DNA from: Pycnococcus provasolii
Lineage: Eukaryota; Chlorophyta; Pseudoscourfieldiophyceae; Pseudoscourfieldiales; Pycnococcaceae
Direction of reading: 5' to 3'
DNA length: 64,000 bases
NCBI GenBank assembly: GCA_938743325.2
Contig: OW568861.1
Span: 248,001-312,000 of the forward strand
Part shown: positions 1 through 64,000 of the stretch, one piece after another
Layout of the letters: every line of letters starts with the position of its first letter
How positions within the stretch are numbered: position 1 is the stretch's first letter
Notes under the pieces: generated by a model
The model's database searches: none
What the model saw: only the letters and a program-made list of their open reading frames with translations
What the model was told of the DNA's origin: nothing
Program-made: the position numbers and the translations under genes

Positions 1-2714
1 AAGCTCTTGAAAGAGTCACCACCGTCGCTTCGGGGTGAAATCACCTTTGGAGAGAGCGCCTTGGGAGAATTTGCCCGCGGAGATAGTGCGGAGGAGGGCT
101 TCGGCATCCTCGCCAGCTCCACCTCCTCCGCGTCACGCTTCTTGGCTTGCGCCTTTGAAGGCTTAGGTGGCAGGCGTGCAGCGGAAGGTGCCTCCACGTC
201 ATCACCGTCACCACCGTCGTCGTCGTCATCCCAGTCATCCCAATCCTTTGCCGTCTCCAGGGCAAGTGGCTTGCGTTCTTCGTCCGTGCTTCCGCTCTTT
301 GCACTGGTATCACCACCACCGAATTTGGGAATCCCATACGTCTTGTAGTACCAGGTGGCAAGACCAGCAACAATGACGGCTGATACTAGCAGAGTGATCT
401 GATGCGTCATCCCTCGTGCATTGCCTGCATCTTCGCCGGCGTCGTCCACCTGCTCAAGCTCGGCTTTTGGCGAAGGCTCCTCATGCACCGGCGATTCCTC
501 CTCAGGTGGCGACGCATGATTGTGCGAGCGCACATGTGTGTGTTCAACTGCAGTATCCTCGGAAAGCGATTCCTCATCAGTTTCCGTCACGGACTCCTTC
601 TCATGCTCGACATCCATCTCGTCCTCCGATCCTGGCTCCGTAGTCGCCTCAGCCACATCTGCAGAAGTATCGGAATCTAGTGACTCACCCGTCTCCTCAA
701 AGGAATCAACATTCGATTGTTCGACATCCTCCTCCTCAGGGGAAACGCGAGCGCGAGCAGATCCTATGGAAGATTCCTCTGTCGAATCGTCGTCACATTC
801 GCCGCGTCGCCTGCGGGAACGGGTACACGGCCTACCACTTCTTGCCCGTCCTGCTGATGTCGTGCGGTACACTGACGAAGGAGCAGCAGGTGGTGCGATG
901 TCATCAATGTCATCTCCGCAGAGGCCTTGGCGGCGCTGTCGTGGCGAGCAGTACTTTGACGGCGAATCACCACTACTTTGGGAGTAGGTTTCTTCGTCGC
1001 CAGCAAGCTCTTCATCTGCCACCTTTGACTCGGACTTATGCACCTCCTCCTCCTCCTCGTCCAACTCTTTCGACTTCGAAGCGGACGCACTTTCATCCTC
1101 GTCGGAGGATGGCACATCGCCTGTGTGCTCTTCGTCGGCTACCTCTGAATCGGGATGCACCTCCTCCTCCTCCTCCGACTTCGAAGCGGGCGCACTTTCC
1201 TCCTCGGCAGATGTCGCCAAACCATCCTCCTCTGCGTCGTCGACGCCTGCAGAAGAGCGCGAGCGATGCGTCTTCTTTGGTGCGAGCGAGCTATCGCCAG
1301 AACCCGTTTCTTCCTCGGCACTCTCATCATACTTCGACGTAATCACCTCTTCCGGCGCGCTCTCCTCCTCGTCGGAGGATGGCGCATCGCCTGCAAGGTC
1401 TTCGTCGTCCATCTTTGACTTGGGCTCCTCCTCCTCCTCCTCCGACTTCGAAGCGCGCGCACTTTCCTCCTCGGCAGATGTCGCCAAACCATCCTCCTCT
1501 GCGTCGTCGACGCCTGCAGAAGAGCGCGAGCGATGCGTCTTCTTTGGTGCGAGCGAGCTATCGCCAGAACCCGTTTCTTCCTCGGCACTCTCATCATCCG
1601 TCGACGTAATCACCTCTTCCGGCGCGCTCTCCTCCTCGTCGGAGGATGGCGCATCGCCTGCAAGGTCTTCGTCGTCCATCTTTGACTTGGGCTCCTCCTC
1701 CTCCTCCTCCTCCGACTTCGAAGCGCGCGCACTTTCCTCCTCGGCAGATGTCGCCAAACCATCCTCCTCTGCGTCGTCGACGCCTGCAGAAGAGCGCGAG
1801 CGATGCGTCTTCTTTGGAGCGAGCGAGCTATCGCCAGAACCCGTTTCTTCCTCGGCACTCTCATCATCCGTCGACGTAATCACCTCTTCCGCCTCCTTTT
1901 CCGCATCCGCATGTGCCACTTCATCGCCTCCTCGTTTGGAGATTGACGCCTTGTCATCGGCGTGCTCCTTCTCCATTTCAGCGAGCAGCTCTTCAGCCTC
2001 TTCCTCAACCTTCTCCGCATTCTTCTTCTCCTCCTTCGCCTCTTCGAGCATATGCTCCGCCTTCTCCTCCGCATCGTCCGCCTCATGCTCCTCCTCCTTG
2101 GCCTTCTCGAGCACCTCCTCTGCCTCCTCCACCGTTTCCTCCACCTCTTCCTCCGCTTCGTCGACGGAGCTGGTCTGTTTATGACTGTGTCTGTGTCGCA
2201 CGGTTGTTCCCTCAAGCTCCATGCGACGCGGCGGCATAGGTGGCGTCTCGTCGTCAGTCTTTGATTTCGCGTCAGCGGTGGCGGCGGCGGTGGTGGAGGT
2301 GGTTGTCGTCGCGGTGGTGATAGTTTTGGTTGCCTTTGTAGTCGTCGCGGTGGTGGTAGTTTTGGTTGCCTCTGTAATCGTCGTGGCCACACGCTTCCCG
2401 CGGCCATCACCCTTCCCCTCGCCGTTGAGCTTTGCCACCGCGTCATCAGCCTCCACGATGGCTCCCTTGAGTTCCTCCTGCAGTGCCGGGTCCAGCTTTT
2501 TGTTGTTCAGGTTCCGCAGCCTTTCCTTCAGTCGCTCGATGCGCGTGGAGAGGTCCGAGGCGGAGGACGAGGACACCGGGCGACCACCGTGAGCAGACAA
2601 GGCGGATGCGGAGAGGGCCCACAACACGAGCAGGAGGAGCAGTGGCCACGGCCTCAAGGCCGTAAGGCGGGGCCGCCGCGAGGGCACCACCGCCGGGCGC
2701 AGCAGCATCGCCAT
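1..2714 (-). CDS. Acidic, repeat-containing single-pass membrane protein, 3' end beyond window
   Basis: One reading frame stays open from an ATG at 2714 to the left edge, about 904 codons, with no stop, so the gene is partial. Residues 23-41 are strongly hydrophobic after an Arg-rich N terminus, which fits a signal peptide. A Lys- and Arg-containing coiled stretch, a Thr-rich stretch and then a very Glu/Asp-rich region follow. A second hydrophobic segment near residue 772 (ITLLVSAVIVAGLATWYY) is followed by an acidic patch KDWDDWDDDD. The inferred topology is a lumenal or extracellular acidic domain, one membrane span and a cytosolic tail. The codons repeat as a tandem array in the middle. 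I do not recognise the family. The Ser-rich reading on the plus strand is the mirror of the Glu-rich repeats and is probably not a gene. Confidence 0.7.
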   Translation of the reverse strand, partial: MAMLLRPAVVPSRRPRLTALRPWPLLLLLVLWALSASALSAHGGRPVSSSSASDLSTRIERLKERLRNLNNKKLDPALQEELKGAIVEADDAVAKLNGEGKGDGRGKRVATTITEATKTTTTATTTKATKTITTATTTTSTTAAATADAKSKTDDETPPMPPRRMELEGTTVRHRHSHKQTSSVDEAEEEVEETVEEAEEVLEKAKEEEHEADDAEEKAEHMLEEAKEEKKNAEKVEEEAEELLAEMEKEHADDKASISKRGGDEVAHADAEKEAEEVITSTDDESAEEETGSGDSSLAPKKTHRSRSSAGVDDAEEDGLATSAEEESARASKSEEEEEEEPKSKMDDEDLAGDAPSSDEEESAPEEVITSTDDESAEEETGSGDSSLAPKKTHRSRSSAGVDDAEEDGLATSAEEESARASKSEEEEEEPKSKMDDEDLAGDAPSSDEEESAPEEVITSKYDESAEEETGSGDSSLAPKKTHRSRSSAGVDDAEEDGLATSAEEESAPASKSEEEEEVHPDSEVADEEHTGDVPSSDEDESASASKSKELDEEEEEVHKSESKVADEELAGDEETYSQSSGDSPSKYCSPRQRRQGLCGDDIDDIAPPAAPSSVYRTTSAGRARSGRPCTRSRRRRGECDDDSTEESSIGSARARVSPEEEDVEQSNVDSFEETGESLDSDTSADVAEATTEPGSEDEMDVEHEKESVTETDEESLSEDTAVEHTHVRSHNHASPPEEESPVHEEPSPKAELEQVDDAGEDAGNARGMTHQITLLVSAVIVAGLATWYYKTYGIPKFGGGDTSAKSGSTDEERKPLALETAKDWDDWDDDDDGGDGDDVEAPSAARLPPKPSKAQAKKRDAEEVELARMPKPSSALSPRANSPKALSPKVISPRSDGGDSFKS
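1180..1889 (-). repeat. Intragenic tandem repeat, period 267-270 bp
   Basis: Three copies, the last one partial, stand head to tail inside the acidic membrane protein gene. The anchor actttcctcctcggcag recurs at 1194, 1461 and 1731, giving steps of 267 and 270 bases. Both steps are multiples of three, so the frame is kept. The 3-base difference is one extra codon in a Glu run. A weaker, shorter unit precedes the array near 1075-1140. The copies are almost identical, which points to recent expansion. Confidence 0.9.
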
Positions 2715-3019
2715 CACTCGCCTCCGAATGATCACGGACGCGATCGAAGAGGGGGAGTGGTGAGGAGTGGTGGACGGGGACGGATCGGATATTGGTAATA
2801 CACCAACGAGGGATCCCCAAAAGTTGACTGTTTTATTTGAGTGTTGGAGGGTTGGCCAGGGTAACCTCGTCTTCCAGCCTTGCACTCGGGTCAGCTTATT
2901 ACTGTACCGGTACGGTAAAGTTTTACTACTGCACATTCTGTGGTATGTAGGTATGTAAGGTGGGGGGAAGTTGCACAGGTACGGCAAAGGGACGCTCCTT
3001 AAAAATATAGACTAGACTA
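2715..3019. promoter_or_regulatory. Spacer: 5' flank of the acidic protein gene, 3' flank of the next gene
   Basis: This 305-bp spacer has no supported gene. It holds TACTGTAC at 2900-2907 and GTAAAGTTTTAC at 2915-2926, about 200 bases upstream of the ATG at 2714. Both belong to motif families that recur in other 5' flanks of the window. The A/T-rich run at 2999-3020 is the likely 3' end of the gene that finishes at 3020. Confidence 0.4.
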
Positions 3020-5641
3020 TTAATAGTGCGATGTAAGCCACTTGAACAGCACGCTTTCCGGGGCGAGCAGCGCGTACACGCCACTCAAGATTCGCAAGAG
3101 CATTGTCGCGAAGGCAATGCCGTTCAGCAACGGCCAACCGCAGCCCACGAGCAAGGCGAGACTACCGCGAACCACGCCGGAGGGGAGCCAGGAGAGACTC
3201 ACCTGAGAGACGGCGTCGCGTGCCATCAAGCTGGCTGTCGGGTGCACGGGTGTGATCGTGGACGGCAGCGGCGTGACGACAATCAGCAGAAGCAGAGGGT
3301 CGAACGTGTGGATCCACTGGAGAGCGTGCAGGTAGAAGAGCAGACGAATGTGCCCTTGATGCTCGAATGACGAGTACACCGCGCTGCCACGAGACGGAGG
3401 GCGCTGAGGCGCGGGAAGTGCTCCGAGCAGTGAGCTCACCGGGTCGTCGTAGGTATTCTCAGCTCGGTTCGACGGTGCACCTGACTCTGGAACGTCACAG
3501 CAAGTATCCTTCGCCAGTAGCGTCTTACCCATGTACCACGGGGCATACAATGTCATCGTCTCGAGGAGGACGAGCAGCGCGAGGCGTATGGTAGATGAGA
3601 GAAGATACATCGCAGTGGAAACCAAGGGGAACTGCATCACGGCAATGTGCGCAGCCACGGCAAGGGGTATGGCGGCGTAGAAGAATGCCGTCGTCATGGC
3701 GTACGGCTTCTCGTCGATCACCTTGCGAATGACCCAGCGACGCAGCGTCTTAGCAAGCAGCAGCGCTTCAGCAGCGTAGTCGCGCGTCTCTGGGGCAAGC
3801 GATCGCGGCGTCGAACTAGGAGATGTGTCACCTGGACTGCTGCTCTCTGAGCTGCTGCTTCCAGTGCTGTCGCCACCTTTTTGAACACTCCGCGGGGACG
3901 ACATGTCCATATACGATGTCTGGCTTGCGGCGTGATAAGCGGTTGGGGCTAGCAGGTACACGAGGGGAGCCACCACGCCTCGGATTATCGTGCGCTGCAC
4001 TCTCTCGACAAATCTGAGCCACGATGCACGCATCGGGCTCGATTCATCGAGCGTTGGAATCAATCGGACAACCCGCCAGATGCGAGGTGATAGCGTGCGA
4101 AGGGGAGCCTCGGCTAACTGCCTAAATACGTCACTCGGATCGCCTGCAAAGATGAACTGATTGATGGCCGAAACGAATCGATCAAGCGCCGCGCCGTATT
4201 TTGCGTTCAGGGAACGGTACAGTACGTCGCAGGAAGGGCCTGGCAGCGGTGGGGTTTTTTCCTTCGACCTAGAGCTGCCAGATGCCGGCGAGTGCTGATA
4301 TCGTCGAATGGCAACGCGAAGAACACCAACGGACTCCATGCGCGGAGCAGTGGATGGTTGTGATATTGCGCGATCAGCCCGGCTGATGGTTTCCTCGGTG
4401 CCCGAAGCACAAAGCCAGCTCGCAAGTCCACGCCGCGCCGTCGAGGTGGGGGGTGTCGAAGCTGGAGCAACCTGCATGGGGGCACCATCGTCATGAATTG
4501 TGAACACCTCGATCTCGGTCGCCGGTGCATCGTCGGCACCTCCCGCCGTTGCATCAGCAAAGTACGTATTCACGATGCGATTTGCCAGGAGCGGGTTGGC
4601 GTCCCACAGCTCCTCTAATCCATGCGCGTCAGGGGAGCTCAGCGCCAAAAGTGCCGAGCCGCGCCGTGGGATGAATGGTGCAGCCGTGTCAGGGACGTCA
4701 GCGTTCCCTCGCGCCTCGAACTGATCCATCGCCGCAGCGCCTGAACGCGCGTAGACGCGAAGCTGAAGACGTCGCGGTTCGTCATCTGCGGGGAACCGCA
4801 GAATCGTGAACGGCGCCTCCTCCGCCGTTTCCTCTTCTCGCGCAACCTTCCATGTCCCGGCGCCTGCGGACGAGAAATCGCATGTGGAGCACCACCTCGT
4901 ATTCTTATGGGAAAGGTTGTTGAGAAGTTGTAGCGCATCCTCTCCAGCTGCACGGCCAGAGCCGAACGAATACTTTTCGTCGTCGGAAGGTCTGAAGAGA
5001 GGTCGATCAGCAGTGACCATCGCCGCCTTAAGATGCAAAAGCTTGAGCTTCTTCTGCGCGGCGGTGGACGCCCACGAGCCCCTTGGAACAAAGCCAAGCG
5101 GCTTGACGACGACCCACTCGTGCGCGTGCCTTTTGAGATACGCGGAGCCATCCGCCGCATCCGTCTTAGACTTATTCCACAAGAAGCGCCGAACGAGCAG
5201 AACGAATCGCCGATTTTCGATGAACAAAGCAATGCCGAGCGACAGCAGGCACAGTCCCTCACGGCTTACGAATATAGAGCTGATGTTGGACAGTGGAAGG
5301 CGCCCCACATCGGCGGCAAGATCCGGGTATGCGCGTGTGATTGCGCGAGCGAGCGCCATCGCGCCAGCCGCGAGCAGGTGAGCGACGTAGGGTCCGACGG
5401 GAGAGTTTAACACGACGCGAGCTGCAATCCAGCCGAGTCTCGTGATGATTATGTCCCATGTGCAGCACCACCAGTAGTAGTGGCTCCACTGAATCGTTGC
5501 CACGGGCGAGCCGCTGCGTAGACCTTGGCTTGCCGCTCGCGACGCGATTTTGTACAGGCGGTACCGCACCGCTGTGCCAACGATGGCCACCACGAGGGCG
5601 GCGAGCGTGATGACGTAGGCGAGCGAGCTGATAATTGGCAT
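3020..5641 (-). CDS. Multi-pass membrane protein of unknown function
   Basis: This is an 873-residue reading frame beginning MPIISSLAYVITLAALVVAI, so it opens with a membrane span. Further hydrophobic segments lie near residues 70-100, 128-150, 560, 670-740 and 770-870; I count seven or more likely spans. The middle third (about 170-420) is soluble and Ser/Ala-rich, with no motif I recognise. A Ser-rich, low-complexity stretch lies near residue 600. The start codon lies only 15 bases after the stop of the upstream gene (5657-6403) and in the same frame, so the two may share one transcript or may once have been one protein. The family is unknown. Confidence 0.7.
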   Translation of the reverse strand: MPIISSLAYVITLAALVVAIVGTAVRYRLYKIASRAASQGLRSGSPVATIQWSHYYWWCCTWDIIITRLGWIAARVVLNSPVGPYVAHLLAAGAMALARAITRAYPDLAADVGRLPLSNISSIFVSREGLCLLSLGIALFIENRRFVLLVRRFLWNKSKTDAADGSAYLKRHAHEWVVVKPLGFVPRGSWASTAAQKKLKLLHLKAAMVTADRPLFRPSDDEKYSFGSGRAAGEDALQLLNNLSHKNTRWCSTCDFSSAGAGTWKVAREEETAEEAPFTILRFPADDEPRRLQLRVYARSGAAAMDQFEARGNADVPDTAAPFIPRRGSALLALSSPDAHGLEELWDANPLLANRIVNTYFADATAGGADDAPATEIEVFTIHDDGAPMQVAPASTPPTSTARRGLASWLCASGTEETISRADRAISQPSTAPRMESVGVLRVAIRRYQHSPASGSSRSKEKTPPLPGPSCDVLYRSLNAKYGAALDRFVSAINQFIFAGDPSDVFRQLAEAPLRTLSPRIWRVVRLIPTLDESSPMRASWLRFVERVQRTIIRGVVAPLVYLLAPTAYHAASQTSYMDMSSPRSVQKGGDSTGSSSSESSSPGDTSPSSTPRSLAPETRDYAAEALLLAKTLRRWVIRKVIDEKPYAMTTAFFYAAIPLAVAAHIAVMQFPLVSTAMYLLSSTIRLALLVLLETMTLYAPWYMGKTLLAKDTCCDVPESGAPSNRAENTYDDPVSSLLGALPAPQRPPSRGSAVYSSFEHQGHIRLLFYLHALQWIHTFDPLLLLIVVTPLPSTITPVHPTASLMARDAVSQVSLSWLPSGVVRGSLALLVGCGWPLLNGIAFATMLLRILSGVYALLAPESVLFKWLTSHY

Positions 5642-5656
5642 GGTAGGGTGCGTGTG

Positions 5657-6403
5657 TTATCCCGAGAGGGCTCTGACGTAGTAAGCCAGAAGAACCACAG
5701 CTGGCGTGAAGACCGCGAAGGATGCGAGCTGGATCCACTGCGCACTACTCCGCTCCAGTTGCTGCGCCTCGGCGAACACTTTCCCCTCTGCGGCCGTGGA
5801 GCTCGGGAATCTTGCAGCCTCGTCGCCTTTCACGCCGTAAGCTTCCTGTCGCCGCCGGTCGAAACTCCTCGTGTTTGCTTGAGCTTTATCGGGATGGCTG
5901 AGTTCGTATTCGCCGTCGCTCGTGCGCACAAACTTCGGGCGAATGTCTCGCGAAGATGTTTCAGGTTCGTCGTCAACGAGCGACGAGCTTCCACGCTCCA
6001 GTCGCGGGTGAGGCAGTGCCGGCAGAGGTTGAACGTGCTCACAGTCGTCCGGGCAGTGAGCTACCTCGAGCGGCTCTAACGCGCTATACTTGGCTTCGTA
6101 GGGCTGATCGCCCAGCGCTTCGTCGTACGAACTCCGTTCGTTGAGTGCAGGCTTTAGTTCCTTGGTGAACTTGAGAAAGGTTGAGGAAATGAGGTTGTTG
6201 CGTGAGATGCGTCGCGAACTTTCGGTGGAGCTTCTATCGACGGAGTCGTCAATAGTCGTCGGATCGTCGTTTCTCTCTTTGAGCAGCAGCGGCTGTCCTG
6301 CGGCAGGCTTATTGATTCTCAGTCCGTCTCTGCTGGGTATGCGTGCAAGGTACGTCTCCGCCTCGTTAGGAGCGAAGCAGCTGTTGATGCAGCCTGGCGG
6401 CAT
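5657..6403 (-). CDS. Tail-anchored protein of unknown function
   Basis: This is a 248-residue frame with a hydrophilic, charged body and one hydrophobic segment at its C terminus (about residues 223-245), which fits a tail anchor. The N terminus has three Cys within MPPGCINSCF. A single TAA, in a context ending YVRALSG, closes it, and the next gene's ATG follows 15 bases later in the same frame. The pair could be dicistronic. Alternatively this could be the N-terminal part of a longer membrane protein with an in-frame stop. A small intron that would remove the stop and keep the frame was not found. The function is unknown. Confidence 0.6.
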   Translation of the reverse strand: MPPGCINSCFAPNEAETYLARIPSRDGLRINKPAAGQPLLLKERNDDPTTIDDSVDRSSTESSRRISRNNLISSTFLKFTKELKPALNERSSYDEALGDQPYEAKYSALEPLEVAHCPDDCEHVQPLPALPHPRLERGSSSLVDDEPETSSRDIRPKFVRTSDGEYELSHPDKAQANTRSFDRRRQEAYGVKGDEAARFPSSTAAEGKVFAEAQQLERSSAQWIQLASFAVFTPAVVLLAYYVRALSG

Positions 6404-7305
6404 TCACCAAAAGGGGGTTTAATCAAACCACCACCACCAAAACACAGGCAGGTGTCTCACTAATGACTAAAAACGATATGGCGAACGATATTGAAAAACG
6501 ATGAACGATGACGAACGATGAACGATGAAGAACGATGAACGATGAACGATGAAGAACGATATTGAAAAACGATGAACGATGAAGGACGATGACGAACGAT
6601 GAAGAACGATGACGAACGATGAAGAACGATGAACGATGAAGAATGGGAAAAGGCGTGCGCGTGTACAGGAAAGCAAAGCAAAGACCTCTACGAATAATAA
6701 AACGTTTACCAAATAGGATGGTACATACCACCACCACGAGAGGCCACAGGAACGAACGAGCGAGTCAGCGAGACCAAACTGAACAACTGCACTACACGAG
6801 AGGCAGTTGGTAAATAAACTAAACTAAAATAGTCGAATGATCAGCAACAACAACCAGAACACCATCTGTATCTGCCGAGTGCCGTCCATGGTGAAGCTGA
6901 AGCAGGCGGTGAAGCAGGTCTCGAGGAGGATCGTCTTCCTTCATGGCAGGAATAATAATTGTTCCACTGCATGTGCATGAGCCTCGAAACCAACTGCTTC
7001 AGGCTGTCAGGAGATACATATGCGTTTGTTTGTTTGGGCGTTCCCGACGACGTTACAGTACCCCACCAACGGCCATTAGCCCGCCTCATCAGTACTCATT
7101 AGTCTAGCAGCAGCTGGTTCCAGTGGTACGGTATCCTATTCGCAACAAGTTGAAAACGGCGGAGAGAGAGAGAGAGGTGTCATTTGTGTTTGGTAACGTT
7201 ATCTTAGCCTTGAGCTAGCTACGTTTAGCTTGCTTGCACTTGCGAAGAACCAACTTGCTCATCTGTTTGAGCTCTGTCCGCGAGACAACTATAGCACACA
7301 GCAGC
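6404..7305. other. Spacer between divergent genes
   Basis: About 900 bases separate two divergently transcribed genes. The spacer contains a GAACGATGA minisatellite (6472-6641), the promoter-type motif TTACAGTACC at 7053-7062 and a short GA run near 7161-7174. Reading frames inside it are short and without recognisable domains, so I call no gene here. Confidence 0.5.
6472..6641. repeat. Minisatellite built on GAACGATGA
   Basis: The 170-bp stretch consists of interleaved copies of aacgatgaa and aacgatgacg, with two copies of a longer variant aacgatattgaaaaacgatg. It starts 69 bases upstream of the ATG at 6403, so it probably lies in a promoter or 5' leader. Confidence 0.85.
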
Positions 7306-7521
7306 ATGGTCAGGAGAAGATCTTGTGCACAAACTCTAATCGCAGTCGCCTCGTGTTTTCTTCACGTCATCGCCGTCGCCGCGGCTGAGGGAAACGACGA
7401 GACGACCTCGACTTCAGCGGAGGGAGTGAACTCAACAAGCAGAGCTGCTTGGCTCGCGGCTTCGCTGGCATGTGGCGCAATACTTCTACTCGTCGCTGCA
7501 GACCGACCGGCTCTCTGGTGA
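7306..7521 (+). CDS. Small protein with signal peptide and C-terminal membrane segment
   Basis: A 71-residue frame starts at the ATG at 7306. An Arg-rich N terminus is followed by a hydrophobic stretch (about residues 10-26) ending AVAAAE, a plausible signal peptidase site. A short Thr/Ser/Glu-rich segment and a second hydrophobic stretch (about 49-66) come next. This layout resembles short arabinogalactan peptides or GPI-anchored peptides, but Pro is nearly absent, so I name no family. A longer in-frame start at 7234 would mask the signal peptide. Confidence 0.45.
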   Translation: MVRRRSCAQTLIAVASCFLHVIAVAAAEGNDETTSTSAEGVNSTSRAAWLAASLACGAILLLVAADRPALW

Positions 7522-7610
7522 GCAGTCGATGGAAGAGAGCTCAGGTCGATCATTCAGTAATATAATAGGTAATATAGTAATATGATATACACGTTTGTAC
7601 ACATAACGAC

Positions 7611-9719
7611 TTACAAAGCCCAAGCGGCGCGCAGGTTGTCGCCATCTCTGGCCTCACCCTGGGCATCTTCGCCGTCTCTCCGATACTCGTCACGCATCTG
7701 GTGGTGCAATTCGGCGACAAGGTCACGCTCCGCCTTCAAACCCGCCTTGCAAGCCTCGGCGAGCGATTTCAACTCAGCTGCGTGTGTCGCGTGAATCTCG
7801 TTGAGCAGTTTGAGCTGACGAGCCTCGCGCTCCATCAGGCGCCGCGCCCGTTCTGCCGCATCCGCTGCCGCACTGTGGGGCGGAACAACGTGCGACATGA
7901 CCGTACTGCGCCCCGACGTAGCGCTTGCAGGCCGAGTGGCGCGCTTTGACGTCCTCGTCGCACCGAGCCCGTTTGCGACGAGGTTCTCGTAGGAGGCGAG
8001 GCGACTGACTTGCCAGTCAGGCATCGTCGTGGCTGACTCCGGCACGGCAGCCTGCGCGCCGCTTGAGCCCTCCGCGCTCGCACGTACCGCAGCATCCAAA
8101 CCTCGCTCGAAGAGCTTCGCGCCCATCTCCGCACAGGTTGTTTCGGCTTTTCTCAGCATGGCGCCCGTGCTGAGAGAAGTCTTGAGCGCAGCCTGAATGC
8201 TCGCCGCATCTTTCGTGCACTGCTCCAGAAGACTTCTCGTGATGCGCTCGCTTTCCACCGCATTGTGCTTGCGCGTCTGGGCGAGTGCCGTGCGAGCCTC
8301 CGCGAGATCGCGCATGCTGCGCTCGCGCGCTGCCGTGGCCTTTTTAACATTCTTTCGAACGGACGCCACCTCAGAGCTCAGGGAAGCGAGCTCCGCCTTG
8401 CCGGCGCGCAGTTCCGCCTTGGCATCTCTCGTCTCCGCCTTGAGTTGCTCCGCACGGGATCGCACGTGGCCCCATCGGTCGACGAGCGTTCGAATATCGT
8501 AGTTCACTTCCTGCCGTTCGTGGAGCTCCGTTGCAAGGCGGCGATTGTCAACCTGCAGCTCAGCAATCTTCGCGTTCTGCTCCACAGTCAGCGCTTTCTC
8601 GTGCTCTATGCCCTGATGCAGCGTGATGGTAGCCTGGCGGGTGGAAACCACCTCCTCGTGCAAGGCGACAAAGTCCTCGCTCGCGGCGTCCCGCTCACGC
8701 CTGCGCGCGTTCAGATCGTCGGTGAGCGTCGCTGTCGACGCGTCGAGCTCATCATACTCCGCCTTTGCAGAGTCATGGTGCTCCTGCAAACTCTTGAGCG
8801 ACGAGAGCAAGCCGTCATACTCGAGCTGCAGCGAGTTACGGCGCACCGCGAGCACGTCACCCTCCCTTCCAAGCTCCTTGCATCGCGCAAGGATGCCGCC
8901 ACGATCGCTCTCGTACGACTCAACCTGGGCACGATAATTCCGAAGCTCCTCCTCGCGTGCAACTTTCAACCTCGCCAGCTCGTCAATCTGCGCCTTCATG
9001 GTCTCGTTCGTTCGCTTCAAATCGGCCAGCTTGGAGGTGGTTTCCTCGATGTCCAGTCGAGCGCGCTCGCGCTCCTCCGCACTCTGCCTCATGAATGACT
9101 CATGCTGCTGCCGTGCCTCGAGCTGCTTCGCCGTCTCCTCGTCAACCTCTTTCTTGAGCCTGGTAGTATCCTGCTTTGCCTCGACAACGCGCTTCGCGAG
9201 GCGCTCTTGCTCTTGCAGCCCCTTGCGATTTCGCTCCACTTGTTCAGTGTTCTCGATCGACTCAACCTGGGCACGATAATTCCGAAGCTCCTCCTCGCGT
9301 GCAACTTTCAACCTCGCCAGCTCGTCAATCTGCGCCTTCATGGTCTCGTTCGTTCGCTTCAAATCGGCCAGCTTGGAGGTGGTTTCCTCGACGTCCAGTC
9401 GAGCGCGCTCGCGCTCCTCCGCACTCTGCCTCATGAATGACTCATGCTGCTGCCGTGCCTCGAGCTGCTTCGCCGTCTCCTCGTCAACCTCTTTCTTGAG
9501 CCTGGTAATATCCTGCTTTGCCTCGACAATGCGCTTCGCGAGGCGCTCTTGCAGTCCCTTGCGATTTCGCTCCACTTGTTCAATCTTCTGTTGGAGGCTA
9601 GGCACGACCTCCTCAAGCGTCTGCTTCAGCGTCTTCTCGAGGCACACAGGACAGTGGAGTACGTGCGAGTCCGCTGCGCCTGGCCCAGGGTGGGAGTCCA
9701 CGGAGGGATTGTGCGACAT
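7611..9719 (-). CDS. Long coiled-coil protein with an internal tandem duplication
   Basis: The frame from the ATG at 9719 gives about 702 residues, nearly all of them heptad-like Glu/Lys/Leu coiled coil. A CPVC pair near the N terminus (HCPVCLEK) is the only cysteine motif. The frame is open upstream of this ATG as a hydrophobic stretch (GFALALFLSLSIS) but reaches a stop without another ATG. A non-AUG start or an upstream exon could therefore add a signal peptide. Residues in the first third are duplicated in tandem (342 bp, 114 residues). The C-terminal 100 residues are less regular (KRATRPASATSGRS). The family is unknown; it may be structural or cytoskeletal. Confidence 0.75.
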   Translation of the reverse strand: MSHNPSVDSHPGPGAADSHVLHCPVCLEKTLKQTLEEVVPSLQQKIEQVERNRKGLQERLAKRIVEAKQDITRLKKEVDEETAKQLEARQQHESFMRQSAEERERARLDVEETTSKLADLKRTNETMKAQIDELARLKVAREEELRNYRAQVESIENTEQVERNRKGLQEQERLAKRVVEAKQDTTRLKKEVDEETAKQLEARQQHESFMRQSAEERERARLDIEETTSKLADLKRTNETMKAQIDELARLKVAREEELRNYRAQVESYESDRGGILARCKELGREGDVLAVRRNSLQLEYDGLLSSLKSLQEHHDSAKAEYDELDASTATLTDDLNARRRERDAASEDFVALHEEVVSTRQATITLHQGIEHEKALTVEQNAKIAELQVDNRRLATELHERQEVNYDIRTLVDRWGHVRSRAEQLKAETRDAKAELRAGKAELASLSSEVASVRKNVKKATAARERSMRDLAEARTALAQTRKHNAVESERITRSLLEQCTKDAASIQAALKTSLSTGAMLRKAETTCAEMGAKLFERGLDAAVRASAEGSSGAQAAVPESATTMPDWQVSRLASYENLVANGLGATRTSKRATRPASATSGRSTVMSHVVPPHSAAADAAERARRLMEREARQLKLLNEIHATHAAELKSLAEACKAGLKAERDLVAELHHQMRDEYRRDGEDAQGEARDGDNLRAAWAL
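8917..9600 (-). repeat. Direct duplication of 342 bp inside the coiled-coil gene
   Basis: The segment beginning gactcaacctgggcacgat at 8917 recurs at 9259, an offset of 342 bases or 114 codons. The two copies differ at few positions, for example Asp/Ile in LDVEE against LDIEE. The distal copy lacks two codons of a short Gln-Glu insertion. The duplication preserves the heptad phase and looks recent. Confidence 0.9.
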
Positions 9720-10737
9720 AGAGATGGATAGAGACAAGAAGAGTGCAAGTGCGAAACCACTTAAGGCACGGAGATGGAATGGAGCCAAAGGAAAGGGAAG
9801 TCAATACTTAAGGTCTTATGGACGCGTCATTCAGAAGGCAGAAGGCAGAAGTCAGCGGCCGGCGTTTCAGGTGACGGTGAAAGACCCCTCGGATGATCCC
9901 TTGCAGTCTTGCACACCGGCCGGCCGCGAGACCTGGTGGTCAGACCAGGCACCAGGTGACCTGACCAGGTGGCCGCGAGTGGTTCTTGCCAGAGCTTGCA
10001 AGCTTCGCGTTCGGGCTCATGAGTCTTGACCACCTTACTCAACGCATTGGATGAATGGATGCGACACCGGCGGCCGGCCGGTGCCCGGTGGATCCGGTGT
10101 GCAAGACCTGTGTGCAAGGCAGCAAGGGACCTGTGCAAGTGGGAGCCTTGGCAAGGGAGCCTTGGCAAGGGGGTCATTTTTTTCTAATGGTAAAAGTTTA
10201 GTCGGAGGTTTGGTACGGGTAGTTCTATCATAGGGTTAAAATTTACAGTAGGAGGAAAGAGAACGACTGTCAGACCGTTGTTCTGGAGACTGGAAAGTGG
10301 ACCTGTGGTAAAAAGGTAAAATTATCGTGTCCGCGTCATTTCTTCTACCGGCCAAAGACCCAAAGTTGCGCCTTGCAAGTGGCAAGTGGCAAGTAGGAAG
10401 GCCGAAGGCCGAAGGCACAAGGCACAAGTGGCAACTGGCAAGGTGCAAGGCGAGCTGCAAAGGCGAGCTGCAAGGAGCGAGATGCCGAAGACCTCTGCCG
10501 AAGCGGGCTGGCCTGATGCCTGACATGACACTGCACAGGACCTCTGCACAGGTGAAATTTCAAAAACGCGGCAACTGTCCTCTGCCAAAACTGGCACTGG
10601 GGGCGTTCTTCACGAGGAGGAATTCTTGGCGCAAAAGGGCTTGAACTCACCTACCGTGGAGCCCCCCCCTCCTTTGGCCCTTTCGACGCTAGACTTGACT
10701 TGTCAAAAAGACAACTTGCCAGTGTCGGGTCCTGGCC
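9720..10737. other. Spacer rich in short direct repeats
   Basis: This 1-kb spacer lies between two divergent genes and has no convincing reading frame. It is made of short, nested duplications: gagccttggcaagg twice (10140-10170), caagtggcaagtggcaagtagg (10376-10398), gccgaag and cacaagg doublets (10398-10432), and gcgagctgcaaag/gcgagctgcaagg (10450-10475). Near 9930-9975 there are interlaced inverted repeats of cctggt and accagg. I see no tRNA or mobile element in it. Confidence 0.5.
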
Positions 10738-12885
10738 ATGGCGCCCTTAAGCTCCTCTCAGTTCTCGCGGCCTTCTTCCTTTTTGTTCTCAGTTGCACTT
10801 GCACTGGTGGTCGTTCAGCTTTCTTGTGCTCAAGAAATCGGAAGTTGCCCACAACAGTACATCAAGCCTCAGACGGGACGATGCCACATACGCATTGGTG
10901 TCGTCGCGCAGTCGCTCTACGACGCGCCCACGGGAGGAACGACGTTGGACGCCATACAGCCCAAAAGCCTCGGTGCACTGCAAAAACTATACGCCGACCA
11001 CTTTGCAAGCCTGCCAAAGGATGGTACGCCGCTGCGATACACGTTCGACCAGCTCGACGCGTGCGCGTCAGGCAAGTTGCCGTGTCCCTTCCTGGGTTAT
11101 CACAACGACATGCACAAGCTCATTCTCCGCAGTATGCTCAACGCGACATACGACATCTATGTCTACTCCTCGTTCGGCGGCGCGCTCTACGGTACGCGCG
11201 TCAACGAGGTTGACGTTGCGTGGATTGGCGCCGTGCGAACAGCCTCGCGCGACACGTGCACGGACAAGTGCAAGCTGCTTCCGCAAAACACGTGGAGAAC
11301 AGGCGGCAACCTTACGTCGACGTTCGTGTGCTGCCTCGACTTTGGGCCGGCGTACTATGTTGGAGGGCTTTCTGTCCTGACCAAAAAGTCGACCGTTTCC
11401 GCCTCAATGGACCCGAGCTCGATCTTGAAGGTTTTCGATTTGAACCTCGTTCGCTACTGCATCTACTTTGCCGCAGCACTCGTATTTACCGCATATTTGT
11501 TCGTTTTCTACGAGCGCCAGCTCCCCAGGGCGTTCACGAGTGTGGTCGACAAGAAGTGGTCGCCAGTGGACGCTGAGAAGGGCGAGGCTTCACACTTGGC
11601 GGACGACCTGGGCCCGGAGATGGCCAAGGGTATGTACTGGGGCCTCGTCACCGCCACCAGTATCGGATACGGCGACATTGTGCCCGTCACGCCGCTCGGC
11701 CGACTTATGGCGATGATTTGGATGCTCGTGGGACTCGCCTTTTCCGGTATCCTCATCGGTTTCATAGGCTCCGGATTTGTCGAGCTTCGCGCCGAGGCGA
11801 AGGTGCCTACGAGCGTTGACGACCTGCGCGGCAAGAAGGTGTGCGTCGCCGACGGATACTACGAAGACTGGCTTAAGTCGAAAAACGCCGTCCTCACACA
11901 GGTCAAGTGCGGCGAGTTGACATCGTGCGTTTCCAAGCTGGAGAAGGACGAGTGCAATTATGTGCTGTACGAGAAGCAGTACCTGAGCAACTACTTCCGC
12001 TTGAACTTGATTAGCGCAGACGACTACATGACCAGCATGCCTTTCGAAATCATGGACCAGTCTCTCGCCTTTGCGGAAAGGTCTCCTCTGTGGCAGATCT
12101 TCAGCGCTGCCGTCATGAACATCCCGCAGGAGACGGCAGATACCCTAGCGAAAACATGGGTGGGCCACACGCCCCAGGAGACGTTCATCATCGACGAGAT
12201 CGATGGCGATGAAGTTACCGCGAAACTCGCAAACTGGGAAGTGCTTCTGGCTTATGTCACGTCAGGCGCGATTTTCGTCGTCTTGGTCATCTCGTTCTTC
12301 GTCTGGATGAGCAAAAGAAAGTCACAGCCCTCGACTTCCAGCGCCGACGAGAAGAAGGCGAGCGAGGAGGTGGACGAGACGGAAGTTAAGCTCACGGGCG
12401 TGACGTCGGAAACGAGCGAAGACATGAGCTCACTTTCGACCAAGCTCGAGTCAATACTTGGCAGCATAACGGAGAGATTGCAGGCGAACCAGGAGACCGC
12501 GATGGACTCGCTGAGAGAGGAGATGAAAATGGAGATAAAAGCTATGTCCAAGCTGGTAAACAGGTCGCCGGTGTCTTCACCAAAGCGGGGTAAGCGGTCG
12601 AAGTCGGATGACGACGAAGGCTCAGGCGCTGATCTTGGAGCCACAAGCGATGCGCTCGCAAAGTTGTCAGACGAGGTGACGTCGCTTCGCAAAACGCTCG
12701 ACGACAACACTGTCAGCACGCAGGACATGGCGTACCTCCTCACCAAGCAGGGGAATTCGCTTGAGGAGGTCACCGAGAAGGTGAGTCGATCAGAGATGCG
12801 CATGGACGAGTGGAACGTCATGCTCGCGGCTCAGGCTGAGGAGATTTCGGACCTCATGGAGCACGTGAACGATAAGTCGAAATGA
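10738..12885 (+). CDS. Ionotropic glutamate receptor-like channel with a potassium-type selectivity filter
   Basis: The protein has 715 residues. A signal peptide (1-31) is followed by a first ligand-binding lobe (about 48-225, beginning IRIGVVAQSL). A first membrane span (about 228-258) leads to a pore loop whose filter reads TATSIGYGDIVP (305-316). A second span (320-346) leads to a second lobe starting DLRGKKVCVADGYY (about 362), and a third span lies near 500-525. The order lobe, span, pore, span, lobe, span is that of ionotropic glutamate receptors, while GYGD is the filter of potassium channels, as in bacterial GluR0. The lobes have many Cys. The C terminus is a cytosolic, charged, coiled-coil tail. 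A potassium-selective ligand-gated channel at the plasma membrane is inferred; the ligand is unknown. Confidence 0.88.
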   Translation: MAPLSSSQFSRPSSFLFSVALALVVVQLSCAQEIGSCPQQYIKPQTGRCHIRIGVVAQSLYDAPTGGTTLDAIQPKSLGALQKLYADHFASLPKDGTPLRYTFDQLDACASGKLPCPFLGYHNDMHKLILRSMLNATYDIYVYSSFGGALYGTRVNEVDVAWIGAVRTASRDTCTDKCKLLPQNTWRTGGNLTSTFVCCLDFGPAYYVGGLSVLTKKSTVSASMDPSSILKVFDLNLVRYCIYFAAALVFTAYLFVFYERQLPRAFTSVVDKKWSPVDAEKGEASHLADDLGPEMAKGMYWGLVTATSIGYGDIVPVTPLGRLMAMIWMLVGLAFSGILIGFIGSGFVELRAEAKVPTSVDDLRGKKVCVADGYYEDWLKSKNAVLTQVKCGELTSCVSKLEKDECNYVLYEKQYLSNYFRLNLISADDYMTSMPFEIMDQSLAFAERSPLWQIFSAAVMNIPQETADTLAKTWVGHTPQETFIIDEIDGDEVTAKLANWEVLLAYVTSGAIFVVLVISFFVWMSKRKSQPSTSSADEKKASEEVDETEVKLTGVTSETSEDMSSLSTKLESILGSITERLQANQETAMDSLREEMKMEIKAMSKLVNRSPVSSPKRGKRSKSDDDEGSGADLGATSDALAKLSDEVTSLRKTLDDNTVSTQDMAYLLTKQGNSLEEVTEKVSRSEMRMDEWNVMLAAQAEEISDLMEHVNDKSK

Positions 12886-13018
12886 GAGATGAAACAACGG
12901 CAACACATAAGCGCCGCGTGCTCAACCGACGGGGAGAGATAAGCACAGGCGCGAACCACCTTTGGCGCAGAATGGCAATAAGAACGACTCTCAAGTTTTA
13001 CTAAAAAAATTGTTTTGC

Positions 13019-13903
13019 TCAGAGCGGCAGGTGGCGGCTGAGCAGTCCCTCGAAGCTTGCGTAGAGGTCCGCTCCTTCGCTGCCAAAGATCTCCTTGGCG
13101 CGGCCCAGCGCCTCCTCTCGCGTCTTGCGGTGCGCGTTCAGGTCCTTGATATTCTGCAGGAATGCGCTGAACTGCTCATAGCTGAGCCGCGCGCGCGCCC
13201 TCCTGAAGAACTCCTTGCCGTCGACGCGAGCGGGCGTGGTTGAGCCAATTCCTGCGTTCGGCGTCGCGCTCGCTGGCGCCGATGCAGGCGGGGGGGGCAT
13301 GTTAGGCGTCGACCCATATCCGGGCGTGTCGTGGTGGTGTCCAAGTGCACTTGCAGCGCCGCTGCCGTGGCTTTGCGTGTCGTTGTGCGACGCGTTCAGA
13401 ACGCTCTGCACGAGCCGCTCGGCGGCGTAGTCGGTGCCCAGCTCGTTCGCCATGGGCGCCCCGTAGTCCTTCTCGCGGATGACGTCCTCGTCATCTTGCA
13501 GGCTTTGCATGAGGTTGCGCTTGAATCCCTCGAGGCGCGCGACGTCGCGGTTGAGTTTCTTGACGGTTGCGATGAGACTGTTCTTCTCCGCCACGAGCTT
13601 CGCCTGTTCCTCCAGGCTCTGCCTGCACTTCTCCTGGTGCTCGCTCACCTCCACCTCCATCATGCTCACCTTGCGTTCGAGTGACTTGATCTGGCTATTT
13701 TTGGTGGTGAGCTGCTGGTTTAGCCCTCGCGCCTCCGCCTCCAGGTTCGCCACCTTCTGCGTGTACGCGAGCGCGGTGATTCGGTGCGCGAGGTCGAGTT
13801 GATCGTACGGGTCTTGTGGCAGCACAGCGAGCACCTCGCGTGGCAGGGCCTCGGCCGTGAGTCGCGCCGCGGGGGTGAGCATAGAGTCTTGGTGATACGC
13901 CAT
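13019..13903 (-). CDS. At4g15545-like coiled-coil protein
   Basis: This 294-residue protein starts at the ATG at 13903 (MAYHQDSML). The N-terminal EVLAVLPQDPYDQLDLAHRITALAY block matches the start of the plant family named after Arabidopsis At4g15545. A coiled coil (about 55-150) follows, with KLNRDVARLEGFKRNLMQSL, also typical. A Pro/Ala/Gly-rich linker leads to the conserved C-terminal block VDGKEFFRRARARLSYEQF, which continues to a closing LYASFEGLLSRHL. Length and domain order fit the family. Its biochemical role is not known to me. A longer in-frame upstream start at 13993 is not needed. Confidence 0.88.
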   Translation of the reverse strand: MAYHQDSMLTPAARLTAEALPREVLAVLPQDPYDQLDLAHRITALAYTQKVANLEAEARGLNQQLTTKNSQIKSLERKVSMMEVEVSEHQEKCRQSLEEQAKLVAEKNSLIATVKKLNRDVARLEGFKRNLMQSLQDDEDVIREKDYGAPMANELGTDYAAERLVQSVLNASHNDTQSHGSGAASALGHHHDTPGYGSTPNMPPPPASAPASATPNAGIGSTTPARVDGKEFFRRARARLSYEQFSAFLQNIKDLNAHRKTREEALGRAKEIFGSEGADLYASFEGLLSRHLPL

Positions 13904-14739
13904 GGCCAGAAGATGGCAAGCTCTCTCTGGGATTTTCAAGTTATTCGTGTTTTGATAAGGAGGTGGGAACGAGGTGGCCCTTGCAAGTTGCAATGAGCCC
14001 GACCTCCAGGGTCATCAGGCAGTCACTGTCAAGGCGTCGGCCTATGACCACCTTGCAAGCGAAACGCGAAGTCGCGAAAGAGGGGAAACATAAAGGTAGG
14101 TTGCACGACTGAGAATGCACGATCACTGAATGAATGCACGATCACTACTGTACAAAGTTTTTACTGATGCACTGATGAGTTCCTTTTGAAGTTTGAATTT
14201 TCTCCATGGAGGAGATCAAGCTTCCCTTCCATCCCTTCCCTTGAAACGAGCAATGCAAAATGATGGCAAGATGGCGGGAACGCGCGGAATTGGTAGTACA
14301 GTACTATGAACTACAGTCAGACAGTATGTAATAGACCCCTTGCTCTTGCCTTGCTCCAAAATTTTATAACGGGATATTCGGGGTTGGGCAACGAAAAAGG
14401 GATTTAAGGGTCCCCCGACCACTCGATGGACAGATTTCCCCGTTGTGGGGAGAGGGAATACCGGGGAGTTGCCGATGGGTTTCCCCGACCAAACTATGAT
14501 AAAAATACCGGGTTCTTAACAGGTTTCCCCGTTATAGACGGGCGAAAATTGATGGCCTTGGGGCAAACACTGTGCGTTGATCTCACGTTTCCGAAGCTGC
14601 GCTCTCCTTTCTCGCCCGCCCGACCGCCACCTCTCCGACCGCCATCAGCTCTCGGTCGCGACACCGCAGAGCACTTGACGCCTTAACCGCCTCACAGCAC
14701 AGCTGAGGGTCTGGCCCTAACCCTAGGTACTCGGCACGA
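13904..14739. other. Divergent spacer with promoter-type motifs
   Basis: There are 836 bases between divergent genes. TACTGTAC lies at 14146-14153 and GTACAGTAC at 14296-14304. A stretch at 14362-14536 contains repeated ccccg/cgggg words and imperfect inverted ends (tataacggg and cccgttata), perhaps a decayed element. Two telomere-type units (ccctaaccctagg) end about 15 bases before the ATG at 14740. No gene is supported. Confidence 0.45.
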
Positions 14740-16443
14740 ATGCCGACACGACGTGGCCAAAAGGTGGCCGCGCGTCCTGCCATCCTCGTGGGTTTCGTGA
14801 CTCTCCTCGTCGTCGTGGCCGGTTTCGTTGCCCTGAATTGTCACAGCAACGCGCAGGTGATGATGCAAGACAGTGTGAGCAGGGCTATGGCGAGACGGCG
14901 TAAGCTCAAGTCAGCGTGGACAGGAGGTCGCCGCGCCATCAAACAGATGGACGTGCACGCAAACTTGGACGCAAAAGACGATGAAAAGGACGGCGACGGC
15001 GACGACGGCGATAGCGAGCCCGAGCCCACGGAACCCGAGGCGAGGTGCAGTCGCGCCGAGCAGCTACGCGTAGGCGCGGAACTCGACGAAGAGTGCAGCG
15101 CGCGGTGCGCCATATCGAGCGTCAAACGAAATCCAAGCGAGTGCCCTGCCGACGCGTGCGTGTGCTCGATCTGGACGTCGGCCGAGGAAGGTTTTGACGC
15201 GGAGGGAATCATCACGTCAAGCGACGAACGCTGTTACCTCTTCCGAGCCTACGACCGGGATAAGCACATGAGCGTGCTTCTGAACATCACGGGAGGCGGT
15301 GGCGGCGCGGGCGTGACGCTGCTCGCCAAAAGCGGAACGGGTGCAGAGTCAAAAAGACGCAAGCCAAAAGACGAGCGGTCGTCGGACTTTGTCATGAAAG
15401 CGACGGTGGATGCGACAACTGGAGTCGGCGTTGCGAACTACTCGCTCAGCCGCGATGAATGGCGCGTCAAGTCCATGAAGAGCTTCGATGAAGGCGAGTG
15501 GGTAGGTGAGTGGACCGTCTGCCTGTCCGCTACAAAGCGGACAGCAGGTGCCGTCGAGTATGCGCTGCGCGTGGCGCTCAGCGACTGCCCCATGTCCTCT
15601 GGCGCACGTGTCTGCTCCAACCTCGGAGTGTGCGAGTCAGCAGAGAGGCCATGCCTGCCTCCACTCGAAACGCATATGTGCAAAACGGACATGTGCACGT
15701 GCGGAAGCGCCGCAGGTCCGACGGAGCGCCTTGCCGAGGCAATCGCGGCGATGGCGCCGAATGGTACGACAGAGGGGAAATGGTACATCTCCACGTGGGC
15801 GGGAAAGCCTGAGAACGATGCATGCACGGAGATGGCATGGGTCGACGCACCATCACCTCCACCCGCTGTGCCAAGCCCTCCCGCTCCACCAATCCCGCCA
15901 CCGCTTCCGAGCCCGCCACCGCCTCCGAGCCCGCAGCAGCCATCGAGCCCGCCGCTGCCTCCCAGCCCGCCGCCTCCGAGCCCGCCGCCTCCCAGCCCGC
16001 CGCCTCCCAGCCCGCCACCTCCCGCCCCACTGCCGCCGCCTGACGCGGTCACTACCCGGGCACCCGTCTTTCCGGGCACCGATGCGCCGCCCCCTTCCCC
16101 ACCGCCTCCCCCATTCCCAGAGGGTGGTATACCGCACCACCACGGCGATATTCATGGCGGAGCCACGGGGCCCTCGACACCCAGCGAGCCACTTCCTCGG
16201 ACGCGAAAGGAAGGTCACAGCCTGTTCTTCTACGCGACGACGATGGTGGGAATGCTAACCACCGCTTATGTCGCGTTCCTCGCGTGGCAGTCGTACAATG
16301 GCCGCAACAATCATCAATCGCTCTTCAGCGCTCAAGGCGACGAAAGTGCGCTGGGCTACATGCGGAAGATGCCTTTCTTGAAGGAGGCAACAAAGGTGTT
16401 TGGCGGCAAAAAGGCGATGTCAAAGGAAATCGAATTGACATGA
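14740..16443 (+). CDS. Ser-Pro-rich (pherophorin-like) membrane protein
   Basis: The protein has 567 residues. A hydrophobic segment (about 14-33) acts as a signal peptide or anchor. An acidic linker and a Cys-rich ectodomain (about 100-385, with many paired Cys) follow. A Pro-rich spacer of SPPPP-type repeats (about 375-440) is the hallmark of hydroxyproline-rich glycoproteins of green-algal walls. A second membrane span (about 492-516) precedes a basic cytosolic tail. N-glycosylation sequons such as NITG and NYSL are present. It may link the cell surface or wall to the membrane. I do not see a canonical pherophorin domain with confidence, so the family name is tentative. It is convergent with the topoisomerase gene, with stops 43 bases apart. 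Confidence 0.75.
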   Translation: MPTRRGQKVAARPAILVGFVTLLVVVAGFVALNCHSNAQVMMQDSVSRAMARRRKLKSAWTGGRRAIKQMDVHANLDAKDDEKDGDGDDGDSEPEPTEPEARCSRAEQLRVGAELDEECSARCAISSVKRNPSECPADACVCSIWTSAEEGFDAEGIITSSDERCYLFRAYDRDKHMSVLLNITGGGGGAGVTLLAKSGTGAESKRRKPKDERSSDFVMKATVDATTGVGVANYSLSRDEWRVKSMKSFDEGEWVGEWTVCLSATKRTAGAVEYALRVALSDCPMSSGARVCSNLGVCESAERPCLPPLETHMCKTDMCTCGSAAGPTERLAEAIAAMAPNGTTEGKWYISTWAGKPENDACTEMAWVDAPSPPPAVPSPPAPPIPPPLPSPPPPPSPQQPSSPPLPPSPPPPSPPPPSPPPPSPPPPAPLPPPDAVTTRAPVFPGTDAPPPSPPPPPFPEGGIPHHHGDIHGGATGPSTPSEPLPRTRKEGHSLFFYATTMVGMLTTAYVAFLAWQSYNGRNNHQSLFSAQGDESALGYMRKMPFLKEATKVFGGKKAMSKEIELT

Positions 16444-16486
16444 TTTCTTAAATACAAATTTTATTCACATTACACATAGACACTTT

Positions 16487-19400
16487 TTAAATCGCCGATT
16501 CGAGCGGCTTCTCTTTCTTTCGCGCCTGTCGCAGTCGAGCTTGTAGCTCAGGTCTCGTCCCACTGGTATCCACGCCGCGAGCCTTGCACTCTGCCACAAG
16601 ATCAGACTTTAGCATTTTGCTGAGTGCTGGGGCGTTGTCCGACTTCGCCTTCGCCTTCGCGTTGCGCTTGCTCCGCGGATTCGAGGCATCAACCAGATCT
16701 GCATGTCGACCGAGCCATACAAGCGTGTCGCGATAACTCAGCTCAGGTGAGGTGTCAACATCAGCAGCTGATTCGCTTTTCACTTTTTCCATGTACTTCA
16801 GCGCACGATTGCGGATACGCGTCGAATACCTTTCCAGATGCTCTGTGACATCCGACACCTCCAGCATATTGGTAGGCGTGCCATCTTTGACCAGAGATTG
16901 CAACGGCGCCCTTTGCATCTCTGGGGCACCCAATTGGACCAACTCTTCCGGCAGCTTATGGTCAACGTACGGCCCGAAATGTCCTTGATAGATCACAAGA
17001 GGCCCGCCTATGACGTCGTTCTCGCCCACATATCGGCCCAGTGATCCCTCGAGGCTCACGAGCGCCATTTCGAGACAAATTTCAGACACATCATCCTTGG
17101 AAGCAGTCGCTCTAACCATACGCTCATCGACACCCTCACGTGGTTCAAGTGCAAAGTAAGGTCCGTACGGACCGTCGCGGGCCCAGATCTCACTGCCGCC
17201 GTAAGCATCCTCGCTTAGTCCATGCGACTGCAGCCAGGCGGTGGGCACGGTGCCTAACTTAAGCGGAAATCCTCTCATCTTCCCCAACCTCTCCACGATT
17301 CGAATCTCTTCGCTGATCGCACTCTCAGCTGCGACGAAGGACTTGGATCGCTTCACCGTGGCAGGCAGCGAGCCGGTCACCGCGGCTCCTGCGTGGCTAA
17401 GCAAGAGCAAATTCTCCAGATCACGCACGCTCAAGCTGTAGCTGCATTTGGGGTGATCTGAGCAACCAATAAACCACCGGCCCGATCGAGATGGCTTAAA
17501 GCTGAGCTCAGCCTTACCACACTCAGGGCACGTCGGTCGCCTTATGTCCGCATCAGCGGCTGCGGCTTCGGCATTGGCGAGGTGGTCAAGCAGCACGGCG
17601 CAAAGCTCTGGGCAAAGTTCTTCATTCAGCTCATCAATCACACCCGACGTGCTGAGGTGCTCCATCTTGTCAGCAATCGTCGCCTGCAGAGGATCCCAGA
17701 AGGAGTCGAGAACCATCTGGCCAGTCAAATCCTCCTGCTGCAGCTGCTGCAGCTTATCGTCCCCCTCCTCTCCCTCAGAATTGTCCTCACTGCGCGCGAT
17801 TGTGTCTAATTTCTTTTCCATAGAGGCGGTGAATCCGTAGTCGACATAACTCGGAAAGTGCTTGATGAGAAATTCCGTCAATAACCGTCCAGTGGAGGTG
17901 GGCCGAAGCACTCCTGAACCGACACCGCTCGCCGCAAGGGCGTCCCTATCGTCAACGTATTGCCTTTTGCGCAGCACCTCAAGGATCGTTGCGTACGTGG
18001 ACGGGCGGCCCACGCCAATCGACTCCATCTTCTTAACAATACTGCCATCATTGTATCGTCGAGGCGGGGAGGTGAGATGCGCCGTCACCTCCGGATTGTC
18101 CTCGCCGCCAGCAGTGCTGCGAAGCTCTAATGAATCGCCAGCACCGAGATTGGCCCACCAGGATTCCATTCCCGTCTCCAGCGGCTCATCTTGGTACCAG
18201 GTTGCACGGTCGCGTAATTTTCGCGCGCCGTCGAATGTCACGTAGCTTGCCGTAGCCTTAAGCTTCACCGACGCCGTAGCATCCTCCACCTCCATGCGCA
18301 CGGTGGCAAGTCGCGTGGGAGCGCATCGACTCGCCATGGCACGCTCCCAAATGAGAGCGTACAGCCTAAGCTCGTCGTTCCTCCAGCTACCCATACCAGC
18401 AAGGATTTTCGGAGTTAATATTGGGTTTGTCGGCCGAATCGCCTCGTGAGCACCCTGCACACCAGCCTGCTTCTTCCTGCGACGATTCGTACCGGCATCA
18501 GCATCGCCGAGTACGAAGTCAGACCCTAGAAGCTCAGCGACGCCACCGCGAAGCTCTTCGTCTGCACGAGGCGAAATGGCGCTGCTGTCGGTGCGCATAT
18601 ACGTAATCAGACCCTCTTCCGCACCAGCACCCTCGTACAAGCGCTGCGCCGCGGTCATGCATCGAGTTCCACTCATGCCGAGCACTTGATTTGCCTTTTG
18701 CTGCATCGTAGACGTGGTAAACGGCGGCGGGTTGCGACGCGACATCTTCCCACGTACAACATCGGTAACGGTGAGCTCCGGATTCTGCCGCAGGAGTTCT
18801 ACCACACGCACGGCATCGTCATACGAAGCGAAGCGCCCCGCTCGTACAGAAGCATCTCGTGCTTGGCCTCTGCCACCGCCGCCCTCCTCCTCGTCGTCGT
18901 CCTCGTCGTCATCGTTGCTGCTCGTTAGATCACCGCAGCTCTGAACGATGAGTTCGACGCCTTGTCTGCTGTCATCTGCGCCTCCTACGGGCATCGCGCG
19001 CACGACGATGGTGAAATACTCGCTAGGCTTGAAGTTCATCAACTCCCGCTCGCGCTCACATAGGAGGCGTAGCGCAACGCTCTGCACGCGTCCGGCGGAC
19101 GGGCAGCCGGGCATCTTTTGCCACAGCAGCGGGCTGACATGAAATCCAAACAGGTGATCAAGGCACCTTCTTGCGAGGGCAGCATCCACGAGGCTGGCGC
19201 TTAGATGTCGCGGGTTGCTGAGCGCCTCGCGCACGGCGCGTTCCGTCACCTCTTGGAACACGCATCTCGACACAGTGACCTGTCGTCGTGTTGCCGCGGC
19301 ACTTTGGCGTGGTTTGGATGGCGTGTCAACCGCCAGAAGCGGTCGCTCGACTGTGTCCTCTTCGCACGATGACAGCACAACACCCATGGACTTGTCATTA

Positions 19401-20032
19401 AGCATGATCTCGTCGAGTGCTTGCACGACGTGCCACGCGATTGCCTCGCCCTCGCGGTCCGGGTCCGTCATCAGCACGAGCGAGTCGTATTTCTCCACCT
19501 CCTCGGCAATGCTACGCAGGAGGGGACGCTTATTTTTTATGTAGGACCAGTTGAGCTTGTAGTGGTAGTGTTTTGTTGTACCGTCGTCGGCGTCCGCGTC
19601 GTTCCTCTCGGCGACGAGCGCCTTGTTTCCGATTAGCTCACGCACGTGTCCGATGGTTGCAAGAACCTTGAAATCGTCTCCGAGCCACTTCTGCAGCTTG
19701 CGCGCCTTTGCTGGCGATTCGACGAGTATCACACCCGTCTTTGGTGGTGGCGGTGGTGGCGGTGGCGGCGGTGGCGGCGAGGCGGCGGCGGCAAACGTCT
19801 GCGTCGTTGACGCGGAGATTGTGAGATGACGACGCAACGCAACCCCACTAACCCCCACGGCGTCGCGCTGCCGAACATGCTGCCCGTACCCGTACTTGTA
19901 CGCAAGCGGCAAGGGCACGTACCACGGCACGACCACAAGACCACGACAAGTATGCCCACAAGCATGCATATGGCATACACGCCGGGTAGACGCTGAGCGT
20001 GGTGGGTAGACCCTGAGGTAGCGGAGGCTCAT
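16487..20032 (-). CDS. Type IA DNA topoisomerase (bacterial TopA type), probably organellar
   Basis: This ATP-independent enzyme relaxes negatively supercoiled DNA. From the ATG at 20032 the protein has 1181 residues. The first 97 are basic with a run of 12 Pro and fit an organelle targeting peptide plus linker. The TOPRIM domain begins VILVESPAKARK (about 101), with the metal-binding TDPDREGEAIAWH motif. The active-site Tyr lies in GLITYMRTDS, and PSAGRVQS and GRPSTYATI are conserved. A C-terminal zinc-type module CPECG...GCSDHPKC follows, and the last 40 residues form a SAP-like DNA-binding motif (LKSDLVAECKARGVDTSGTR). An acidic insertion and a short insert near 290 are lineage-specific. 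Chloroplast or mitochondrial location is inferred from the bacterial type and the leader. Confidence 0.93.
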   Translation of the reverse strand: MSLRYLRVYPPRSASTRRVCHMHACGHTCRGLVVVPWYVPLPLAYKYGYGQHVRQRDAVGVSGVALRRHLTISASTTQTFAAAASPPPPPPPPPPPPKTGVILVESPAKARKLQKWLGDDFKVLATIGHVRELIGNKALVAERNDADADDGTTKHYHYKLNWSYIKNKRPLLRSIAEEVEKYDSLVLMTDPDREGEAIAWHVVQALDEIMLNDKSMGVVLSSCEEDTVERPLLAVDTPSKPRQSAAATRRQVTVSRCVFQEVTERAVREALSNPRHLSASLVDAALARRCLDHLFGFHVSPLLWQKMPGCPSAGRVQSVALRLLCERERELMNFKPSEYFTIVVRAMPVGGADDSRQGVELIVQSCGDLTSSNDDDEDDDEEEGGGGRGQARDASVRAGRFASYDDAVRVVELLRQNPELTVTDVVRGKMSRRNPPPFTTSTMQQKANQVLGMSGTRCMTAAQRLYEGAGAEEGLITYMRTDSSAISPRADEELRGGVAELLGSDFVLGDADAGTNRRRKKQAGVQGAHEAIRPTNPILTPKILAGMGSWRNDELRLYALIWERAMASRCAPTRLATVRMEVEDATASVKLKATASYVTFDGARKLRDRATWYQDEPLETGMESWWANLGAGDSLELRSTAGGEDNPEVTAHLTSPPRRYNDGSIVKKMESIGVGRPSTYATILEVLRKRQYVDDRDALAASGVGSGVLRPTSTGRLLTEFLIKHFPSYVDYGFTASMEKKLDTIARSEDNSEGEEGDDKLQQLQQEDLTGQMVLDSFWDPLQATIADKMEHLSTSGVIDELNEELCPELCAVLLDHLANAEAAAADADIRRPTCPECGKAELSFKPSRSGRWFIGCSDHPKCSYSLSVRDLENLLLLSHAGAAVTGSLPATVKRSKSFVAAESAISEEIRIVERLGKMRGFPLKLGTVPTAWLQSHGLSEDAYGGSEIWARDGPYGPYFALEPREGVDERMVRATASKDDVSEICLEMALVSLEGSLGRYVGENDVIGGPLVIYQGHFGPYVDHKLPEELVQLGAPEMQRAPLQSLVKDGTPTNMLEVSDVTEHLERYSTRIRNRALKYMEKVKSESAADVDTSPELSYRDTLVWLGRHADLVDASNPRSKRNAKAKAKSDNAPALSKMLKSDLVAECKARGVDTSGTRPELQARLRQARKKEKPLESAI

Positions 20033-20198
20033 ATGCAAAATACAAATTACTAAAAAGCAGACAACACAACACAAAGCAGAGCAGCTGACACGATTTTCAG
20101 GGCATGGAAATACTTTATCCAAACCTGTTCGTGCAGGAAGGCGGAAAGAATACAGACAGACGAGGTTGGAATTCAAAACGACGGCGAAAAAGGCGGCG

Positions 20199-20252
20199 AA
20201 CCCTAACCCGAACCCTAGCCCTAACCCTAACCCTAACCCTAACCCTAACCCT
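20199..20252. repeat. Interstitial telomere-like (CCCTAA)n array
   Basis: About nine CCCTAA-type units stand in a row, the first few degenerate (cccgaa, cctagc). The array starts 167 bases upstream of the topoisomerase ATG at 20032, and the strand of that gene reads TTAGGG. It is too short and internal to be a chromosome end. Confidence 0.9.
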
Positions 20253-20294
20253 GGCCGAACCGTTCCAGGTCTACGGTACTACTCTATGATTCCT

Positions 20295-20330
20295 GGTAGG
20301 AAGGAGGGGCTCATGTCCATCCTTCCTACC
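20295..20330. repeat. Inverted repeat able to form a hairpin
   Basis: GGTAGGAAGGA (20295-20305) and TCCTTCCTACC (20320-20330) are perfect complements across a 14-base loop. The same stem, with another loop, recurs at 37986-38008. Confidence 0.75.
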
Positions 20331-21046
20331 TCTATGTAGATGCCAGATGATGACCTAAAGCCTAAAGGTGGTTGCCGTGGTTCTTCTCTGGACTCTCTCT
20401 CTCTCTCTCCATGACTCCCTACCCGTAGGTGGAGGCCTTCTTCACTTCTTCCTCCGGCAAGACCGGCATCAGACATAACCTTACGTCAGAGGGGAGGGCG
20501 CCAGTGCAAAATATCATGCCCACCGTGGCCCACCCTCCGCCCTCCAGGGGAGAGTCTCCAGTGGGCGGCCCGCGGGTGCCGGGAGGAGGAGGAGGAGCAG
20601 GAGGAGGAGGGCCCCCACGTACGATGGTCTACTGTACTGGAGAGGCGTGGGAAGGGCGTGCTTCGAACGTCTTTTGAGACTGTGAGAAGGAACTCAAGGG
20701 AAGGAGGTTTGTCTTGTACTCGGGTGTGTTTTTTAGGGTTACGACCGGGTTCGCCTCTGTTGAGGTGGAGGGAGGGAGAGAGATGGACGCGTTCCCCTCA
20801 ACTCCTTAAGGGTATGTATGTAACCACGATAGGACGAACTCGTCTTATGCTCAAGAGAACGTGCACGTATTTCTAAGGTGGTACACTTCGTTAGATATCA
20901 GCGTTCGGCGTTACACGACACACAAACCTGCACCAGGCTCTTGAGTGCGCTACTCCTTGTAACCACAGAAAACCCGCCGTCAGCACCTCACTCCCAAGTT
21001 TTTATTTTTTGAATCGGTCCCTTGCGGAAGTTTGAGAGCACCAAGC

Positions 21047-21843
<797 letters not shown>

Positions 21844-22859
21844 TTTTGTACTTTACGGGTTGTTCTGGTAGTGTGTAGCGCAATGACGCGGGCCGGGGGA
21901 GGGGAGGGGAGGGGAGGGGAGGCAACGGGCAGACGGGGGGGGGGGGGAGAGCTCTGAGCGCAACAAGACCGATACACGCACAGAGGGGAGGGGAGGGGGG
22001 GGAGGGGGGAGGCGTGCGTGCGTTGCGTTGCGTTGTGTTGCGTTGGAAGGGCAGCGAAGGCGAAGGCGAAGGCGAAGGCAAAGGAGGAGTCCACTGCTCA
22101 TAGTCCACTCCCTCCCTCCGTCCTTCGAGTCTTCGCTTGCGTGCCAAACCTAGCTCTTAGCGATTTGCAAGTGCTGTGTGCTTGCAAGTGTTCGTTCGGC
22201 ACAACACAGGCGAAGAATACTGGCGGGGTTTTTTTTTTGCCCGCCGTTGTCGCTTGTGCGTCCTCCTCTCAAAAACATCGCAACACGCATCATTCCCCAT
22301 GGACATGTCGCACTCAAGTTAGCCCACGTGCGAAAGTGCGAAGCGTCGAGTCGCCGCCCAACTGGTCAGTTGTGTGCGCGTTGGCCTTGCCCTTGCCCTT
22401 GATGATGCCTAGTTTTGCCGACACAGCACAGGCAACAAAAGCCTCCAGAGCTCCGTACTGTAGTACTACTGTAGCACTCGTTCCAGGTACAACCAAAGGG
22501 GCAACCAAAGGGCAAGCAGCAGAACATCACCTTCAACAACAACAACAACAAGCAACACAACACCCCTGGGGGCAAACCGTGACCAAGTGAAAAGTAGCCG
22601 TTAGATTGTCAAATACATAGGGGATACATGCTATGCGCCCCGCCCTGTTCTGCAGTTCCTGGTTGCCCTCAAGGGTTTGCTTTGCCGCGGCTTGTTCCTG
22701 AAAGCAGAAAGAATAGCCTTCCCGTTCCCTTTCAACTTTCAACTTTCAAGGGTTCTCCCCTCCACTACCCTCGCCTAGGGTGTCCTGCTTCGCCTCTCCC
22801 TCCCTTTCCCTCCCCCTTTCCCTCACTCTCTTTCCCTCCCTCACTTCTCTTCTTTCATA
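21844..22859. promoter_or_regulatory. Bidirectional spacer between the calmodulin genes
   Basis: This 1016-bp region should carry both calmodulin promoters. Next to copy A there are G-rich runs (ggggaggggaggggaggggagg at about 21897, a run of 13 G near 21936, and gggg clusters near 21985) with quadruplex potential. Next to copy B there is a matching C/T-rich stretch (22790-22857). GTACTGTA lies at 22455-22462. A (CAA)n stretch lies near 22530. No gene is supported. Confidence 0.5.
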
Positions 22860-23983
<1,124 letters not shown>

Positions 23984-24273
23984 GCTTGGTGCTCTCAAAC
24001 TTCCGCAAGGGACCGATTCAAAAAATAAAAACTTGGGAGTGAGGTGCTGACGGCGGGTTTCTGTGTTTTCTGTGTTTTTGGCGCAACAACACTTAAATGA
24101 GTAGCGCGCACAAGAAGCCTGTTGTAGGTGTGTGTGTCGTGTAAAGCCGAAGGCAACATATTTTTCTAGCCTTTTATTAGATATGTGTCAACAACGACAA
24201 GCGCGTGAGAGTAGCAGGAAAAAAATTCGGAAAAAGAAGTTATTTACATGTGCACATGTTCTCGTTTTGCCAA

Positions 24274-25011
24274 TCATGTTGTGCTTTTCCCTCCTGCGTG
24301 GAACTCCTCTTCAAGTGTGCCATCGTGGTGCATCTGCATGAGCACGTCGTGACCGCCGACAAACTCGCCGTCGACAAAAATCTGTGGGATGGTTGGCCAC
24401 TTCGTGTACTCCTTGATGCCCTCGCGTAACTCAGGATCCTCGAGAACGTTGCGACTTCCATACTTCACCTCGTACGCATCGAGCACACGACAAACGTTTC
24501 CACTGAAACCACACTGCGGAAAGTCGGGGTAGCCCTGCATGGCATATGGCAAGATACGATGGGTTGGTGTCAGTTCTTCTCTGCGAAGTGGATTTCCGGC
24601 TCGTCGACAAAAGCACTGCAAGTAGGACCAAAAAACAAAAGCATAAAGGCAAAAAAGACTGAGCGCTTGGCGCTTGGCCACACCTACCTTCATGTACACA
24701 AACACTTTGTTTGCTTTCAGATCTTTTTCAATCGTCTCCAGCACACTCGCCGTCGTACCCTCGTTCGCCTGCGGCTTGAAGTCGTCGTGGGTGTCACTTG
24801 ATGAGGATGACGCAAAGCCGCGAGCGTTCACGCCAAACACCGTCGACGAGGAGTCAGTGCCTGACCGCCCTAACAAAAGCCCAGAGAGTGCACCGTGAGA
24901 GAGTGACAGGGCGCGAACGTGTACACCTGACGTATTAGTGACGTAGGCGGAGCTCACGAGGAGGCGGGACGCAAGCGCGGAGGGAACAGCGCGCCGAAGA
25001 GCACCGGCCAT
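24274..25011 (-). CDS. Monothiol CGFS glutaredoxin, organelle-targeted (two exons)
   Basis: Monothiol CGFS glutaredoxins carry or deliver iron-sulfur clusters (GRX5/GRXS15 class). Exon 1 is 24688-25011 and exon 2 is 24274-24534. The intron 24535-24687 begins GTAGGT and ends CATGCAG. The joined 194-residue protein restores the family block [24 protein letters not shown]. Downstream [20 protein letters not shown] carries the conserved TIPQ and GG motifs of the glutathione site. Residues 1-85 are Ala/Ser/Arg-rich and look like a mitochondrial or plastid leader. The intron is 153 nt, divisible by three and without a stop, so an unspliced message would add 51 residues before the active site. Confidence 0.93.
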
Positions 25012-25231
25012 TTTGGCGAGGGGAAAATGGAGGAGGTTGTAGTTGTGGTTGGAGAAGCAGCGAACTGAGCGAAGGGGCAACGACAACGAGGACAAGCAAG
25101 CTGGAATTGTTCCAGCTTGGAAAACACAAACCCCCAAACCCACCATTTTTTAAAATGATTCGGGCTTTGGGCGGAGGTGACACAAGGGATGCGGAAACGT
25201 GGGGATGGCGTTGTTTTACAATCAAGTCAAT

Positions 25232-26422
25232 TCAACCACTTGTGGTGCTGCTCACGTCCAGCCAGCACAGGCACTCGCCTTGGCTCACGGCGAATGCGCC
25301 GCCACTCTGTGCGCCGGGCTCGGCGCACACGCTCACGAGTGGAAGCGACTCGTGGAGCAGCGCGCGATCACCGCGCTCGGCGCTTGGGACGAGGTTCACG
25401 GCGTCGGCGTGAGCGATGGCGCGCGTCAGAGCACCTCCAGCGCAGCTAGCAAGGCACGCAGGAATTCCTGACGAGCCGCTGAACTCGCAAGGATCCAGCG
25501 TCAGGTCGGTGACGCATCCTCCGCCGTAAGGCACGCTGCCAAGCGAAGCAGCCACCGGCCCGCGGCCAGCCATGCGCACGTCCCACGCAAGCACGACGCC
25601 GTGCCCTCCGCCAAGCAGCACGAGTTCAGGCCGGCCTTCGGGGCTGAGCACGCGCCTCGGGCCTGCTGGTCCAGGACGCAGTGCCTGGGGCGCTGGCGCG
25701 CACTGAGCAACCGCGTGGTTCCCAGCCGGTGCGCGTGCGTCGATCGTGCACGGCGCGCACTCGCGTCCCGCCGTGACGACGAAGTTTCCTCCGTAGACGT
25801 CGAGCGCGGTGACGCTCTTGGTGCTGTTGTCGTGTCCTTCTCGCACGACGAAGGAACTGTGCGATGAGTGATTCGAGTGCGGCTGCGACAAAACGACGCG
25901 TCCCATGGCATCCGCGCTGGCGAGCACGGGCTTGTCCCCCGAACCGTGTGACACGGCGAGAGCGAGCACGCGCCTGCCACCGTGCGGGCCAACAGCGGAC
26001 CCGCTATGCGCGGGCTCGAAGTATTCGGAAACGTCGCCGGTTTCAGGATTCTCGCCGAACATGGCGGTGCATTCTCCGTCGAGTGTACTTCTTGGCAGAG
26101 CAACCCTGAGCACATAAACGCCTCCGTGCGCATCCCCGACGGCGACAACGGACCCGCCGTCAGGCAGCGGCTGGCTGCATGCCGCGGTTGCCGTTGGCGT
26201 GTCGGGTACTTTCCACCACCTTCTCGACGTCACGACGGCTGATGCTCTCGGCGCGTCCCATTCACTTGAGACGGACAGCACGTGAATGACGTGCGCCTTG
26301 ACGTCGGGCGCATATCCGGTAATCAGGAGGTTGTGCTGTCTGTTCGTTTGTTCGTAGAAGGACAGGAGCGGCCTGACGAGCGTAGGCAGCGTCGAGATGG
26401 CGTGGCGGCCGACTTCCTCCAT
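25232..26422 (-). CDS. WD40-repeat protein, possibly Nup43-like
   Basis: The 396-residue protein has several blades of WD40 type: VVAVGDAHGGVYVL, PVLASADAMGRVVL, NFVVTAGRECAPCTI, VLLGGGHGVVLAWDVR and CLASCAGGALTRA. This gives roughly six or seven weak repeats and therefore a beta-propeller scaffold. The overall size and the AWDVR blade recall the nucleoporin Nup43, but the match is not strong enough to name it. A telomere-like array starts 131 bases, and GTAAAGTTTAC 22 bases, upstream of the start codon. Confidence 0.7.
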   Translation of the reverse strand: MEEVGRHAISTLPTLVRPLLSFYEQTNRQHNLLITGYAPDVKAHVIHVLSVSSEWDAPRASAVVTSRRWWKVPDTPTATAACSQPLPDGGSVVAVGDAHGGVYVLRVALPRSTLDGECTAMFGENPETGDVSEYFEPAHSGSAVGPHGGRRVLALAVSHGSGDKPVLASADAMGRVVLSQPHSNHSSHSSFVVREGHDNSTKSVTALDVYGGNFVVTAGRECAPCTIDARAPAGNHAVAQCAPAPQALRPGPAGPRRVLSPEGRPELVLLGGGHGVVLAWDVRMAGRGPVAASLGSVPYGGGCVTDLTLDPCEFSGSSGIPACLASCAGGALTRAIAHADAVNLVPSAERGDRALLHESLPLVSVCAEPGAQSGGAFAVSQGECLCWLDVSSTTSG

Positions 26423-27003
26423 AGACTAACTTCTTGCGGTGCCGTAAAGTTTACCGTAAAGGTATGGGTAGGAAGATCCAACAAAATGATACCCGGTAGG
26501 TACGAAGAATGGAACAGGGAAACTAGGAGGGGAGAAAAAGAAAAAAGGCGGGCTAACCCTAACCCTAAGAGTAGCCCTAACCCTAAGAGTAACCCTAACC
26601 CAAACCCTAACCCTAACCAATCCCTCGTTTCCACGGCCCCACTCCCAAAAAATAGTCTACGATAGTCTCTAGCTATGTTCTCCCTGGCAGCCTGGGCACC
26701 CCTTTTTAGTTTTTTGCATTTGCATGCCCATATGGCCAAGAACAAGGTCCAAGAACACGACGACACCGGAACCCCCAAACACTTTTTCCGTCTTTTTCTC
26801 CCTCCAGAATTCCCTTCCCCTCAATAAAAAATATGATCACAGCAGGCAGGGACCCCACCCCAAAAAGGCGAAAAATATCCGACCTGGACCTGGGTCATGG
26901 GTGGAGGTGATTGCATTCGTCCCCCCAGCTGGATGGAGCTGGAGCTGCCCGGCCCCGAAAGGTTGCACCAAAGGTCCCAAGGAAAAAGTGCGCGGGGGCC
27001 ATC
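26423..27003. promoter_or_regulatory. Divergent spacer between the WD40 and phosphatase genes
   Basis: This 581-bp spacer separates two divergent genes. It holds GTAAAGTTTAC (26444-26454), a telomere-like array (26553-26618) and an A/T-rich stretch near 26700-26835. The upstream continuation of the phosphatase frame (to 26911) has no ATG and is probably untranslated. Confidence 0.5.
26553..26618. repeat. Interstitial telomere-like (CCCTAA)n array
   Basis: Some ten units of CCCTAA are interrupted by gagtag/gagta spacers (ccctaagagtagccctaaccctaagagtaaccc). It starts 131 bases upstream of the WD40 gene's ATG, whose strand reads TTAGGG. Confidence 0.9.
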
Positions 27004-28098
27004 ATGTCCGCTCTGCATGTCTCCGCTCTGACGCATAGGCACACCACGTCTACCTGCCATAGGAGGCACATGCACGGTCCTTCCTTTCATCCTTCCCAAA
27101 GGTCAATCTCGCCTTCGTCGTTTGGTTTTTCTCGTCGTAGTCGTGGGTTAGGGCCTTCGTCTCGTCACAGCAAAGTGTCATGCCAAGCCTTCTCGTGGCG
27201 GTCCATCTTCCTGGGCGCGTCGTCAGCAGAAGCAGAAGAGACTTCATCCGCCTCGAAGGAGAAGTGGGCACGAGAGGAAGCGGCGCGAGAACAGTACAAC
27301 GCAACCATGAAGGCAGCCATGAGTAATCCGTTCGAATATCAACCGGAAATTGGACTTTACTACACGGAAATCACACCGGGCATGCTTGTGGGAACGCAAA
27401 TCAAATCACCCGAGGACGTCGACAGGCTCGTCGACTTCGAAGGCATGACCTCCGTCCTCAACATGCAGCAGGACAAGGATATTGAGTACTGGGGAGTTGA
27501 CCTCAAGCCGGTGATTCAAAGATGCAAGGAACGAGGAGTGCAGTACATACGCGTGCCCGCCGTCGACTTCTCAGGAGACTCGCTCAGAGGTGTGTCGGCA
27601 AAGGCGGCGGCGGCGCTCGAGTACTGCATGCGAGGTGACTTCGAAACGAGCGACGGGCAAGACGGAAGCGACGCCGGACCGCCGCCTCCGGGAACGTGTT
27701 ACTGCCACTGCACCGCTGGACTGGGAAGGTCGCCAGGCGCGGTCATCGCTTGGATGTACTGGTTTGGCGACTTCAGTAGGCTCGACGACGCGTACGACTT
27801 TCTGACCTTCAAGCGACCGTGCGGGCCAAAAAAGGAGGCGATCCGAGCGGCAACGTGGGACCTTCTTGGACGGCCGATGGAGAATGGCGAGCCGTGGCGG
27901 CCCTCCCACGACAACAACGACGACAACAACTCCCAAGAAGATCCCACGCCACCTCCCAATGCTGGCGTTGAGCTCACGGAGGAGGAGAAGCAGGTGATCC
28001 GCGACGCAATCTTTAAGAAGTATCCCGTGTCGTCCATCATGGCTGGCCAGCCGCCGAGAGCTTGGAATGTCTTCTTCGACTGGCTGCGTGGACGGTGA
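27004..28098 (+). CDS. LSF2-like phosphoglucan phosphatase, plastid-targeted
   Basis: Members of the SEX4/LSF2 family remove phosphate from starch glucans in the chloroplast. From the ATG at 27004 the protein has 364 residues. The first 65 are Ser/Arg/His-rich and fit a transit peptide. The dual-specificity phosphatase domain has the family blocks YYTEITPGMLVGTQ, LNMQQDKDIEYWGVDL and VPAVDFSGDSLR. The catalytic loop is HCTAGLGRSPG, with the CxAGLGR signature of glucan phosphatases. YDFLTFKRPCGPKKEAIRAATWDL follows, as in LSF2. I see no carbohydrate-binding module, which favours LSF2 over SEX4. The C terminus is longer than usual, with an Asp/Asn-rich linker and a closing block NVFFDWLRGR. Confidence 0.92.
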   Translation: MSALHVSALTHRHTTSTCHRRHMHGPSFHPSQRSISPSSFGFSRRSRGLGPSSRHSKVSCQAFSWRSIFLGASSAEAEETSSASKEKWAREEAAREQYNATMKAAMSNPFEYQPEIGLYYTEITPGMLVGTQIKSPEDVDRLVDFEGMTSVLNMQQDKDIEYWGVDLKPVIQRCKERGVQYIRVPAVDFSGDSLRGVSAKAAAALEYCMRGDFETSDGQDGSDAGPPPPGTCYCHCTAGLGRSPGAVIAWMYWFGDFSRLDDAYDFLTFKRPCGPKKEAIRAATWDLLGRPMENGEPWRPSHDNNDDNNSQEDPTPPPNAGVELTEEEKQVIRDAIFKKYPVSSIMAGQPPRAWNVFFDWLRGR

Positions 28099-28202
28099 AG
28101 ATGATGATGGACTCATCATGTTTTGTTATGCCTTCGGAGAACATAAGAGTGTTACTATTTCTTCATTTAGCATTTAGGTATAAAAAAACAAATGGAGCAC
28201 TT

Positions 28203-31200
28203 TTAGGGGGATTGCGCTGGGGCATTCTTGTCCGGCGTTCGCCGCATCTTGGCATGCGGTGGCGCCTTGAACGAGCTTGGGGGAGTGTAAAGAGGACTTG
28301 ATGGGTCCTCTTTCGACCCGCCACTGTCTGCACGTGCACGCGTAGCACCTGCCAACTGCTTGCCGGCGCCACCCCATGCAATGCCTCGGCCACTCCCACG
28401 AGCGCGACGGACGCCAGAAAGAGGCATTGGGCGACGAAGCCCGCTCTGGCTCGCCGTGCGATGCATGGCCGGACGTGGAATGCCAGGCGGCGTTTCGCCG
28501 TCGTCGTCGTCGTCGTCGTCATCGTCGTCGTCGCTGCTGCTATCGTCGTCGTGACCTGAGCCGTCGTCGCTGCTGTCGTCGTCGTCGCTGCCATCGCGCA
28601 TTCGCCACCTCTCGCTTCCTTCGCCAGTGTGATCCGTCTGATCCGTCTCGTCACGCGACAAGAGCACGTCACCCTCGATGTCGTCTCCGACGTCCGCCTG
28701 ACGCGGATGCGCACTTGGAGCCCCTTCGCCAGCGCCGCGTCGCTGCGCAACTGTCGCCTGGCGGGCCATTGTGACGATCCTTGGGCGCGTCGCGCTGGAC
28801 CACGTCAGATACGTCGCGCGCAGCTCGAGTTGAGCACGACTGTACGGAAGCAGGTACGGATCGTACGGAAAGAAAATGCCGCTGTTGTGCTCGCCCATCA
28901 GCGCGTCGCGGCTCGCAAGAGGTGGCGTTGCAGAGTGCGCTGGGTCGGCATGCACGCTGCTGCCGCTCCCCTCCGGACGGTGTGCGGCGGATCGTGCGAT
29001 GAAGTCGCACAAAATCCCATACGCGCCAGTTGTCGCAAAGTCCGAAGCGAAGCCAATATCCGAGACGACGCGGCTTCGAAACTCCTCGGCAATGCTAGGA
29101 GGGCAGCCAAGCAGGATGGCATTGCTCGACGTGGTGCCCACCTGCTTGTCTCTGACAAGCACCTGGTTTGCAAGTGCTATGGCCCGCGACACGGCAGCGG
29201 CACCAGCCTCGGAGGTGGCACAGGCGCGAGTTGCACGGAAGCAGAGGATGTATATGGCACCATGGAAAAGAATGCGGTGCAGTCGCTCCACTGGTCCTGT
29301 AATCGTCGCGATATGCGCCATCCAAGCCTCGGCAAGTCCAACGGCATCCGCGTCCTGCACACAAGCCTTGGCGCGCGCGCCGAAGCTCGCGAGATGGCTG
29401 ACAGCGCAGCGCCGCAAGGAGAATGGCATGTGCACATCGAGCGCAATTTGATGAAGACGTCCTACGAAGTGATCGAGGCATGGACGCTGCGCGGGCTGCT
29501 GCTGCCGCTGGATGGTGCCACACACGCGCGACTCGAGGCTGAGCAGGTGAAAGAGTGCGTAGTGCACAAACTTGCACTTGTTGTTTGGCAGCAGCTGCGA
29601 CTCAAAGAGAGGGAAGAGTGACTCGTACGCCTGCCCGACGAAGTGCTGCGCGGCGAAAATGTTGGCATAGCCCTGCAAGGCATCCTGCGCGTCCGACTTG
29701 GGAACCGCATGATCAGCCATGCCGAGATCCTGAGAGTCCGATTTCGTGGCTTGCAGCGCCGCTGACATCGCCACTTCGCAACGCGCACTGACGTGCTCAA
29801 GCAGCAGAGCCATCATTCGATCGAGCTTTGCAACGCTGACGGCAGACGGCGGCTTTTCGCGTGCAGCTGGCTGCCTCGCGCGCCCTTTCATCGCGGCGGC
29901 ACCCTCGCCAAAGCCAGCAACGAGTGGCGACGAACCAGCTACCATGGGAAAGGAGGGCGCGGCGGTGGCACCAAACGCACCGCCCGCGAGATGCTGCTCA
30001 TTCCAGCTCGGCGGCGCGCCGAAGACCATGCCATCGTCGTCGTCGCCGATGTCGTCGTCGTCGTCGTCTTCGTTCACAACAGCCGCGGCGATCGCCGCAT
30101 GTGCGGCTCTCTCCTCCTCCTCCTCGTCGACGTCGAGCTCTTCATTCTCCTCCGCAAGATCCTCCCAGCGCAGCTCGCCATCCACCTCCACGCATTTGGA
30201 AATGAGACGTCTCATAACGTCATCTCGGAGAAGCTTGCCATCTGATTCGTTGACATGGATATTTGACCTCTCACTCGCCGATGTGTAGAGCAACGCATAC
30301 GCAAACAGTTCGCCGAGAGGCTGTCGTCTGTGAGGTGCCTGCCCCGCCATGCCATCAGCCACTGCCCGGTAGAGGCTGGGTGCCGTGCGAATCAACTCAG
30401 CCACGGCACCTGCCCAGCTTTTGCTGACGTCGACTGCTCGGCACATCACCACCGCATCCGCAGCCGCGGTAATGAGTCGATGTACCTCGTCTTCGTTGTT
30501 GTTGTTGTTGGTGGTGTTGTTGGTGGTTGTGGTGGTGGCGGCGGCAGCAGCAGCAGCGGCAGCTTCTTCCATGGAGGTGGGTGCATTCTGCACATTTGTT
30601 GTTGCTGCTGCTGCTGCCTCTGCTGTTCGCAACTCCTGTGCCACGGCTCTTGCTTTCGTCCACAGCGCAGGCGGCGGTGTGGCGTGCGCACAAAGTGCCT
30701 CGACGATGTGCGGTGCAAGGCTTCCATGTGCCGCCGCGAGGTGGCACCAAGAGCCGAGCAGCGCCTCTCGCGTCACGCCTGGAACGTTCCACGGCGAGAT
30801 GGCGAGCCAGTTGTCAACGAAAGCGCGGTGTGCGGGCCTCGTTGTGTCGAAAGCCCCGGCACACGAGCCGAGCGCATCAAGCATTTCGTTCATTCTGAAT
30901 GTGGCGTGCTTCAGAGCTTCCGCTTCGTCTGTCGGTGCTGTCCACGGCAGCGCCCAGATGCCGTAAAGCGTGTTCTGAAGCTCGTCTCTCTTGCTGGTGG
31001 AAGTGTTTTCCGTGGATGCGACACGCACTTCGTCGGCGGTGATGTTTCCCGTTGCTTCCGCAAGTGTCGACGTCATCGTTCGCATCTCAGCCGTGATGGT
31101 TAGTAGCGCTTGCTGCTGCTTGGTGATTGGGTCTTCTGCTGCTTCCGAAGCTGAGGCTTGCTGCTGCTGCAGCTGCTGTGCAGATGGTTGCGGCTGGGTG

Positions 31201-31595
31201 AGTGCGAGCGTCTCCGCGACGAACGACGTGTACGACGACGACGGTTGGCCGTTTGTTGCCGCCGCCGCCATCCCAAAGTGAGAAGACGTTGCGGCGGACA
31301 CCATCCCCGCTGTGAGTGCACCACCACTCGTATGACAAGGCGCATTCACGTGATTCATCAACGCATTCATTTTCTTCTCATCGGCAGCACTTCCGAATAG
31401 TGTTTCACTTTTTGGCATTTGCTTGGCAGCATTCGCATCATCGGAGGCTGAGAAGGGCCACACGACGGCAGAACCCCCCGTAAGGACGGGGGGTAACCCC
31501 TGCGCAAGGACGGCTCCCGCAACGACAGCTCCCGCAGCCACATCACCAGGACCAGGCACAACTGCACCACCGTTAACTGCACCGGTGCAGAGCAT
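28203..31595 (-). CDS. RRN3: RRN3/TIF-IA-like RNA polymerase I initiation factor
   Basis: RRN3 bridges RNA polymerase I and core promoter factors to start rRNA transcription in the nucleolus. The strongest block is LFPLFESQLLPNNKCKFVHY with the following FHLLSL, then CLDHFVGRLHQIA and LRRCAVSHLASFGARAK. IFFPYDPYLLPYS near residue 960 is the C-terminal RRN3 signature. The first 250 residues are low-complexity (Ala, Gln, Asn and Thr runs), and a long Asp/Ser run lies near the C terminus, so the protein is longer (1130 residues) than the usual 600-700. The ATG at 31595 is one choice; the frame continues upstream through a hydrophobic stretch that is probably untranslated. Its stop is 104 bases from that of the phosphatase gene (convergent). 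Confidence 0.88.
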   Translation of the reverse strand: MLCTGAVNGGAVVPGPGDVAAGAVVAGAVLAQGLPPVLTGGSAVVWPFSASDDANAAKQMPKSETLFGSAADEKKMNALMNHVNAPCHTSGGALTAGMVSAATSSHFGMAAAATNGQPSSSYTSFVAETLALTQPQPSAQQLQQQQASASEAAEDPITKQQQALLTITAEMRTMTSTLAEATGNITADEVRVASTENTSTSKRDELQNTLYGIWALPWTAPTDEAEALKHATFRMNEMLDALGSCAGAFDTTRPAHRAFVDNWLAISPWNVPGVTREALLGSWCHLAAAHGSLAPHIVEALCAHATPPPALWTKARAVAQELRTAEAAAAATTNVQNAPTSMEEAAAAAAAAATTTTTNNTTNNNNNEDEVHRLITAAADAVVMCRAVDVSKSWAGAVAELIRTAPSLYRAVADGMAGQAPHRRQPLGELFAYALLYTSASERSNIHVNESDGKLLRDDVMRRLISKCVEVDGELRWEDLAEENEELDVDEEEEERAAHAAIAAAVVNEDDDDDDIGDDDDGMVFGAPPSWNEQHLAGGAFGATAAPSFPMVAGSSPLVAGFGEGAAAMKGRARQPAAREKPPSAVSVAKLDRMMALLLEHVSARCEVAMSAALQATKSDSQDLGMADHAVPKSDAQDALQGYANIFAAQHFVGQAYESLFPLFESQLLPNNKCKFVHYALFHLLSLESRVCGTIQRQQQPAQRPCLDHFVGRLHQIALDVHMPFSLRRCAVSHLASFGARAKACVQDADAVGLAEAWMAHIATITGPVERLHRILFHGAIYILCFRATRACATSEAGAAAVSRAIALANQVLVRDKQVGTTSSNAILLGCPPSIAEEFRSRVVSDIGFASDFATTGAYGILCDFIARSAAHRPEGSGSSVHADPAHSATPPLASRDALMGEHNSGIFFPYDPYLLPYSRAQLELRATYLTWSSATRPRIVTMARQATVAQRRGAGEGAPSAHPRQADVGDDIEGDVLLSRDETDQTDHTGEGSERWRMRDGSDDDDSSDDGSGHDDDSSSDDDDDDDDDDDGETPPGIPRPAMHRTASQSGLRRPMPLSGVRRARGSGRGIAWGGAGKQLAGATRARADSGGSKEDPSSPLYTPPSSFKAPPHAKMRRTPDKNAPAQSP

Positions 31596-32066
31596 GGCGA
31601 CGAGAGTAGTGCTCCCGCAAATGGACGCCAGGAAGTGAGCCCAGAGGCAGAGGCAGAATGAGCAGGAGAGGAGGAGGAGGAAAGCAGGCGAGAAGAAAAA
31701 AAAGAGAAGAGACTGAGAGAGGAGAAAGCGGCTTCGGAAAGGAAAGGAAAAAAAGGGGGTTTGCCACTCTGGTTCCCCTCTCTTTCCCTTTCCCCAGTTC
31801 CCCTCCTCCCATCCCTCCATCCATTGTGGGACCCACCTTCCATCAGGTCTCAGGAGCACAAGCAAAGCATTCCATACTCCAAACCAGGTCTCCAAACCCG
31901 AATCATCATCATCACATGAATGAATGAATGAAACCCCGAACTTCATACAGTACACGCCGTATCGTATCTAAGGAACAGTACATACGGGTAGTGGTTTTCA
32001 TGGACTACGATAGAGTTTTAATGTCGCTATTAGGACGGTCTTTACACGATCTTCTATGAGTAATAC
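31596..32066. promoter_or_regulatory. Spacer: 5' flank of RRN3, 3' flank of uS17
   Basis: There are 471 bases without a supported gene. A purine-rich stretch (31660-31760) precedes TACAGTAC at 31946-31953 and AACAGTAC at 31974-31981. Confidence 0.45.
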
Positions 32067-32549
32067 TTAGAAGGTGGCGAACGCCTTCGCCTGCTCGCTC
32101 GCACCTCCTGCGGGAATCACCTTGAGCACGTTGAAGCGAACCGTCTTGGACAGAGGACGGCACTGACCAATCACAACCTTGTCACCCTCGCGAACGCGGA
32201 AGCACGGGCTCACGTGCGCCGACAGCATCTTGTGGCGCTTCTCGTAACGCTGGTACTTGCGGATGAACTGAAAGTAGTCACGGCGGATGGTGATGGTGCG
32301 CGTCATCTTCGTCGACTTCACCACGCCACTCAAGATACGACCGCGAATGCTGATGTTTCCAGTGAACGGGCACTTCTTGTCGACGTACGTTCCCTCAATG
32401 GCCGAGCGCGGCGTTTTGAAGCCCAGTCCGATGGACTTGTAGTATCGCTTGCCGAACTTGCCCGGAGCAACACTGCTCGCCTTCACATCCTTGCGGAAGC
32501 CGACGTTCACGCCAGTCTGCTTTTGGTATGCCTTTTCGTTTTGGTCCAT
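32067..32549 (-). CDS. RPS11: Ribosomal protein uS17 (S11), small subunit
   Basis: The 160-residue protein starts [11 protein letters not shown] at 32549, which matches the usual N terminus of eukaryotic S11. The core blocks [57 protein letters not shown] and [20 protein letters not shown] are typical. A short insertion (about 12-30) lies where plant S11 has a variable segment. The frame continues upstream to 32777 but is not conserved there. A perfect donor GTAAGT on this strand at 33031-33036 and an acceptor six bases before the ATG (32556) suggest a 481-nt intron in the 5' leader. Confidence 0.96.
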
Positions 32550-32555
32550 CTTGTT

Positions 32556-33036
32556 CTGTTCATGGGGTTGTAACGGGGTATTGGGTTTCGTGTGAGCACG
32601 TATGTTCGTCCAAGAGTTTCCCCGCGCGCTCCACTTGCACGTTCTAATAATCACCACACCCACACAACTACCGCCGACGCCGACGCCGCCAGCGACTCGG
32701 CACTGGAAGCGGCACACACGAAGCTTGACGACAAACACGGTCATCTTTCTCCGCCGAGCGGGAACGAACGAGAGCATGGTGCACTTGACTTTCCCTGATT
32801 CACATACGAAAGGAACCAGTCGTCAACACCAGCTGACGCGCGTCGCACCGCCACCCACACGCACGCCGGGATCCCGTCGCTCTGATCGCGCGCACGCAAG
32901 CAAGCCCGCTCGCCCGGGGACTATGGCGAGTATAAAACACCACACCCTGAGTATCCATCGCAAAAGCGTCGCGTTGCGAACCATGAGCCCAAGACCACTA
33001 AGCCCAAGACACGACAGACATACAGAGAGCACTTAC
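32556..33036 (-). other. Candidate 5' leader intron of the uS17 gene
   Basis: GTAGGTAAGTGC on the minus strand (donor at 33036) and CATGAACAG just before AACAAG-ATG (acceptor at 32556) fit splice consensus. If real, the uS17 transcript would begin near 33050-33150, next to the eS7 promoter, and the two genes would share one bidirectional promoter. A TATA-like word lies at 32933 inside this stretch. This is inference only. Confidence 0.4.
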
Positions 33037-33139
33037 CTACACAGACAATGGAGTTGAAAAGTATAGCGTACAGAGAGGGCAGTGGTACCGAGGGGGGAGA
33101 GACCACCCAGAACACCTTACACGGCGGCGGGTGGTCGTG

Positions 33140-33172
33140 CCCGTGGACTTGGGGAGCAACCGGTATCCCCCC
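33140..33172 (+). promoter_or_regulatory. Composite ribosomal-protein promoter element (eS7)
   Basis: CCCGTGGACTTGGGGA (33140-33155) is followed by AACCGGTATCCCCCC (33158-33172), leaving 107 bases to the eS7 ATG. Both words recur upstream of eL18 at 34803-34842. Confidence 0.6.
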
Positions 33173-33279
33173 GACCCGAACCACCGGGGCGGCGGCTCTT
33201 CTTCTCCTCCCTGTCCCCCACCTCCCAGGTCTGCGGGAAAAGTTTTGCATTCCTCACGCACACATTTACACAGCGAGCC

Positions 33280-33852
33280 ATGGCGTCTCAGTTCACGGCG
33301 CGCAAGAAGATTGTCAAGGCTGCGGGTGAGCCGGACGACTTCGAGCAGACGGTCGCGCAGGCGATCTTCGACTTGGAGGCGACAAACACGGAGCTCAAGG
33401 GCGACCTGCGCGAGCTGTACATCACGTCCGCCAAGGAGGTTGACATCAGCGCCTCGCGCAAGGCGATCGTCGTGCAGGTCCCGTTCCGCCTGCTCAAGCC
33501 CTTCCACAAGATCCAGCAGCGTCTTGTGCGCGAGCTTGAGAAGAAGTTCAGCGGGAAGGATGTTGTTATCGTCGCGGCGAGGCGCATCATGCAGAAGCCC
33601 ACCACGGGAATCTCCAACGCACGCCCACGCAGCCGCACGCTCACTGCGGTGCACGAGGCGATCTTGGAGGACCTCGTTTACCCTACGGAGATTGTCGGAA
33701 AGCGCATTCGCTACAAGCTTGACGGAAGCAAGCTGCTGAAGGTGTACTTGGACCCGAAGGACAGGAACACGACCGAATACAAACTTGAGACGTTCGCCGG
33801 CGTCTACAAGCGCCTGACGGGCAAGGATGTCGTTTTTGAGTTCGAGGTGTAA
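33280..33852 (+). CDS. RPS7: Ribosomal protein eS7, small subunit
   Basis: The 190-residue protein starts [17 protein letters not shown] at 33280. Blocks [83 protein letters not shown] and [17 protein letters not shown] are the signature of eS7. The length is normal. The frame is open upstream to 33082 but that part is not conserved. The gene diverges from uS17 and converges on eL18. Confidence 0.97.
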
Positions 33853-34135
33853 AAGAGAAATAGAAGCCGACTTCACCTTCAAAAACATAATACTTCTTAG
33901 AGACTACGACGATAGAGATGGCGCCCCTTTTGTCTCCAAAAACTACAAACAGTCCGCCAAACTCGTCCAAACAACCCACACGGAGAAGTTCACATTTTTT
34001 TGATTGTCGACCACAGTCCAACCTCACGCGACCCGAAGAACGACGTTGAAAAAAAAGGAAAGGCGGCACATGCCTCTTCTTTTACATAGGGAGAAGAACA
34101 GCACACACAACCCCTCCGTCGCAAACAAAAGGCGC

Positions 34136-34696
34136 TTACGCCTTGTATCCACGGCTCTTACGGCGACCGCGCGCCTTCTCGAACTTGCGTCCCTTAGCGC
34201 GCACGTACGGCTTGGTGCTGCTGTGCGGCACACCAGGAGCACGTCCGAAGTGCTTGAGCGCCTCGCGATCCTTCGTGCCCCTCAGCAAGACTGTGTTCGC
34301 ACCCTTCGGCGCGATGAGCGCCAGCTGGTCGAAGGTCAGAATCTCTCCGCCCGCCTTTTCGATGCGCGCGCGCGCCGTCTCCGAGAAGCCAAGGGCGCAG
34401 ATGCGCAGCTTCGGCACATCGAACGTTCGCACGTCATCGGTAACCTTACCCACAATCACCGCGATCTTTCCGTCCTGACCCTTCATGTGGTCGATGAGCT
34501 TGGACAGCGAGAGCGGCGGCTTGTTTGTGCGGCTCATGAAGAGGCGGTGCAGCACAACCTTGTTGAAGTTGCTCTCCGCGCGGCGCACGAGGAACTTGTA
34601 GAGCTTCACCAGGAGCTGCAGGTACACGTTGTTTGAGTTCGGCGCATCTTTTGTTGTGTGCTTGTTGCGGCCTCCCGCCTTGAGGTCGATGCCCAT
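34136..34696 (-). CDS. RPL18: Ribosomal protein eL18, large subunit
   Basis: The 186-residue protein starts [16 protein letters not shown], the usual eL18 N terminus. [56 protein letters not shown] and [18 protein letters not shown] are conserved, and the protein ends in the basic [10 protein letters not shown]. The length is normal. It converges on eS7 with 283 bases between the stops; that spacer holds no further gene. Confidence 0.97.
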
Positions 34697-35281
34697 CTTT
34701 CTCTCTCTCCGGAAAGACGCCAGGAATGGACGAGGGCGAAGAGCTCAATGCCGGGGGGGGCAGCACCAAGACGGCGGCGGGGTCGCGACCTCGACCTCGA
34801 CCGGGGGATACCGGTTCGAGACCAAACCCGTGGACTTGGGGACGAAAATCCTTCCAAATTTTCTGGTCGGTGAGGGGATTCCTCCGTGAACGAGTACAAT
34901 GGACTTTGGATTTGGCGTGTTTTTCAGTTGGGGGTTTACCTTTCATTTCAGTTGGGGGTTTACCTTGGCAATTTTCCAAGGGGGGGATTGGAAATTTTGT
35001 TTGACCTTCGTGTTCGGGCCCGATTTGCTTTTTTATCTCGAGACTCCGGGCAGCCGGGGCCTTGCATGCAAGGGGAAGTTGCAAAAGGCTCGCAAGCCTG
35101 GCATGCGAGCGAGCCTCATCACTTTTGCCCCCTTCACAGACAGGTGACAGGACAGGAAAGTCACAGATGACATCATGATGTATGTATGTAAATTATATGT
35201 TTGTTTTTTCTTGTTTTCTGTTTTTCAATTGATATGACCCAAACATACACCAACCCAAAAGTAGCAGACTTCTGCCATCTA
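34697..35281. promoter_or_regulatory. Spacer: 5' flank of eL18, 3' flank of Tectonic
   Basis: This 585-bp spacer has no supported gene. Near eL18 it holds the composite promoter element (34803-34842). A 23-24-bp direct repeat, ttcagttgggggtttacctt, occurs twice in tandem (about 34924-34970). Short GCAAG-rich doublets lie near 35060-35110. Confidence 0.5.
34803..34842 (-). promoter_or_regulatory. Composite ribosomal-protein promoter element (eL18)
   Basis: Read on the gene's strand, TCCCCAAGTCCACGGG (34827-34842) is followed after ten bases by AACCGGTATCCCCC (34803-34816), leaving 106 bases to the ATG. The second word has the same orientation and distance as in eS7. The first word is inverted relative to eS7. 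Confidence 0.6.
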
Positions 35282-37444
35282 CTACCTTCGATTGTGCAAG
35301 ATGCTGCAAGATGATGCCGACGACGCCGCCAGCAAGCTCATGAACGCAACGAACAAAAGCGGTGGCGTGCTTGTTTTCGACGAAGCAGCGGATGTCAAAA
35401 ACGGGTAGAAAAAGTCGCCAGGAAGTGGGCTCGACAGCGGAGGACTTGCAGGACGCACGAACCCCGCGTCGCCCTGAACCTGAGGCACAAAACGCACCGT
35501 TTGTGTTAGCTGGAAAGACTGCTGCTGCAGACCACCCGCGCCACCACGACGCCATCGCCATGTGCCGTACACGGGCTTAAGCGTCACGTACGAAATCTTC
35601 GACTGCGGCGTATCCGCGTCGCCAACGAGAGCAGTCAAAAACACCACATCAACGCCAGTGACCACATTTGAGCACGAAAGCTCGCTCCCATCCCAGCTCA
35701 TGGCCTTCGTACTCGTCAGGCCGCTCGACTCCACCTTCACCCAGTCCGCCACATTCGTCGCCATGCTGTTGCCCCATCGGCCGACGTACGTGCCATTCGT
35801 GGATGTGGTGAGGGCGTAGAGAACCTGAAACGGCAGCGACATGCTGCCGCTCGGAAATGCAGATCCGCTACCCGCCAGCAGCTGCAGGTAGTAGCCCTGC
35901 AGCGACATGCCGCCCGAACTTCCCTGGCAGAAACTGCGAAGGGCATTCTCCGACATGGGCACCGAGCACGACGCCGCCGTGTCAGCACCAAACGCAACCG
36001 CGCTCAGGCTATTCCCGAATGCGCAGAGACCACCACCCATCGGCAGCGCTCGCATCAGGGGAAAGCCGCCGGGGAACTGGCTCACGGCATTTTTCGCCGT
36101 TGCCGCGTCACGAGCCGACGCGCCAGCCAGAACCGGGCGACCGGTGATGTAGCCGGGCGAGCCACTCTGAGGACGAGCATTTTCCCGCTGCTGCGCTGAC
36201 GTGTAGAAGCGCGCCGCGAACGTCACACGCACGGAGGATCCGAGCGGGACATCTGAGACGACGGCATGCGCCTGCACGGACGTCACCGTCCCACTGCCAT
36301 CGTGGTAGACGATGTACTCAAACTGAGTCAGCACGTCACGGCACGTGCTGCCAGCAATACTAGGCGATACGGCGTCGCTTAGCTCGGACGTGTACGCGTC
36401 GTCGAAGTACGCCGCGCCAGCCGCCGTTGGCTTGCCGGTGGAAGAGGAGCTGCGACGCATCAAAGACCCAAGTGTGATGTTCGTGTAGTCCGATCCTGGT
36501 GTCATGATTGCCGACGTCGACGATGCGCCATCGATCAGCGGCGATGCAAGTGGCGTCTTCGCGATCAGCAGGTCAGTCGTGTAGAGAGTGACATCAAGAA
36601 CTGATCCGGAAGTGCAGGCACCAGGTGAAGCGGCGACGAAGCATCCGTCCGCTATCGTGGACAGGTCCTGCGCGTGCATCGCGCCACGCCAGCTCGGCTC
36701 GGACTGCATAAATCCCAGGCGCGTCGACGCGTCGCAGCTCGTGCCTGCGAGGCCGGCACTCGGTATGTTCAGGAAGTCGCCTCGCGTGTACATGCCGTTG
36801 GGCAACTTTCGCAGAATTGGCAGCCCCGCTCCAACCTTGTATTTAGAGTCGCTCTGCGCCAGCGTCGTCGTTCTCGCAAAGCTCGTCTTCGTCTCCGCGA
36901 GCGCGGTTGCGAGCGTGGTGGACGATGCTGGTCCTGGGTCTTTGAAGAATCGCCCAAGTAACGGGTTGTTGTCCTGCAGGATGCACATGAGAGTGGCTGC
37001 GAAGAACTCGTCTTTCGCCTCCACCTTGCGCACCGCCGCGAGGCTTGAGCTCGACGGCAGATTCACCTCGGCGACAGCGGAGTCGGCCACACAGTACTCG
37101 AGCTGCGGCGTGTTGATGCCCTCGGGCAGGCAGAAGGAGAAGAGCGACTTCTCAGACGCCGAGCAGTCTGCATCGCAGCAGCAGTTGGCTGTGCATGCTC
37201 CCTCCTGCGCGTCGCAGGTGCACGCCCCAGGCGCCGTCACTTTCACCTTGGTTTCCTGCGGTTCCGCGGGCACGTTGTTCCAGTTGATGCCCAGCATCCC
37301 CGAGGCAGTCGCCTGATATGTCGTCAGCGAAGCAGCTGTCGTCGTACTAGTCGTCGGCGCTTCCGTCGTCGTCGTTGGATCTTGCGCCGTCGTCACCGTC
37401 ACAAGTACGAAGAGCGCCGCGAGGAGTAGATGCAGACGTTTCAT
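35282..37444 (-). CDS. Tectonic-family protein
   Basis: Tectonics are secreted or membrane proteins of the ciliary transition zone in animals. From the ATG at 37444 the protein has 720 residues. A signal peptide (1-20) precedes a Thr-rich stretch. The family Cys motif reads CTCDAQEGACTANCCCDADC (75-94), followed by SFCLPEG. The block SGSPGYITGRPVLAG matches the conserved PGYIxGxPVLAG of tectonics. A hydrophobic segment near the C terminus (PPLLFVAFMSLLAA) may anchor it. The length is close to that of animal tectonics (600-700). It implies a gated transition zone and hence a flagellum at some life stage. Confidence 0.88.
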   Translation of the reverse strand: MKRLHLLLAALFVLVTVTTAQDPTTTTEAPTTSTTTAASLTTYQATASGMLGINWNNVPAEPQETKVKVTAPGACTCDAQEGACTANCCCDADCSASEKSLFSFCLPEGINTPQLEYCVADSAVAEVNLPSSSSLAAVRKVEAKDEFFAATLMCILQDNNPLLGRFFKDPGPASSTTLATALAETKTSFARTTTLAQSDSKYKVGAGLPILRKLPNGMYTRGDFLNIPSAGLAGTSCDASTRLGFMQSEPSWRGAMHAQDLSTIADGCFVAASPGACTSGSVLDVTLYTTDLLIAKTPLASPLIDGASSTSAIMTPGSDYTNITLGSLMRRSSSSTGKPTAAGAAYFDDAYTSELSDAVSPSIAGSTCRDVLTQFEYIVYHDGSGTVTSVQAHAVVSDVPLGSSVRVTFAARFYTSAQQRENARPQSGSPGYITGRPVLAGASARDAATAKNAVSQFPGGFPLMRALPMGGGLCAFGNSLSAVAFGADTAASCSVPMSENALRSFCQGSSGGMSLQGYYLQLLAGSGSAFPSGSMSLPFQVLYALTTSTNGTYVGRWGNSMATNVADWVKVESSGLTSTKAMSWDGSELSCSNVVTGVDVVFLTALVGDADTPQSKISYVTLKPVYGTWRWRRGGAGGLQQQSFQLTQTVRFVPQVQGDAGFVRPASPPLSSPLPGDFFYPFLTSAASSKTSTPPLLFVAFMSLLAASSASSCSILHNRR

Positions 37445-38134
37445 CGTCACTCGCGCGTTAAGGCGAACGTGAAGCGGGGTTGTCGTCCACATCAAACCAA
37501 ATCCTAGCTTAAGCAAAGGCCTTAGCTGCACGCTGCTCGGCCGCCAGGAATAACAATGCAGATGCAAGCTACACTACTTGCAAGGCGAAGAAACCAAAGC
37601 GCGAGGCGAGGCCGGCAGGTGCTGATGAGTGAAAAACAGGTGCTAATGCGCGGAAATAAATGGGTCGAAATGGGACCCCGCCGAGGGAAATGAATGGCAG
37701 GGTTTATGTTTACGCGCGAAAACCAGAGCCAGAGGGGGAAAACATCTCTCCTTATGGGTCTATGGGTGGATCCCCAATAAAATGCCAGGCACATACATGG
37801 CCATCCATTTTATCGTAGCATTTTGAACTTGTACAACATCGACCTTTGTCATCGTGTCATCGTGTGGGATCATGGCATTGGTCACTGTAGGGTGGTACAA
37901 CTGTGGTACAACATCATCAACATCATTGCCACCTACTTAGGTTTGCCACCTTCCCCACCTTGGCCTCCTGTTTACTTTTTATCACGGTAGGAAGGCCACC
38001 TTCCTACCGGTACCGGTACTTGGTTTCGCACACGTTCGCAATTTGAAAACGCGCAGAGACCTCCTGTGCTCTATCCGAATCATCCTTAACAAAAAAAGGT
38101 ATCACAGTACCCGTACATAGTAGAGTAGATATAA
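37445..38134. promoter_or_regulatory. Divergent spacer between the Tectonic and ubiquitin-like genes
   Basis: There are 690 bases without a supported gene. A hairpin with arms GGTAGGAAGG and CCTTCCTACC around three bases lies at 37986-38008, and CACAGTAC at 38103-38110, 25 bases before the ATG at 38135. CATCGTG and ACAACATC doublets lie near 37848-37925. Confidence 0.5.
37986..38008. repeat. Inverted repeat able to form a tight hairpin
   Basis: GGTAGGAAGG and CCTTCCTACC are perfect complements across a 3-base loop (cca). The same stem occurs with a 14-base loop at 20295-20330. The adjoining ccggtaccggtac is also palindromic. Confidence 0.75.
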
Positions 38135-38530
38135 ATGGCCGAAGAAGACACGGAGGGGCAATACACCGAAAACAGGCAGCCCGTGCCGCTGCCGCCTGGC
38201 GTGGGCGCAATCAACACAACACCCGCGGAGGCCACCGCAAGTTACGGAACCAGGGCGGACGAGGAGGCGGAGGCGAGTGAGGCGGCGGTACACCTCGTCA
38301 TCGCACTACCAAGCGGGACGGAGGAGAAGGCGAGCTTCCCGCCTGGACAACTTGTCGGATATGTCAAGGCGTTCCTCGCGAGGAAGCACGAATTGTTACT
38401 TGCCAAACTGCAGCTGCACGTGTGCGTCGAAGGCGACGAGCGCAAGCTCATGCTTGACCCTCTCAGCCTCGTCGACTGCCCAAACTGCACACCAGGAGCA
38501 ACGGTACGCATCGCGGCGACGCTCTCGTAG
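38135..38530 (+). CDS. Small protein with a ubiquitin-like fold
   Basis: A 131-residue protein. Residues 1-50 are acidic and disordered. Residues 51-131 (VHLVIALPSGTEEKASFPPG, then LVGYVKAFLARKHELLLAKLQLHV, LMLDPLSLVDCPNCTPGATVRI) have the beta-beta-alpha-beta-beta pattern and the LxDxP-like turn of a ubiquitin-like domain. There is no C-terminal Gly-Gly, so it is not a conjugating modifier. The family is not identified; IQUB-type or other ubiquitin-like adaptors are possible. CACAGTAC lies 25 bases upstream. Confidence 0.6.
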   Translation: MAEEDTEGQYTENRQPVPLPPGVGAINTTPAEATASYGTRADEEAEASEAAVHLVIALPSGTEEKASFPPGQLVGYVKAFLARKHELLLAKLQLHVCVEGDERKLMLDPLSLVDCPNCTPGATVRIAATLS

Positions 38531-38633
38531 AAGAGAGAGAGAGAGAGAGGAAGAAAGAGGAAGCTTGTGCGCAAACTGTTCGTGTGTCAACGTACGTGTT
38601 CTTCTTTACAAGCTATTGTTCAGTCGTTAGGAG

Positions 38634-39761
38634 TCATCGTCTTCGCCCCCGTCCGCCTCGTCCACCACGCCCACCTCCACCTCGCCCACCGCCCCAGCCC
38701 CCAAGCTCAACGCGGCTTGGTGGCTCTGCACCGGGCCTTCCGCCGCGATCAGGAACGCGCCCTATGCGTACGCGCTTCACTGCCGTCTGCGCAACGCCGT
38801 CGACGTGCCCGCTTACAGCCCCGAGCGCGGCGACGTCACTTGCCGTCGCTTCGGAAGCAGCAGAAAGAGGCACGGTCACCTTGTCGCCGCCATAACGCGC
38901 GGCAATGTCAGCAAATCCCTTGACAGCCAGGTCAGTTGCCTGCGCCTTGCGTTTTGCATCGTTCGCCAGTCGTCGAGCAAGCAGGAATGCATCCAGAGTC
39001 ACACGCAGGCGCGTGAGCACCATCTCGCGTCTCCCGGCATACTCGACGTCGAGTGCTTTGGCAGCCTGCACGAGGCTTGCGTTCCCCGAGCGAGCGAGTG
39101 CAGCGGCTGAGGGCGATAGAATGCCGCTGGCGTCGCTTGCGGTACCTTCCGCCGCCTCCATTTCCACGTCTTCCCCGTTCACAACGCCTTTCCCCTTTGC
39201 CGAGCTTTGTGCAGCAGAGGCAGCTGCCGCGAGAGCCTTGGCCGCCTTAGACGCTCGTACACGCCGCACGACGTCCGCGGCGTCAACGCGTCGTGGGAGC
39301 GGCACGCCCGCGGACGTGGCAAGTTTCCACAGAGATGCGTTGACTGGGTCTTCGTCGTCCCGTTCGATTTCTTCGCCCACGTCCATGGGTGCTGCCTGGG
39401 CGGCTTTCTCGTGGTCTCTCACGGCAAGCAGACGTCTTGCTTGTAGTTCTGCGACGACAGTTTCGAGGGCTGAAACGACAGAGATGGTCACGTCCTGAGG
39501 GCCGGTTGACACTGCCGCACTTGCTCTCAGTAGGGCGTGTGCGTTCTGCGCGTCGGGCGAGACGTCTGCGTCAGAGACTGCGTACGCGAGTCGCTCCGTG
39601 AGAGCGGATGCGTGTTTGGTAAAGGATAGGCTTGACGAGTTGTGCATACCTTCCCTAAGAATACCTGCTGACTGCATGCGTTCGTCGACGACTTCGAGGC
39701 GTGCGGCGACCATAGAGGCGTCCAATAACCTTGGGACACCACCACCATCGCGAGCCGCCAT
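38634..39761 (-). CDS. FAM98: FAM98-family protein
   Basis: FAM98 proteins are subunits of the tRNA-splicing ligase (RtcB) complex and associate with RNA in animals. The 375-residue protein starts MAARDGGG at 39761. REMVLTRLRVTLDAF and the diagnostic IGRVPDRGGRPGAEPP block are those of FAM98, followed by a Gly/Arg-rich tail (GGWGGGRGGGGRGG) as in FAM98A. The N-terminal domain is diverged, Ala-rich and helical. A telomere-like array starts 89 bases upstream of the start codon. Confidence 0.88.
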   Translation of the reverse strand: MAARDGGGVPRLLDASMVAARLEVVDERMQSAGILREGMHNSSSLSFTKHASALTERLAYAVSDADVSPDAQNAHALLRASAAVSTGPQDVTISVVSALETVVAELQARRLLAVRDHEKAAQAAPMDVGEEIERDDEDPVNASLWKLATSAGVPLPRRVDAADVVRRVRASKAAKALAAAASAAQSSAKGKGVVNGEDVEMEAAEGTASDASGILSPSAAALARSGNASLVQAAKALDVEYAGRREMVLTRLRVTLDAFLLARRLANDAKRKAQATDLAVKGFADIAARYGGDKVTVPLSAASEATASDVAALGAVSGHVDGVAQTAVKRVRIGRVPDRGGRPGAEPPSRVELGGWGGGRGGGGRGGRGGRGRRR

Positions 39762-40143
39762 AAAGGTAGCCGCCAATCCTAATGTTATATGCGGGTTTTG
39801 GAAGAATGAGCAGGAAGACCCAACCAGGCCTGCCAGGCGGAATCCTAATAACCCTAACCCTAGCCCTAACCCTAACCCTAACCCTAGTCCAAACCCAAAC
39901 CCTAACGGGGAATAATGGGGGGTCTCACCGTCCGTCAGACCGTGTTCTCCCCCCCACCTCCCAGGGGAAGGCCCTCCGAGAGGCTCTCCGAGGGGAGGCT
40001 CCCCTCAGCCCTCACGTGTGCCATTCTTCCTTCCCTCTTGCCGTGCCGCCATAGATAGACTAGTCTACTTTAGCATTCTGACCTCCGCAATCCTTGTCCG
40101 GATCCCTTGTTCTTGTCACTCCCTTTCTTTTCTTTTCCTTGGC
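39762..40143. promoter_or_regulatory. Divergent spacer between FAM98 and DIM1
   Basis: This 382-bp spacer separates two divergent RNA-processing genes. It contains a telomere-like array (39850-39906), a C-rich stretch (39945-39965), and TAGACTAGTCTA (40057-40068), a 12-base perfect palindrome about 80 bases before the DIM1 ATG. Confidence 0.5.
39850..39906. repeat. Interstitial telomere-like (CCCTAA)n array
   Basis: About nine units of CCCTAA, the ends degenerate (tagccc, tagtccaaaccc). The array starts 89 bases upstream of the FAM98 ATG, whose strand reads TTAGGG. Confidence 0.9.
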
Positions 40144-40572
40144 ATGAGCTACCTCCTCCCGCACCTGCACACCGGCTGGCAGGTGGACCAGGCCATTCTA
40201 GTCGAGGAGGAACGCATCGTCATTTTGAGGTTTGGAAGCGACGCCGACGAAACGTGCATGCTCATGGACGAAATGCTCAGCAAAATATCAGAACGCGTCA
40301 AAAACTGGGCAGCCATCTACCTCGTCGACATCAAACAAGTGCCCGACTTTAACACCATGTACGAGCTGTACGACCCGTGCACCGTCATGTTCTTCCACAG
40401 AAACAAGCACATCATGGTCGACATGGGGACTGGCAATAACAACAAAATCAACTGGGCGCTGAACGACGAGCAGGAGTTCATCGACATCGCGGAGACTGTG
40501 TTTCGTGGAGCACGCAAGGGCAGAGGGCTTGTTGTGAGTCCGAAGGAGTACTCGACGAAGTACCTATACTAA
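40144..40572 (+). CDS. DIM1: U5 snRNP protein DIM1/TXNL4A (thioredoxin-like)
   Basis: DIM1 is a small component of the U5 and tri-snRNP particles needed for pre-mRNA splicing. The 142-residue protein starts MSYLLPHLHTGWQVDQAI at 40144, the invariant N terminus of the family. Blocks VILRFGSDADETCMLMDEML, IYLVDIKQVPDFNTMYELYD, VMFFHRNKHIMVDMGTGNNN and KINWALNDEQEFIDI are almost unchanged from human and plant. The length is exactly that of the family. Only the last residues (KGRGLVVSPKEYSTKYLY) vary slightly. Confidence 0.98.
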   Translation: MSYLLPHLHTGWQVDQAILVEEERIVILRFGSDADETCMLMDEMLSKISERVKNWAAIYLVDIKQVPDFNTMYELYDPCTVMFFHRNKHIMVDMGTGNNNKINWALNDEQEFIDIAETVFRGARKGRGLVVSPKEYSTKYLY

Positions 40573-40662
40573 GCTTATACATGTAACCTGTGAATTGACC
40601 TGTGATTTTTCGTAGATTCAGTACCTATATTATATACAAGGTTTGGTAGTAGCTTTCAGTTT

Positions 40663-41847
40663 TCACCGGATGCGCACGTTGGGAAGTGCGCCTCTCTTGA
40701 GCTCTTGGAAGGCAGCCTTCTCGACGGTCCAGTGGTGCTTCATGCTCCACGGCTTGCGTATTCCGCGAGCGACCGTCTTGCGATAGTAGTGGTCGCTGCC
40801 GCCGCTGTTGGTGAACCCGTAGATATCAACGCTAGTGCACATGTTCACCGCGAGAAGAACGCCGAAGAAGCCGCCGGATGCGCGCTGCCGAATGCGCTTG
40901 CCGTATTGCTTCGCCGCCTTGTCGCGGCTCAGCATCGACTTGGGAACGTTCAAAGCCTTAAGATAGTTGTCCGCGACGCGCTCGAGCTCCTCCGGAGGCG
41001 CAATCACGCGACAGCTATTTCCCTTCGCGCCCTTCTTGCCCCACTTGCAGCTGTGCGTCACGCCGCCCTGAAACGCCATGCAGTACTCGCCTCGCTCGCT
41101 AAAGCCGCACCAGCTGCTGTTTTGAACGCGAAGCGTCGTCTTGCTCCCTGCCGACTTCTCGTGACCCTTGGTGGGCGCCTCGTTGAACCTAATCACCGTG
41201 TCGTGGGAGTCGATCTCGTCACCCTGGCGCTTGCGCACCAGCACGCGAGAGCTTGCCACCACCGCGCAGCGACCCCAAGGGATGTCGGCAACCTGTCCAC
41301 CTCCCTTGCCACCCTTGCCGCCGGCTTCTTTCAGCATAGGCTGGTGGCGCACGCCAGAGCTCTGCAACTTGGTGCTATTCAAGCTAACCCACCCAGTGTA
41401 GCCTGTCCCGGTGCGCTCCTCACAGTTGCCGTCGCGGATCTCTCGCACTGCAGGGCAGTTACACTTGCCCTGCAAGCAGAAGAAGCCAGGCGGGCACGTG
41501 CCTCGCACATCGGACGCGCTCTCCTTGCACTCTATAGCTGGCGACTCCGGCCCTACTTCTTGTTTCGCCGCCGACCTTCTCCTCGAGCTGGCTCTTGCAC
41601 GTAGTGTTGGCAACTCCTTTTCTACCACTTCTGTCGTGGCCGCCGACGAGTCGTCACTTGCCCTTGCCGCCGGTGCCTCCCGTTTCACGTGATCCGAGTC
41701 AGGGGCGCTGCGCGGGTGCCAGGAGCTTAGCGAAGGCGACTGATCTTCAAGAGCTGTTGTTGACAAAAGACACACGAGACACACGAGAACGGATATGACC
41801 CGAGATGTGCTTGCACCGCGAAGGCCAAAGCGTCGTGGCGACGCCAT
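40663..41847 (-). CDS. Sialyltransferase-like glycosyltransferase (GT29)
   Basis: The 394-residue protein starts at the ATG at 41847. A type II signal anchor (about 16-32) is followed by a stem with a Cys-rich segment (CPPGFFCLQGKCNC). The large sialylmotif reads WGRCAVVASSRVLVRKRQGD and continues IDSHDTVIRFNEAPT. The small sialylmotif is ASGGFFGVLLAVNMCTSVDIYG, and the very small motif HHWTVEKAAFQEL closes the domain. All three are present with their catalytic His. Family GT29 transfers sialic acid in animals; algae carry many homologues whose sugar donor is uncertain. A Golgi location is inferred. Confidence 0.9.
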   Translation of the reverse strand: MASPRRFGLRGASTSRVISVLVCLVCLLSTTALEDQSPSLSSWHPRSAPDSDHVKREAPAARASDDSSAATTEVVEKELPTLRARASSRRRSAAKQEVGPESPAIECKESASDVRGTCPPGFFCLQGKCNCPAVREIRDGNCEERTGTGYTGWVSLNSTKLQSSGVRHQPMLKEAGGKGGKGGGQVADIPWGRCAVVASSRVLVRKRQGDEIDSHDTVIRFNEAPTKGHEKSAGSKTTLRVQNSSWCGFSERGEYCMAFQGGVTHSCKWGKKGAKGNSCRVIAPPEELERVADNYLKALNVPKSMLSRDKAAKQYGKRIRQRASGGFFGVLLAVNMCTSVDIYGFTNSGGSDHYYRKTVARGIRKPWSMKHHWTVEKAAFQELKRGALPNVRIR

Positions 41848-42179
41848 CGCACGCCAGATCGTTCTCACGTCAGTGGCACCGAGGTTTCGCAAGGCGCGTT
41901 GGAGACGACGAGGGCGATCAGCTTCAGCACGCTCCTCAAGGCGCTCCTCAGGCCGGTGGTCAGGGGAGCTCCGTGCCCGTGGACCCTTGCTAGGTGCAAC
42001 CGTAGGTCAGGTTGTAAAGTTTACCATCTCTGATACGGGGAATCTGGTCGGGAAATGCTCTCTAGTCTCTACTTCTCTAGTACTATCGTAGCTAGACTAT
42101 CTTACTGTATTGATCTCTGGCTTTCTTTCTCGATAGTGAACATACAGTAGTACTAACTTACACGAACATACACCACGTC
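41848..42179. promoter_or_regulatory. Spacer: 5' flank of the GT29 gene, 3' flank of SBP2
   Basis: This 332-bp spacer has no gene. GTAAAGTTTAC lies at 42014-42024, 167 bases upstream of the GT29 ATG, and TACAGTAGTAC near 42143-42153. Confidence 0.45.
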
Positions 42180-44567
42180 CTACGACTTCGCTCGAGGAAC
42201 GAAGGGCTCCGCGCTAATGCTCAGAGATAGCCGTGGCGGTGAAGCAGTCGTCGAGTCTATCGAGGCTGCCGCCGCTGTCGCCGGTGCCGGCGCCGGCGCC
42301 TCGACGACATCCTCTTCCTGCTTTTTCTGCTGCTTTTCTTGCTGCTGCTGCTCCGCAGCATTCGCAGCATCCGCAGCAGCCTTCTTGAACGACTCGCGGC
42401 CATCTTTTGCCAACTGCAAGCACAGCTTGTACGGCTTGTCTGCGCCATTTACGTCCGATATTGCGATAGCGCTCACCTTGCACTGCTTCTTTCCCACAGC
42501 TTCCGCGAGCTTGTTACGATTCATGCAGAAGATGACGGGCGTTCCGCGACTTCTGCAGGTGTCGATAATGGTTTCGAGCGTGTCGTCGAGACCACCGGCA
42601 CCCTCCGCGCGCTCGATGTTCGGCGCAACCACCAAGCATGCTGCGCGCCCGCTCCTCGTCCATTTCGCCACCTCACGAAGCCCAAAGACCATGCGCTTCT
42701 TGTTGTTATAGCGCGTCATGTCACCCTTGATCTCGCACTGCTCGCGAAGGCGATACTGGAATCCAAGCAGAAGTTGCAGCATTTCCTTCGCAGTCTTGTT
42801 GAGTTCCGGCGTGATGGCCTGATCGCATATTGAAGTGGTAAAGGTTGTGTCCGCGGCGCTGCCAACGTACCTCCGTGGCACTGTCGGAGGTACCAGGCGA
42901 GCGCCGGTGCCATCCGCAGCAGCCGCGGCAGCGGCAACCGTCTCGGCCGCGGTTGTCACATTCACGGAGCTGTCTTCGTCGCCAACAAGTTCAAGCATAG
43001 TAGCGACGGGGTCGGCAACATGGAATGGTGTGCACAGCGCATGCGCGGCGACGCGCACCGCCGCAAGCGCGTCGGCGGGAGCGGCGATGAGCTCCGTCGC
43101 GCATCTCGCCACTTGCCTTGCATGACGACGCGTACCGAGGTGCTCGTCCATTTCTGATTTGCTAGAAAAGGACTTTCGACAAACAAAGCAGTGGTAGCTC
43201 GGCCGCGAAAATTCCAAATCGCTCCAAGGTATAGAGTGTAACGAGGCAAGGTGGTCAGCGGTGTTGTCAGGATGAGTGGCTGAGAATTCTTCGCTCTCGT
43301 CGCCCTCAGCTTCCCTATGCTCGAGAGCATCGTCTTTCTCATCTTGCACGACCAAGCAAGCTGATACGTGTCCGTTGTGTTCTGCATCGACTTTCAGCTC
43401 CACGAAGACTCGCTGTGCCGTAAAGGGGGGCACGATCACCGCATCCTCGCGATCGACCAGGAGCCACTCATTGCCGTGGGACTCGGGGTTTTCGTCGTCA
43501 GCATCGGCATCATCGTCGTCAGAATCGTCGGAATCGTCAGATACTTCTCCGTCGCCGTTTTCGTGGTCATCTCCGTGATCACTTGCCACATCTGTCGTCG
43601 TACCTTCGACCTTTTCGTTGTCAGCTTGCTCCTTCTTCTCGTCATCTGCCGAAGAATCGTTCATTTCAGCCTTTCGACGGCGCAGAATCCACTTGCGTGC
43701 GCGATCAACAAGCGTGTCCAGCTTGGTCTGCCATACGTCTCGCTTGTGTTTTGCACGATTGAGATCGCTCGCGCAGTCAGCCGCCTTTTTGCAAAGCCGT
43801 GGATACGTGAGATTGAAGGCGGCAAGGCGAATGCGCCAACTCGCCTGTAGTGCACCCGGGGTCAAGCGAAATGTCTCGCCCGTAATCTTATCAGGCGACT
43901 CATCCTTGGAATTGGAAAGCTGCGGTGCAGGTTGAGGCTTTTTGAACGCGAGCTCCACCTCTTCGTCTTCGATCTCTTGGTACACTGGCACCTGTCCTGT
44001 CTTCTTTTTTGACGATGTCCCAAACAGATGCTTCGATGCACCACTCCACACAGCGACTGTGGGTGGTGGCCGCGTCGTCTTGGGAATGTCAGATGGTTTT
44101 GCTGCCGCCGTGCGATTCTTCTTTTTCTCGCTCGCGGATGCCTTATCAAGCACCTTGCGTAGGATTTCCCGCTCTTCATCGAGCAGCTTGACACGTGAGT
44201 CGTAGTGTGCATTCATCTCAGCGTAGGCACCCACGAGCGCCTCCGTCAGGCTCAGGCATCGGGTGGCAACGAGAAAGTCGGTGGGCGTTCTCGTACGCAA
44301 CACGCTCTTCTTCAGCTTGGTTGGCCGCTTCTTCTTGCCCTTTCCGCTCATTCGTTCCTTGCCACGCCTGACAATGATCGCTTCGTTGGTTGCCTTGTTG
44401 GGATTCGCCATGGCCTCGCCACCCCTCTTGAAGTACGCGCCAGACGAGGTGTCGCGCCTGTGCTCCGAGCGCAGAGTCAGCAGATCCTTTGCCGTGTCGT
44501 TCGTCGATTTTGAGGCGCCGCCAGTCTTCGCGTATGACAAAAGTGCCGCCCGTACGTCCGTGGGCTT

Positions 44568-44603
<36 letters not shown>

Positions 44604-45653
44604 CTTTTGCGCACCCTTGCCCTTGCCATCTTTTGACGCGCTCTCCCCGAGCTTGGGGAAGGCACCGCCTGACGATGAAGGGTCGAGCAAGTCGCCGAGG
44701 AGAGTCTTCTGCGCGCTACGTTTTGTCGAGAGGCTCAGCTTCGCGCCTTTTCCAGCGGCGATGGCAGCGAGAGCAACTTCTGACGGGTCGCTCGAGTTCA
44801 CGCCGTAATGTGAATCGGCAAGGTGCTGGCAGAGTGCCTCATACGATTTCATAGGCTTGCCGCATGATAGACACCGCACGACACCCGTGCCCACTTCCGT
44901 CCTCGACTTCTTCGCCTGTGCCATCACCTGCTTTAGAACATCCTGCGGATTCATGGAAGCGTAGGATGCCGCCGCTGCTGCACCGGTGCTGGAACGCTTC
45001 GCGTTGGTGTCGGTGGTTGAGGCAGTTGAGGCGTCGGTGACGGCGGCGGTGATGGTACCGGCGGCGATTTTCTTCGGTCCGCCCCAGGCGGATGTCTTTG
45101 GAAGCGCGTTCGGTGTTGGTGTTTTCTTCGTTGATGGCGTTGCCTTGTCGCCCGACGCAGTTTCGTGCTTCTTGTCGTTCGCTGCGTCTTCTTCCTTATT
45201 CCGTGTGTCTATCATTTCCTTCTCCTCCGCGGCCAGGATAGCCGCGAGCGACGTCGTCGTTCCTGCCTGGCTTCCATTTGCATTTGCACCACCGTTCGTC
45301 GCGGGTATTTTCCACACTGGCGTGAGAGGCGGCGGCGGTATGATGCGTCGTGGTGGCGGGGGCGGAGGTTGTGTCCTTTTCCCTTTATTCTTATTAGGAG
45401 GCGAGCGAGGCCCTTCATCATCAGCACCAGGACCACGACCATTGCGACCATTGCGACCATTGCGGCGGGAAGAGCCAGCAACGCCACCACCAGGAACACC
45501 AGCACCATAATTACCCCGTGACTCCGATTCAGGCCGGCGCCACCACGACGCCGACGAGGAGGACGCACCACCGGCACCGGCAGCGTCGGAGGAGGTGGGA
45601 GGCACCGGATTCATCACCCGAGCCTCATCGGCGGCGGAGGAGGAGGCGGACAT
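42180..45653 (-). CDS. SECISBP2: SECIS-binding protein 2-like protein with zinc fingers
   Basis: SBP2 binds the SECIS hairpin of selenoprotein mRNAs and recruits the selenocysteine elongation factor. The 1157-residue protein has an L7Ae-type RNA-binding domain at about 986-1090. Its blocks KKRMVFGLREVAKW, VVAPNIERAEGAGGLDDTLE, GTPVIFCMNRNKLAEAVGKK and the preceding FQYRLREQCEIKGDMTRYNN are those of SBP2 rather than ribosomal L7Ae proteins. Unusual extras are two C2H2-type fingers (CLSCGKP...HLADSH at 261-282 and CFVCRKSFSSKSEMDEHLGT with a closing RRH near 845), a 13-Gln run (350-362) and acidic linkers. The N-terminal 250 residues are low-complexity. The C terminus is Gln/Ala-rich. A telomere-like array starts 109 bases upstream. 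Confidence 0.85.
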
Positions 45654-45968
45654 TTCAGATGGGAATCAAACGGAGGGGGCCAGAAGAAGAAGGGGCGCCG
45701 CATCCTATTAACCACATCACATGTATGCGCTTTTTCCCACCCCAACCATATGCATGCGAATAGGGTTAGGGTTAGGGTTAGGGTTAGGGTTACCTTGGGT
45801 TTGGAATTTTTCCACCCTTCTACCGTACAGTACGATGGGTTGGTTGGTATGGCGGCTTTTGGTTCCGGTTGGTATGGGTGCCCCCCTCTGAAGAGGTTTC
45901 ATGGATTGGTTTATGTAACTTACAGTACACAACTTTTACCGCTTGTTGTTCTTCTGGTATGTATTTTG
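45654..45968. promoter_or_regulatory. Spacer: 5' flank of SBP2, 3' flank of SmD3
   Basis: This 315-bp spacer holds the telomere-like array (45762-45792), GTACAGTAC at 45835-45843 and TACAGTAC at 45921-45928. No gene is supported. Confidence 0.5.
45762..45792. repeat. Interstitial telomere-like (TTAGGG)n array
   Basis: Five perfect TTAGGG units stand on the plus strand, starting 109 bases upstream of the SBP2 ATG, so that gene's strand reads CCCTAA. This is the opposite orientation to the arrays at 20.2, 26.6 and 39.9 kb. Confidence 0.9.
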
Positions 45969-46298
45969 CTACTTTTTACCCTTCGTCGCAGCTCGTCCGC
46001 CGCCGCCGCCGCCGCTGAGCTTTTTGAACATCGGCGCGTTCTTCAGCATATCAGGGACGATGATGAACCTCACCTTGCTGCCACGCAAGAAGACGTGCTC
46101 GAGCTGGCTGACGCGCCCGTCGCGCGCCGTGTACGTCACGGACGTCAACTGCACGTTCCAGTTGTCCTCGCTTTGCAGCAGCGTGCCTCGGTACGTTTCC
46201 CCAGTTCTCAGCTCGATCGTGCACACGTGTCCTTCGCTTTCGTGCAGGAGTCGCACGGGCACGGAGACGCCCTTGCCCGTCGTCGTTGCGACCGCCAT
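45969..46298 (-). CDS. SNRPD3: Sm protein D3 (SNRPD3)
   Basis: SmD3 is one of the seven ring proteins that coat spliceosomal snRNAs. From the ATG at 46298 the protein has 109 residues. [40 protein letters not shown] and [20 protein letters not shown] form the Sm1 and Sm2 motifs, and [15 protein letters not shown] is the D3 signature. A Gly run and a Lys-rich tail replace the Arg-Gly tail. The frame upstream to 46358 is not conserved. Confidence 0.96.
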
Positions 46299-46667
46299 GG
46301 TCAGTGCACAAGAGATAAGTGACGGCAGCAATGTGCGCCCCCCAAAGCAAATACACAAGCCCAGCTAGAGAAGAAACACAAGCACACCTCTCACAGAAAC
46401 AGACAAACAAAAGTGACCGGAATGCAGTGAAACCCAACTAAACTGGGAAAGGGGAAACGCGAACGAAAAACGGGGTCTGTGGCGGCAAGGGGAGTTAACA
46501 CATCTACTGATGTTAATTCCCCTTGGTGGCGGCGGAGAGAGAAGGGAAACCTAACCCTAACCCTAACTCTAACCCTAACCCTATGGCCCTCCCTACTACC
46601 CTTGCAAGCATCGCTGGGCTGGGGGCGAGACACGTCCCCTAGACTATGATATTTATTTTCCCTCGCG
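46299..46667. promoter_or_regulatory. Divergent spacer between SmD3 and the PGES2-like gene
   Basis: This 369-bp spacer contains a telomere-like array (46550-46583) and a purine-rich stretch before it. AGACTATGATATTTATTTTC lies about 30 bases before the ATG at 46668. No gene is supported. Confidence 0.5.
46550..46583. repeat. Interstitial telomere-like (CCCTAA)n array
   Basis: Five to six units (one ctctaa variant) end 84 bases upstream of the PGES2-like ATG at 46668. The array is 252 bases upstream of the divergent SmD3 ATG. Confidence 0.9.
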
Positions 46668-47873
46668 ATGATGTCCGCATCAGCACGACGCGCTTTTGCT
46701 TCTGTGTGGAAGAAGGCCGCCTTGGAAACCACGTCAGTCTCGTCAGTCTCAGTTGCTGCTGCTCCTTTGCTCATGAGGTCGTTCGCCTCAAAATGTCATA
46801 GCGCTGCTTCCACAGTTGTGACAACACGCGTGTCGGGATCGGGATCGCCAGGGTTGTGGATCCCCAGGGTCATGGCACGACGCACGTTCGCGAGCGAGGC
46901 AGGTGGAGCTGCGACACAGCAGGCAGCGGCGGCTGGCTTGAGACCGCGACGAAAGAGGAAGTTGTGGCCGCTCATCTTTCCAACGCTCGGCATACCGACG
47001 ATCGCTCTCTGCTTCTATGCTCCCGACGAAAAGACGAAGGAGATGCTGCAGATCCCTGAGGTGAAGCCTCCCGTGGCACACAGCGTCGTCGAGAAAGACG
47101 CGGCGGCGGCGACGACGACGACCATGCCTGATATCGAGGGGGTGGCGTTGTACCAATACGAAGTGTGCCCATTCTGCTGCAAGGTTAAGGCGTTCCTTGA
47201 CCTGTACGGCATTCCGTACCGCACGGTGGAGGTGGATCCGCTTCGCAAGACGGAGATCAAGTGGAGCTCCGACTACAAGAAGGTTCCTATTGTCACAATC
47301 GACGGCAAGCAGCAGCTGAACGACAGCTCCGCCATCATCGACGAGCTGGCAGAGCGATATGCAACGCCAAAGTGCATGTCCCCGCGCACGAAGGGCATGT
47401 TCGGCAAGCCGCAGAGCTTCTTCGACGAGGAGCAGAAGTGGCGCTCGTGGGTGGACAAGTGGCTCGTCCACGTGATTACCATCAACATCTACCGCACGCT
47501 GGGCGAGTCGTACCAAGCGTTCGAATACATCACCACGTCTGGAAACTTCCCTTTCCATACTCGCGAGATTGCCCGACACACCGGTGCTATCTTCATGTAC
47601 GGTCTGAGCGGCCGTATCAAGAAGAAGCACAGCATCGACGCAGAGCCGAGAGAGGCTCTCTATGCGTGCGGGAAGGAGTGGAAGGACGCTCTTGATGGCC
47701 AGGCGTTCCACGGCGGCGACGCGGGTCCCGACCTCGCGGATGCGAGCGTTTTCGGCGTCCTGCGTGCAATCCGAGACATGGATGCGCACGGCGACCTGAT
47801 GAACGCCGTGCCAGAGGTGAAGGCGTGGTTCGATCGTATGGACGCGCTTTGTGTACCACGCCGGGTGAACTAA
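46668..47873 (+). CDS. Prostaglandin E synthase 2-like (GST-fold) protein, mitochondrial
   Basis: The 401-residue protein has a basic, Ala/Ser/Arg-rich leader with RRTFASEAGG, then a hydrophobic segment (about 100-116, LIFPTLGIPTIALCFYAP) as in membrane-associated PGES2. The glutaredoxin/GST N-domain carries LYQYEVCPFCCKVKAFLDLY with the CPFC active site, YRTVEVDPLRKTEIKW and KVPIVTIDGKQQLNDSSAII. The helical C-domain has VDKWLVHVITINIYRTLGES and the closing DLADASVFGVLRAI. Length and order match the PTGES2 family. In animals it isomerises PGH2 or binds heme; the algal substrate is unknown. Confidence 0.9.
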   Translation: MMSASARRAFASVWKKAALETTSVSSVSVAAAPLLMRSFASKCHSAASTVVTTRVSGSGSPGLWIPRVMARRTFASEAGGAATQQAAAAGLRPRRKRKLWPLIFPTLGIPTIALCFYAPDEKTKEMLQIPEVKPPVAHSVVEKDAAAATTTTMPDIEGVALYQYEVCPFCCKVKAFLDLYGIPYRTVEVDPLRKTEIKWSSDYKKVPIVTIDGKQQLNDSSAIIDELAERYATPKCMSPRTKGMFGKPQSFFDEEQKWRSWVDKWLVHVITINIYRTLGESYQAFEYITTSGNFPFHTREIARHTGAIFMYGLSGRIKKKHSIDAEPREALYACGKEWKDALDGQAFHGGDAGPDLADASVFGVLRAIRDMDAHGDLMNAVPEVKAWFDRMDALCVPRRVN

Positions 47874-48660
47874 GGTAAACGCCTGCTTTTTTTTTTCCTT
47901 TCCTTCTTACATTTTTCTTACAGTAATGTCGTCGTCGTCGTCACGTAAGTGGAGTCGTTCGCCAGGAGTTCGCCACGAGAGTGTCTGTGCCGTTTTCGGG
48001 GTTGGATGGATTTCGGGTTCTGAAACCTGGTTCTGAATGGTGCGGTTGGTGGTGAGGTTTATGCATGCCCATACCTCGCGACAACGAACCTCTGCTGCAC
48101 TCATGCACCTGCTCTTTGCTGTCTGTCTCTGCACGGCCGCAGTCCTTTCCAAGAATACACCTGGGAGGAAAGAGCGAGAAAGCTGGCTCTTACTGTACTG
48201 TGCAGACGCCACTCTGTTTCCGCCAGACGACAGATGACGGGAGGGAGGGAGGGAGGCGGGGGCGGTACCGGCAAGTGTACCGGCACAGTCCCCTCCCTGA
48301 AGCGCGTTCAGGTTTTTCGTTCTCGCCAATTTCTGTACCCGATAGTCGTTCTCGCACGATGGGCAGCCAAGGAGCTGGGAAACGAACCTCAACTGCTGTG
48401 CGCTCGGAGCGGCGGGAGCGATCGATGGGCAGGCAGCCGACCAGGCCCCTCTCATCCCCCCCACCTGGAGGGCCTCGGAGGCGAGCGCTCCTCTCCTCCC
48501 AGTGCCTTTTCGTCGTCGCCCAACCCATTGCGTCGCACCTGAGAAAAAAAACGCCAAAAGAAGATAACGCGATAGTTTTGGTGGCCGTTCTGGTGCTTAT
48601 TCTCTAGGGGTGGGAATCCCGTGAGCTGGTCGGGATCGTCCGTGGTTGACTGGTAGCGTC
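47874..48660. other. Spacer between PGES2-like and SLC9B-like genes
   Basis: The 787 bases hold overlapping open frames on both strands (up to 216 codons) but with no domain, irregular composition and no conserved start, so I call no gene. TACTGTAC lies at 48191-48198 and TTCGGGGTTGG at 47995-48005. A GGGA run lies at 48240-48255 and a poly-T tract right after the PGES2 stop. Confidence 0.45.
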
Positions 48661-50625
48661 ATGGTGAGCTTCGAAAGGAATACAAGGGAAAACAACTCTC
48701 AAGACGCACTGGAAAACATGGCCAATGCGGATAAGACGCACAACGCGCTGAACGACGCTACACCTGGTGGTGACGACGACACGAACGACAAGTTGACTTC
48801 CATCGCGGTGAAGCGTGAGAAGAAGTCCAACGACGCGGCCAACGACGGCACGACACAGAAGACGCCAGGCCAAACCAAAAGAACAAACACCGAGGCTCGA
48901 AAAGCTCGCGCGAAAAGGAAGGCGTTCAAGGGTGAGCTGTACGACATGATTAGCAAGTTGTTGGTTGTGGGCGCCATATACTGCACGTTGCTGTTTGCAA
49001 TCGGCAAGGACCATATGCTCCCTCACAGCGCCGGCTGGGCGACGTTTCTCCTTTGGCTCGCGGCTCAGATTGGAGGCCTTCTTGCCATCAAGTGCAAGTT
49101 GCCGAGCCTGTTGGGCATGCTGCTCGCCGGCCTTCTGCTGAAGAACATTCCTGGCGACCCTGTGCAAGGCTTGCCATCTAGCTGGAGCACAGTCATACGC
49201 GAGGCTGGGCTCGGGATCATCCTCATGCGCTCTGGCCTTGAGCTCGACTACGACAAGGTGCGTGAGGCTGGGGCGGTGGCGGCGCGGCTAACTTTATTGC
49301 CCGGTATCACAGAGGCGCTGGCCGTCGCGCTCATAGGGATGGCCATTTTCGGCATGCCCATTTTCATGGGACTGTCCATGGGGTTCATCCTTGCCGCCGT
49401 CAGCCCAGCCGTGGTTGTCATCGGCATGTTCGATCTGCAGCGCTCAGGATACGGCGTCGCCAAGGGCATACCCAGCCTCGTCGTGGCTGCCGCATCCTTC
49501 GACGACGTGGTCGCGCTCTCCGGCTTCTCCCTCTTCTCCGGGCTTGCCATTCCACACGGTAGCCTGCTCATGTCCATCCTCTCCGGCCCGATTCAGATCA
49601 TTGGCGGTGTGCTCAGCGGCGTCTTGTGCGGCTGCCTCTGCGCGTGCACTCGCCTGTGGAACTCGCGTGTCAAGCGCACGCTCTTCGTGCTGTTTATGGG
49701 AATGACCATAATGTTCGTTTGGGCGAAGTTCCACTACACCACCGCGGGCGCGATGGGGTGCCTGATCATGGGCATCACCGCCGGCATGCTCTGGCAGCGT
49801 GGCTGGCCAGGCAGGTCTCTCAGCCTTGGGCCGAACAAGCAGTACGCGCACGAAGTTGAGGAAGATCTTGCTTACGTGTGGTCAATGGCAGCGCAGCCAC
49901 TTCTTTTCAGCGTGATTGGCGCTGCGGTGAACTTTCGCATCGTCAAGGCTGAAGTCATCCCGCTGAGCATACTTGTCACGCTTTTCGGCGTGCTCTTCCG
50001 CCTACCAGCCGCTTGCATGGCGGTTGGCGGTGCAGGGCTCACGATGAAGGAGCGCGTTTTCGTGGCATTGAGCTGGATTCCCAAGGCTACTGTGCAGGCA
50101 GCTCTGGGTAGCGTTCCTCTCGACTATGTGGAGACGTACAAAAAGGACGACAAGCAGTACAAAGACTGGGCGGAAGCGATCCTAACGACGGCAGTCTTCT
50201 CCATCATCCTCACGGCACCTATTGGGTTGCTTGTGATCAACAAGCTCGGCCCACGATGGCTATCAAAGGACGTGGATGAGAATGGCCAACCTTTGACACC
50301 AGAGTTGGCAACTGATCTCGATGAAGATGGCAAGGTGGGTGGGGAACCGTCATCGGATCAGCTAAGTGGCAGAAGATCGCTTGACAGAGATAGCGTGGGT
50401 ACGGGCAGCGCCCTCTCCAGCCTCAACGCCAGCTTCACCAAGAAGACTGATCGACGTCCAAGTCTACAGCTTGGTGTAGATATCTTGAAGAAGGCGCAGC
50501 GCGAGATGGGTGCATGGCTTGCGGATGGCGATGAGGGCGATGAATCGCTTTATGATGCCGACTCGTTCTCGACGGGCGCGCAGACGCCATCAATAACAGA
50601 AAGATCAATGTCAAGTCATGTGTGA
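48661..50625 (+). CDS. Na+/H+ antiporter of the SLC9B (NHA) type
   Basis: The 654-residue protein starts at the ATG at 48661. A basic, charged N-terminal cytosolic stretch (1-95) precedes about 12 membrane spans. LLGMLLAGLLLKNIPGD, GLGIILMRSGLELDYDKV, FILAAVSPAVVVIGMFDLQ and ASFDDVVALSGFSLFSG include the paired acidic residues of the ion site. WIPKATVQAALGSVPLD is the SLC9B signature near the last spans. The family exchanges sodium or lithium against protons at the plasma membrane or organelles. The 130-residue cytosolic C terminus is Ser-rich and may be phosphorylated. Confidence 0.92.
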   Translation: MVSFERNTRENNSQDALENMANADKTHNALNDATPGGDDDTNDKLTSIAVKREKKSNDAANDGTTQKTPGQTKRTNTEARKARAKRKAFKGELYDMISKLLVVGAIYCTLLFAIGKDHMLPHSAGWATFLLWLAAQIGGLLAIKCKLPSLLGMLLAGLLLKNIPGDPVQGLPSSWSTVIREAGLGIILMRSGLELDYDKVREAGAVAARLTLLPGITEALAVALIGMAIFGMPIFMGLSMGFILAAVSPAVVVIGMFDLQRSGYGVAKGIPSLVVAAASFDDVVALSGFSLFSGLAIPHGSLLMSILSGPIQIIGGVLSGVLCGCLCACTRLWNSRVKRTLFVLFMGMTIMFVWAKFHYTTAGAMGCLIMGITAGMLWQRGWPGRSLSLGPNKQYAHEVEEDLAYVWSMAAQPLLFSVIGAAVNFRIVKAEVIPLSILVTLFGVLFRLPAACMAVGGAGLTMKERVFVALSWIPKATVQAALGSVPLDYVETYKKDDKQYKDWAEAILTTAVFSIILTAPIGLLVINKLGPRWLSKDVDENGQPLTPELATDLDEDGKVGGEPSSDQLSGRRSLDRDSVGTGSALSSLNASFTKKTDRRPSLQLGVDILKKAQREMGAWLADGDEGDESLYDADSFSTGAQTPSITERSMSSHV

Positions 50626-50957
50626 AAGGACATTTTAACAAGATTCAACTACATAATTAACGATATGTACTGTAAATACTTGGAAAGAGAGAAAGGTTTT
50701 TGTTGGAAACGAATGTTTTTTTATATGTCGTATAGCTAACTATCATGTATAGTTGTTTCGTGAGTGGGAAAAGAAAAAAAAAAAAGGAAATGTTTGATTA
50801 CTTACTGTTTTTTTTGTCTTTTTTTTTTGTTGGATTGAGAAACAACGATGGGATGACTTATTGCGATAAGCTGACTTGTTTGAGAAGCAGCAGTATCTGC
50901 TAAAAAAATGAAAAAAGGCAACATCTGTCTATTCCGAATGCAACGAACGATTCAAAT
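50626..50957. other. A/T-rich convergent 3' spacer
   Basis: This 332-bp spacer lies between the 3' ends of two convergent genes and is clearly richer in A and T than the rest of the window. It has poly-A and poly-T tracts (about 50770-50785 and 50808-50830). GTACTGTA lies at 50667-50674. No gene is seen. Confidence 0.6.
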
Positions 50958-52469
50958 TCAAAACTGTACTCCTTTCGTGGAGATGGTCGAGAGTCCCGTC
51001 CACGGCAAGTCCCACGCCCTGATCCACTGACTCGTGGCATAGTTTGTGCTTGGCGTGACTGCATTTTGAGCACTCACCCAGCTCGAGAAGAATGCCGTGC
51101 CGAGCTTATGCTGCTCGTCTTGGGGAAGGCGTTGAGGATTGACGTTCTGCTGGTAAACGCCTGTGCGGCACGCAGCGCGTGAGTCGATCGGACCTCCTTG
51201 ATTTCGAAGCCAGCAGTGTCCGCCTCCAATAAGTTCCACTGCGACACGTGGTGAAACGCCAGTTTTCTCGAAAGCTTGTCGTGCTCCTTCCGTGCCGGCA
51301 GCCGCATTACGACGAGCACCGAGATCAGTCGTATCGAAAACCATGTCGTCAGTTCCGGAAAGAAATAGGACAGGTGTGGTATCGATATCCACCTCGTCAC
51401 GAAGCCAATCCTCGAGCATACCGCCACCAACACCAAGCGTCGATGGGGCCACGACGTACGCGCTCCGCAGGCTATTCTTGAGAGTCGGATCGTCCTCGGC
51501 TCCGCTCGCGGCAACCAGTGTCGCCGCAGCACCTTGACGACCATCTCCTCCCAAATGAATCGCCTTCGACGCTGTAGCCCCATTCGTCGGTGAACCGAGC
51601 TGGCGCCAGTGGCTGACAAGTGTGTTCTTTCGGCGTTCAGCAACGTTGAGGTTGTTGCGAAGTCGTCCAAGTCTGGTGGTGCTCATTTCTGGTAGGTTGG
51701 TACCGTCAATCTCAAGAACTTTCTTCATGTGTTGCAGTAGATCGAGTGAATCTTGTGCCTTTCCATACAGATTCTTTGGAGGCGAAATGGGCGAACAAAC
51801 GAGCGAATTCGTCGAGTCAGCGACAGATCCCAAGGTCTGTGAGTAGTGTGCCACGCCGCCGATGCTTGAGTCCCTGAACGGATTGTCTGGTGCTCCGCTA
51901 ACACCAAACTCATCTTTGCTGAAAATCACCAGGCTTGACCATGGCTTGGATTGAACATTCGTCGCTGGCAGCCAACACACCGCATCAAAAGCTGCACGCG
52001 CCAACGCTGTGCCGGTTCCTACCGCCACTCCGGCTGCCAATGGATTGACAGTTGTTAAAGCCGCGGCACCCACAGCACCGACGGCTCCGCCGATCGCAGA
52101 ATGGCCTGTCGTCCTGGCTGTTGTCCTCGGTATGTTTTTCAGAAGAACGTACGGGCCAAAGTGTTGATTCGAATCGGAGCGAAGCGCGAGTGGATACTTG
52201 GCTGCCATGGTCTGCGCGGCTGTAGGAAACGTCGAAGGAAGCGGAAGCGGCGTCTGTGCAGAGTTGCGCTGGAGGGTTGGATAACTGATACCACGTGTTG
52301 CTTGGGTACCAGCCGGTTGCTGAAATGACTGCGCGCGTACCATTGCGCTTCCGCGCGCCGTCGGATCATTCATCGCATAATATTGCGCAGACGCCGACTG
52401 TCCCGAAGCGACACGAGCGAAGCCAGCACAGAAGAAGAGAGACAGCATTAGCGCGACTAACATCATCAT
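50958..52469 (-). CDS. Secreted alpha/beta-hydrolase-like protein
   Basis: The 503-residue protein starts MMMLVALMLSLFFCAGFARV at 52469, a clear signal peptide ending near VASGQ. The C-terminal half has TTPVLFLSGTDDMVFDTTD and VELIGGGHCWLRNQ, the acid and histidine turns of an alpha/beta hydrolase of the dienelactone hydrolase or chlorophyllase kind. I do not see a clean GxSxG nucleophile elbow; SSLVIFSKDEFGVSG is the nearest. A hydrophobic Gly/Ala segment (about 124-150) may be a membrane hairpin. Function is uncertain; it may be an inactive relative. Confidence 0.6.
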   Translation of the reverse strand: MMMLVALMLSLFFCAGFARVASGQSASAQYYAMNDPTARGSAMVRAQSFQQPAGTQATRGISYPTLQRNSAQTPLPLPSTFPTAAQTMAAKYPLALRSDSNQHFGPYVLLKNIPRTTARTTGHSAIGGAVGAVGAAALTTVNPLAAGVAVGTGTALARAAFDAVCWLPATNVQSKPWSSLVIFSKDEFGVSGAPDNPFRDSSIGGVAHYSQTLGSVADSTNSLVCSPISPPKNLYGKAQDSLDLLQHMKKVLEIDGTNLPEMSTTRLGRLRNNLNVAERRKNTLVSHWRQLGSPTNGATASKAIHLGGDGRQGAAATLVAASGAEDDPTLKNSLRSAYVVAPSTLGVGGGMLEDWLRDEVDIDTTPVLFLSGTDDMVFDTTDLGARRNAAAGTEGARQAFEKTGVSPRVAVELIGGGHCWLRNQGGPIDSRAACRTGVYQQNVNPQRLPQDEQHKLGTAFFSSWVSAQNAVTPSTNYATSQWIRAWDLPWTGLSTISTKGVQF

Positions 52470-52846
52470 CGTGAAAGAAGAATCACGAAGATGAAGATGA
52501 AGTTGAAGTTGGTGAAACGGGATGGCCACAAGATGGTGCACCAAGTTTACCAAGCAAGATGTGCAAGCACGTACAGCCACCCGAAGCAGCCATGGATACG
52601 AGATACGTCACGGCACAAACAAACTAGTGGGAAACGCCGAAACGTAAAACTTTAAATTAAGACGCGCGAACGTGGAGTATTGGGAGCAATACCGCAGCAA
52701 AAAATAGTGTCACAGTTCGGGGTTTATTTCCCTTGTCGTTCGTTGTTCGGGGTTGGCCGAGCCCATTGTCACAAAGCTCTACCTACCTTCTTACCTATGG
52801 ATAGTTCTCCACAGACTTGGTTGTTGGTTCTCAGGTTAAGGTTAAG
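52470..52846. promoter_or_regulatory. Spacer: 5' flank of the hydrolase, 3' flank of MORN
   Basis: This 377-bp spacer has no gene. It contains GTAAAACTTTAA near 52645, a relative of GTAAAGTTTAC, and TTCGGGGTTGG at 52746-52756. Confidence 0.4.
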
Positions 52847-54493
52847 TTACTTGTTGCGTGGCGTCGTGCCTTTCGAATCGCCGCCCGCTCCCTCCGACGG
52901 AGGAGGACGCGGCTCCTTCACCGTCACGCGCACGTGCGTGCGCACAACGCAAACGGGCGGAAGTTCAACCACAGCATCCTCCTCTGCGGCAGCCTCCTCC
53001 CCGCCCTCCTCCACCCCGGCGCCCTGATCATCATCGGGATGATCGGCACGCCACGCGGAGAGACGCGACATCTCGCTCAACGACAATTCCGTTGTGATGA
53101 CAGCCGTGTAATCGCCAGGGGCCACCGTCGCGTCAATCGATACGCCCGCGAGCGTGCTCGTCTCTGGGTCGTCGGCAACTCGATCGTAACGGATTGTCTC
53201 CGCCGTGTACGGAGGAGGCGGGTCGGACACCCACGCGGGCGGCTGTGCCGCGTCAAGCGCAGCCGCTAGCTCCACGAGCTCCTGAGTGGCTGCCGCGATC
53301 GCCTCGGCGTCGCGTGGACCCTCGACGCGAAGCAAAGCCTCGAGCTCGGCGCGCTTCGCGTTGTGTGCCTCCTCGGCGGATGCGAGCGCCGCCTTCTCGT
53401 CGTCACCCCAGGGCGGCATGTCCTCTGGCAACACCTCGGGGCCATTCAATGCAATCGCCTCGAGCTCTGCGAGCTGCTCATCCGTCACGCTGAGAGCCGG
53501 CGGAGCCTGTGGTTCAGCAGGTGCGTCTCCCTTCTTCGCATTTTTGTTCTTATCGCCCGCTGACGACGTCTCCTCAAACGCGAAAGTCTCCGCCGCGTCG
53601 AACTGTGCGGCGGGATAAAGCGATACGGCCATTCGCCGGCCCGTTTCCTCGGGCAGAGGGATCACCGCCGGACGAGGTGGCAGAGGTTCTCCCGCCTCCG
53701 CCGCCTCCTCCCGCTTTTGCGTCTCCTCTTCTGTCGGCGGGTCGTTATGCCTCACGAGTGAGACGTACACCGCCTCCAGCGTCTCGCCGGCGTGCACGAC
53801 GACGGGCTCCACGAGCGGCACGCGTACGCGCCGCGTGATCTCGCGCGTCTCCTCCGTTGGCTCACCACCCTCCTCCTCCGACGGCACCGAGACCGTTTCC
53901 TGCTCCTTAACCTCGGTCCAGCCACCGTATGCAAAGAGCGCGCGAGACGCGTGCTCCGGCTCGTCAGCGACCCAAACTCCGTCGTACCTCACACCACTGC
54001 TCGCGTCGAAGCCATTGCCACGGCCGTCGCGATGGCCTACCTTCCACTCGCCAACATACGTCGAACCGTCGACACCCTTGTACTCGCCGTGTTCGCCGAA
54101 CATGGCGCCGTTCACGAATACGCCTTGCCACTCGTCCCCGTTCGCTGCTGTTGCCTTGCCCTTGCCGTTGGGCTTGTGCTTGACAAACTCGCCCTCGTGC
54201 GTAGAACCGTCGGCGCGCGTCAGCTTTCCCTGACCTTCGTACATGTTTGCGACCCACTCGCCATCGTACGAAGAGCCGTCGGGTGACTTGAGGGTACCAC
54301 GGCCGCAGCGCTCGCCATACGCAAGTTCGCCAGTGTACGACGACCCGTCGAGGTACGTTCGGTGGCCGCTGCCGTACATTTCCGCGCCGACGAGCTCACC
54401 TTCGTACGACGAGCCATCGGGGAGCGTGAGCTTCGCGTGCGGGACGTGGTACGCGCCTGGCGGGGGAGGTGGGCGCACCGAAAGCGTCGCCAT
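52847..54493 (-). CDS. MORN-repeat protein
   Basis: The 548-residue protein begins with about seven MORN repeats (residues 20-185) of the pattern DGSSYEGELVGAEMYGSG, DGSSYTGELAYGERCGRG and DGSSYDGEWVANMYEGQG. MORN repeats form a stiff beta ladder and occur in flagellar, axonemal and membrane-junction proteins. The rest is acidic, with no recognised domain, and contains two Pro-rich turns. An axonemal role would fit the Tectonic gene in this window but is inference. Confidence 0.85.
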   Translation of the reverse strand: MATLSVRPPPPPGAYHVPHAKLTLPDGSSYEGELVGAEMYGSGHRTYLDGSSYTGELAYGERCGRGTLKSPDGSSYDGEWVANMYEGQGKLTRADGSTHEGEFVKHKPNGKGKATAANGDEWQGVFVNGAMFGEHGEYKGVDGSTYVGEWKVGHRDGRGNGFDASSGVRYDGVWVADEPEHASRALFAYGGWTEVKEQETVSVPSEEEGGEPTEETREITRRVRVPLVEPVVVHAGETLEAVYVSLVRHNDPPTEEETQKREEAAEAGEPLPPRPAVIPLPEETGRRMAVSLYPAAQFDAAETFAFEETSSAGDKNKNAKKGDAPAEPQAPPALSVTDEQLAELEAIALNGPEVLPEDMPPWGDDEKAALASAEEAHNAKRAELEALLRVEGPRDAEAIAAATQELVELAAALDAAQPPAWVSDPPPPYTAETIRYDRVADDPETSTLAGVSIDATVAPGDYTAVITTELSLSEMSRLSAWRADHPDDDQGAGVEEGGEEAAAEEDAVVELPPVCVVRTHVRVTVKEPRPPPSEGAGGDSKGTTPRNK

Positions 54494-54976
54494 GGTTCGC
54501 CAAGAGGAGCGAGAGTGAGGGGAACGCTCACATAACGGGGAAGGCCGCTACCACTGGACTACGGTTTAGGATGGACAGACGGAGTGATTAGTAGTACTAC
54601 GAAACATGACAGACCAGGCGATTAAACGGGGCGGGACAACCTAAATGAGGAAACGCCGAAACGAGGAGTTGACCCGACGTTAGGTCAGGTCGTTGCAATA
54701 AATAATGAGCTCAGTTCCGAACCATCCAGGCAAGAAGGTCAGGTGAGTAGGTCAGGCAAACCTGTCAGGCAAGTGGTAATATAGAAGCTTGAAAAAGGCA
54801 AAAGGAGAAGTGGGTCTGAAGAGGTATGCCTAAAAGCCCTAAACACGAACCTTCCAAGAGGTACGGTCTGACGGTAGTCTTGCAAGAGGTCGAGGTCGAG
54901 GTGGGCCCAACCTGATCTTATGTAGGGTAGTCGAGGCTTGATTGAAAGTTTTTTGGCACTATGTTACAACAAGGGA
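54494..54976. other. Spacer between MORN 5' end and LRR 3' end
   Basis: This 483-bp spacer has no supported gene. It is made of short direct repeats: ggtcagg words (54680-54780), tcaggcaa twice (near 54765-54775) and gaggtc in tandem (near 54890). Confidence 0.45.
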
Positions 54977-57900
54977 TCATGCGCCGACGCGCTCGCCCTT
55001 CTTCGACACGAGGTGACCGAGCTTCGGCCGCGCTGCCATCACACGAGCGAGCGCTGCAGTGCCCGCATCCTCCTCCTCTTGACCGAGCTCGGTGACCAAC
55101 AGGTCGAGCAGATTGCGGCACGCCTCTGCACCACTGACATTCAACGGGCTCGCAACGGACGGAAGAGGATTTCCGTACAGGTGAAGGTCCTCGACCGCCA
55201 CCCAACCGCTTAGCAGACTTCTGCTGATGTCCTCGATGCGGTTCGCGGACGCGCGGAACGAGGTCAAGTTGCTCAGCGACGCAAGGCTGCGATCAATCTC
55301 CGCGATTGAATTGCTGCTCACATTGAGCTCGACAAGATTCTGGCACATACCAAGCTCTCTTGGCAGTGCTTTGAGGTCGTTGATGCGAAGGTCGACAATC
55401 TCGACGTCGCGGAGCATGCCAAAGCTACGCGGCAGCTTGCGAATGTCATTGCATCGAAGGTCGATCGTAACGAGGCTTGTCATGCGACCAAAATTTTCTG
55501 GCAGATCCACGAGGGCGTTGTTCGGGATCGCGAGCACCTCGAGACACGTCAGTTCGCACATTTGATCGGGAACGGACGTGAGATCGTTGCTATCCAGAAC
55601 GATGCGCTTGAGATTTTGCAGCTCGCGGATGCGGCTCGTGATGTTCACCAGTGAGTTGCGGCTCACGTGCAGCAGCTCGAGGAACTCCATCATGCAGACA
55701 ACCTCCGGCAGCGCGCTGAGCTGGTTGTTGTCCATCGAAAGACTCACGAGCTCGCCAAGGTCGACAAAACCCGGCGGGAGGTTGCGCAGCGCATTGTCGT
55801 TGAGGTTGATTGCGGAAAGGTGCCCCGCATGGCGAAGAACGAGCTGGGGAAGCTCGTGGAACGAGCAGCCTGTCAAGTCCAGCTCTTTGACGAACGGGTT
55901 GAGGAATGGCACGATCGCCGAATCTCCGTAGGGCTCACGGCGCAGCATGTTGAAAGGCGGGGCGAGCGGGTTGCCCTCAAGATTAAGGCGCTCCATTGCC
56001 GTCAGGCGGCCGATTTCCACCGGAATTATCTGAATCTGATTGTCGCTGAGATTAAGCTCCGTAAGCTTTGTAAGGCGACCGAGGAGCACGGGAAGCTTCT
56101 TAAAGTTGCACGACGAGAGGTCGAGATACCGAATCTCCGTGTCGTACACCTTCACCGGGAGGAGCGGGTGCTTTTTGTACAGGTTGCTGAACGGGTACTC
56201 GAGCGGGGCTCCCTCAATCTGTAGCGCCTCGAGTCGCGTCAGATTGCCCGCATCCTCGGGCACAACGGCAACCTGAGTGTAGTCGAGATTCAACTCCACA
56301 AGCATGGTGCAATGGCACAATGTGACGGGCATCTCCCTCTCGAGCGGGTTGAAAGACGCGTTCACGCGTTCCAGCTCGTTGAGCGTAGAAAGCTCCATCG
56401 GCAGCTCGACAATCTGATTGAAGCTTATGTCGAGGTACTGGAGCACTCTCAGGTGATGTACTGCTCGAGGGATTCCAACGAGCTCATTCACGCCAAGGCT
56501 GAGTTTCTTCAGCGTGGCGCCCATGCTGAATATACAGAGCGGCAGAGAACGAAACTTGTTTTCGCTGATGTACAAATCGATCAGCGGGAGTGCGCTGAAC
56601 GTCTTCGGCAGGCTATCAAGCCGGTTGTTGGAGAGATAGAGCAGCTTGAGGCGGTCCATCCGTCCAATGGCTGGCTCGAGTGCGGTGAGGTTATTGAAGC
56701 TGAGATTCATCAGCCGCAGATTGGTGAGCGCAATGTTCGGAGTGATTTCCTCTAACCGGTTGTATGAAATGTTCATGATTCGAAGCTCCGGAAGACTTGC
56801 AATCTGCTCGCCCAACCGCTCGACTTTGTTGTCCCTCATGTCAAGCACGCGAAGTTCTTGCAGTTCGCTAACCTCGGGGGGGATGGCGAGAACACCCCCG
56901 CTTTTCACGTTCAGCACGTTCGTTTTTTGTGCACGGGCTATGGCGGGCACCGCATTGTTTCCGTACGTCAGATTTCGCGATTCAAGGATCTTCCGTGTCT
57001 GCTCCACCTCGTCGCGGAAGTCCTTCTGCTTCTCCTTCCGTGTTGGAAGGAACGCCTTTGCTCGCTTCGGGTCAGCCGCTAGCCACTCCTTGGTGCGCTC
57101 CACCGATCTGTGAGCATCGGCGTAGCGCGCCTGGCGCTCCTCCTCAGTCTCCTCCTTCGCGGGCGCTTGCATCGCCGAGTGCTCAAACTTGGCGACCGCC
57201 ATGCCTCCGAGTTCCTGGAAATTCGCCTCCTTCGCCTCGCGCAGGAATTTTTGCCCCTCAGTCTCCTCGCCGCCCTCGTCATCGTTGTCGTCGTCGTCGC
57301 CGCCGCCGCCGCCGTCATCTGCGATGTCCGACATCACGTTGTCAAAGTCAGCCTTAGTGTCGATGAAGCGTTCCATGTGCTTATCAACGAGCAGGTGCTG
57401 CGCGCCGATCGTCTGCAGGTAGCACATCACCGCCTGCGTTCCCGCCTCGGTTACCTGCATCGGGATGCGGATCATCGCATTGCCAGAGACGTCAAGCTCC
57501 GTCAGCTCCAGATGCGCCACCGCCGCTGGCACGAACTGCAGCCGATTGTTGCTGACGATGAGCGATCGCAGCGTCTTCATCTGCTGCATGCGAGCGGGCA
57601 GTGCGATGATTCGGTTGCCCATCAGGTTGAGCGTCTTGAGGTTGGGGCAGAAGCAAATCTCGTTGGGCAGCAGGTTGATCTGGTTGCCGCTCAAGTTTAT
57701 CACGGTGAGGCTCGCGCAGTCACAAACCTCCTTCGGAAGACCAAGCAGGCTGCAGTTGGAGAAGTCCACCACCTCGAGGCGCTGCAGCAGTCCAACTTCG
57801 CGAGGCAGCGTCTGCAGCTTCTCGTTGCCCGTGCACTCGAGCGTACGCAACATCTTGCACTTTCCAATGTCCGGCGGTAGCGCCGCGACGAGGTTGAAGC

Positions 57901-58513
57901 TGAGGCAAAGGCTCACGAGGCCCTCGAGTGTTCCTAGTGTCTTTCCGACGCGCTTGACGTGGTTGTTGCCCAGGTCGAGCGTTTCTAGCTCCTTCATGCC
58001 TCGCACCTCGTGCGGGAACGCCTTAAGCTCGTTGCTTGCCAAGAACAGCTCCTTCAGCTTGGCAAGCCTTGCAAATCCTTCGGGCAGGAAGTGTATGTTG
58101 TTGCTCTGCAAGTCGAGTTTCTCGAGAAGCACGAGGTCGACAAACTCGGGCGGCAGCTCGGCGATGTCGTTGTACGATAGGTTGAGGTATGTGAGCATCG
58201 GCACCTCGCGCACGTTGTCTGCTGGGAACGCCTTGAGCTTGTTCCACGACAGGTCGAGGTGCTCGAGCATGGGGTAGTTGCTGAGCCCCGTGGGCACGTC
58301 GTCGAGGTTCTTCTTCGACAGCACGAGCTTGACATCCTGCTTGTGGTTTCTTGTTGGGTCGCCCCCGAGCAGCGAGAATCTGCGCTGCTGCGAGTCTCTT
58401 CTCGAAAGGCCGTCGGACGTGTCTGATGCGTCGCTCGTCGCTGACTGCGTGGACATGCGCGGCTCGCCCATATTGGCCGCCGCCGCCTTGTTGCGCGAGA
58501 GGCCGCCTCCCAT
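54977..58513 (-). CDS. Large leucine-rich repeat protein with N-myristoylation motif
   Basis: The 1178-residue protein starts MGGGLSRNK, which fits N-myristoylation (Gly at 2, Ser at 6). It holds two LRR arrays of about 23-residue units (LEHLDLSWNKLKAFPAD type with LP at the turn), like SHOC2 or plant PIRL proteins. The first array is about 65-365 (13 units). A linker (about 366-520) has Asp/Gly-rich and charged helical segments. The second array is about 525-1130 (about 25 units). There is no kinase, GTPase or membrane domain, so it is probably a cytosolic scaffold tethered to membrane. A few LRR units have irregular length. Confidence 0.92.
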   Translation of the reverse strand: MGGGLSRNKAAAANMGEPRMSTQSATSDASDTSDGLSRRDSQQRRFSLLGGDPTRNHKQDVKLVLSKKNLDDVPTGLSNYPMLEHLDLSWNKLKAFPADNVREVPMLTYLNLSYNDIAELPPEFVDLVLLEKLDLQSNNIHFLPEGFARLAKLKELFLASNELKAFPHEVRGMKELETLDLGNNHVKRVGKTLGTLEGLVSLCLSFNLVAALPPDIGKCKMLRTLECTGNEKLQTLPREVGLLQRLEVVDFSNCSLLGLPKEVCDCASLTVINLSGNQINLLPNEICFCPNLKTLNLMGNRIIALPARMQQMKTLRSLIVSNNRLQFVPAAVAHLELTELDVSGNAMIRIPMQVTEAGTQAVMCYLQTIGAQHLLVDKHMERFIDTKADFDNVMSDIADDGGGGGDDDDNDDEGGEETEGQKFLREAKEANFQELGGMAVAKFEHSAMQAPAKEETEEERQARYADAHRSVERTKEWLAADPKRAKAFLPTRKEKQKDFRDEVEQTRKILESRNLTYGNNAVPAIARAQKTNVLNVKSGGVLAIPPEVSELQELRVLDMRDNKVERLGEQIASLPELRIMNISYNRLEEITPNIALTNLRLMNLSFNNLTALEPAIGRMDRLKLLYLSNNRLDSLPKTFSALPLIDLYISENKFRSLPLCIFSMGATLKKLSLGVNELVGIPRAVHHLRVLQYLDISFNQIVELPMELSTLNELERVNASFNPLEREMPVTLCHCTMLVELNLDYTQVAVVPEDAGNLTRLEALQIEGAPLEYPFSNLYKKHPLLPVKVYDTEIRYLDLSSCNFKKLPVLLGRLTKLTELNLSDNQIQIIPVEIGRLTAMERLNLEGNPLAPPFNMLRREPYGDSAIVPFLNPFVKELDLTGCSFHELPQLVLRHAGHLSAINLNDNALRNLPPGFVDLGELVSLSMDNNQLSALPEVVCMMEFLELLHVSRNSLVNITSRIRELQNLKRIVLDSNDLTSVPDQMCELTCLEVLAIPNNALVDLPENFGRMTSLVTIDLRCNDIRKLPRSFGMLRDVEIVDLRINDLKALPRELGMCQNLVELNVSSNSIAEIDRSLASLSNLTSFRASANRIEDISRSLLSGWVAVEDLHLYGNPLPSVASPLNVSGAEACRNLLDLLVTELGQEEEDAGTAALARVMAARPKLGHLVSKKGERVGA

Positions 58514-59415
58514 TCCGACCCGTGAGCGACTACTACTACGGCTGCGGCCGAGGCGTCAACGACAGGAGTCAGAGCGGAGCAGAGCAGACGCTGGCCAGCA
58601 CCCCCAGTTCCAACCCCAGCGTGCGTGTAATTCACTCGGCACGGCAGTACGGCACTGTACATACAGGTACCACTCCCTCACTGACCGGTCGCAGGGAACT
58701 TGCATGAGACTTGAGAGCACGAGGCTCCTTTGAGCCTTTGAGGCATTGAGCACCTCCTTGGGCTTGGAGCACCTCCTTCATCCTTTGAGTGTTGACGAGC
58801 CTCCTCACCGTCACCGACCATCCTCCTCATTCACGGCCTGCCTGCCTGCCTGCCTGGGTGTGTGTCGTCCTCCTTCCAGGCAGGCTCAACGTCTTCCTTC
58901 AATCTTCCTTCATGTGTTCATGTGTTCATCAGCGACGTTGCAAAGCCAACCAAGCTTGGGAACCAACGAGGTTGAAGAGCCAAGACTTGTAGAGTAAAAG
59001 GCGAAAAGCACACACTTGCATAGACTAAGGTTTAGTTTGTTTACTTCGGTACGTTTTGTTTTGTTTGGTGCAACGAGCTCAGTCCTTGAAAGTTGAAAGC
59101 TTGAAGGAACGGAGACTCTTGAAGGAGTCCAGGAGCGAAGGATGATGAGCCAACTACTTCTAAAAACTTTTTACTTCTACAGAAAGGGGAAAGGAAGGAA
59201 CGCGACGACGACGACCACCACCACCACCACCACCACCTGATGTGATGTGATGTCACTCACTCACGTCAGTTTCTTGCTCTTGCTCTTGCTCTTGCTCGTC
59301 ATTCAGGACCGTCCTGAGCTGCCTTCCCAGTAGTACTCCATATGCGTCAACCCCTCCATCTTGCCGCGCGCGAACGTCATTCCATTCACCGCACCCTTCT
59401 CTCGATCTTCGCCCG
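58514..59415. promoter_or_regulatory. Divergent spacer between LRR and LNR genes
   Basis: There are 902 bases without a supported gene. CACTGTAC at 58653-58660 lies in the LRR 5' flank. CTGCCTGCCTGCCTGCC (about 58840) and a CCA/CCT repeat (about 59215-59235) are simple repeats. A GAGCACCTCCTT doublet lies near 58748-58775. Confidence 0.45.
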
Positions 59416-59946
59416 ATGTCCTCCTGTCGGCCGCTCCTCTTTATCGCCGCTCTTCTCGTCGCAGGCCCTCCCTTCCTTGGCCTTGGCCTTGGGAAACTTG
59501 CAAACGCCAAAGTCTCCGTCTCCGACGAAAAAACCGGAGAGAAGCTTGACGCGCCGTGCAGCAAAGGATGCAAGGCGGCGTACATAGGCGACAAAAACTG
59601 CGACATGGAGTGCTACAACGAGGAGTGCGACTTCGACGGCGGAGACTGCGACGACCAGTGGGAAATTAAACGAACGATCGTCATGGGGGCGTTCTACAAG
59701 GATGTCGACCACGTCGAGTACCACGCGGTCGGGCCGGGAGGACAGTCGAGGCAGCTCACGATGGAGGAAGGACGGAGGTGGGAGGGCATCGACGAGGACT
59801 CGCTCGACAACGAAAACGACTGGAAAAAGACGCTCGAGGCTGGGTTCGAAGCGGAGGACGAGTTCGAGTCGGAGACGTGGCAGGTGGACGTCAACCCGAC
59901 GCTTCAGGGGCAGGAAGATCCCAACTACGTGCAGCTCACCAACTGA
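59416..59946 (+). CDS. Secreted protein with one Lin12/Notch (LNR) repeat
   Basis: The 176-residue protein has a signal peptide (1-30, LLFIAALLVAGPPFLGLGLG). A single LNR module follows (about 48-80: CSKGCKAAYIGDKNCDMECY, then NEECDFDGGDCDD) with all six Cys and the Asp residues that bind calcium. The remaining 95 residues are acidic, with no recognised domain. LNR modules occur in Notch, in pappalysins and in Stealth-type phosphotransferases, usually next to other domains. A stand-alone copy is unusual. Secretion to the lumen or outside is inferred. Confidence 0.8.
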   Translation: MSSCRPLLFIAALLVAGPPFLGLGLGKLANAKVSVSDEKTGEKLDAPCSKGCKAAYIGDKNCDMECYNEECDFDGGDCDDQWEIKRTIVMGAFYKDVDHVEYHAVGPGGQSRQLTMEEGRRWEGIDEDSLDNENDWKKTLEAGFEAEDEFESETWQVDVNPTLQGQEDPNYVQLTN

Positions 59947-60064
59947 CGATCGACGACGGAAGAGAGACGGCGCCGCCGCCGCCGCCGCCGCCGCCGCAAC
60001 GACGACGACGACGGAACGGCAGTCAATCAGCCATATTGTAAGAAATTTTTAATCAGAGAAAATG

Positions 60065-61552
60065 TCACGAGACGACGACGCCGTCGCCATCGCCGTCGGC
60101 GGCTTCAGACAAGTTCGACTCCTGCCCGGGCGGCGCCTCGGGCGCGTCGTACGTGTCAATCTCCGCGCGAATGCCCTGGTCCACCCACCGGCTCACGAGC
60201 CGATACGTCTCCTTCGCCTCACGCAGCTCGCGCTCAAGGCGACGCACCTGCACCAACGCACGCTTCTCCAGCTCCAGCGCGTTCGCGCCAGCCTCGAGCG
60301 CCGCCACAAACTCGTCGCGCTGAAACATGCGGCTTGAAAAGTTGCCCTTCACCAGGTCGGCTTGATTTGCCTTCGCCACAGCCTCGTCGCCGAATGATGA
60401 GGACGACTTCGCGCTCAGAAATGTCGAGTGGTCCTCGGGTGCCAGCCGCGTCGGCGAAGGTGCCGCTGCCTCCTGCGATTCCGCAGGCGGCTTCGACTCA
60501 CCGGGCTTGTAAGCTGGCCAGCCGCACAGAGAGCGCAGTGCGCGGTCAACGCCAGTCTCCAGGTAGCGCTCTCGATCGCTCATCTCGCGCTCGGCGTCGT
60601 ACAGAAGCCGGTCCATTTCGATAGCCGCGTCGCCAAAAAGAGCCATCGCCTCCGCGCGCTCCGCGTCGTCCACCTCCGGTTCCGTCTCCTTCGGCGTTTC
60701 CTTTGGTGCAGCCGCCGACGCTGCCGCATCGTCGTCCTCGTTATCTGCGTCTTCGTCGCTATCGTCATTCTTTGGCTTTGGCGGCGGCTTAGGTGGAGCG
60801 GGCCGCTGCACGGGCGGATGGATTTCGTCGTCGACGCCGTCGAGGAAGTCGCCTTCCAGAGTCGCGGCGCCGAGCCGCTTCTCCCACGCATCGCCAGCTT
60901 CGTCAAGCGCTGTGAGAGCGGTGGAGGCACGCTGCAGCGCTGCATAGCTTTGCGCAAAGATTGGGCGCCAGTCAGCCTGCTGGTGCACGCCACTTCCCGT
61001 CTCGCCGATGAACACGGTTGGCGAGTCCTGAACACCTCGTCTTGTCCCTCCATCCGTTCGGCTATGTGGCCGCGTGAGGAGGTCGCGAAGGTCCTCCACA
61101 ATTTCGAGCGTCGAGCTCGCGACGGCACCGAGTGGTGCATTGCTTTCGCGTGCTTCCGCCGCCGCGCCAGAGTTGTTGCCTGCATCCGCGCCGTTCACGG
61201 CGCCGCTTGCGCCGTTGCTGTCGACGCCCGGCTTCCTTCGCCTCGTTGAGTGTGACCGTTTCGACGTCGACGGTGGCACGGGCCTGTTCGTCGCAGGCGA
61301 CCTCGCAGGCTTCGAGGAGTGCGAGTGGCCATAGTCGCTCATGGACGACCTTCTCGGTGCGTTCTTTTTTGCCGCAGCGACGTTGGCAGCTCTCACGGGC
61401 TGGAGAAACTCCGCCTGGTAGTGTCTGAACGTGGTGTTGCCTCCCTCGTACCCCCCGGCCACGGGCGAGCTCAAGGAGGTCGTCTGTCCCTCTACTAGTG
61501 GCGTGATGAAGACGCGCTGGTAGACGGGTGGGAGGCGCACGTTGGACGCCAT
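60065..61552 (-). CDS. Unknown, mostly disordered protein with C-terminal coiled coil
   Basis: The 495-residue protein starts MASNVRLPPVYQRVFITPL. It has a basic Ser/Arg/Pro-rich region (60-115), an acidic stretch (DDSDEDADNEDDD near 270) and a C-terminal coiled coil (about 420-465, ALELEKRALVQVRRLEREL) ending in SRWVDQGIRAEIDTYD. No enzymatic motif is visible and I do not recognise the family. A 305-bp MITE lies 42 bases upstream of its start codon. Confidence 0.7.
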   Translation of the reverse strand: MASNVRLPPVYQRVFITPLVEGQTTSLSSPVAGGYEGGNTTFRHYQAEFLQPVRAANVAAAKKNAPRRSSMSDYGHSHSSKPARSPATNRPVPPSTSKRSHSTRRRKPGVDSNGASGAVNGADAGNNSGAAAEARESNAPLGAVASSTLEIVEDLRDLLTRPHSRTDGGTRRGVQDSPTVFIGETGSGVHQQADWRPIFAQSYAALQRASTALTALDEAGDAWEKRLGAATLEGDFLDGVDDEIHPPVQRPAPPKPPPKPKNDDSDEDADNEDDDAAASAAAPKETPKETEPEVDDAERAEAMALFGDAAIEMDRLLYDAEREMSDRERYLETGVDRALRSLCGWPAYKPGESKPPAESQEAAAPSPTRLAPEDHSTFLSAKSSSSFGDEAVAKANQADLVKGNFSSRMFQRDEFVAALEAGANALELEKRALVQVRRLERELREAKETYRLVSRWVDQGIRAEIDTYDAPEAPPGQESNLSEAADGDGDGVVVS

Positions 61553-61594
61553 GATAAGAGAGCACCGCCGATAGAGTTGTGCAGAGGCGCAGGC

Positions 61595-61899
61595 ACCTGA
61601 GGAGCCCCCTGGTCATAGTGAATGTGCAACTCTGTCATAGTGAAAACAACCTGGGTTTAGGTCGGGGGCCTAACTTAGACAATGAAATAGGTTCCATGAC
61701 GAATCCCGATTAGTCGGTATCCCAGGTCGAGTGGTGTTGGCTGGTTATAAACCTACCCAACTAGCTTCGGGACGGGTGCCCTAACCTTTGGGCAGTCACA
61801 CGGCTTTGGGCAGTCAATCGACTTTGCCCCGACCTAAACCCAGGTTGTTTTCACTATGACAGAGTTGCACATTCACTATGACCAGGGGGCTCCTCAGGT
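61595..61899. mobile_element. MITE with 73-bp terminal inverted repeats and 9-bp target duplication (Mutator-like)
   Basis: The left arm (61595-61667, beginning ACCTGAGGAGCCCCCTGG) and the right arm (61827-61899, ending CCAGGGGGCTCCTCAGGT) are perfect reverse complements over 73 bases. GGCGCAGGC directly flanks both ends (61586-61594 and 61900-61908) and is a perfect 9-bp target-site duplication. The 159-bp centre has no coding capacity and contains a direct repeat, ctttgggcagtca, twice. The 9-bp duplication with long arms points to the Mutator/MULE superfamily, moved by a transposase elsewhere. Identical arms and an intact duplication mean a recent insertion. Confidence 0.93.
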
Positions 61900-61908
61900 G
61901 GCGCAGGC

Positions 61909-62253
61909 CAGTGATGGGGATGAGGAGAACGCTCGGTGATGGCCGCCTAAGCTCTTCCCGAGACCTGTGAGAGCACTTGACCGGCCTCATGAGCCGACTG
62001 ATGAGGTTGCGTTCAGGCGACGCAACGTGCATGTTAGCATGGAAAGGTAAAGTTTACATACAGTACAGTTCCAAGGCTCTCATGAATGACATCACGGCTC
62101 TCACGCCTTACCTTGGATAGGTCTCGCCAAGTGTCCAGAAGGAACCTCCATCCAGTTCCAGCTGTCGCCCGCCCACACTCCCACAGCCGACAGGTGGTGG
62201 GGGGGGCCGACAGGTGTGTGTGTACTTTACTTTACTTTTTTTCATGCAAGATA
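61909..62253. promoter_or_regulatory. 5' flank of the Rossmann-domain gene
   Basis: This 345-bp stretch holds GTAAAGTTTAC at 62047-62057 and TACAGTAC at 62059-62066, back to back, about 190-200 bases before the ATG at 62254. A short tttactttactttttt run lies just upstream of the gene. Confidence 0.45.
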
Positions 62254-64000
62254 ATGTCCGCGCAGCACAATCATGACGGCGCACCTTACCACGTACATGC
62301 AAGACCTCCCTTGCACGACCCAACGCCCGTGCGACGACTAGACAGCCTGTTCGGAGCTCTGCCTGTATCGCCATCAGGGGGGTCGCCGGCCGTGGCATGG
62401 GCGGCCACCGGGGCAAACAACGACGTCGGCGTGGGGGGCCGATACAACACCAACATGGGCCAGAACACGGCGAACAAGGCGATGATGGCAACGACGAACG
62501 CGAACGTCAACTCCACGCCTATGAGCGTATCGCCGGCGTTCCGGGGCGCGCTCGCGACGCAGCCGTCAACAGCAAGAAGGAAGGCCAATAGCCAAACTTA
62601 CGCCAACAGGGCGACGGGAACGCCGCGAACCGCTGAGTCTGCGATGATGATGGTGGTCGACACAGACGACTTGGCGGCTGATGGCGTGGGAACGCCCCCA
62701 GCCGTCGCACTCGTGGGTGCAACCTCAAGACTCGCGCAGGCGTGCGCCGCGAGATGGCTTGCCACTGGCACACCAGTGACCGTGTACGACGCGAGCAGCA
62801 AGCACGTTGTCGATGAACTGGGACGAGTAGGCGCGCTCAAGGCGAGGAGCCCAAGGCACGCCGTCGAGCTCGCGACCAGCCCGACGTCGCGTGCAAACTC
62901 CGTCGCAAGGTCGCCCGTGGTGGTTATATTCGGAAACTCACCCGCTGACCTACTCACGACAGCTGAGGCGGTGTGCGCGGGACCCTACTACGCATCTCCC
63001 GCGCCAAGCTCCTTCACGCACTCCGGCACCGCGGTGGCGCTCTCGACGGATCGCAGACTATTACACGGTGGGGCTGTGCTGACATTCCTGCCACGGCCAG
63101 TGCAAGGCGCACGCGTGGCACAGTCCGATGCTTCCACTCTACGCAAGGTGGCGCAGCTCTTTGCGAAGCGTGGGGCGGTTCACATCCACGCGCTCGCCGC
63201 GGGAGGTGCCCTAGCCGCAGCCGCGGGGGCGCTGTGGCTCTTCCTTGCGGGAGGGGGCGGTGATTTGCCGTCGCAGCTTGCCGCGTGCATACAGCCACTG
63301 TGCAGTGGCATGACCATGGTGGGGGAGGATCCAGCCGCGGCGCTGAACGCCAGGCAGATGCTCGTAGAGCATCCCGCGGGCGTGCACGCGCACATCAGCC
63401 GCACCGAGGAGACTGCGATGCGTCGTGCCCTTGCCTCGCCAGCCGCGACGGCTGCATCCGCGCCTGGCGAAGGCGGCTCGGCTTCGGCAAACAAGGTGGC
63501 ATTCGCGACGGCGGAGTCGGTTCTCGTTGATGCGATTGCGGCAGCACTACAGAAACGTTCTTTTGTCTGGCACGGCTCGGCCCAGACATATGCCGAGCAT
63601 CGCTTCCAGAGACTTCGCGTACGGCTAAGGGAGCTCGGCGAGCAGAAGGATGCGGTTGTGGATGAAAATAAAGCCCTGCGTGCTAGAGTTGAGCAATTGG
63701 AATCTTCAGCCACCCAGGGAATTGCTGATAGTGCTTTGGCGTCATCACATGGCGTAGCCCAAGTCACCGAACGTTACCAGTCTCGCCTGAATGAACAGGC
63801 TCACGCCTACGAGCAGCAGCTTGCTAGCCTGAGGGAGCAACTTAAGCAGAACCAGAGCGCTTTGGTACTTGCATCTCCCGCATCATCCGCCGTACAGCGC
63901 AAGCTTGCAGATAGCGCACTGATGGCAGGCTCCGCCATTGACAATGCAATAATCATGCGCCAGCATGCCAGCAGTGCTGAGGAGCGCCACCTGATGACGT
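62254..64000 (+). CDS. Rossmann-fold (6PGDH/beta-HAD-like) domain fused to coiled coil, 3' end beyond window
   Basis: The frame is open from the ATG at 62254 (MSAQHNHDGA) to the right edge, 582 codons, so the gene is partial. Residues 1-145 are disordered. Residues 150-205 (VALVGATSRLAQACAARWLA, VTVYDASSKHVVDELGRVGA, ARSPRHAVELA) align in order with the NAD-binding start of beta-hydroxyacid dehydrogenases, including the VTVYD strand and SP turn, but the GxGxMG loop is replaced by GATSRLA. GGAVLTFLPRPVQGAR and the downstream LFAKRGAVHIHALAAGGALA resemble the following part of that family. From about 455 it turns into coiled coil. A degenerate, non-enzymatic domain in a structural or scaffold protein is inferred. 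Confidence 0.6.
   Translation, partial: MSAQHNHDGAPYHVHARPPLHDPTPVRRLDSLFGALPVSPSGGSPAVAWAATGANNDVGVGGRYNTNMGQNTANKAMMATTNANVNSTPMSVSPAFRGALATQPSTARRKANSQTYANRATGTPRTAESAMMMVVDTDDLAADGVGTPPAVALVGATSRLAQACAARWLATGTPVTVYDASSKHVVDELGRVGALKARSPRHAVELATSPTSRANSVARSPVVVIFGNSPADLLTTAEAVCAGPYYASPAPSSFTHSGTAVALSTDRRLLHGGAVLTFLPRPVQGARVAQSDASTLRKVAQLFAKRGAVHIHALAAGGALAAAAGALWLFLAGGGGDLPSQLAACIQPLCSGMTMVGEDPAAALNARQMLVEHPAGVHAHISRTEETAMRRALASPAATAASAPGEGGSASANKVAFATAESVLVDAIAAALQKRSFVWHGSAQTYAEHRFQRLRVRLRELGEQKDAVVDENKALRARVEQLESSATQGIADSALASSHGVAQVTERYQSRLNEQAHAYEQQLASLREQLKQNQSALVLASPASSAVQRKLADSALMAGSAIDNAIIMRQHASSAEERHLMT

Follow-up and report, generated by a model that had tools for sequence, protein, structure and literature searches.

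MITEs with MULE ends are already well known, and the combination of a shared interior with differing terminal inverted repeats (TIRs) and with arrays, double TIRs, and satellites derived from MITEs all have precedents in other organisms. The closest precedent that we found for the element described here is that of the CMITEs of Acropora corals, several families of piggyBac-type MITEs in which different TIRs enclose a conserved internal region of ~75 bp, which also occur in tandem arrays and whose mobility is documented by an element-free allele (PMC2872659; here and below, comparisons with published systems refer to excerpts of the papers cited). CMITEs have TIRs of 13 to 14 bp and TTAA target sites, whereas the elements of the alga Pycnococcus provasolii have arms of ~50 to 130 bp and target duplications of 9 to 11 bp and are assigned to Mutator rather than piggyBac (PMC2872659). 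In addition, the arrays in the alga are repeats of an internal core and lie mostly near contig ends, which is unlike what is described for the coral elements (PMC2872659).

Other described systems share single features with this locus. Plant MULEs with multiple or tandem TIRs (PMC3310237) likewise have two inverted repeats, one inside the other, and 9- to 11-bp duplications, and slippage, recombination, and nested insertion or acquisition have been discussed as their origins. In these plant elements, TIRs on the same side are similar to each other, whereas families in the alga have the inner repeat in common and differ completely in their outer arms (PMC3310237). The Tm1 Mutator/Foldback elements of root-knot nematodes (PMC3169594) also have composite TIRs and mostly 9-bp duplications, and their members include MITE-like, motif-carrying (histone hairpin), and transposase-coding forms. 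Tm1 TIRs contain variable numbers of 13- to 15-bp repeats behind common end motifs, while in the alga the arms are wholly different from one core-carrying family to another (PMC3169594). Pack-MULEs and Pack-TIRs (PMC8277862), for which template switching is the proposed mechanism, are comparable to a 2.17-kb relative of our element on contig C32 that has a reverse-transcriptase fragment between MULE-like ends, but unlike Pack-MULEs, the 305-bp element itself shows no coding frame. Finally, MITE-derived satellite DNA, such as that of Xenopus (PMC9659126), likewise consists of arrays related to a MITE interior; in contrast to these satellites, the core in the alga is also common to MITE families with unrelated ends. 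We found no description of such elements from Pycnococcus or from prasinophytes among the open-licence papers listed in our literature searches. The main text of the P. provasolii genome note (PMC11130579), which reports that 36 of 44 chromosomes are telomere-capped at both ends, contains no words starting with "repeat" or "transpos."

Structure and copies of the window element

The window, the whole stretch of 64,000 nucleotides that was analyzed, lies on chromosome 1 (contig C1) of P. provasolii CCAP190/2 in assembly ucPycProv1.2, a genome of 46 contigs and 32.3 Mb. A topoisomerase ORF in the window is 99% identical, over 94% of its length, to one assigned to Pseudoscourfieldia marina. Positions 61595 to 61899 of the window are a complete 305-bp element with two inverted, perfectly complementary 73-bp arms, the left at 61595 to 61667 (plus strand) and the right, a perfect inverted copy of the left, at 61827 to 61899 (minus strand). 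An inverted-repeat scan gives 74 bp rather than 73 bp, because one base of each flank pairs by accident. The element is flanked by a perfect 9-bp target duplication, GGCGCAGGC, with its left copy at 61586 to 61594 and its right copy at 61900 to 61908. The longest stop-free frame within the element is 38 codons, and its center looks noncoding. All of this agrees with the original prediction, which had described identical 73-bp arms, a perfect 9-bp duplication, and a noncoding center, and had placed them at 61586 to 61908, exactly the span of the element with both duplications. Being short, apparently noncoding, and bounded by TIRs, the element has the features of a MITE.

The left arm contains a subterminal direct repeat, TCATAGTGAA, at 61613 to 61622 and 61635 to 61644 (plus strand, 22-bp offset), and mirror copies of it, TTCACTATGA, are found in the right arm at 61850 to 61881 (minus strand). 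These repeats are possible transposase binding sites. Duplicated subterminal motifs occur in several of the arm types described below, with an offset of 31 bp in families C, D, and G and of 22 bp in family A (the family of the window element), and they are plausible candidates for transposase sites. A 19-bp inverted repeat, ACCTGGGTTTAGGTCGGGG/CCCCGACCTAAACCCAGGT, bounds an inner cassette at 61649 to 61845. Within the cassette, a left filler (61668 to 61709, plus strand) is matched solely by family A copies among the places scored, one of these being a truncated copy on C14. A 96-bp core (61730 to 61825, plus strand) is, based on a genome search and cross-family comparison, common to other element families. 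The core contains iterated 18- to 21-bp units, including two tandem 18-bp units (CTTTGGGCAGTCAC...) that are 83% identical at 61786 to 61821 (plus strand). We considered the core as a structured RNA and rejected this, since the three sequences folded are unremarkable (z = -0.63, -1.20, and -0.75). At gathering thresholds, the window has no match to any Rfam family. Neither the arm nor the core has an exact copy in the viral contigs of the virus collections, and exact copies of the arm are absent from the genome contigs of the prokaryote collections, both of which are weak evidence.

A genome search with the element, in which the best 40 of 57 candidates were scored so that the family A copy number is a lower bound, yields at least 92 matches and at least nine full-length family A copies, of which eight are 305 bp long and the ninth is 313 bp. 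The 9-bp duplication is different in all nine copies and perfect in eight; in the remaining copy (L005), the two sides agree at no more than the first seven of the nine bases. Elements L007 and L008 have the same sequence but different target duplications. Pairwise divergence among the nine copies is 0 to 3.9%, and they have 0 to 9 differences from the family majority (8 in the window copy; the 9 in copy L009 include an 8-bp insertion, located in an arm). Variable positions make up 2 of 146 in the arms (a count that leaves out the L009 insertion) versus 16 of 159 in the interior (p = 0.0011), which is the pattern that would arise if mobility were restricted to copies whose ends are intact. When up to 3 mismatches are allowed, the first 28 arm bases are found 23 times in the 32.3 Mb, and a reversed-pattern control occurs 0 times. 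These 23 arm ends are 18 from the nine copies, 2 from the C32 relative, and 1 each from C37, C41, and C42.

To find empty sites, the joined flanks of the nine copies were compared with the genome, and the best 40 of 50 candidates were scored. Related loci without the insert are present for at least three of the nine copies: L007 (95% on C43 and 89% on C15), L006 (96% on C42, where the left flank is just 30 bp), and L009 (about 80% on both C29 and C27). All five of these sites were inspected, and at each the target is present once; at both L009 sites it differs by one mismatch. The other six copies, including the window copy, have no junction-crossing match among the matches listed. Based on the multiple copies of uniform length, their all-different duplications, and the insert-free related sites of three of the nine, we conclude that family A is a family of mobile MITEs and that the window element belongs to it. 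The original prediction had named further copies with different duplications as the test for a family, which the genome search bears out, and had also claimed recent activity. As evidence of youth, identical arms by themselves are poor, since the arms hardly vary throughout the family.

Single family A arms are also present. At C37:6726 and C41:7532 (L033 and L032), a single arm lies ~7 kb from the start of each contig, with closely similar flanks and in opposite orientation; these two loci probably stem from duplication of one subtelomeric segment. On C42, a single arm is 100% identical to the left arm of the window element over 69 bp. The single-armed copies on C42 and C14 look like truncations rather than intermediates.

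Family A ends and MULE transposases

The 9-bp duplication of family A is within the 9- to 11-bp range given for MULEs (PMC3310237). Its 73-bp arms are long TIRs, yet they are shorter than the 100 to 500 bp that is typical of MULE TIRs (PMC3310237). A larger element with nearly the same ends is the C32 relative (L031:3644-5814), which is 2,171 bp long and has perfect 62-bp arms and the target duplication AACCAGGAA. The outer 53 bp of the left arm of the window element (61595 to 61647) match both ends of this relative at 98%, and the same segment matches the single arms on C37 and C41 at 98%. In addition to the reverse-transcriptase fragment, the C32 relative contains a 252-codon open reading frame (ORF). 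A Pfam search with this ORF gives no match, but it is 40% identical to the C terminus of an 804-codon ORF on C40, whose weak MULE domain match (E value, 9.8e-4; 19.9 bits) is below the cutoff of 27.6 bits. The presence of this fragment suggests that family A ends once traveled with what is apparently a divergent MULE transposase. The original prediction had proposed looking for a MULE transposase flanked by the same arms. What the C32 ends enclose is the 252-codon fragment, and an intact transposase bracketed by family A ends is not found at any of the 23 arm ends in the 32.3-Mb genome; the ends other than the C32 pair belong to 305-bp copies or stand single. We therefore infer the Mutator assignment of family A from its arms, the length of its duplication, and the C32 fragment, itself lacking a Pfam family.

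Pieces of the C32 element also match C13, C18, and several other places. Stop-free frames of 805 to 867 codons that are related to the C32 fragment are located at L051 (C40), C18:649062, C14:292643, and C23:372883; in the Pfam MULE search, the C40 frame is below the cutoff and the C18, C14, and C23 frames are unlisted.

One of the other families that contain the core, family G, has apparently intact MULEs with the same ends. Four elements of ~3.03 kb, on C6, C8, C13, and C18, are bounded by the outer ~53 bp of the G arm, and each of these has a 765-codon stop-free frame with a MULE domain above the curated cutoff. In the three of these four whose ends were examined, the termini are identical (GAGAAATGG...) and the 10-bp target duplications are CTCGCCCACC, CACCTTGCCT, and GGTGCCTGAT. 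The partners of family G, which are known from their stop-free frames, are thus MULE transposases between the same ends, and the four ~3-kb MULEs are apparently intact. Since the G ends bracket MULEs, a core-carrying MITE uses MULE ends, which by analogy supports the Mutator nature of family A. We also considered whether the core is a part of autonomous MULEs, and no listed core match lies inside the four G-type MULEs. Directly inside the terminal repeats of the G-type MULEs (L057 to L062) is CCTAACCCTA, in the three of the four that were examined. Three pairs of G arms (C39:143930-144582, C17:80876-82595, and C14:726098-726765) and one pair of F arms (C8:321730-322430), spaced 0.65 to 1.72 kb apart, have no listed core match; they are probably other nonautonomous elements with other centers.

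The shared core and a possible origin of the proposed composite structure

A genome search with the core (61730 to 61825; best 40 of 50 candidates scored, so that all counts are lower bounds) yields at least 106 matches, which are split into single copies and arrays. The core is present in at least five inverted-arm families besides A (C, D, E, F, and G being counted), and their outer arms are unrelated. Family C has 113-bp arms and five copies with both arms, of which one has an informative target duplication and four have duplications that are runs or near-runs of C or G and are uninformative. Family D has 130-bp arms and the duplication TTGATTTTA, with a second copy that is 84% symmetric and lacks a duplication. 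The arms of family E are 74 bp (duplication GTAAAAATAG), and those of family F are 124 bp (duplication GCGTGGGGC, about 8 bp outside the arms). The MITEs of family G have arms of about 97 bp, and one of the two has the duplication CCTCGCGGCC while the other is without an adjacent one. A further group, H (L043:3708-4721, which is C8:121708-122721), consists of perfect 395-bp palindromic arms with one core copy each, and no target duplication is found at the ends examined. Core copies on C20, C28, and C30 have no arms within about 700 bp.

Compared with family A copy L004, the core is 99% identical in F, 90% in C, 89% in G, and 82% in D over 133 to 138 bp, 95% identical in H over 81 bp, and 91% identical in E over 70 bp. 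In contrast, cross-family comparison of the outer arms gives no match better than an E value of 0.02. In each of families A, C, D, E, F, and G, the two arms of one copy are about 91 to 100% complementary. The interior is therefore more conserved than the TIRs between families, which is the organization seen in CMITEs. The inverted repeat that bounds the cassette (18 to 19 bp) is also present in families C and F, with differing outer arms.

At least 10 of the 46 contigs have the core within 10 kb of an end (C2, C8, C15, C22, C27, C29, C32, C33, C37, and C43), with arrays on nine of them and one match on C2. The similarity of the array units to the window core (84 to 94%) is confined to its first 45 to 73 bp, and the remainder matches less well. 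The repeats near contig ends are spaced about 147 to 155 bp apart (e.g., L036, L037, L038, L033, and L048), and an internal array on C3 (L035) has a 135-bp unit. The arms of family C (L049:4608-4720 and L041) contain telomere-type CCCTAA units, four of them in L049.

We consider it very probable that the window element is a nonautonomous, Mutator-type composite MITE, consisting of MULE arms around an exchangeable inner cassette and moved in trans. A MULE transposase acting in trans would recognize the outer arms and duplicate 9 bp of target at insertion. The outer ~53 bp of the arms would derive from one MULE lineage, and the cassette would be an exchangeable passenger that also travels with at least five further families of inverted-arm elements and occurs in the arrays near chromosome ends. 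The arms of family A presumably belong to a MULE whose lineage A transposase appears to be missing from this assembly or present only in damaged form; any present-day movement would depend on a related MULE.

Such an element could have been built in two steps. A foreign arm would join one side of an already symmetric cassette, and this arm would then be copied to the opposite side in inverted orientation by snap-back template switching at the inner repeat. We are less sure of this route to symmetric arms than of the MULE origin of the arms themselves. In families A, C, and F, the switch between outer arms falls at one common boundary, the inner repeat, and the 9-bp segments flanking the cassette are inverted rather than direct repeats. 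This argues against nested insertion of one MITE into another, which we reject as the simple explanation. Families D and G have another inner inverted pair in common and different outer arms. For the inner symmetry of family D, snap-back was the explanation that we initially favored. We later gave it less weight, since a G-like precursor that underwent a deletion between CGACCT repeats is explanation enough; family D thus cannot be counted separately in favor of template switching. Of the 16 variable sites in the family A cassette, we used 11, dropping columns 143 to 147 (trimming of the copy with the insertion). At 7 of the 11 sites, both states are also present in other families, and at four pairs of sites all four combinations occur within family A. 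Although few sites are involved, this suggests exchange between cassette copies.

A bolder form of this proposal is that the cassette is the unit that persists, that MULE ends are replaceable, and that new families arise from one foreign arm copied by snap-back. We offer it tentatively and regard it as rather unlikely. If it is true, one cassette sequence can pass between transposases and be seeded into chromosome ends. How MITEs originate and acquire symmetric ends is an open question, and a genome in which several families have a cassette in common but differ in their ends, and in which one family has autonomous partners that are apparently intact, makes arm replacement directly accessible to study. 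Within the literature searched, this would be the second case, after the coral CMITEs (PMC2872659), in which the interior of a MITE outlives the ends around it, and it concerns a different transposon superfamily and a different kingdom. It also links mini-transposons with subtelomeric repeats in a prasinophyte.

Alternatively, separate MULE families could each have taken the core from a subtelomeric repeat in the manner of Pack-MULEs and amplified it, in which case the core is a passive passenger. We regard this as a serious possibility, though a somewhat unlikely one. It is consistent with the core matches near the ends of at least 10 of 46 contigs, nine of them with arrays, and with the known ability of MULEs to acquire host sequence (PMC3310237 and PMC8277862, in the excerpts cited). 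It is also consistent with the lack of additional constraint on the core within family A, where 7 of 93 core positions versus 9 of 66 other interior positions are variable (p = 0.28). However, families A, C, and F have in common not only the core but also the 18- to 19-bp inverted boundary, the sequences of A and F agree at 99% over 136 bp, and the array units match the window core less well beyond its first part.

That all of these families are a single MITE lineage, with arms that diverged by mutation and a core under selection, e.g., as a transposition enhancer or a site for a host protein, is improbable. In its favor, no part is better conserved between families than the core, which has iterated 18- to 21-bp units, and the authors of the coral study speculate on a role in transposition for the same pattern in CMITEs (PMC2872659). 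Against this, the outer arms have no residual similarity while the cores are 82 to 99% identical, and drift cannot produce arm pairs that are still about 91 to 100% complementary in six families. Selection on the core is likewise unsupported within family A, given the absence of excess constraint noted above. The last alternative, a chance or structural palindrome that is no transposon, has no point in its favor and can be dismissed, since the nine full copies exclude the single-copy palindrome that the original prediction had raised against itself, their duplications differ, three of the nine have insert-free sites, and the arm pattern is found 23 times versus 0 for the control.

Neighboring genes

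The MITE lies next to a 495-codon ORF (60065 to 61552, minus strand) that matches no Pfam family. The 42 bases at 61553 to 61594 separate the ATG of this ORF from the element, which is the distance originally given. Among the predicted proteins, the 495-codon protein has 99%- and 46%-identical homologues of similar length. The alignment with the less similar of these (46%) starts at the first residues of the 495-codon protein, and 12 additional residues follow the first two, which makes this start credible. With this start, the element is likely to have inserted into the 5' leader or promoter of the 495-codon gene, where, as originally suggested, it might supply regulatory sequence. When the element is removed and its flanks are joined, the 495-codon frame is open for 78 bases past the insertion point, and the gene may therefore have had an older start farther upstream.

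On the other side, the right-hand neighboring ORF has in-frame ATGs at 62086 and 62254. The original estimate of about 350 bases to the next gene fits the ATG at 62254, the one at 62086 being a further in-frame candidate. One predicted protein, P0123 (432 residues, from a 1,777-bp record), is perhaps a chimeric assembly, since it combines a phage SU10 adaptor domain with a segment that is 99% identical to the N-terminal third of the product of the 495-codon ORF.
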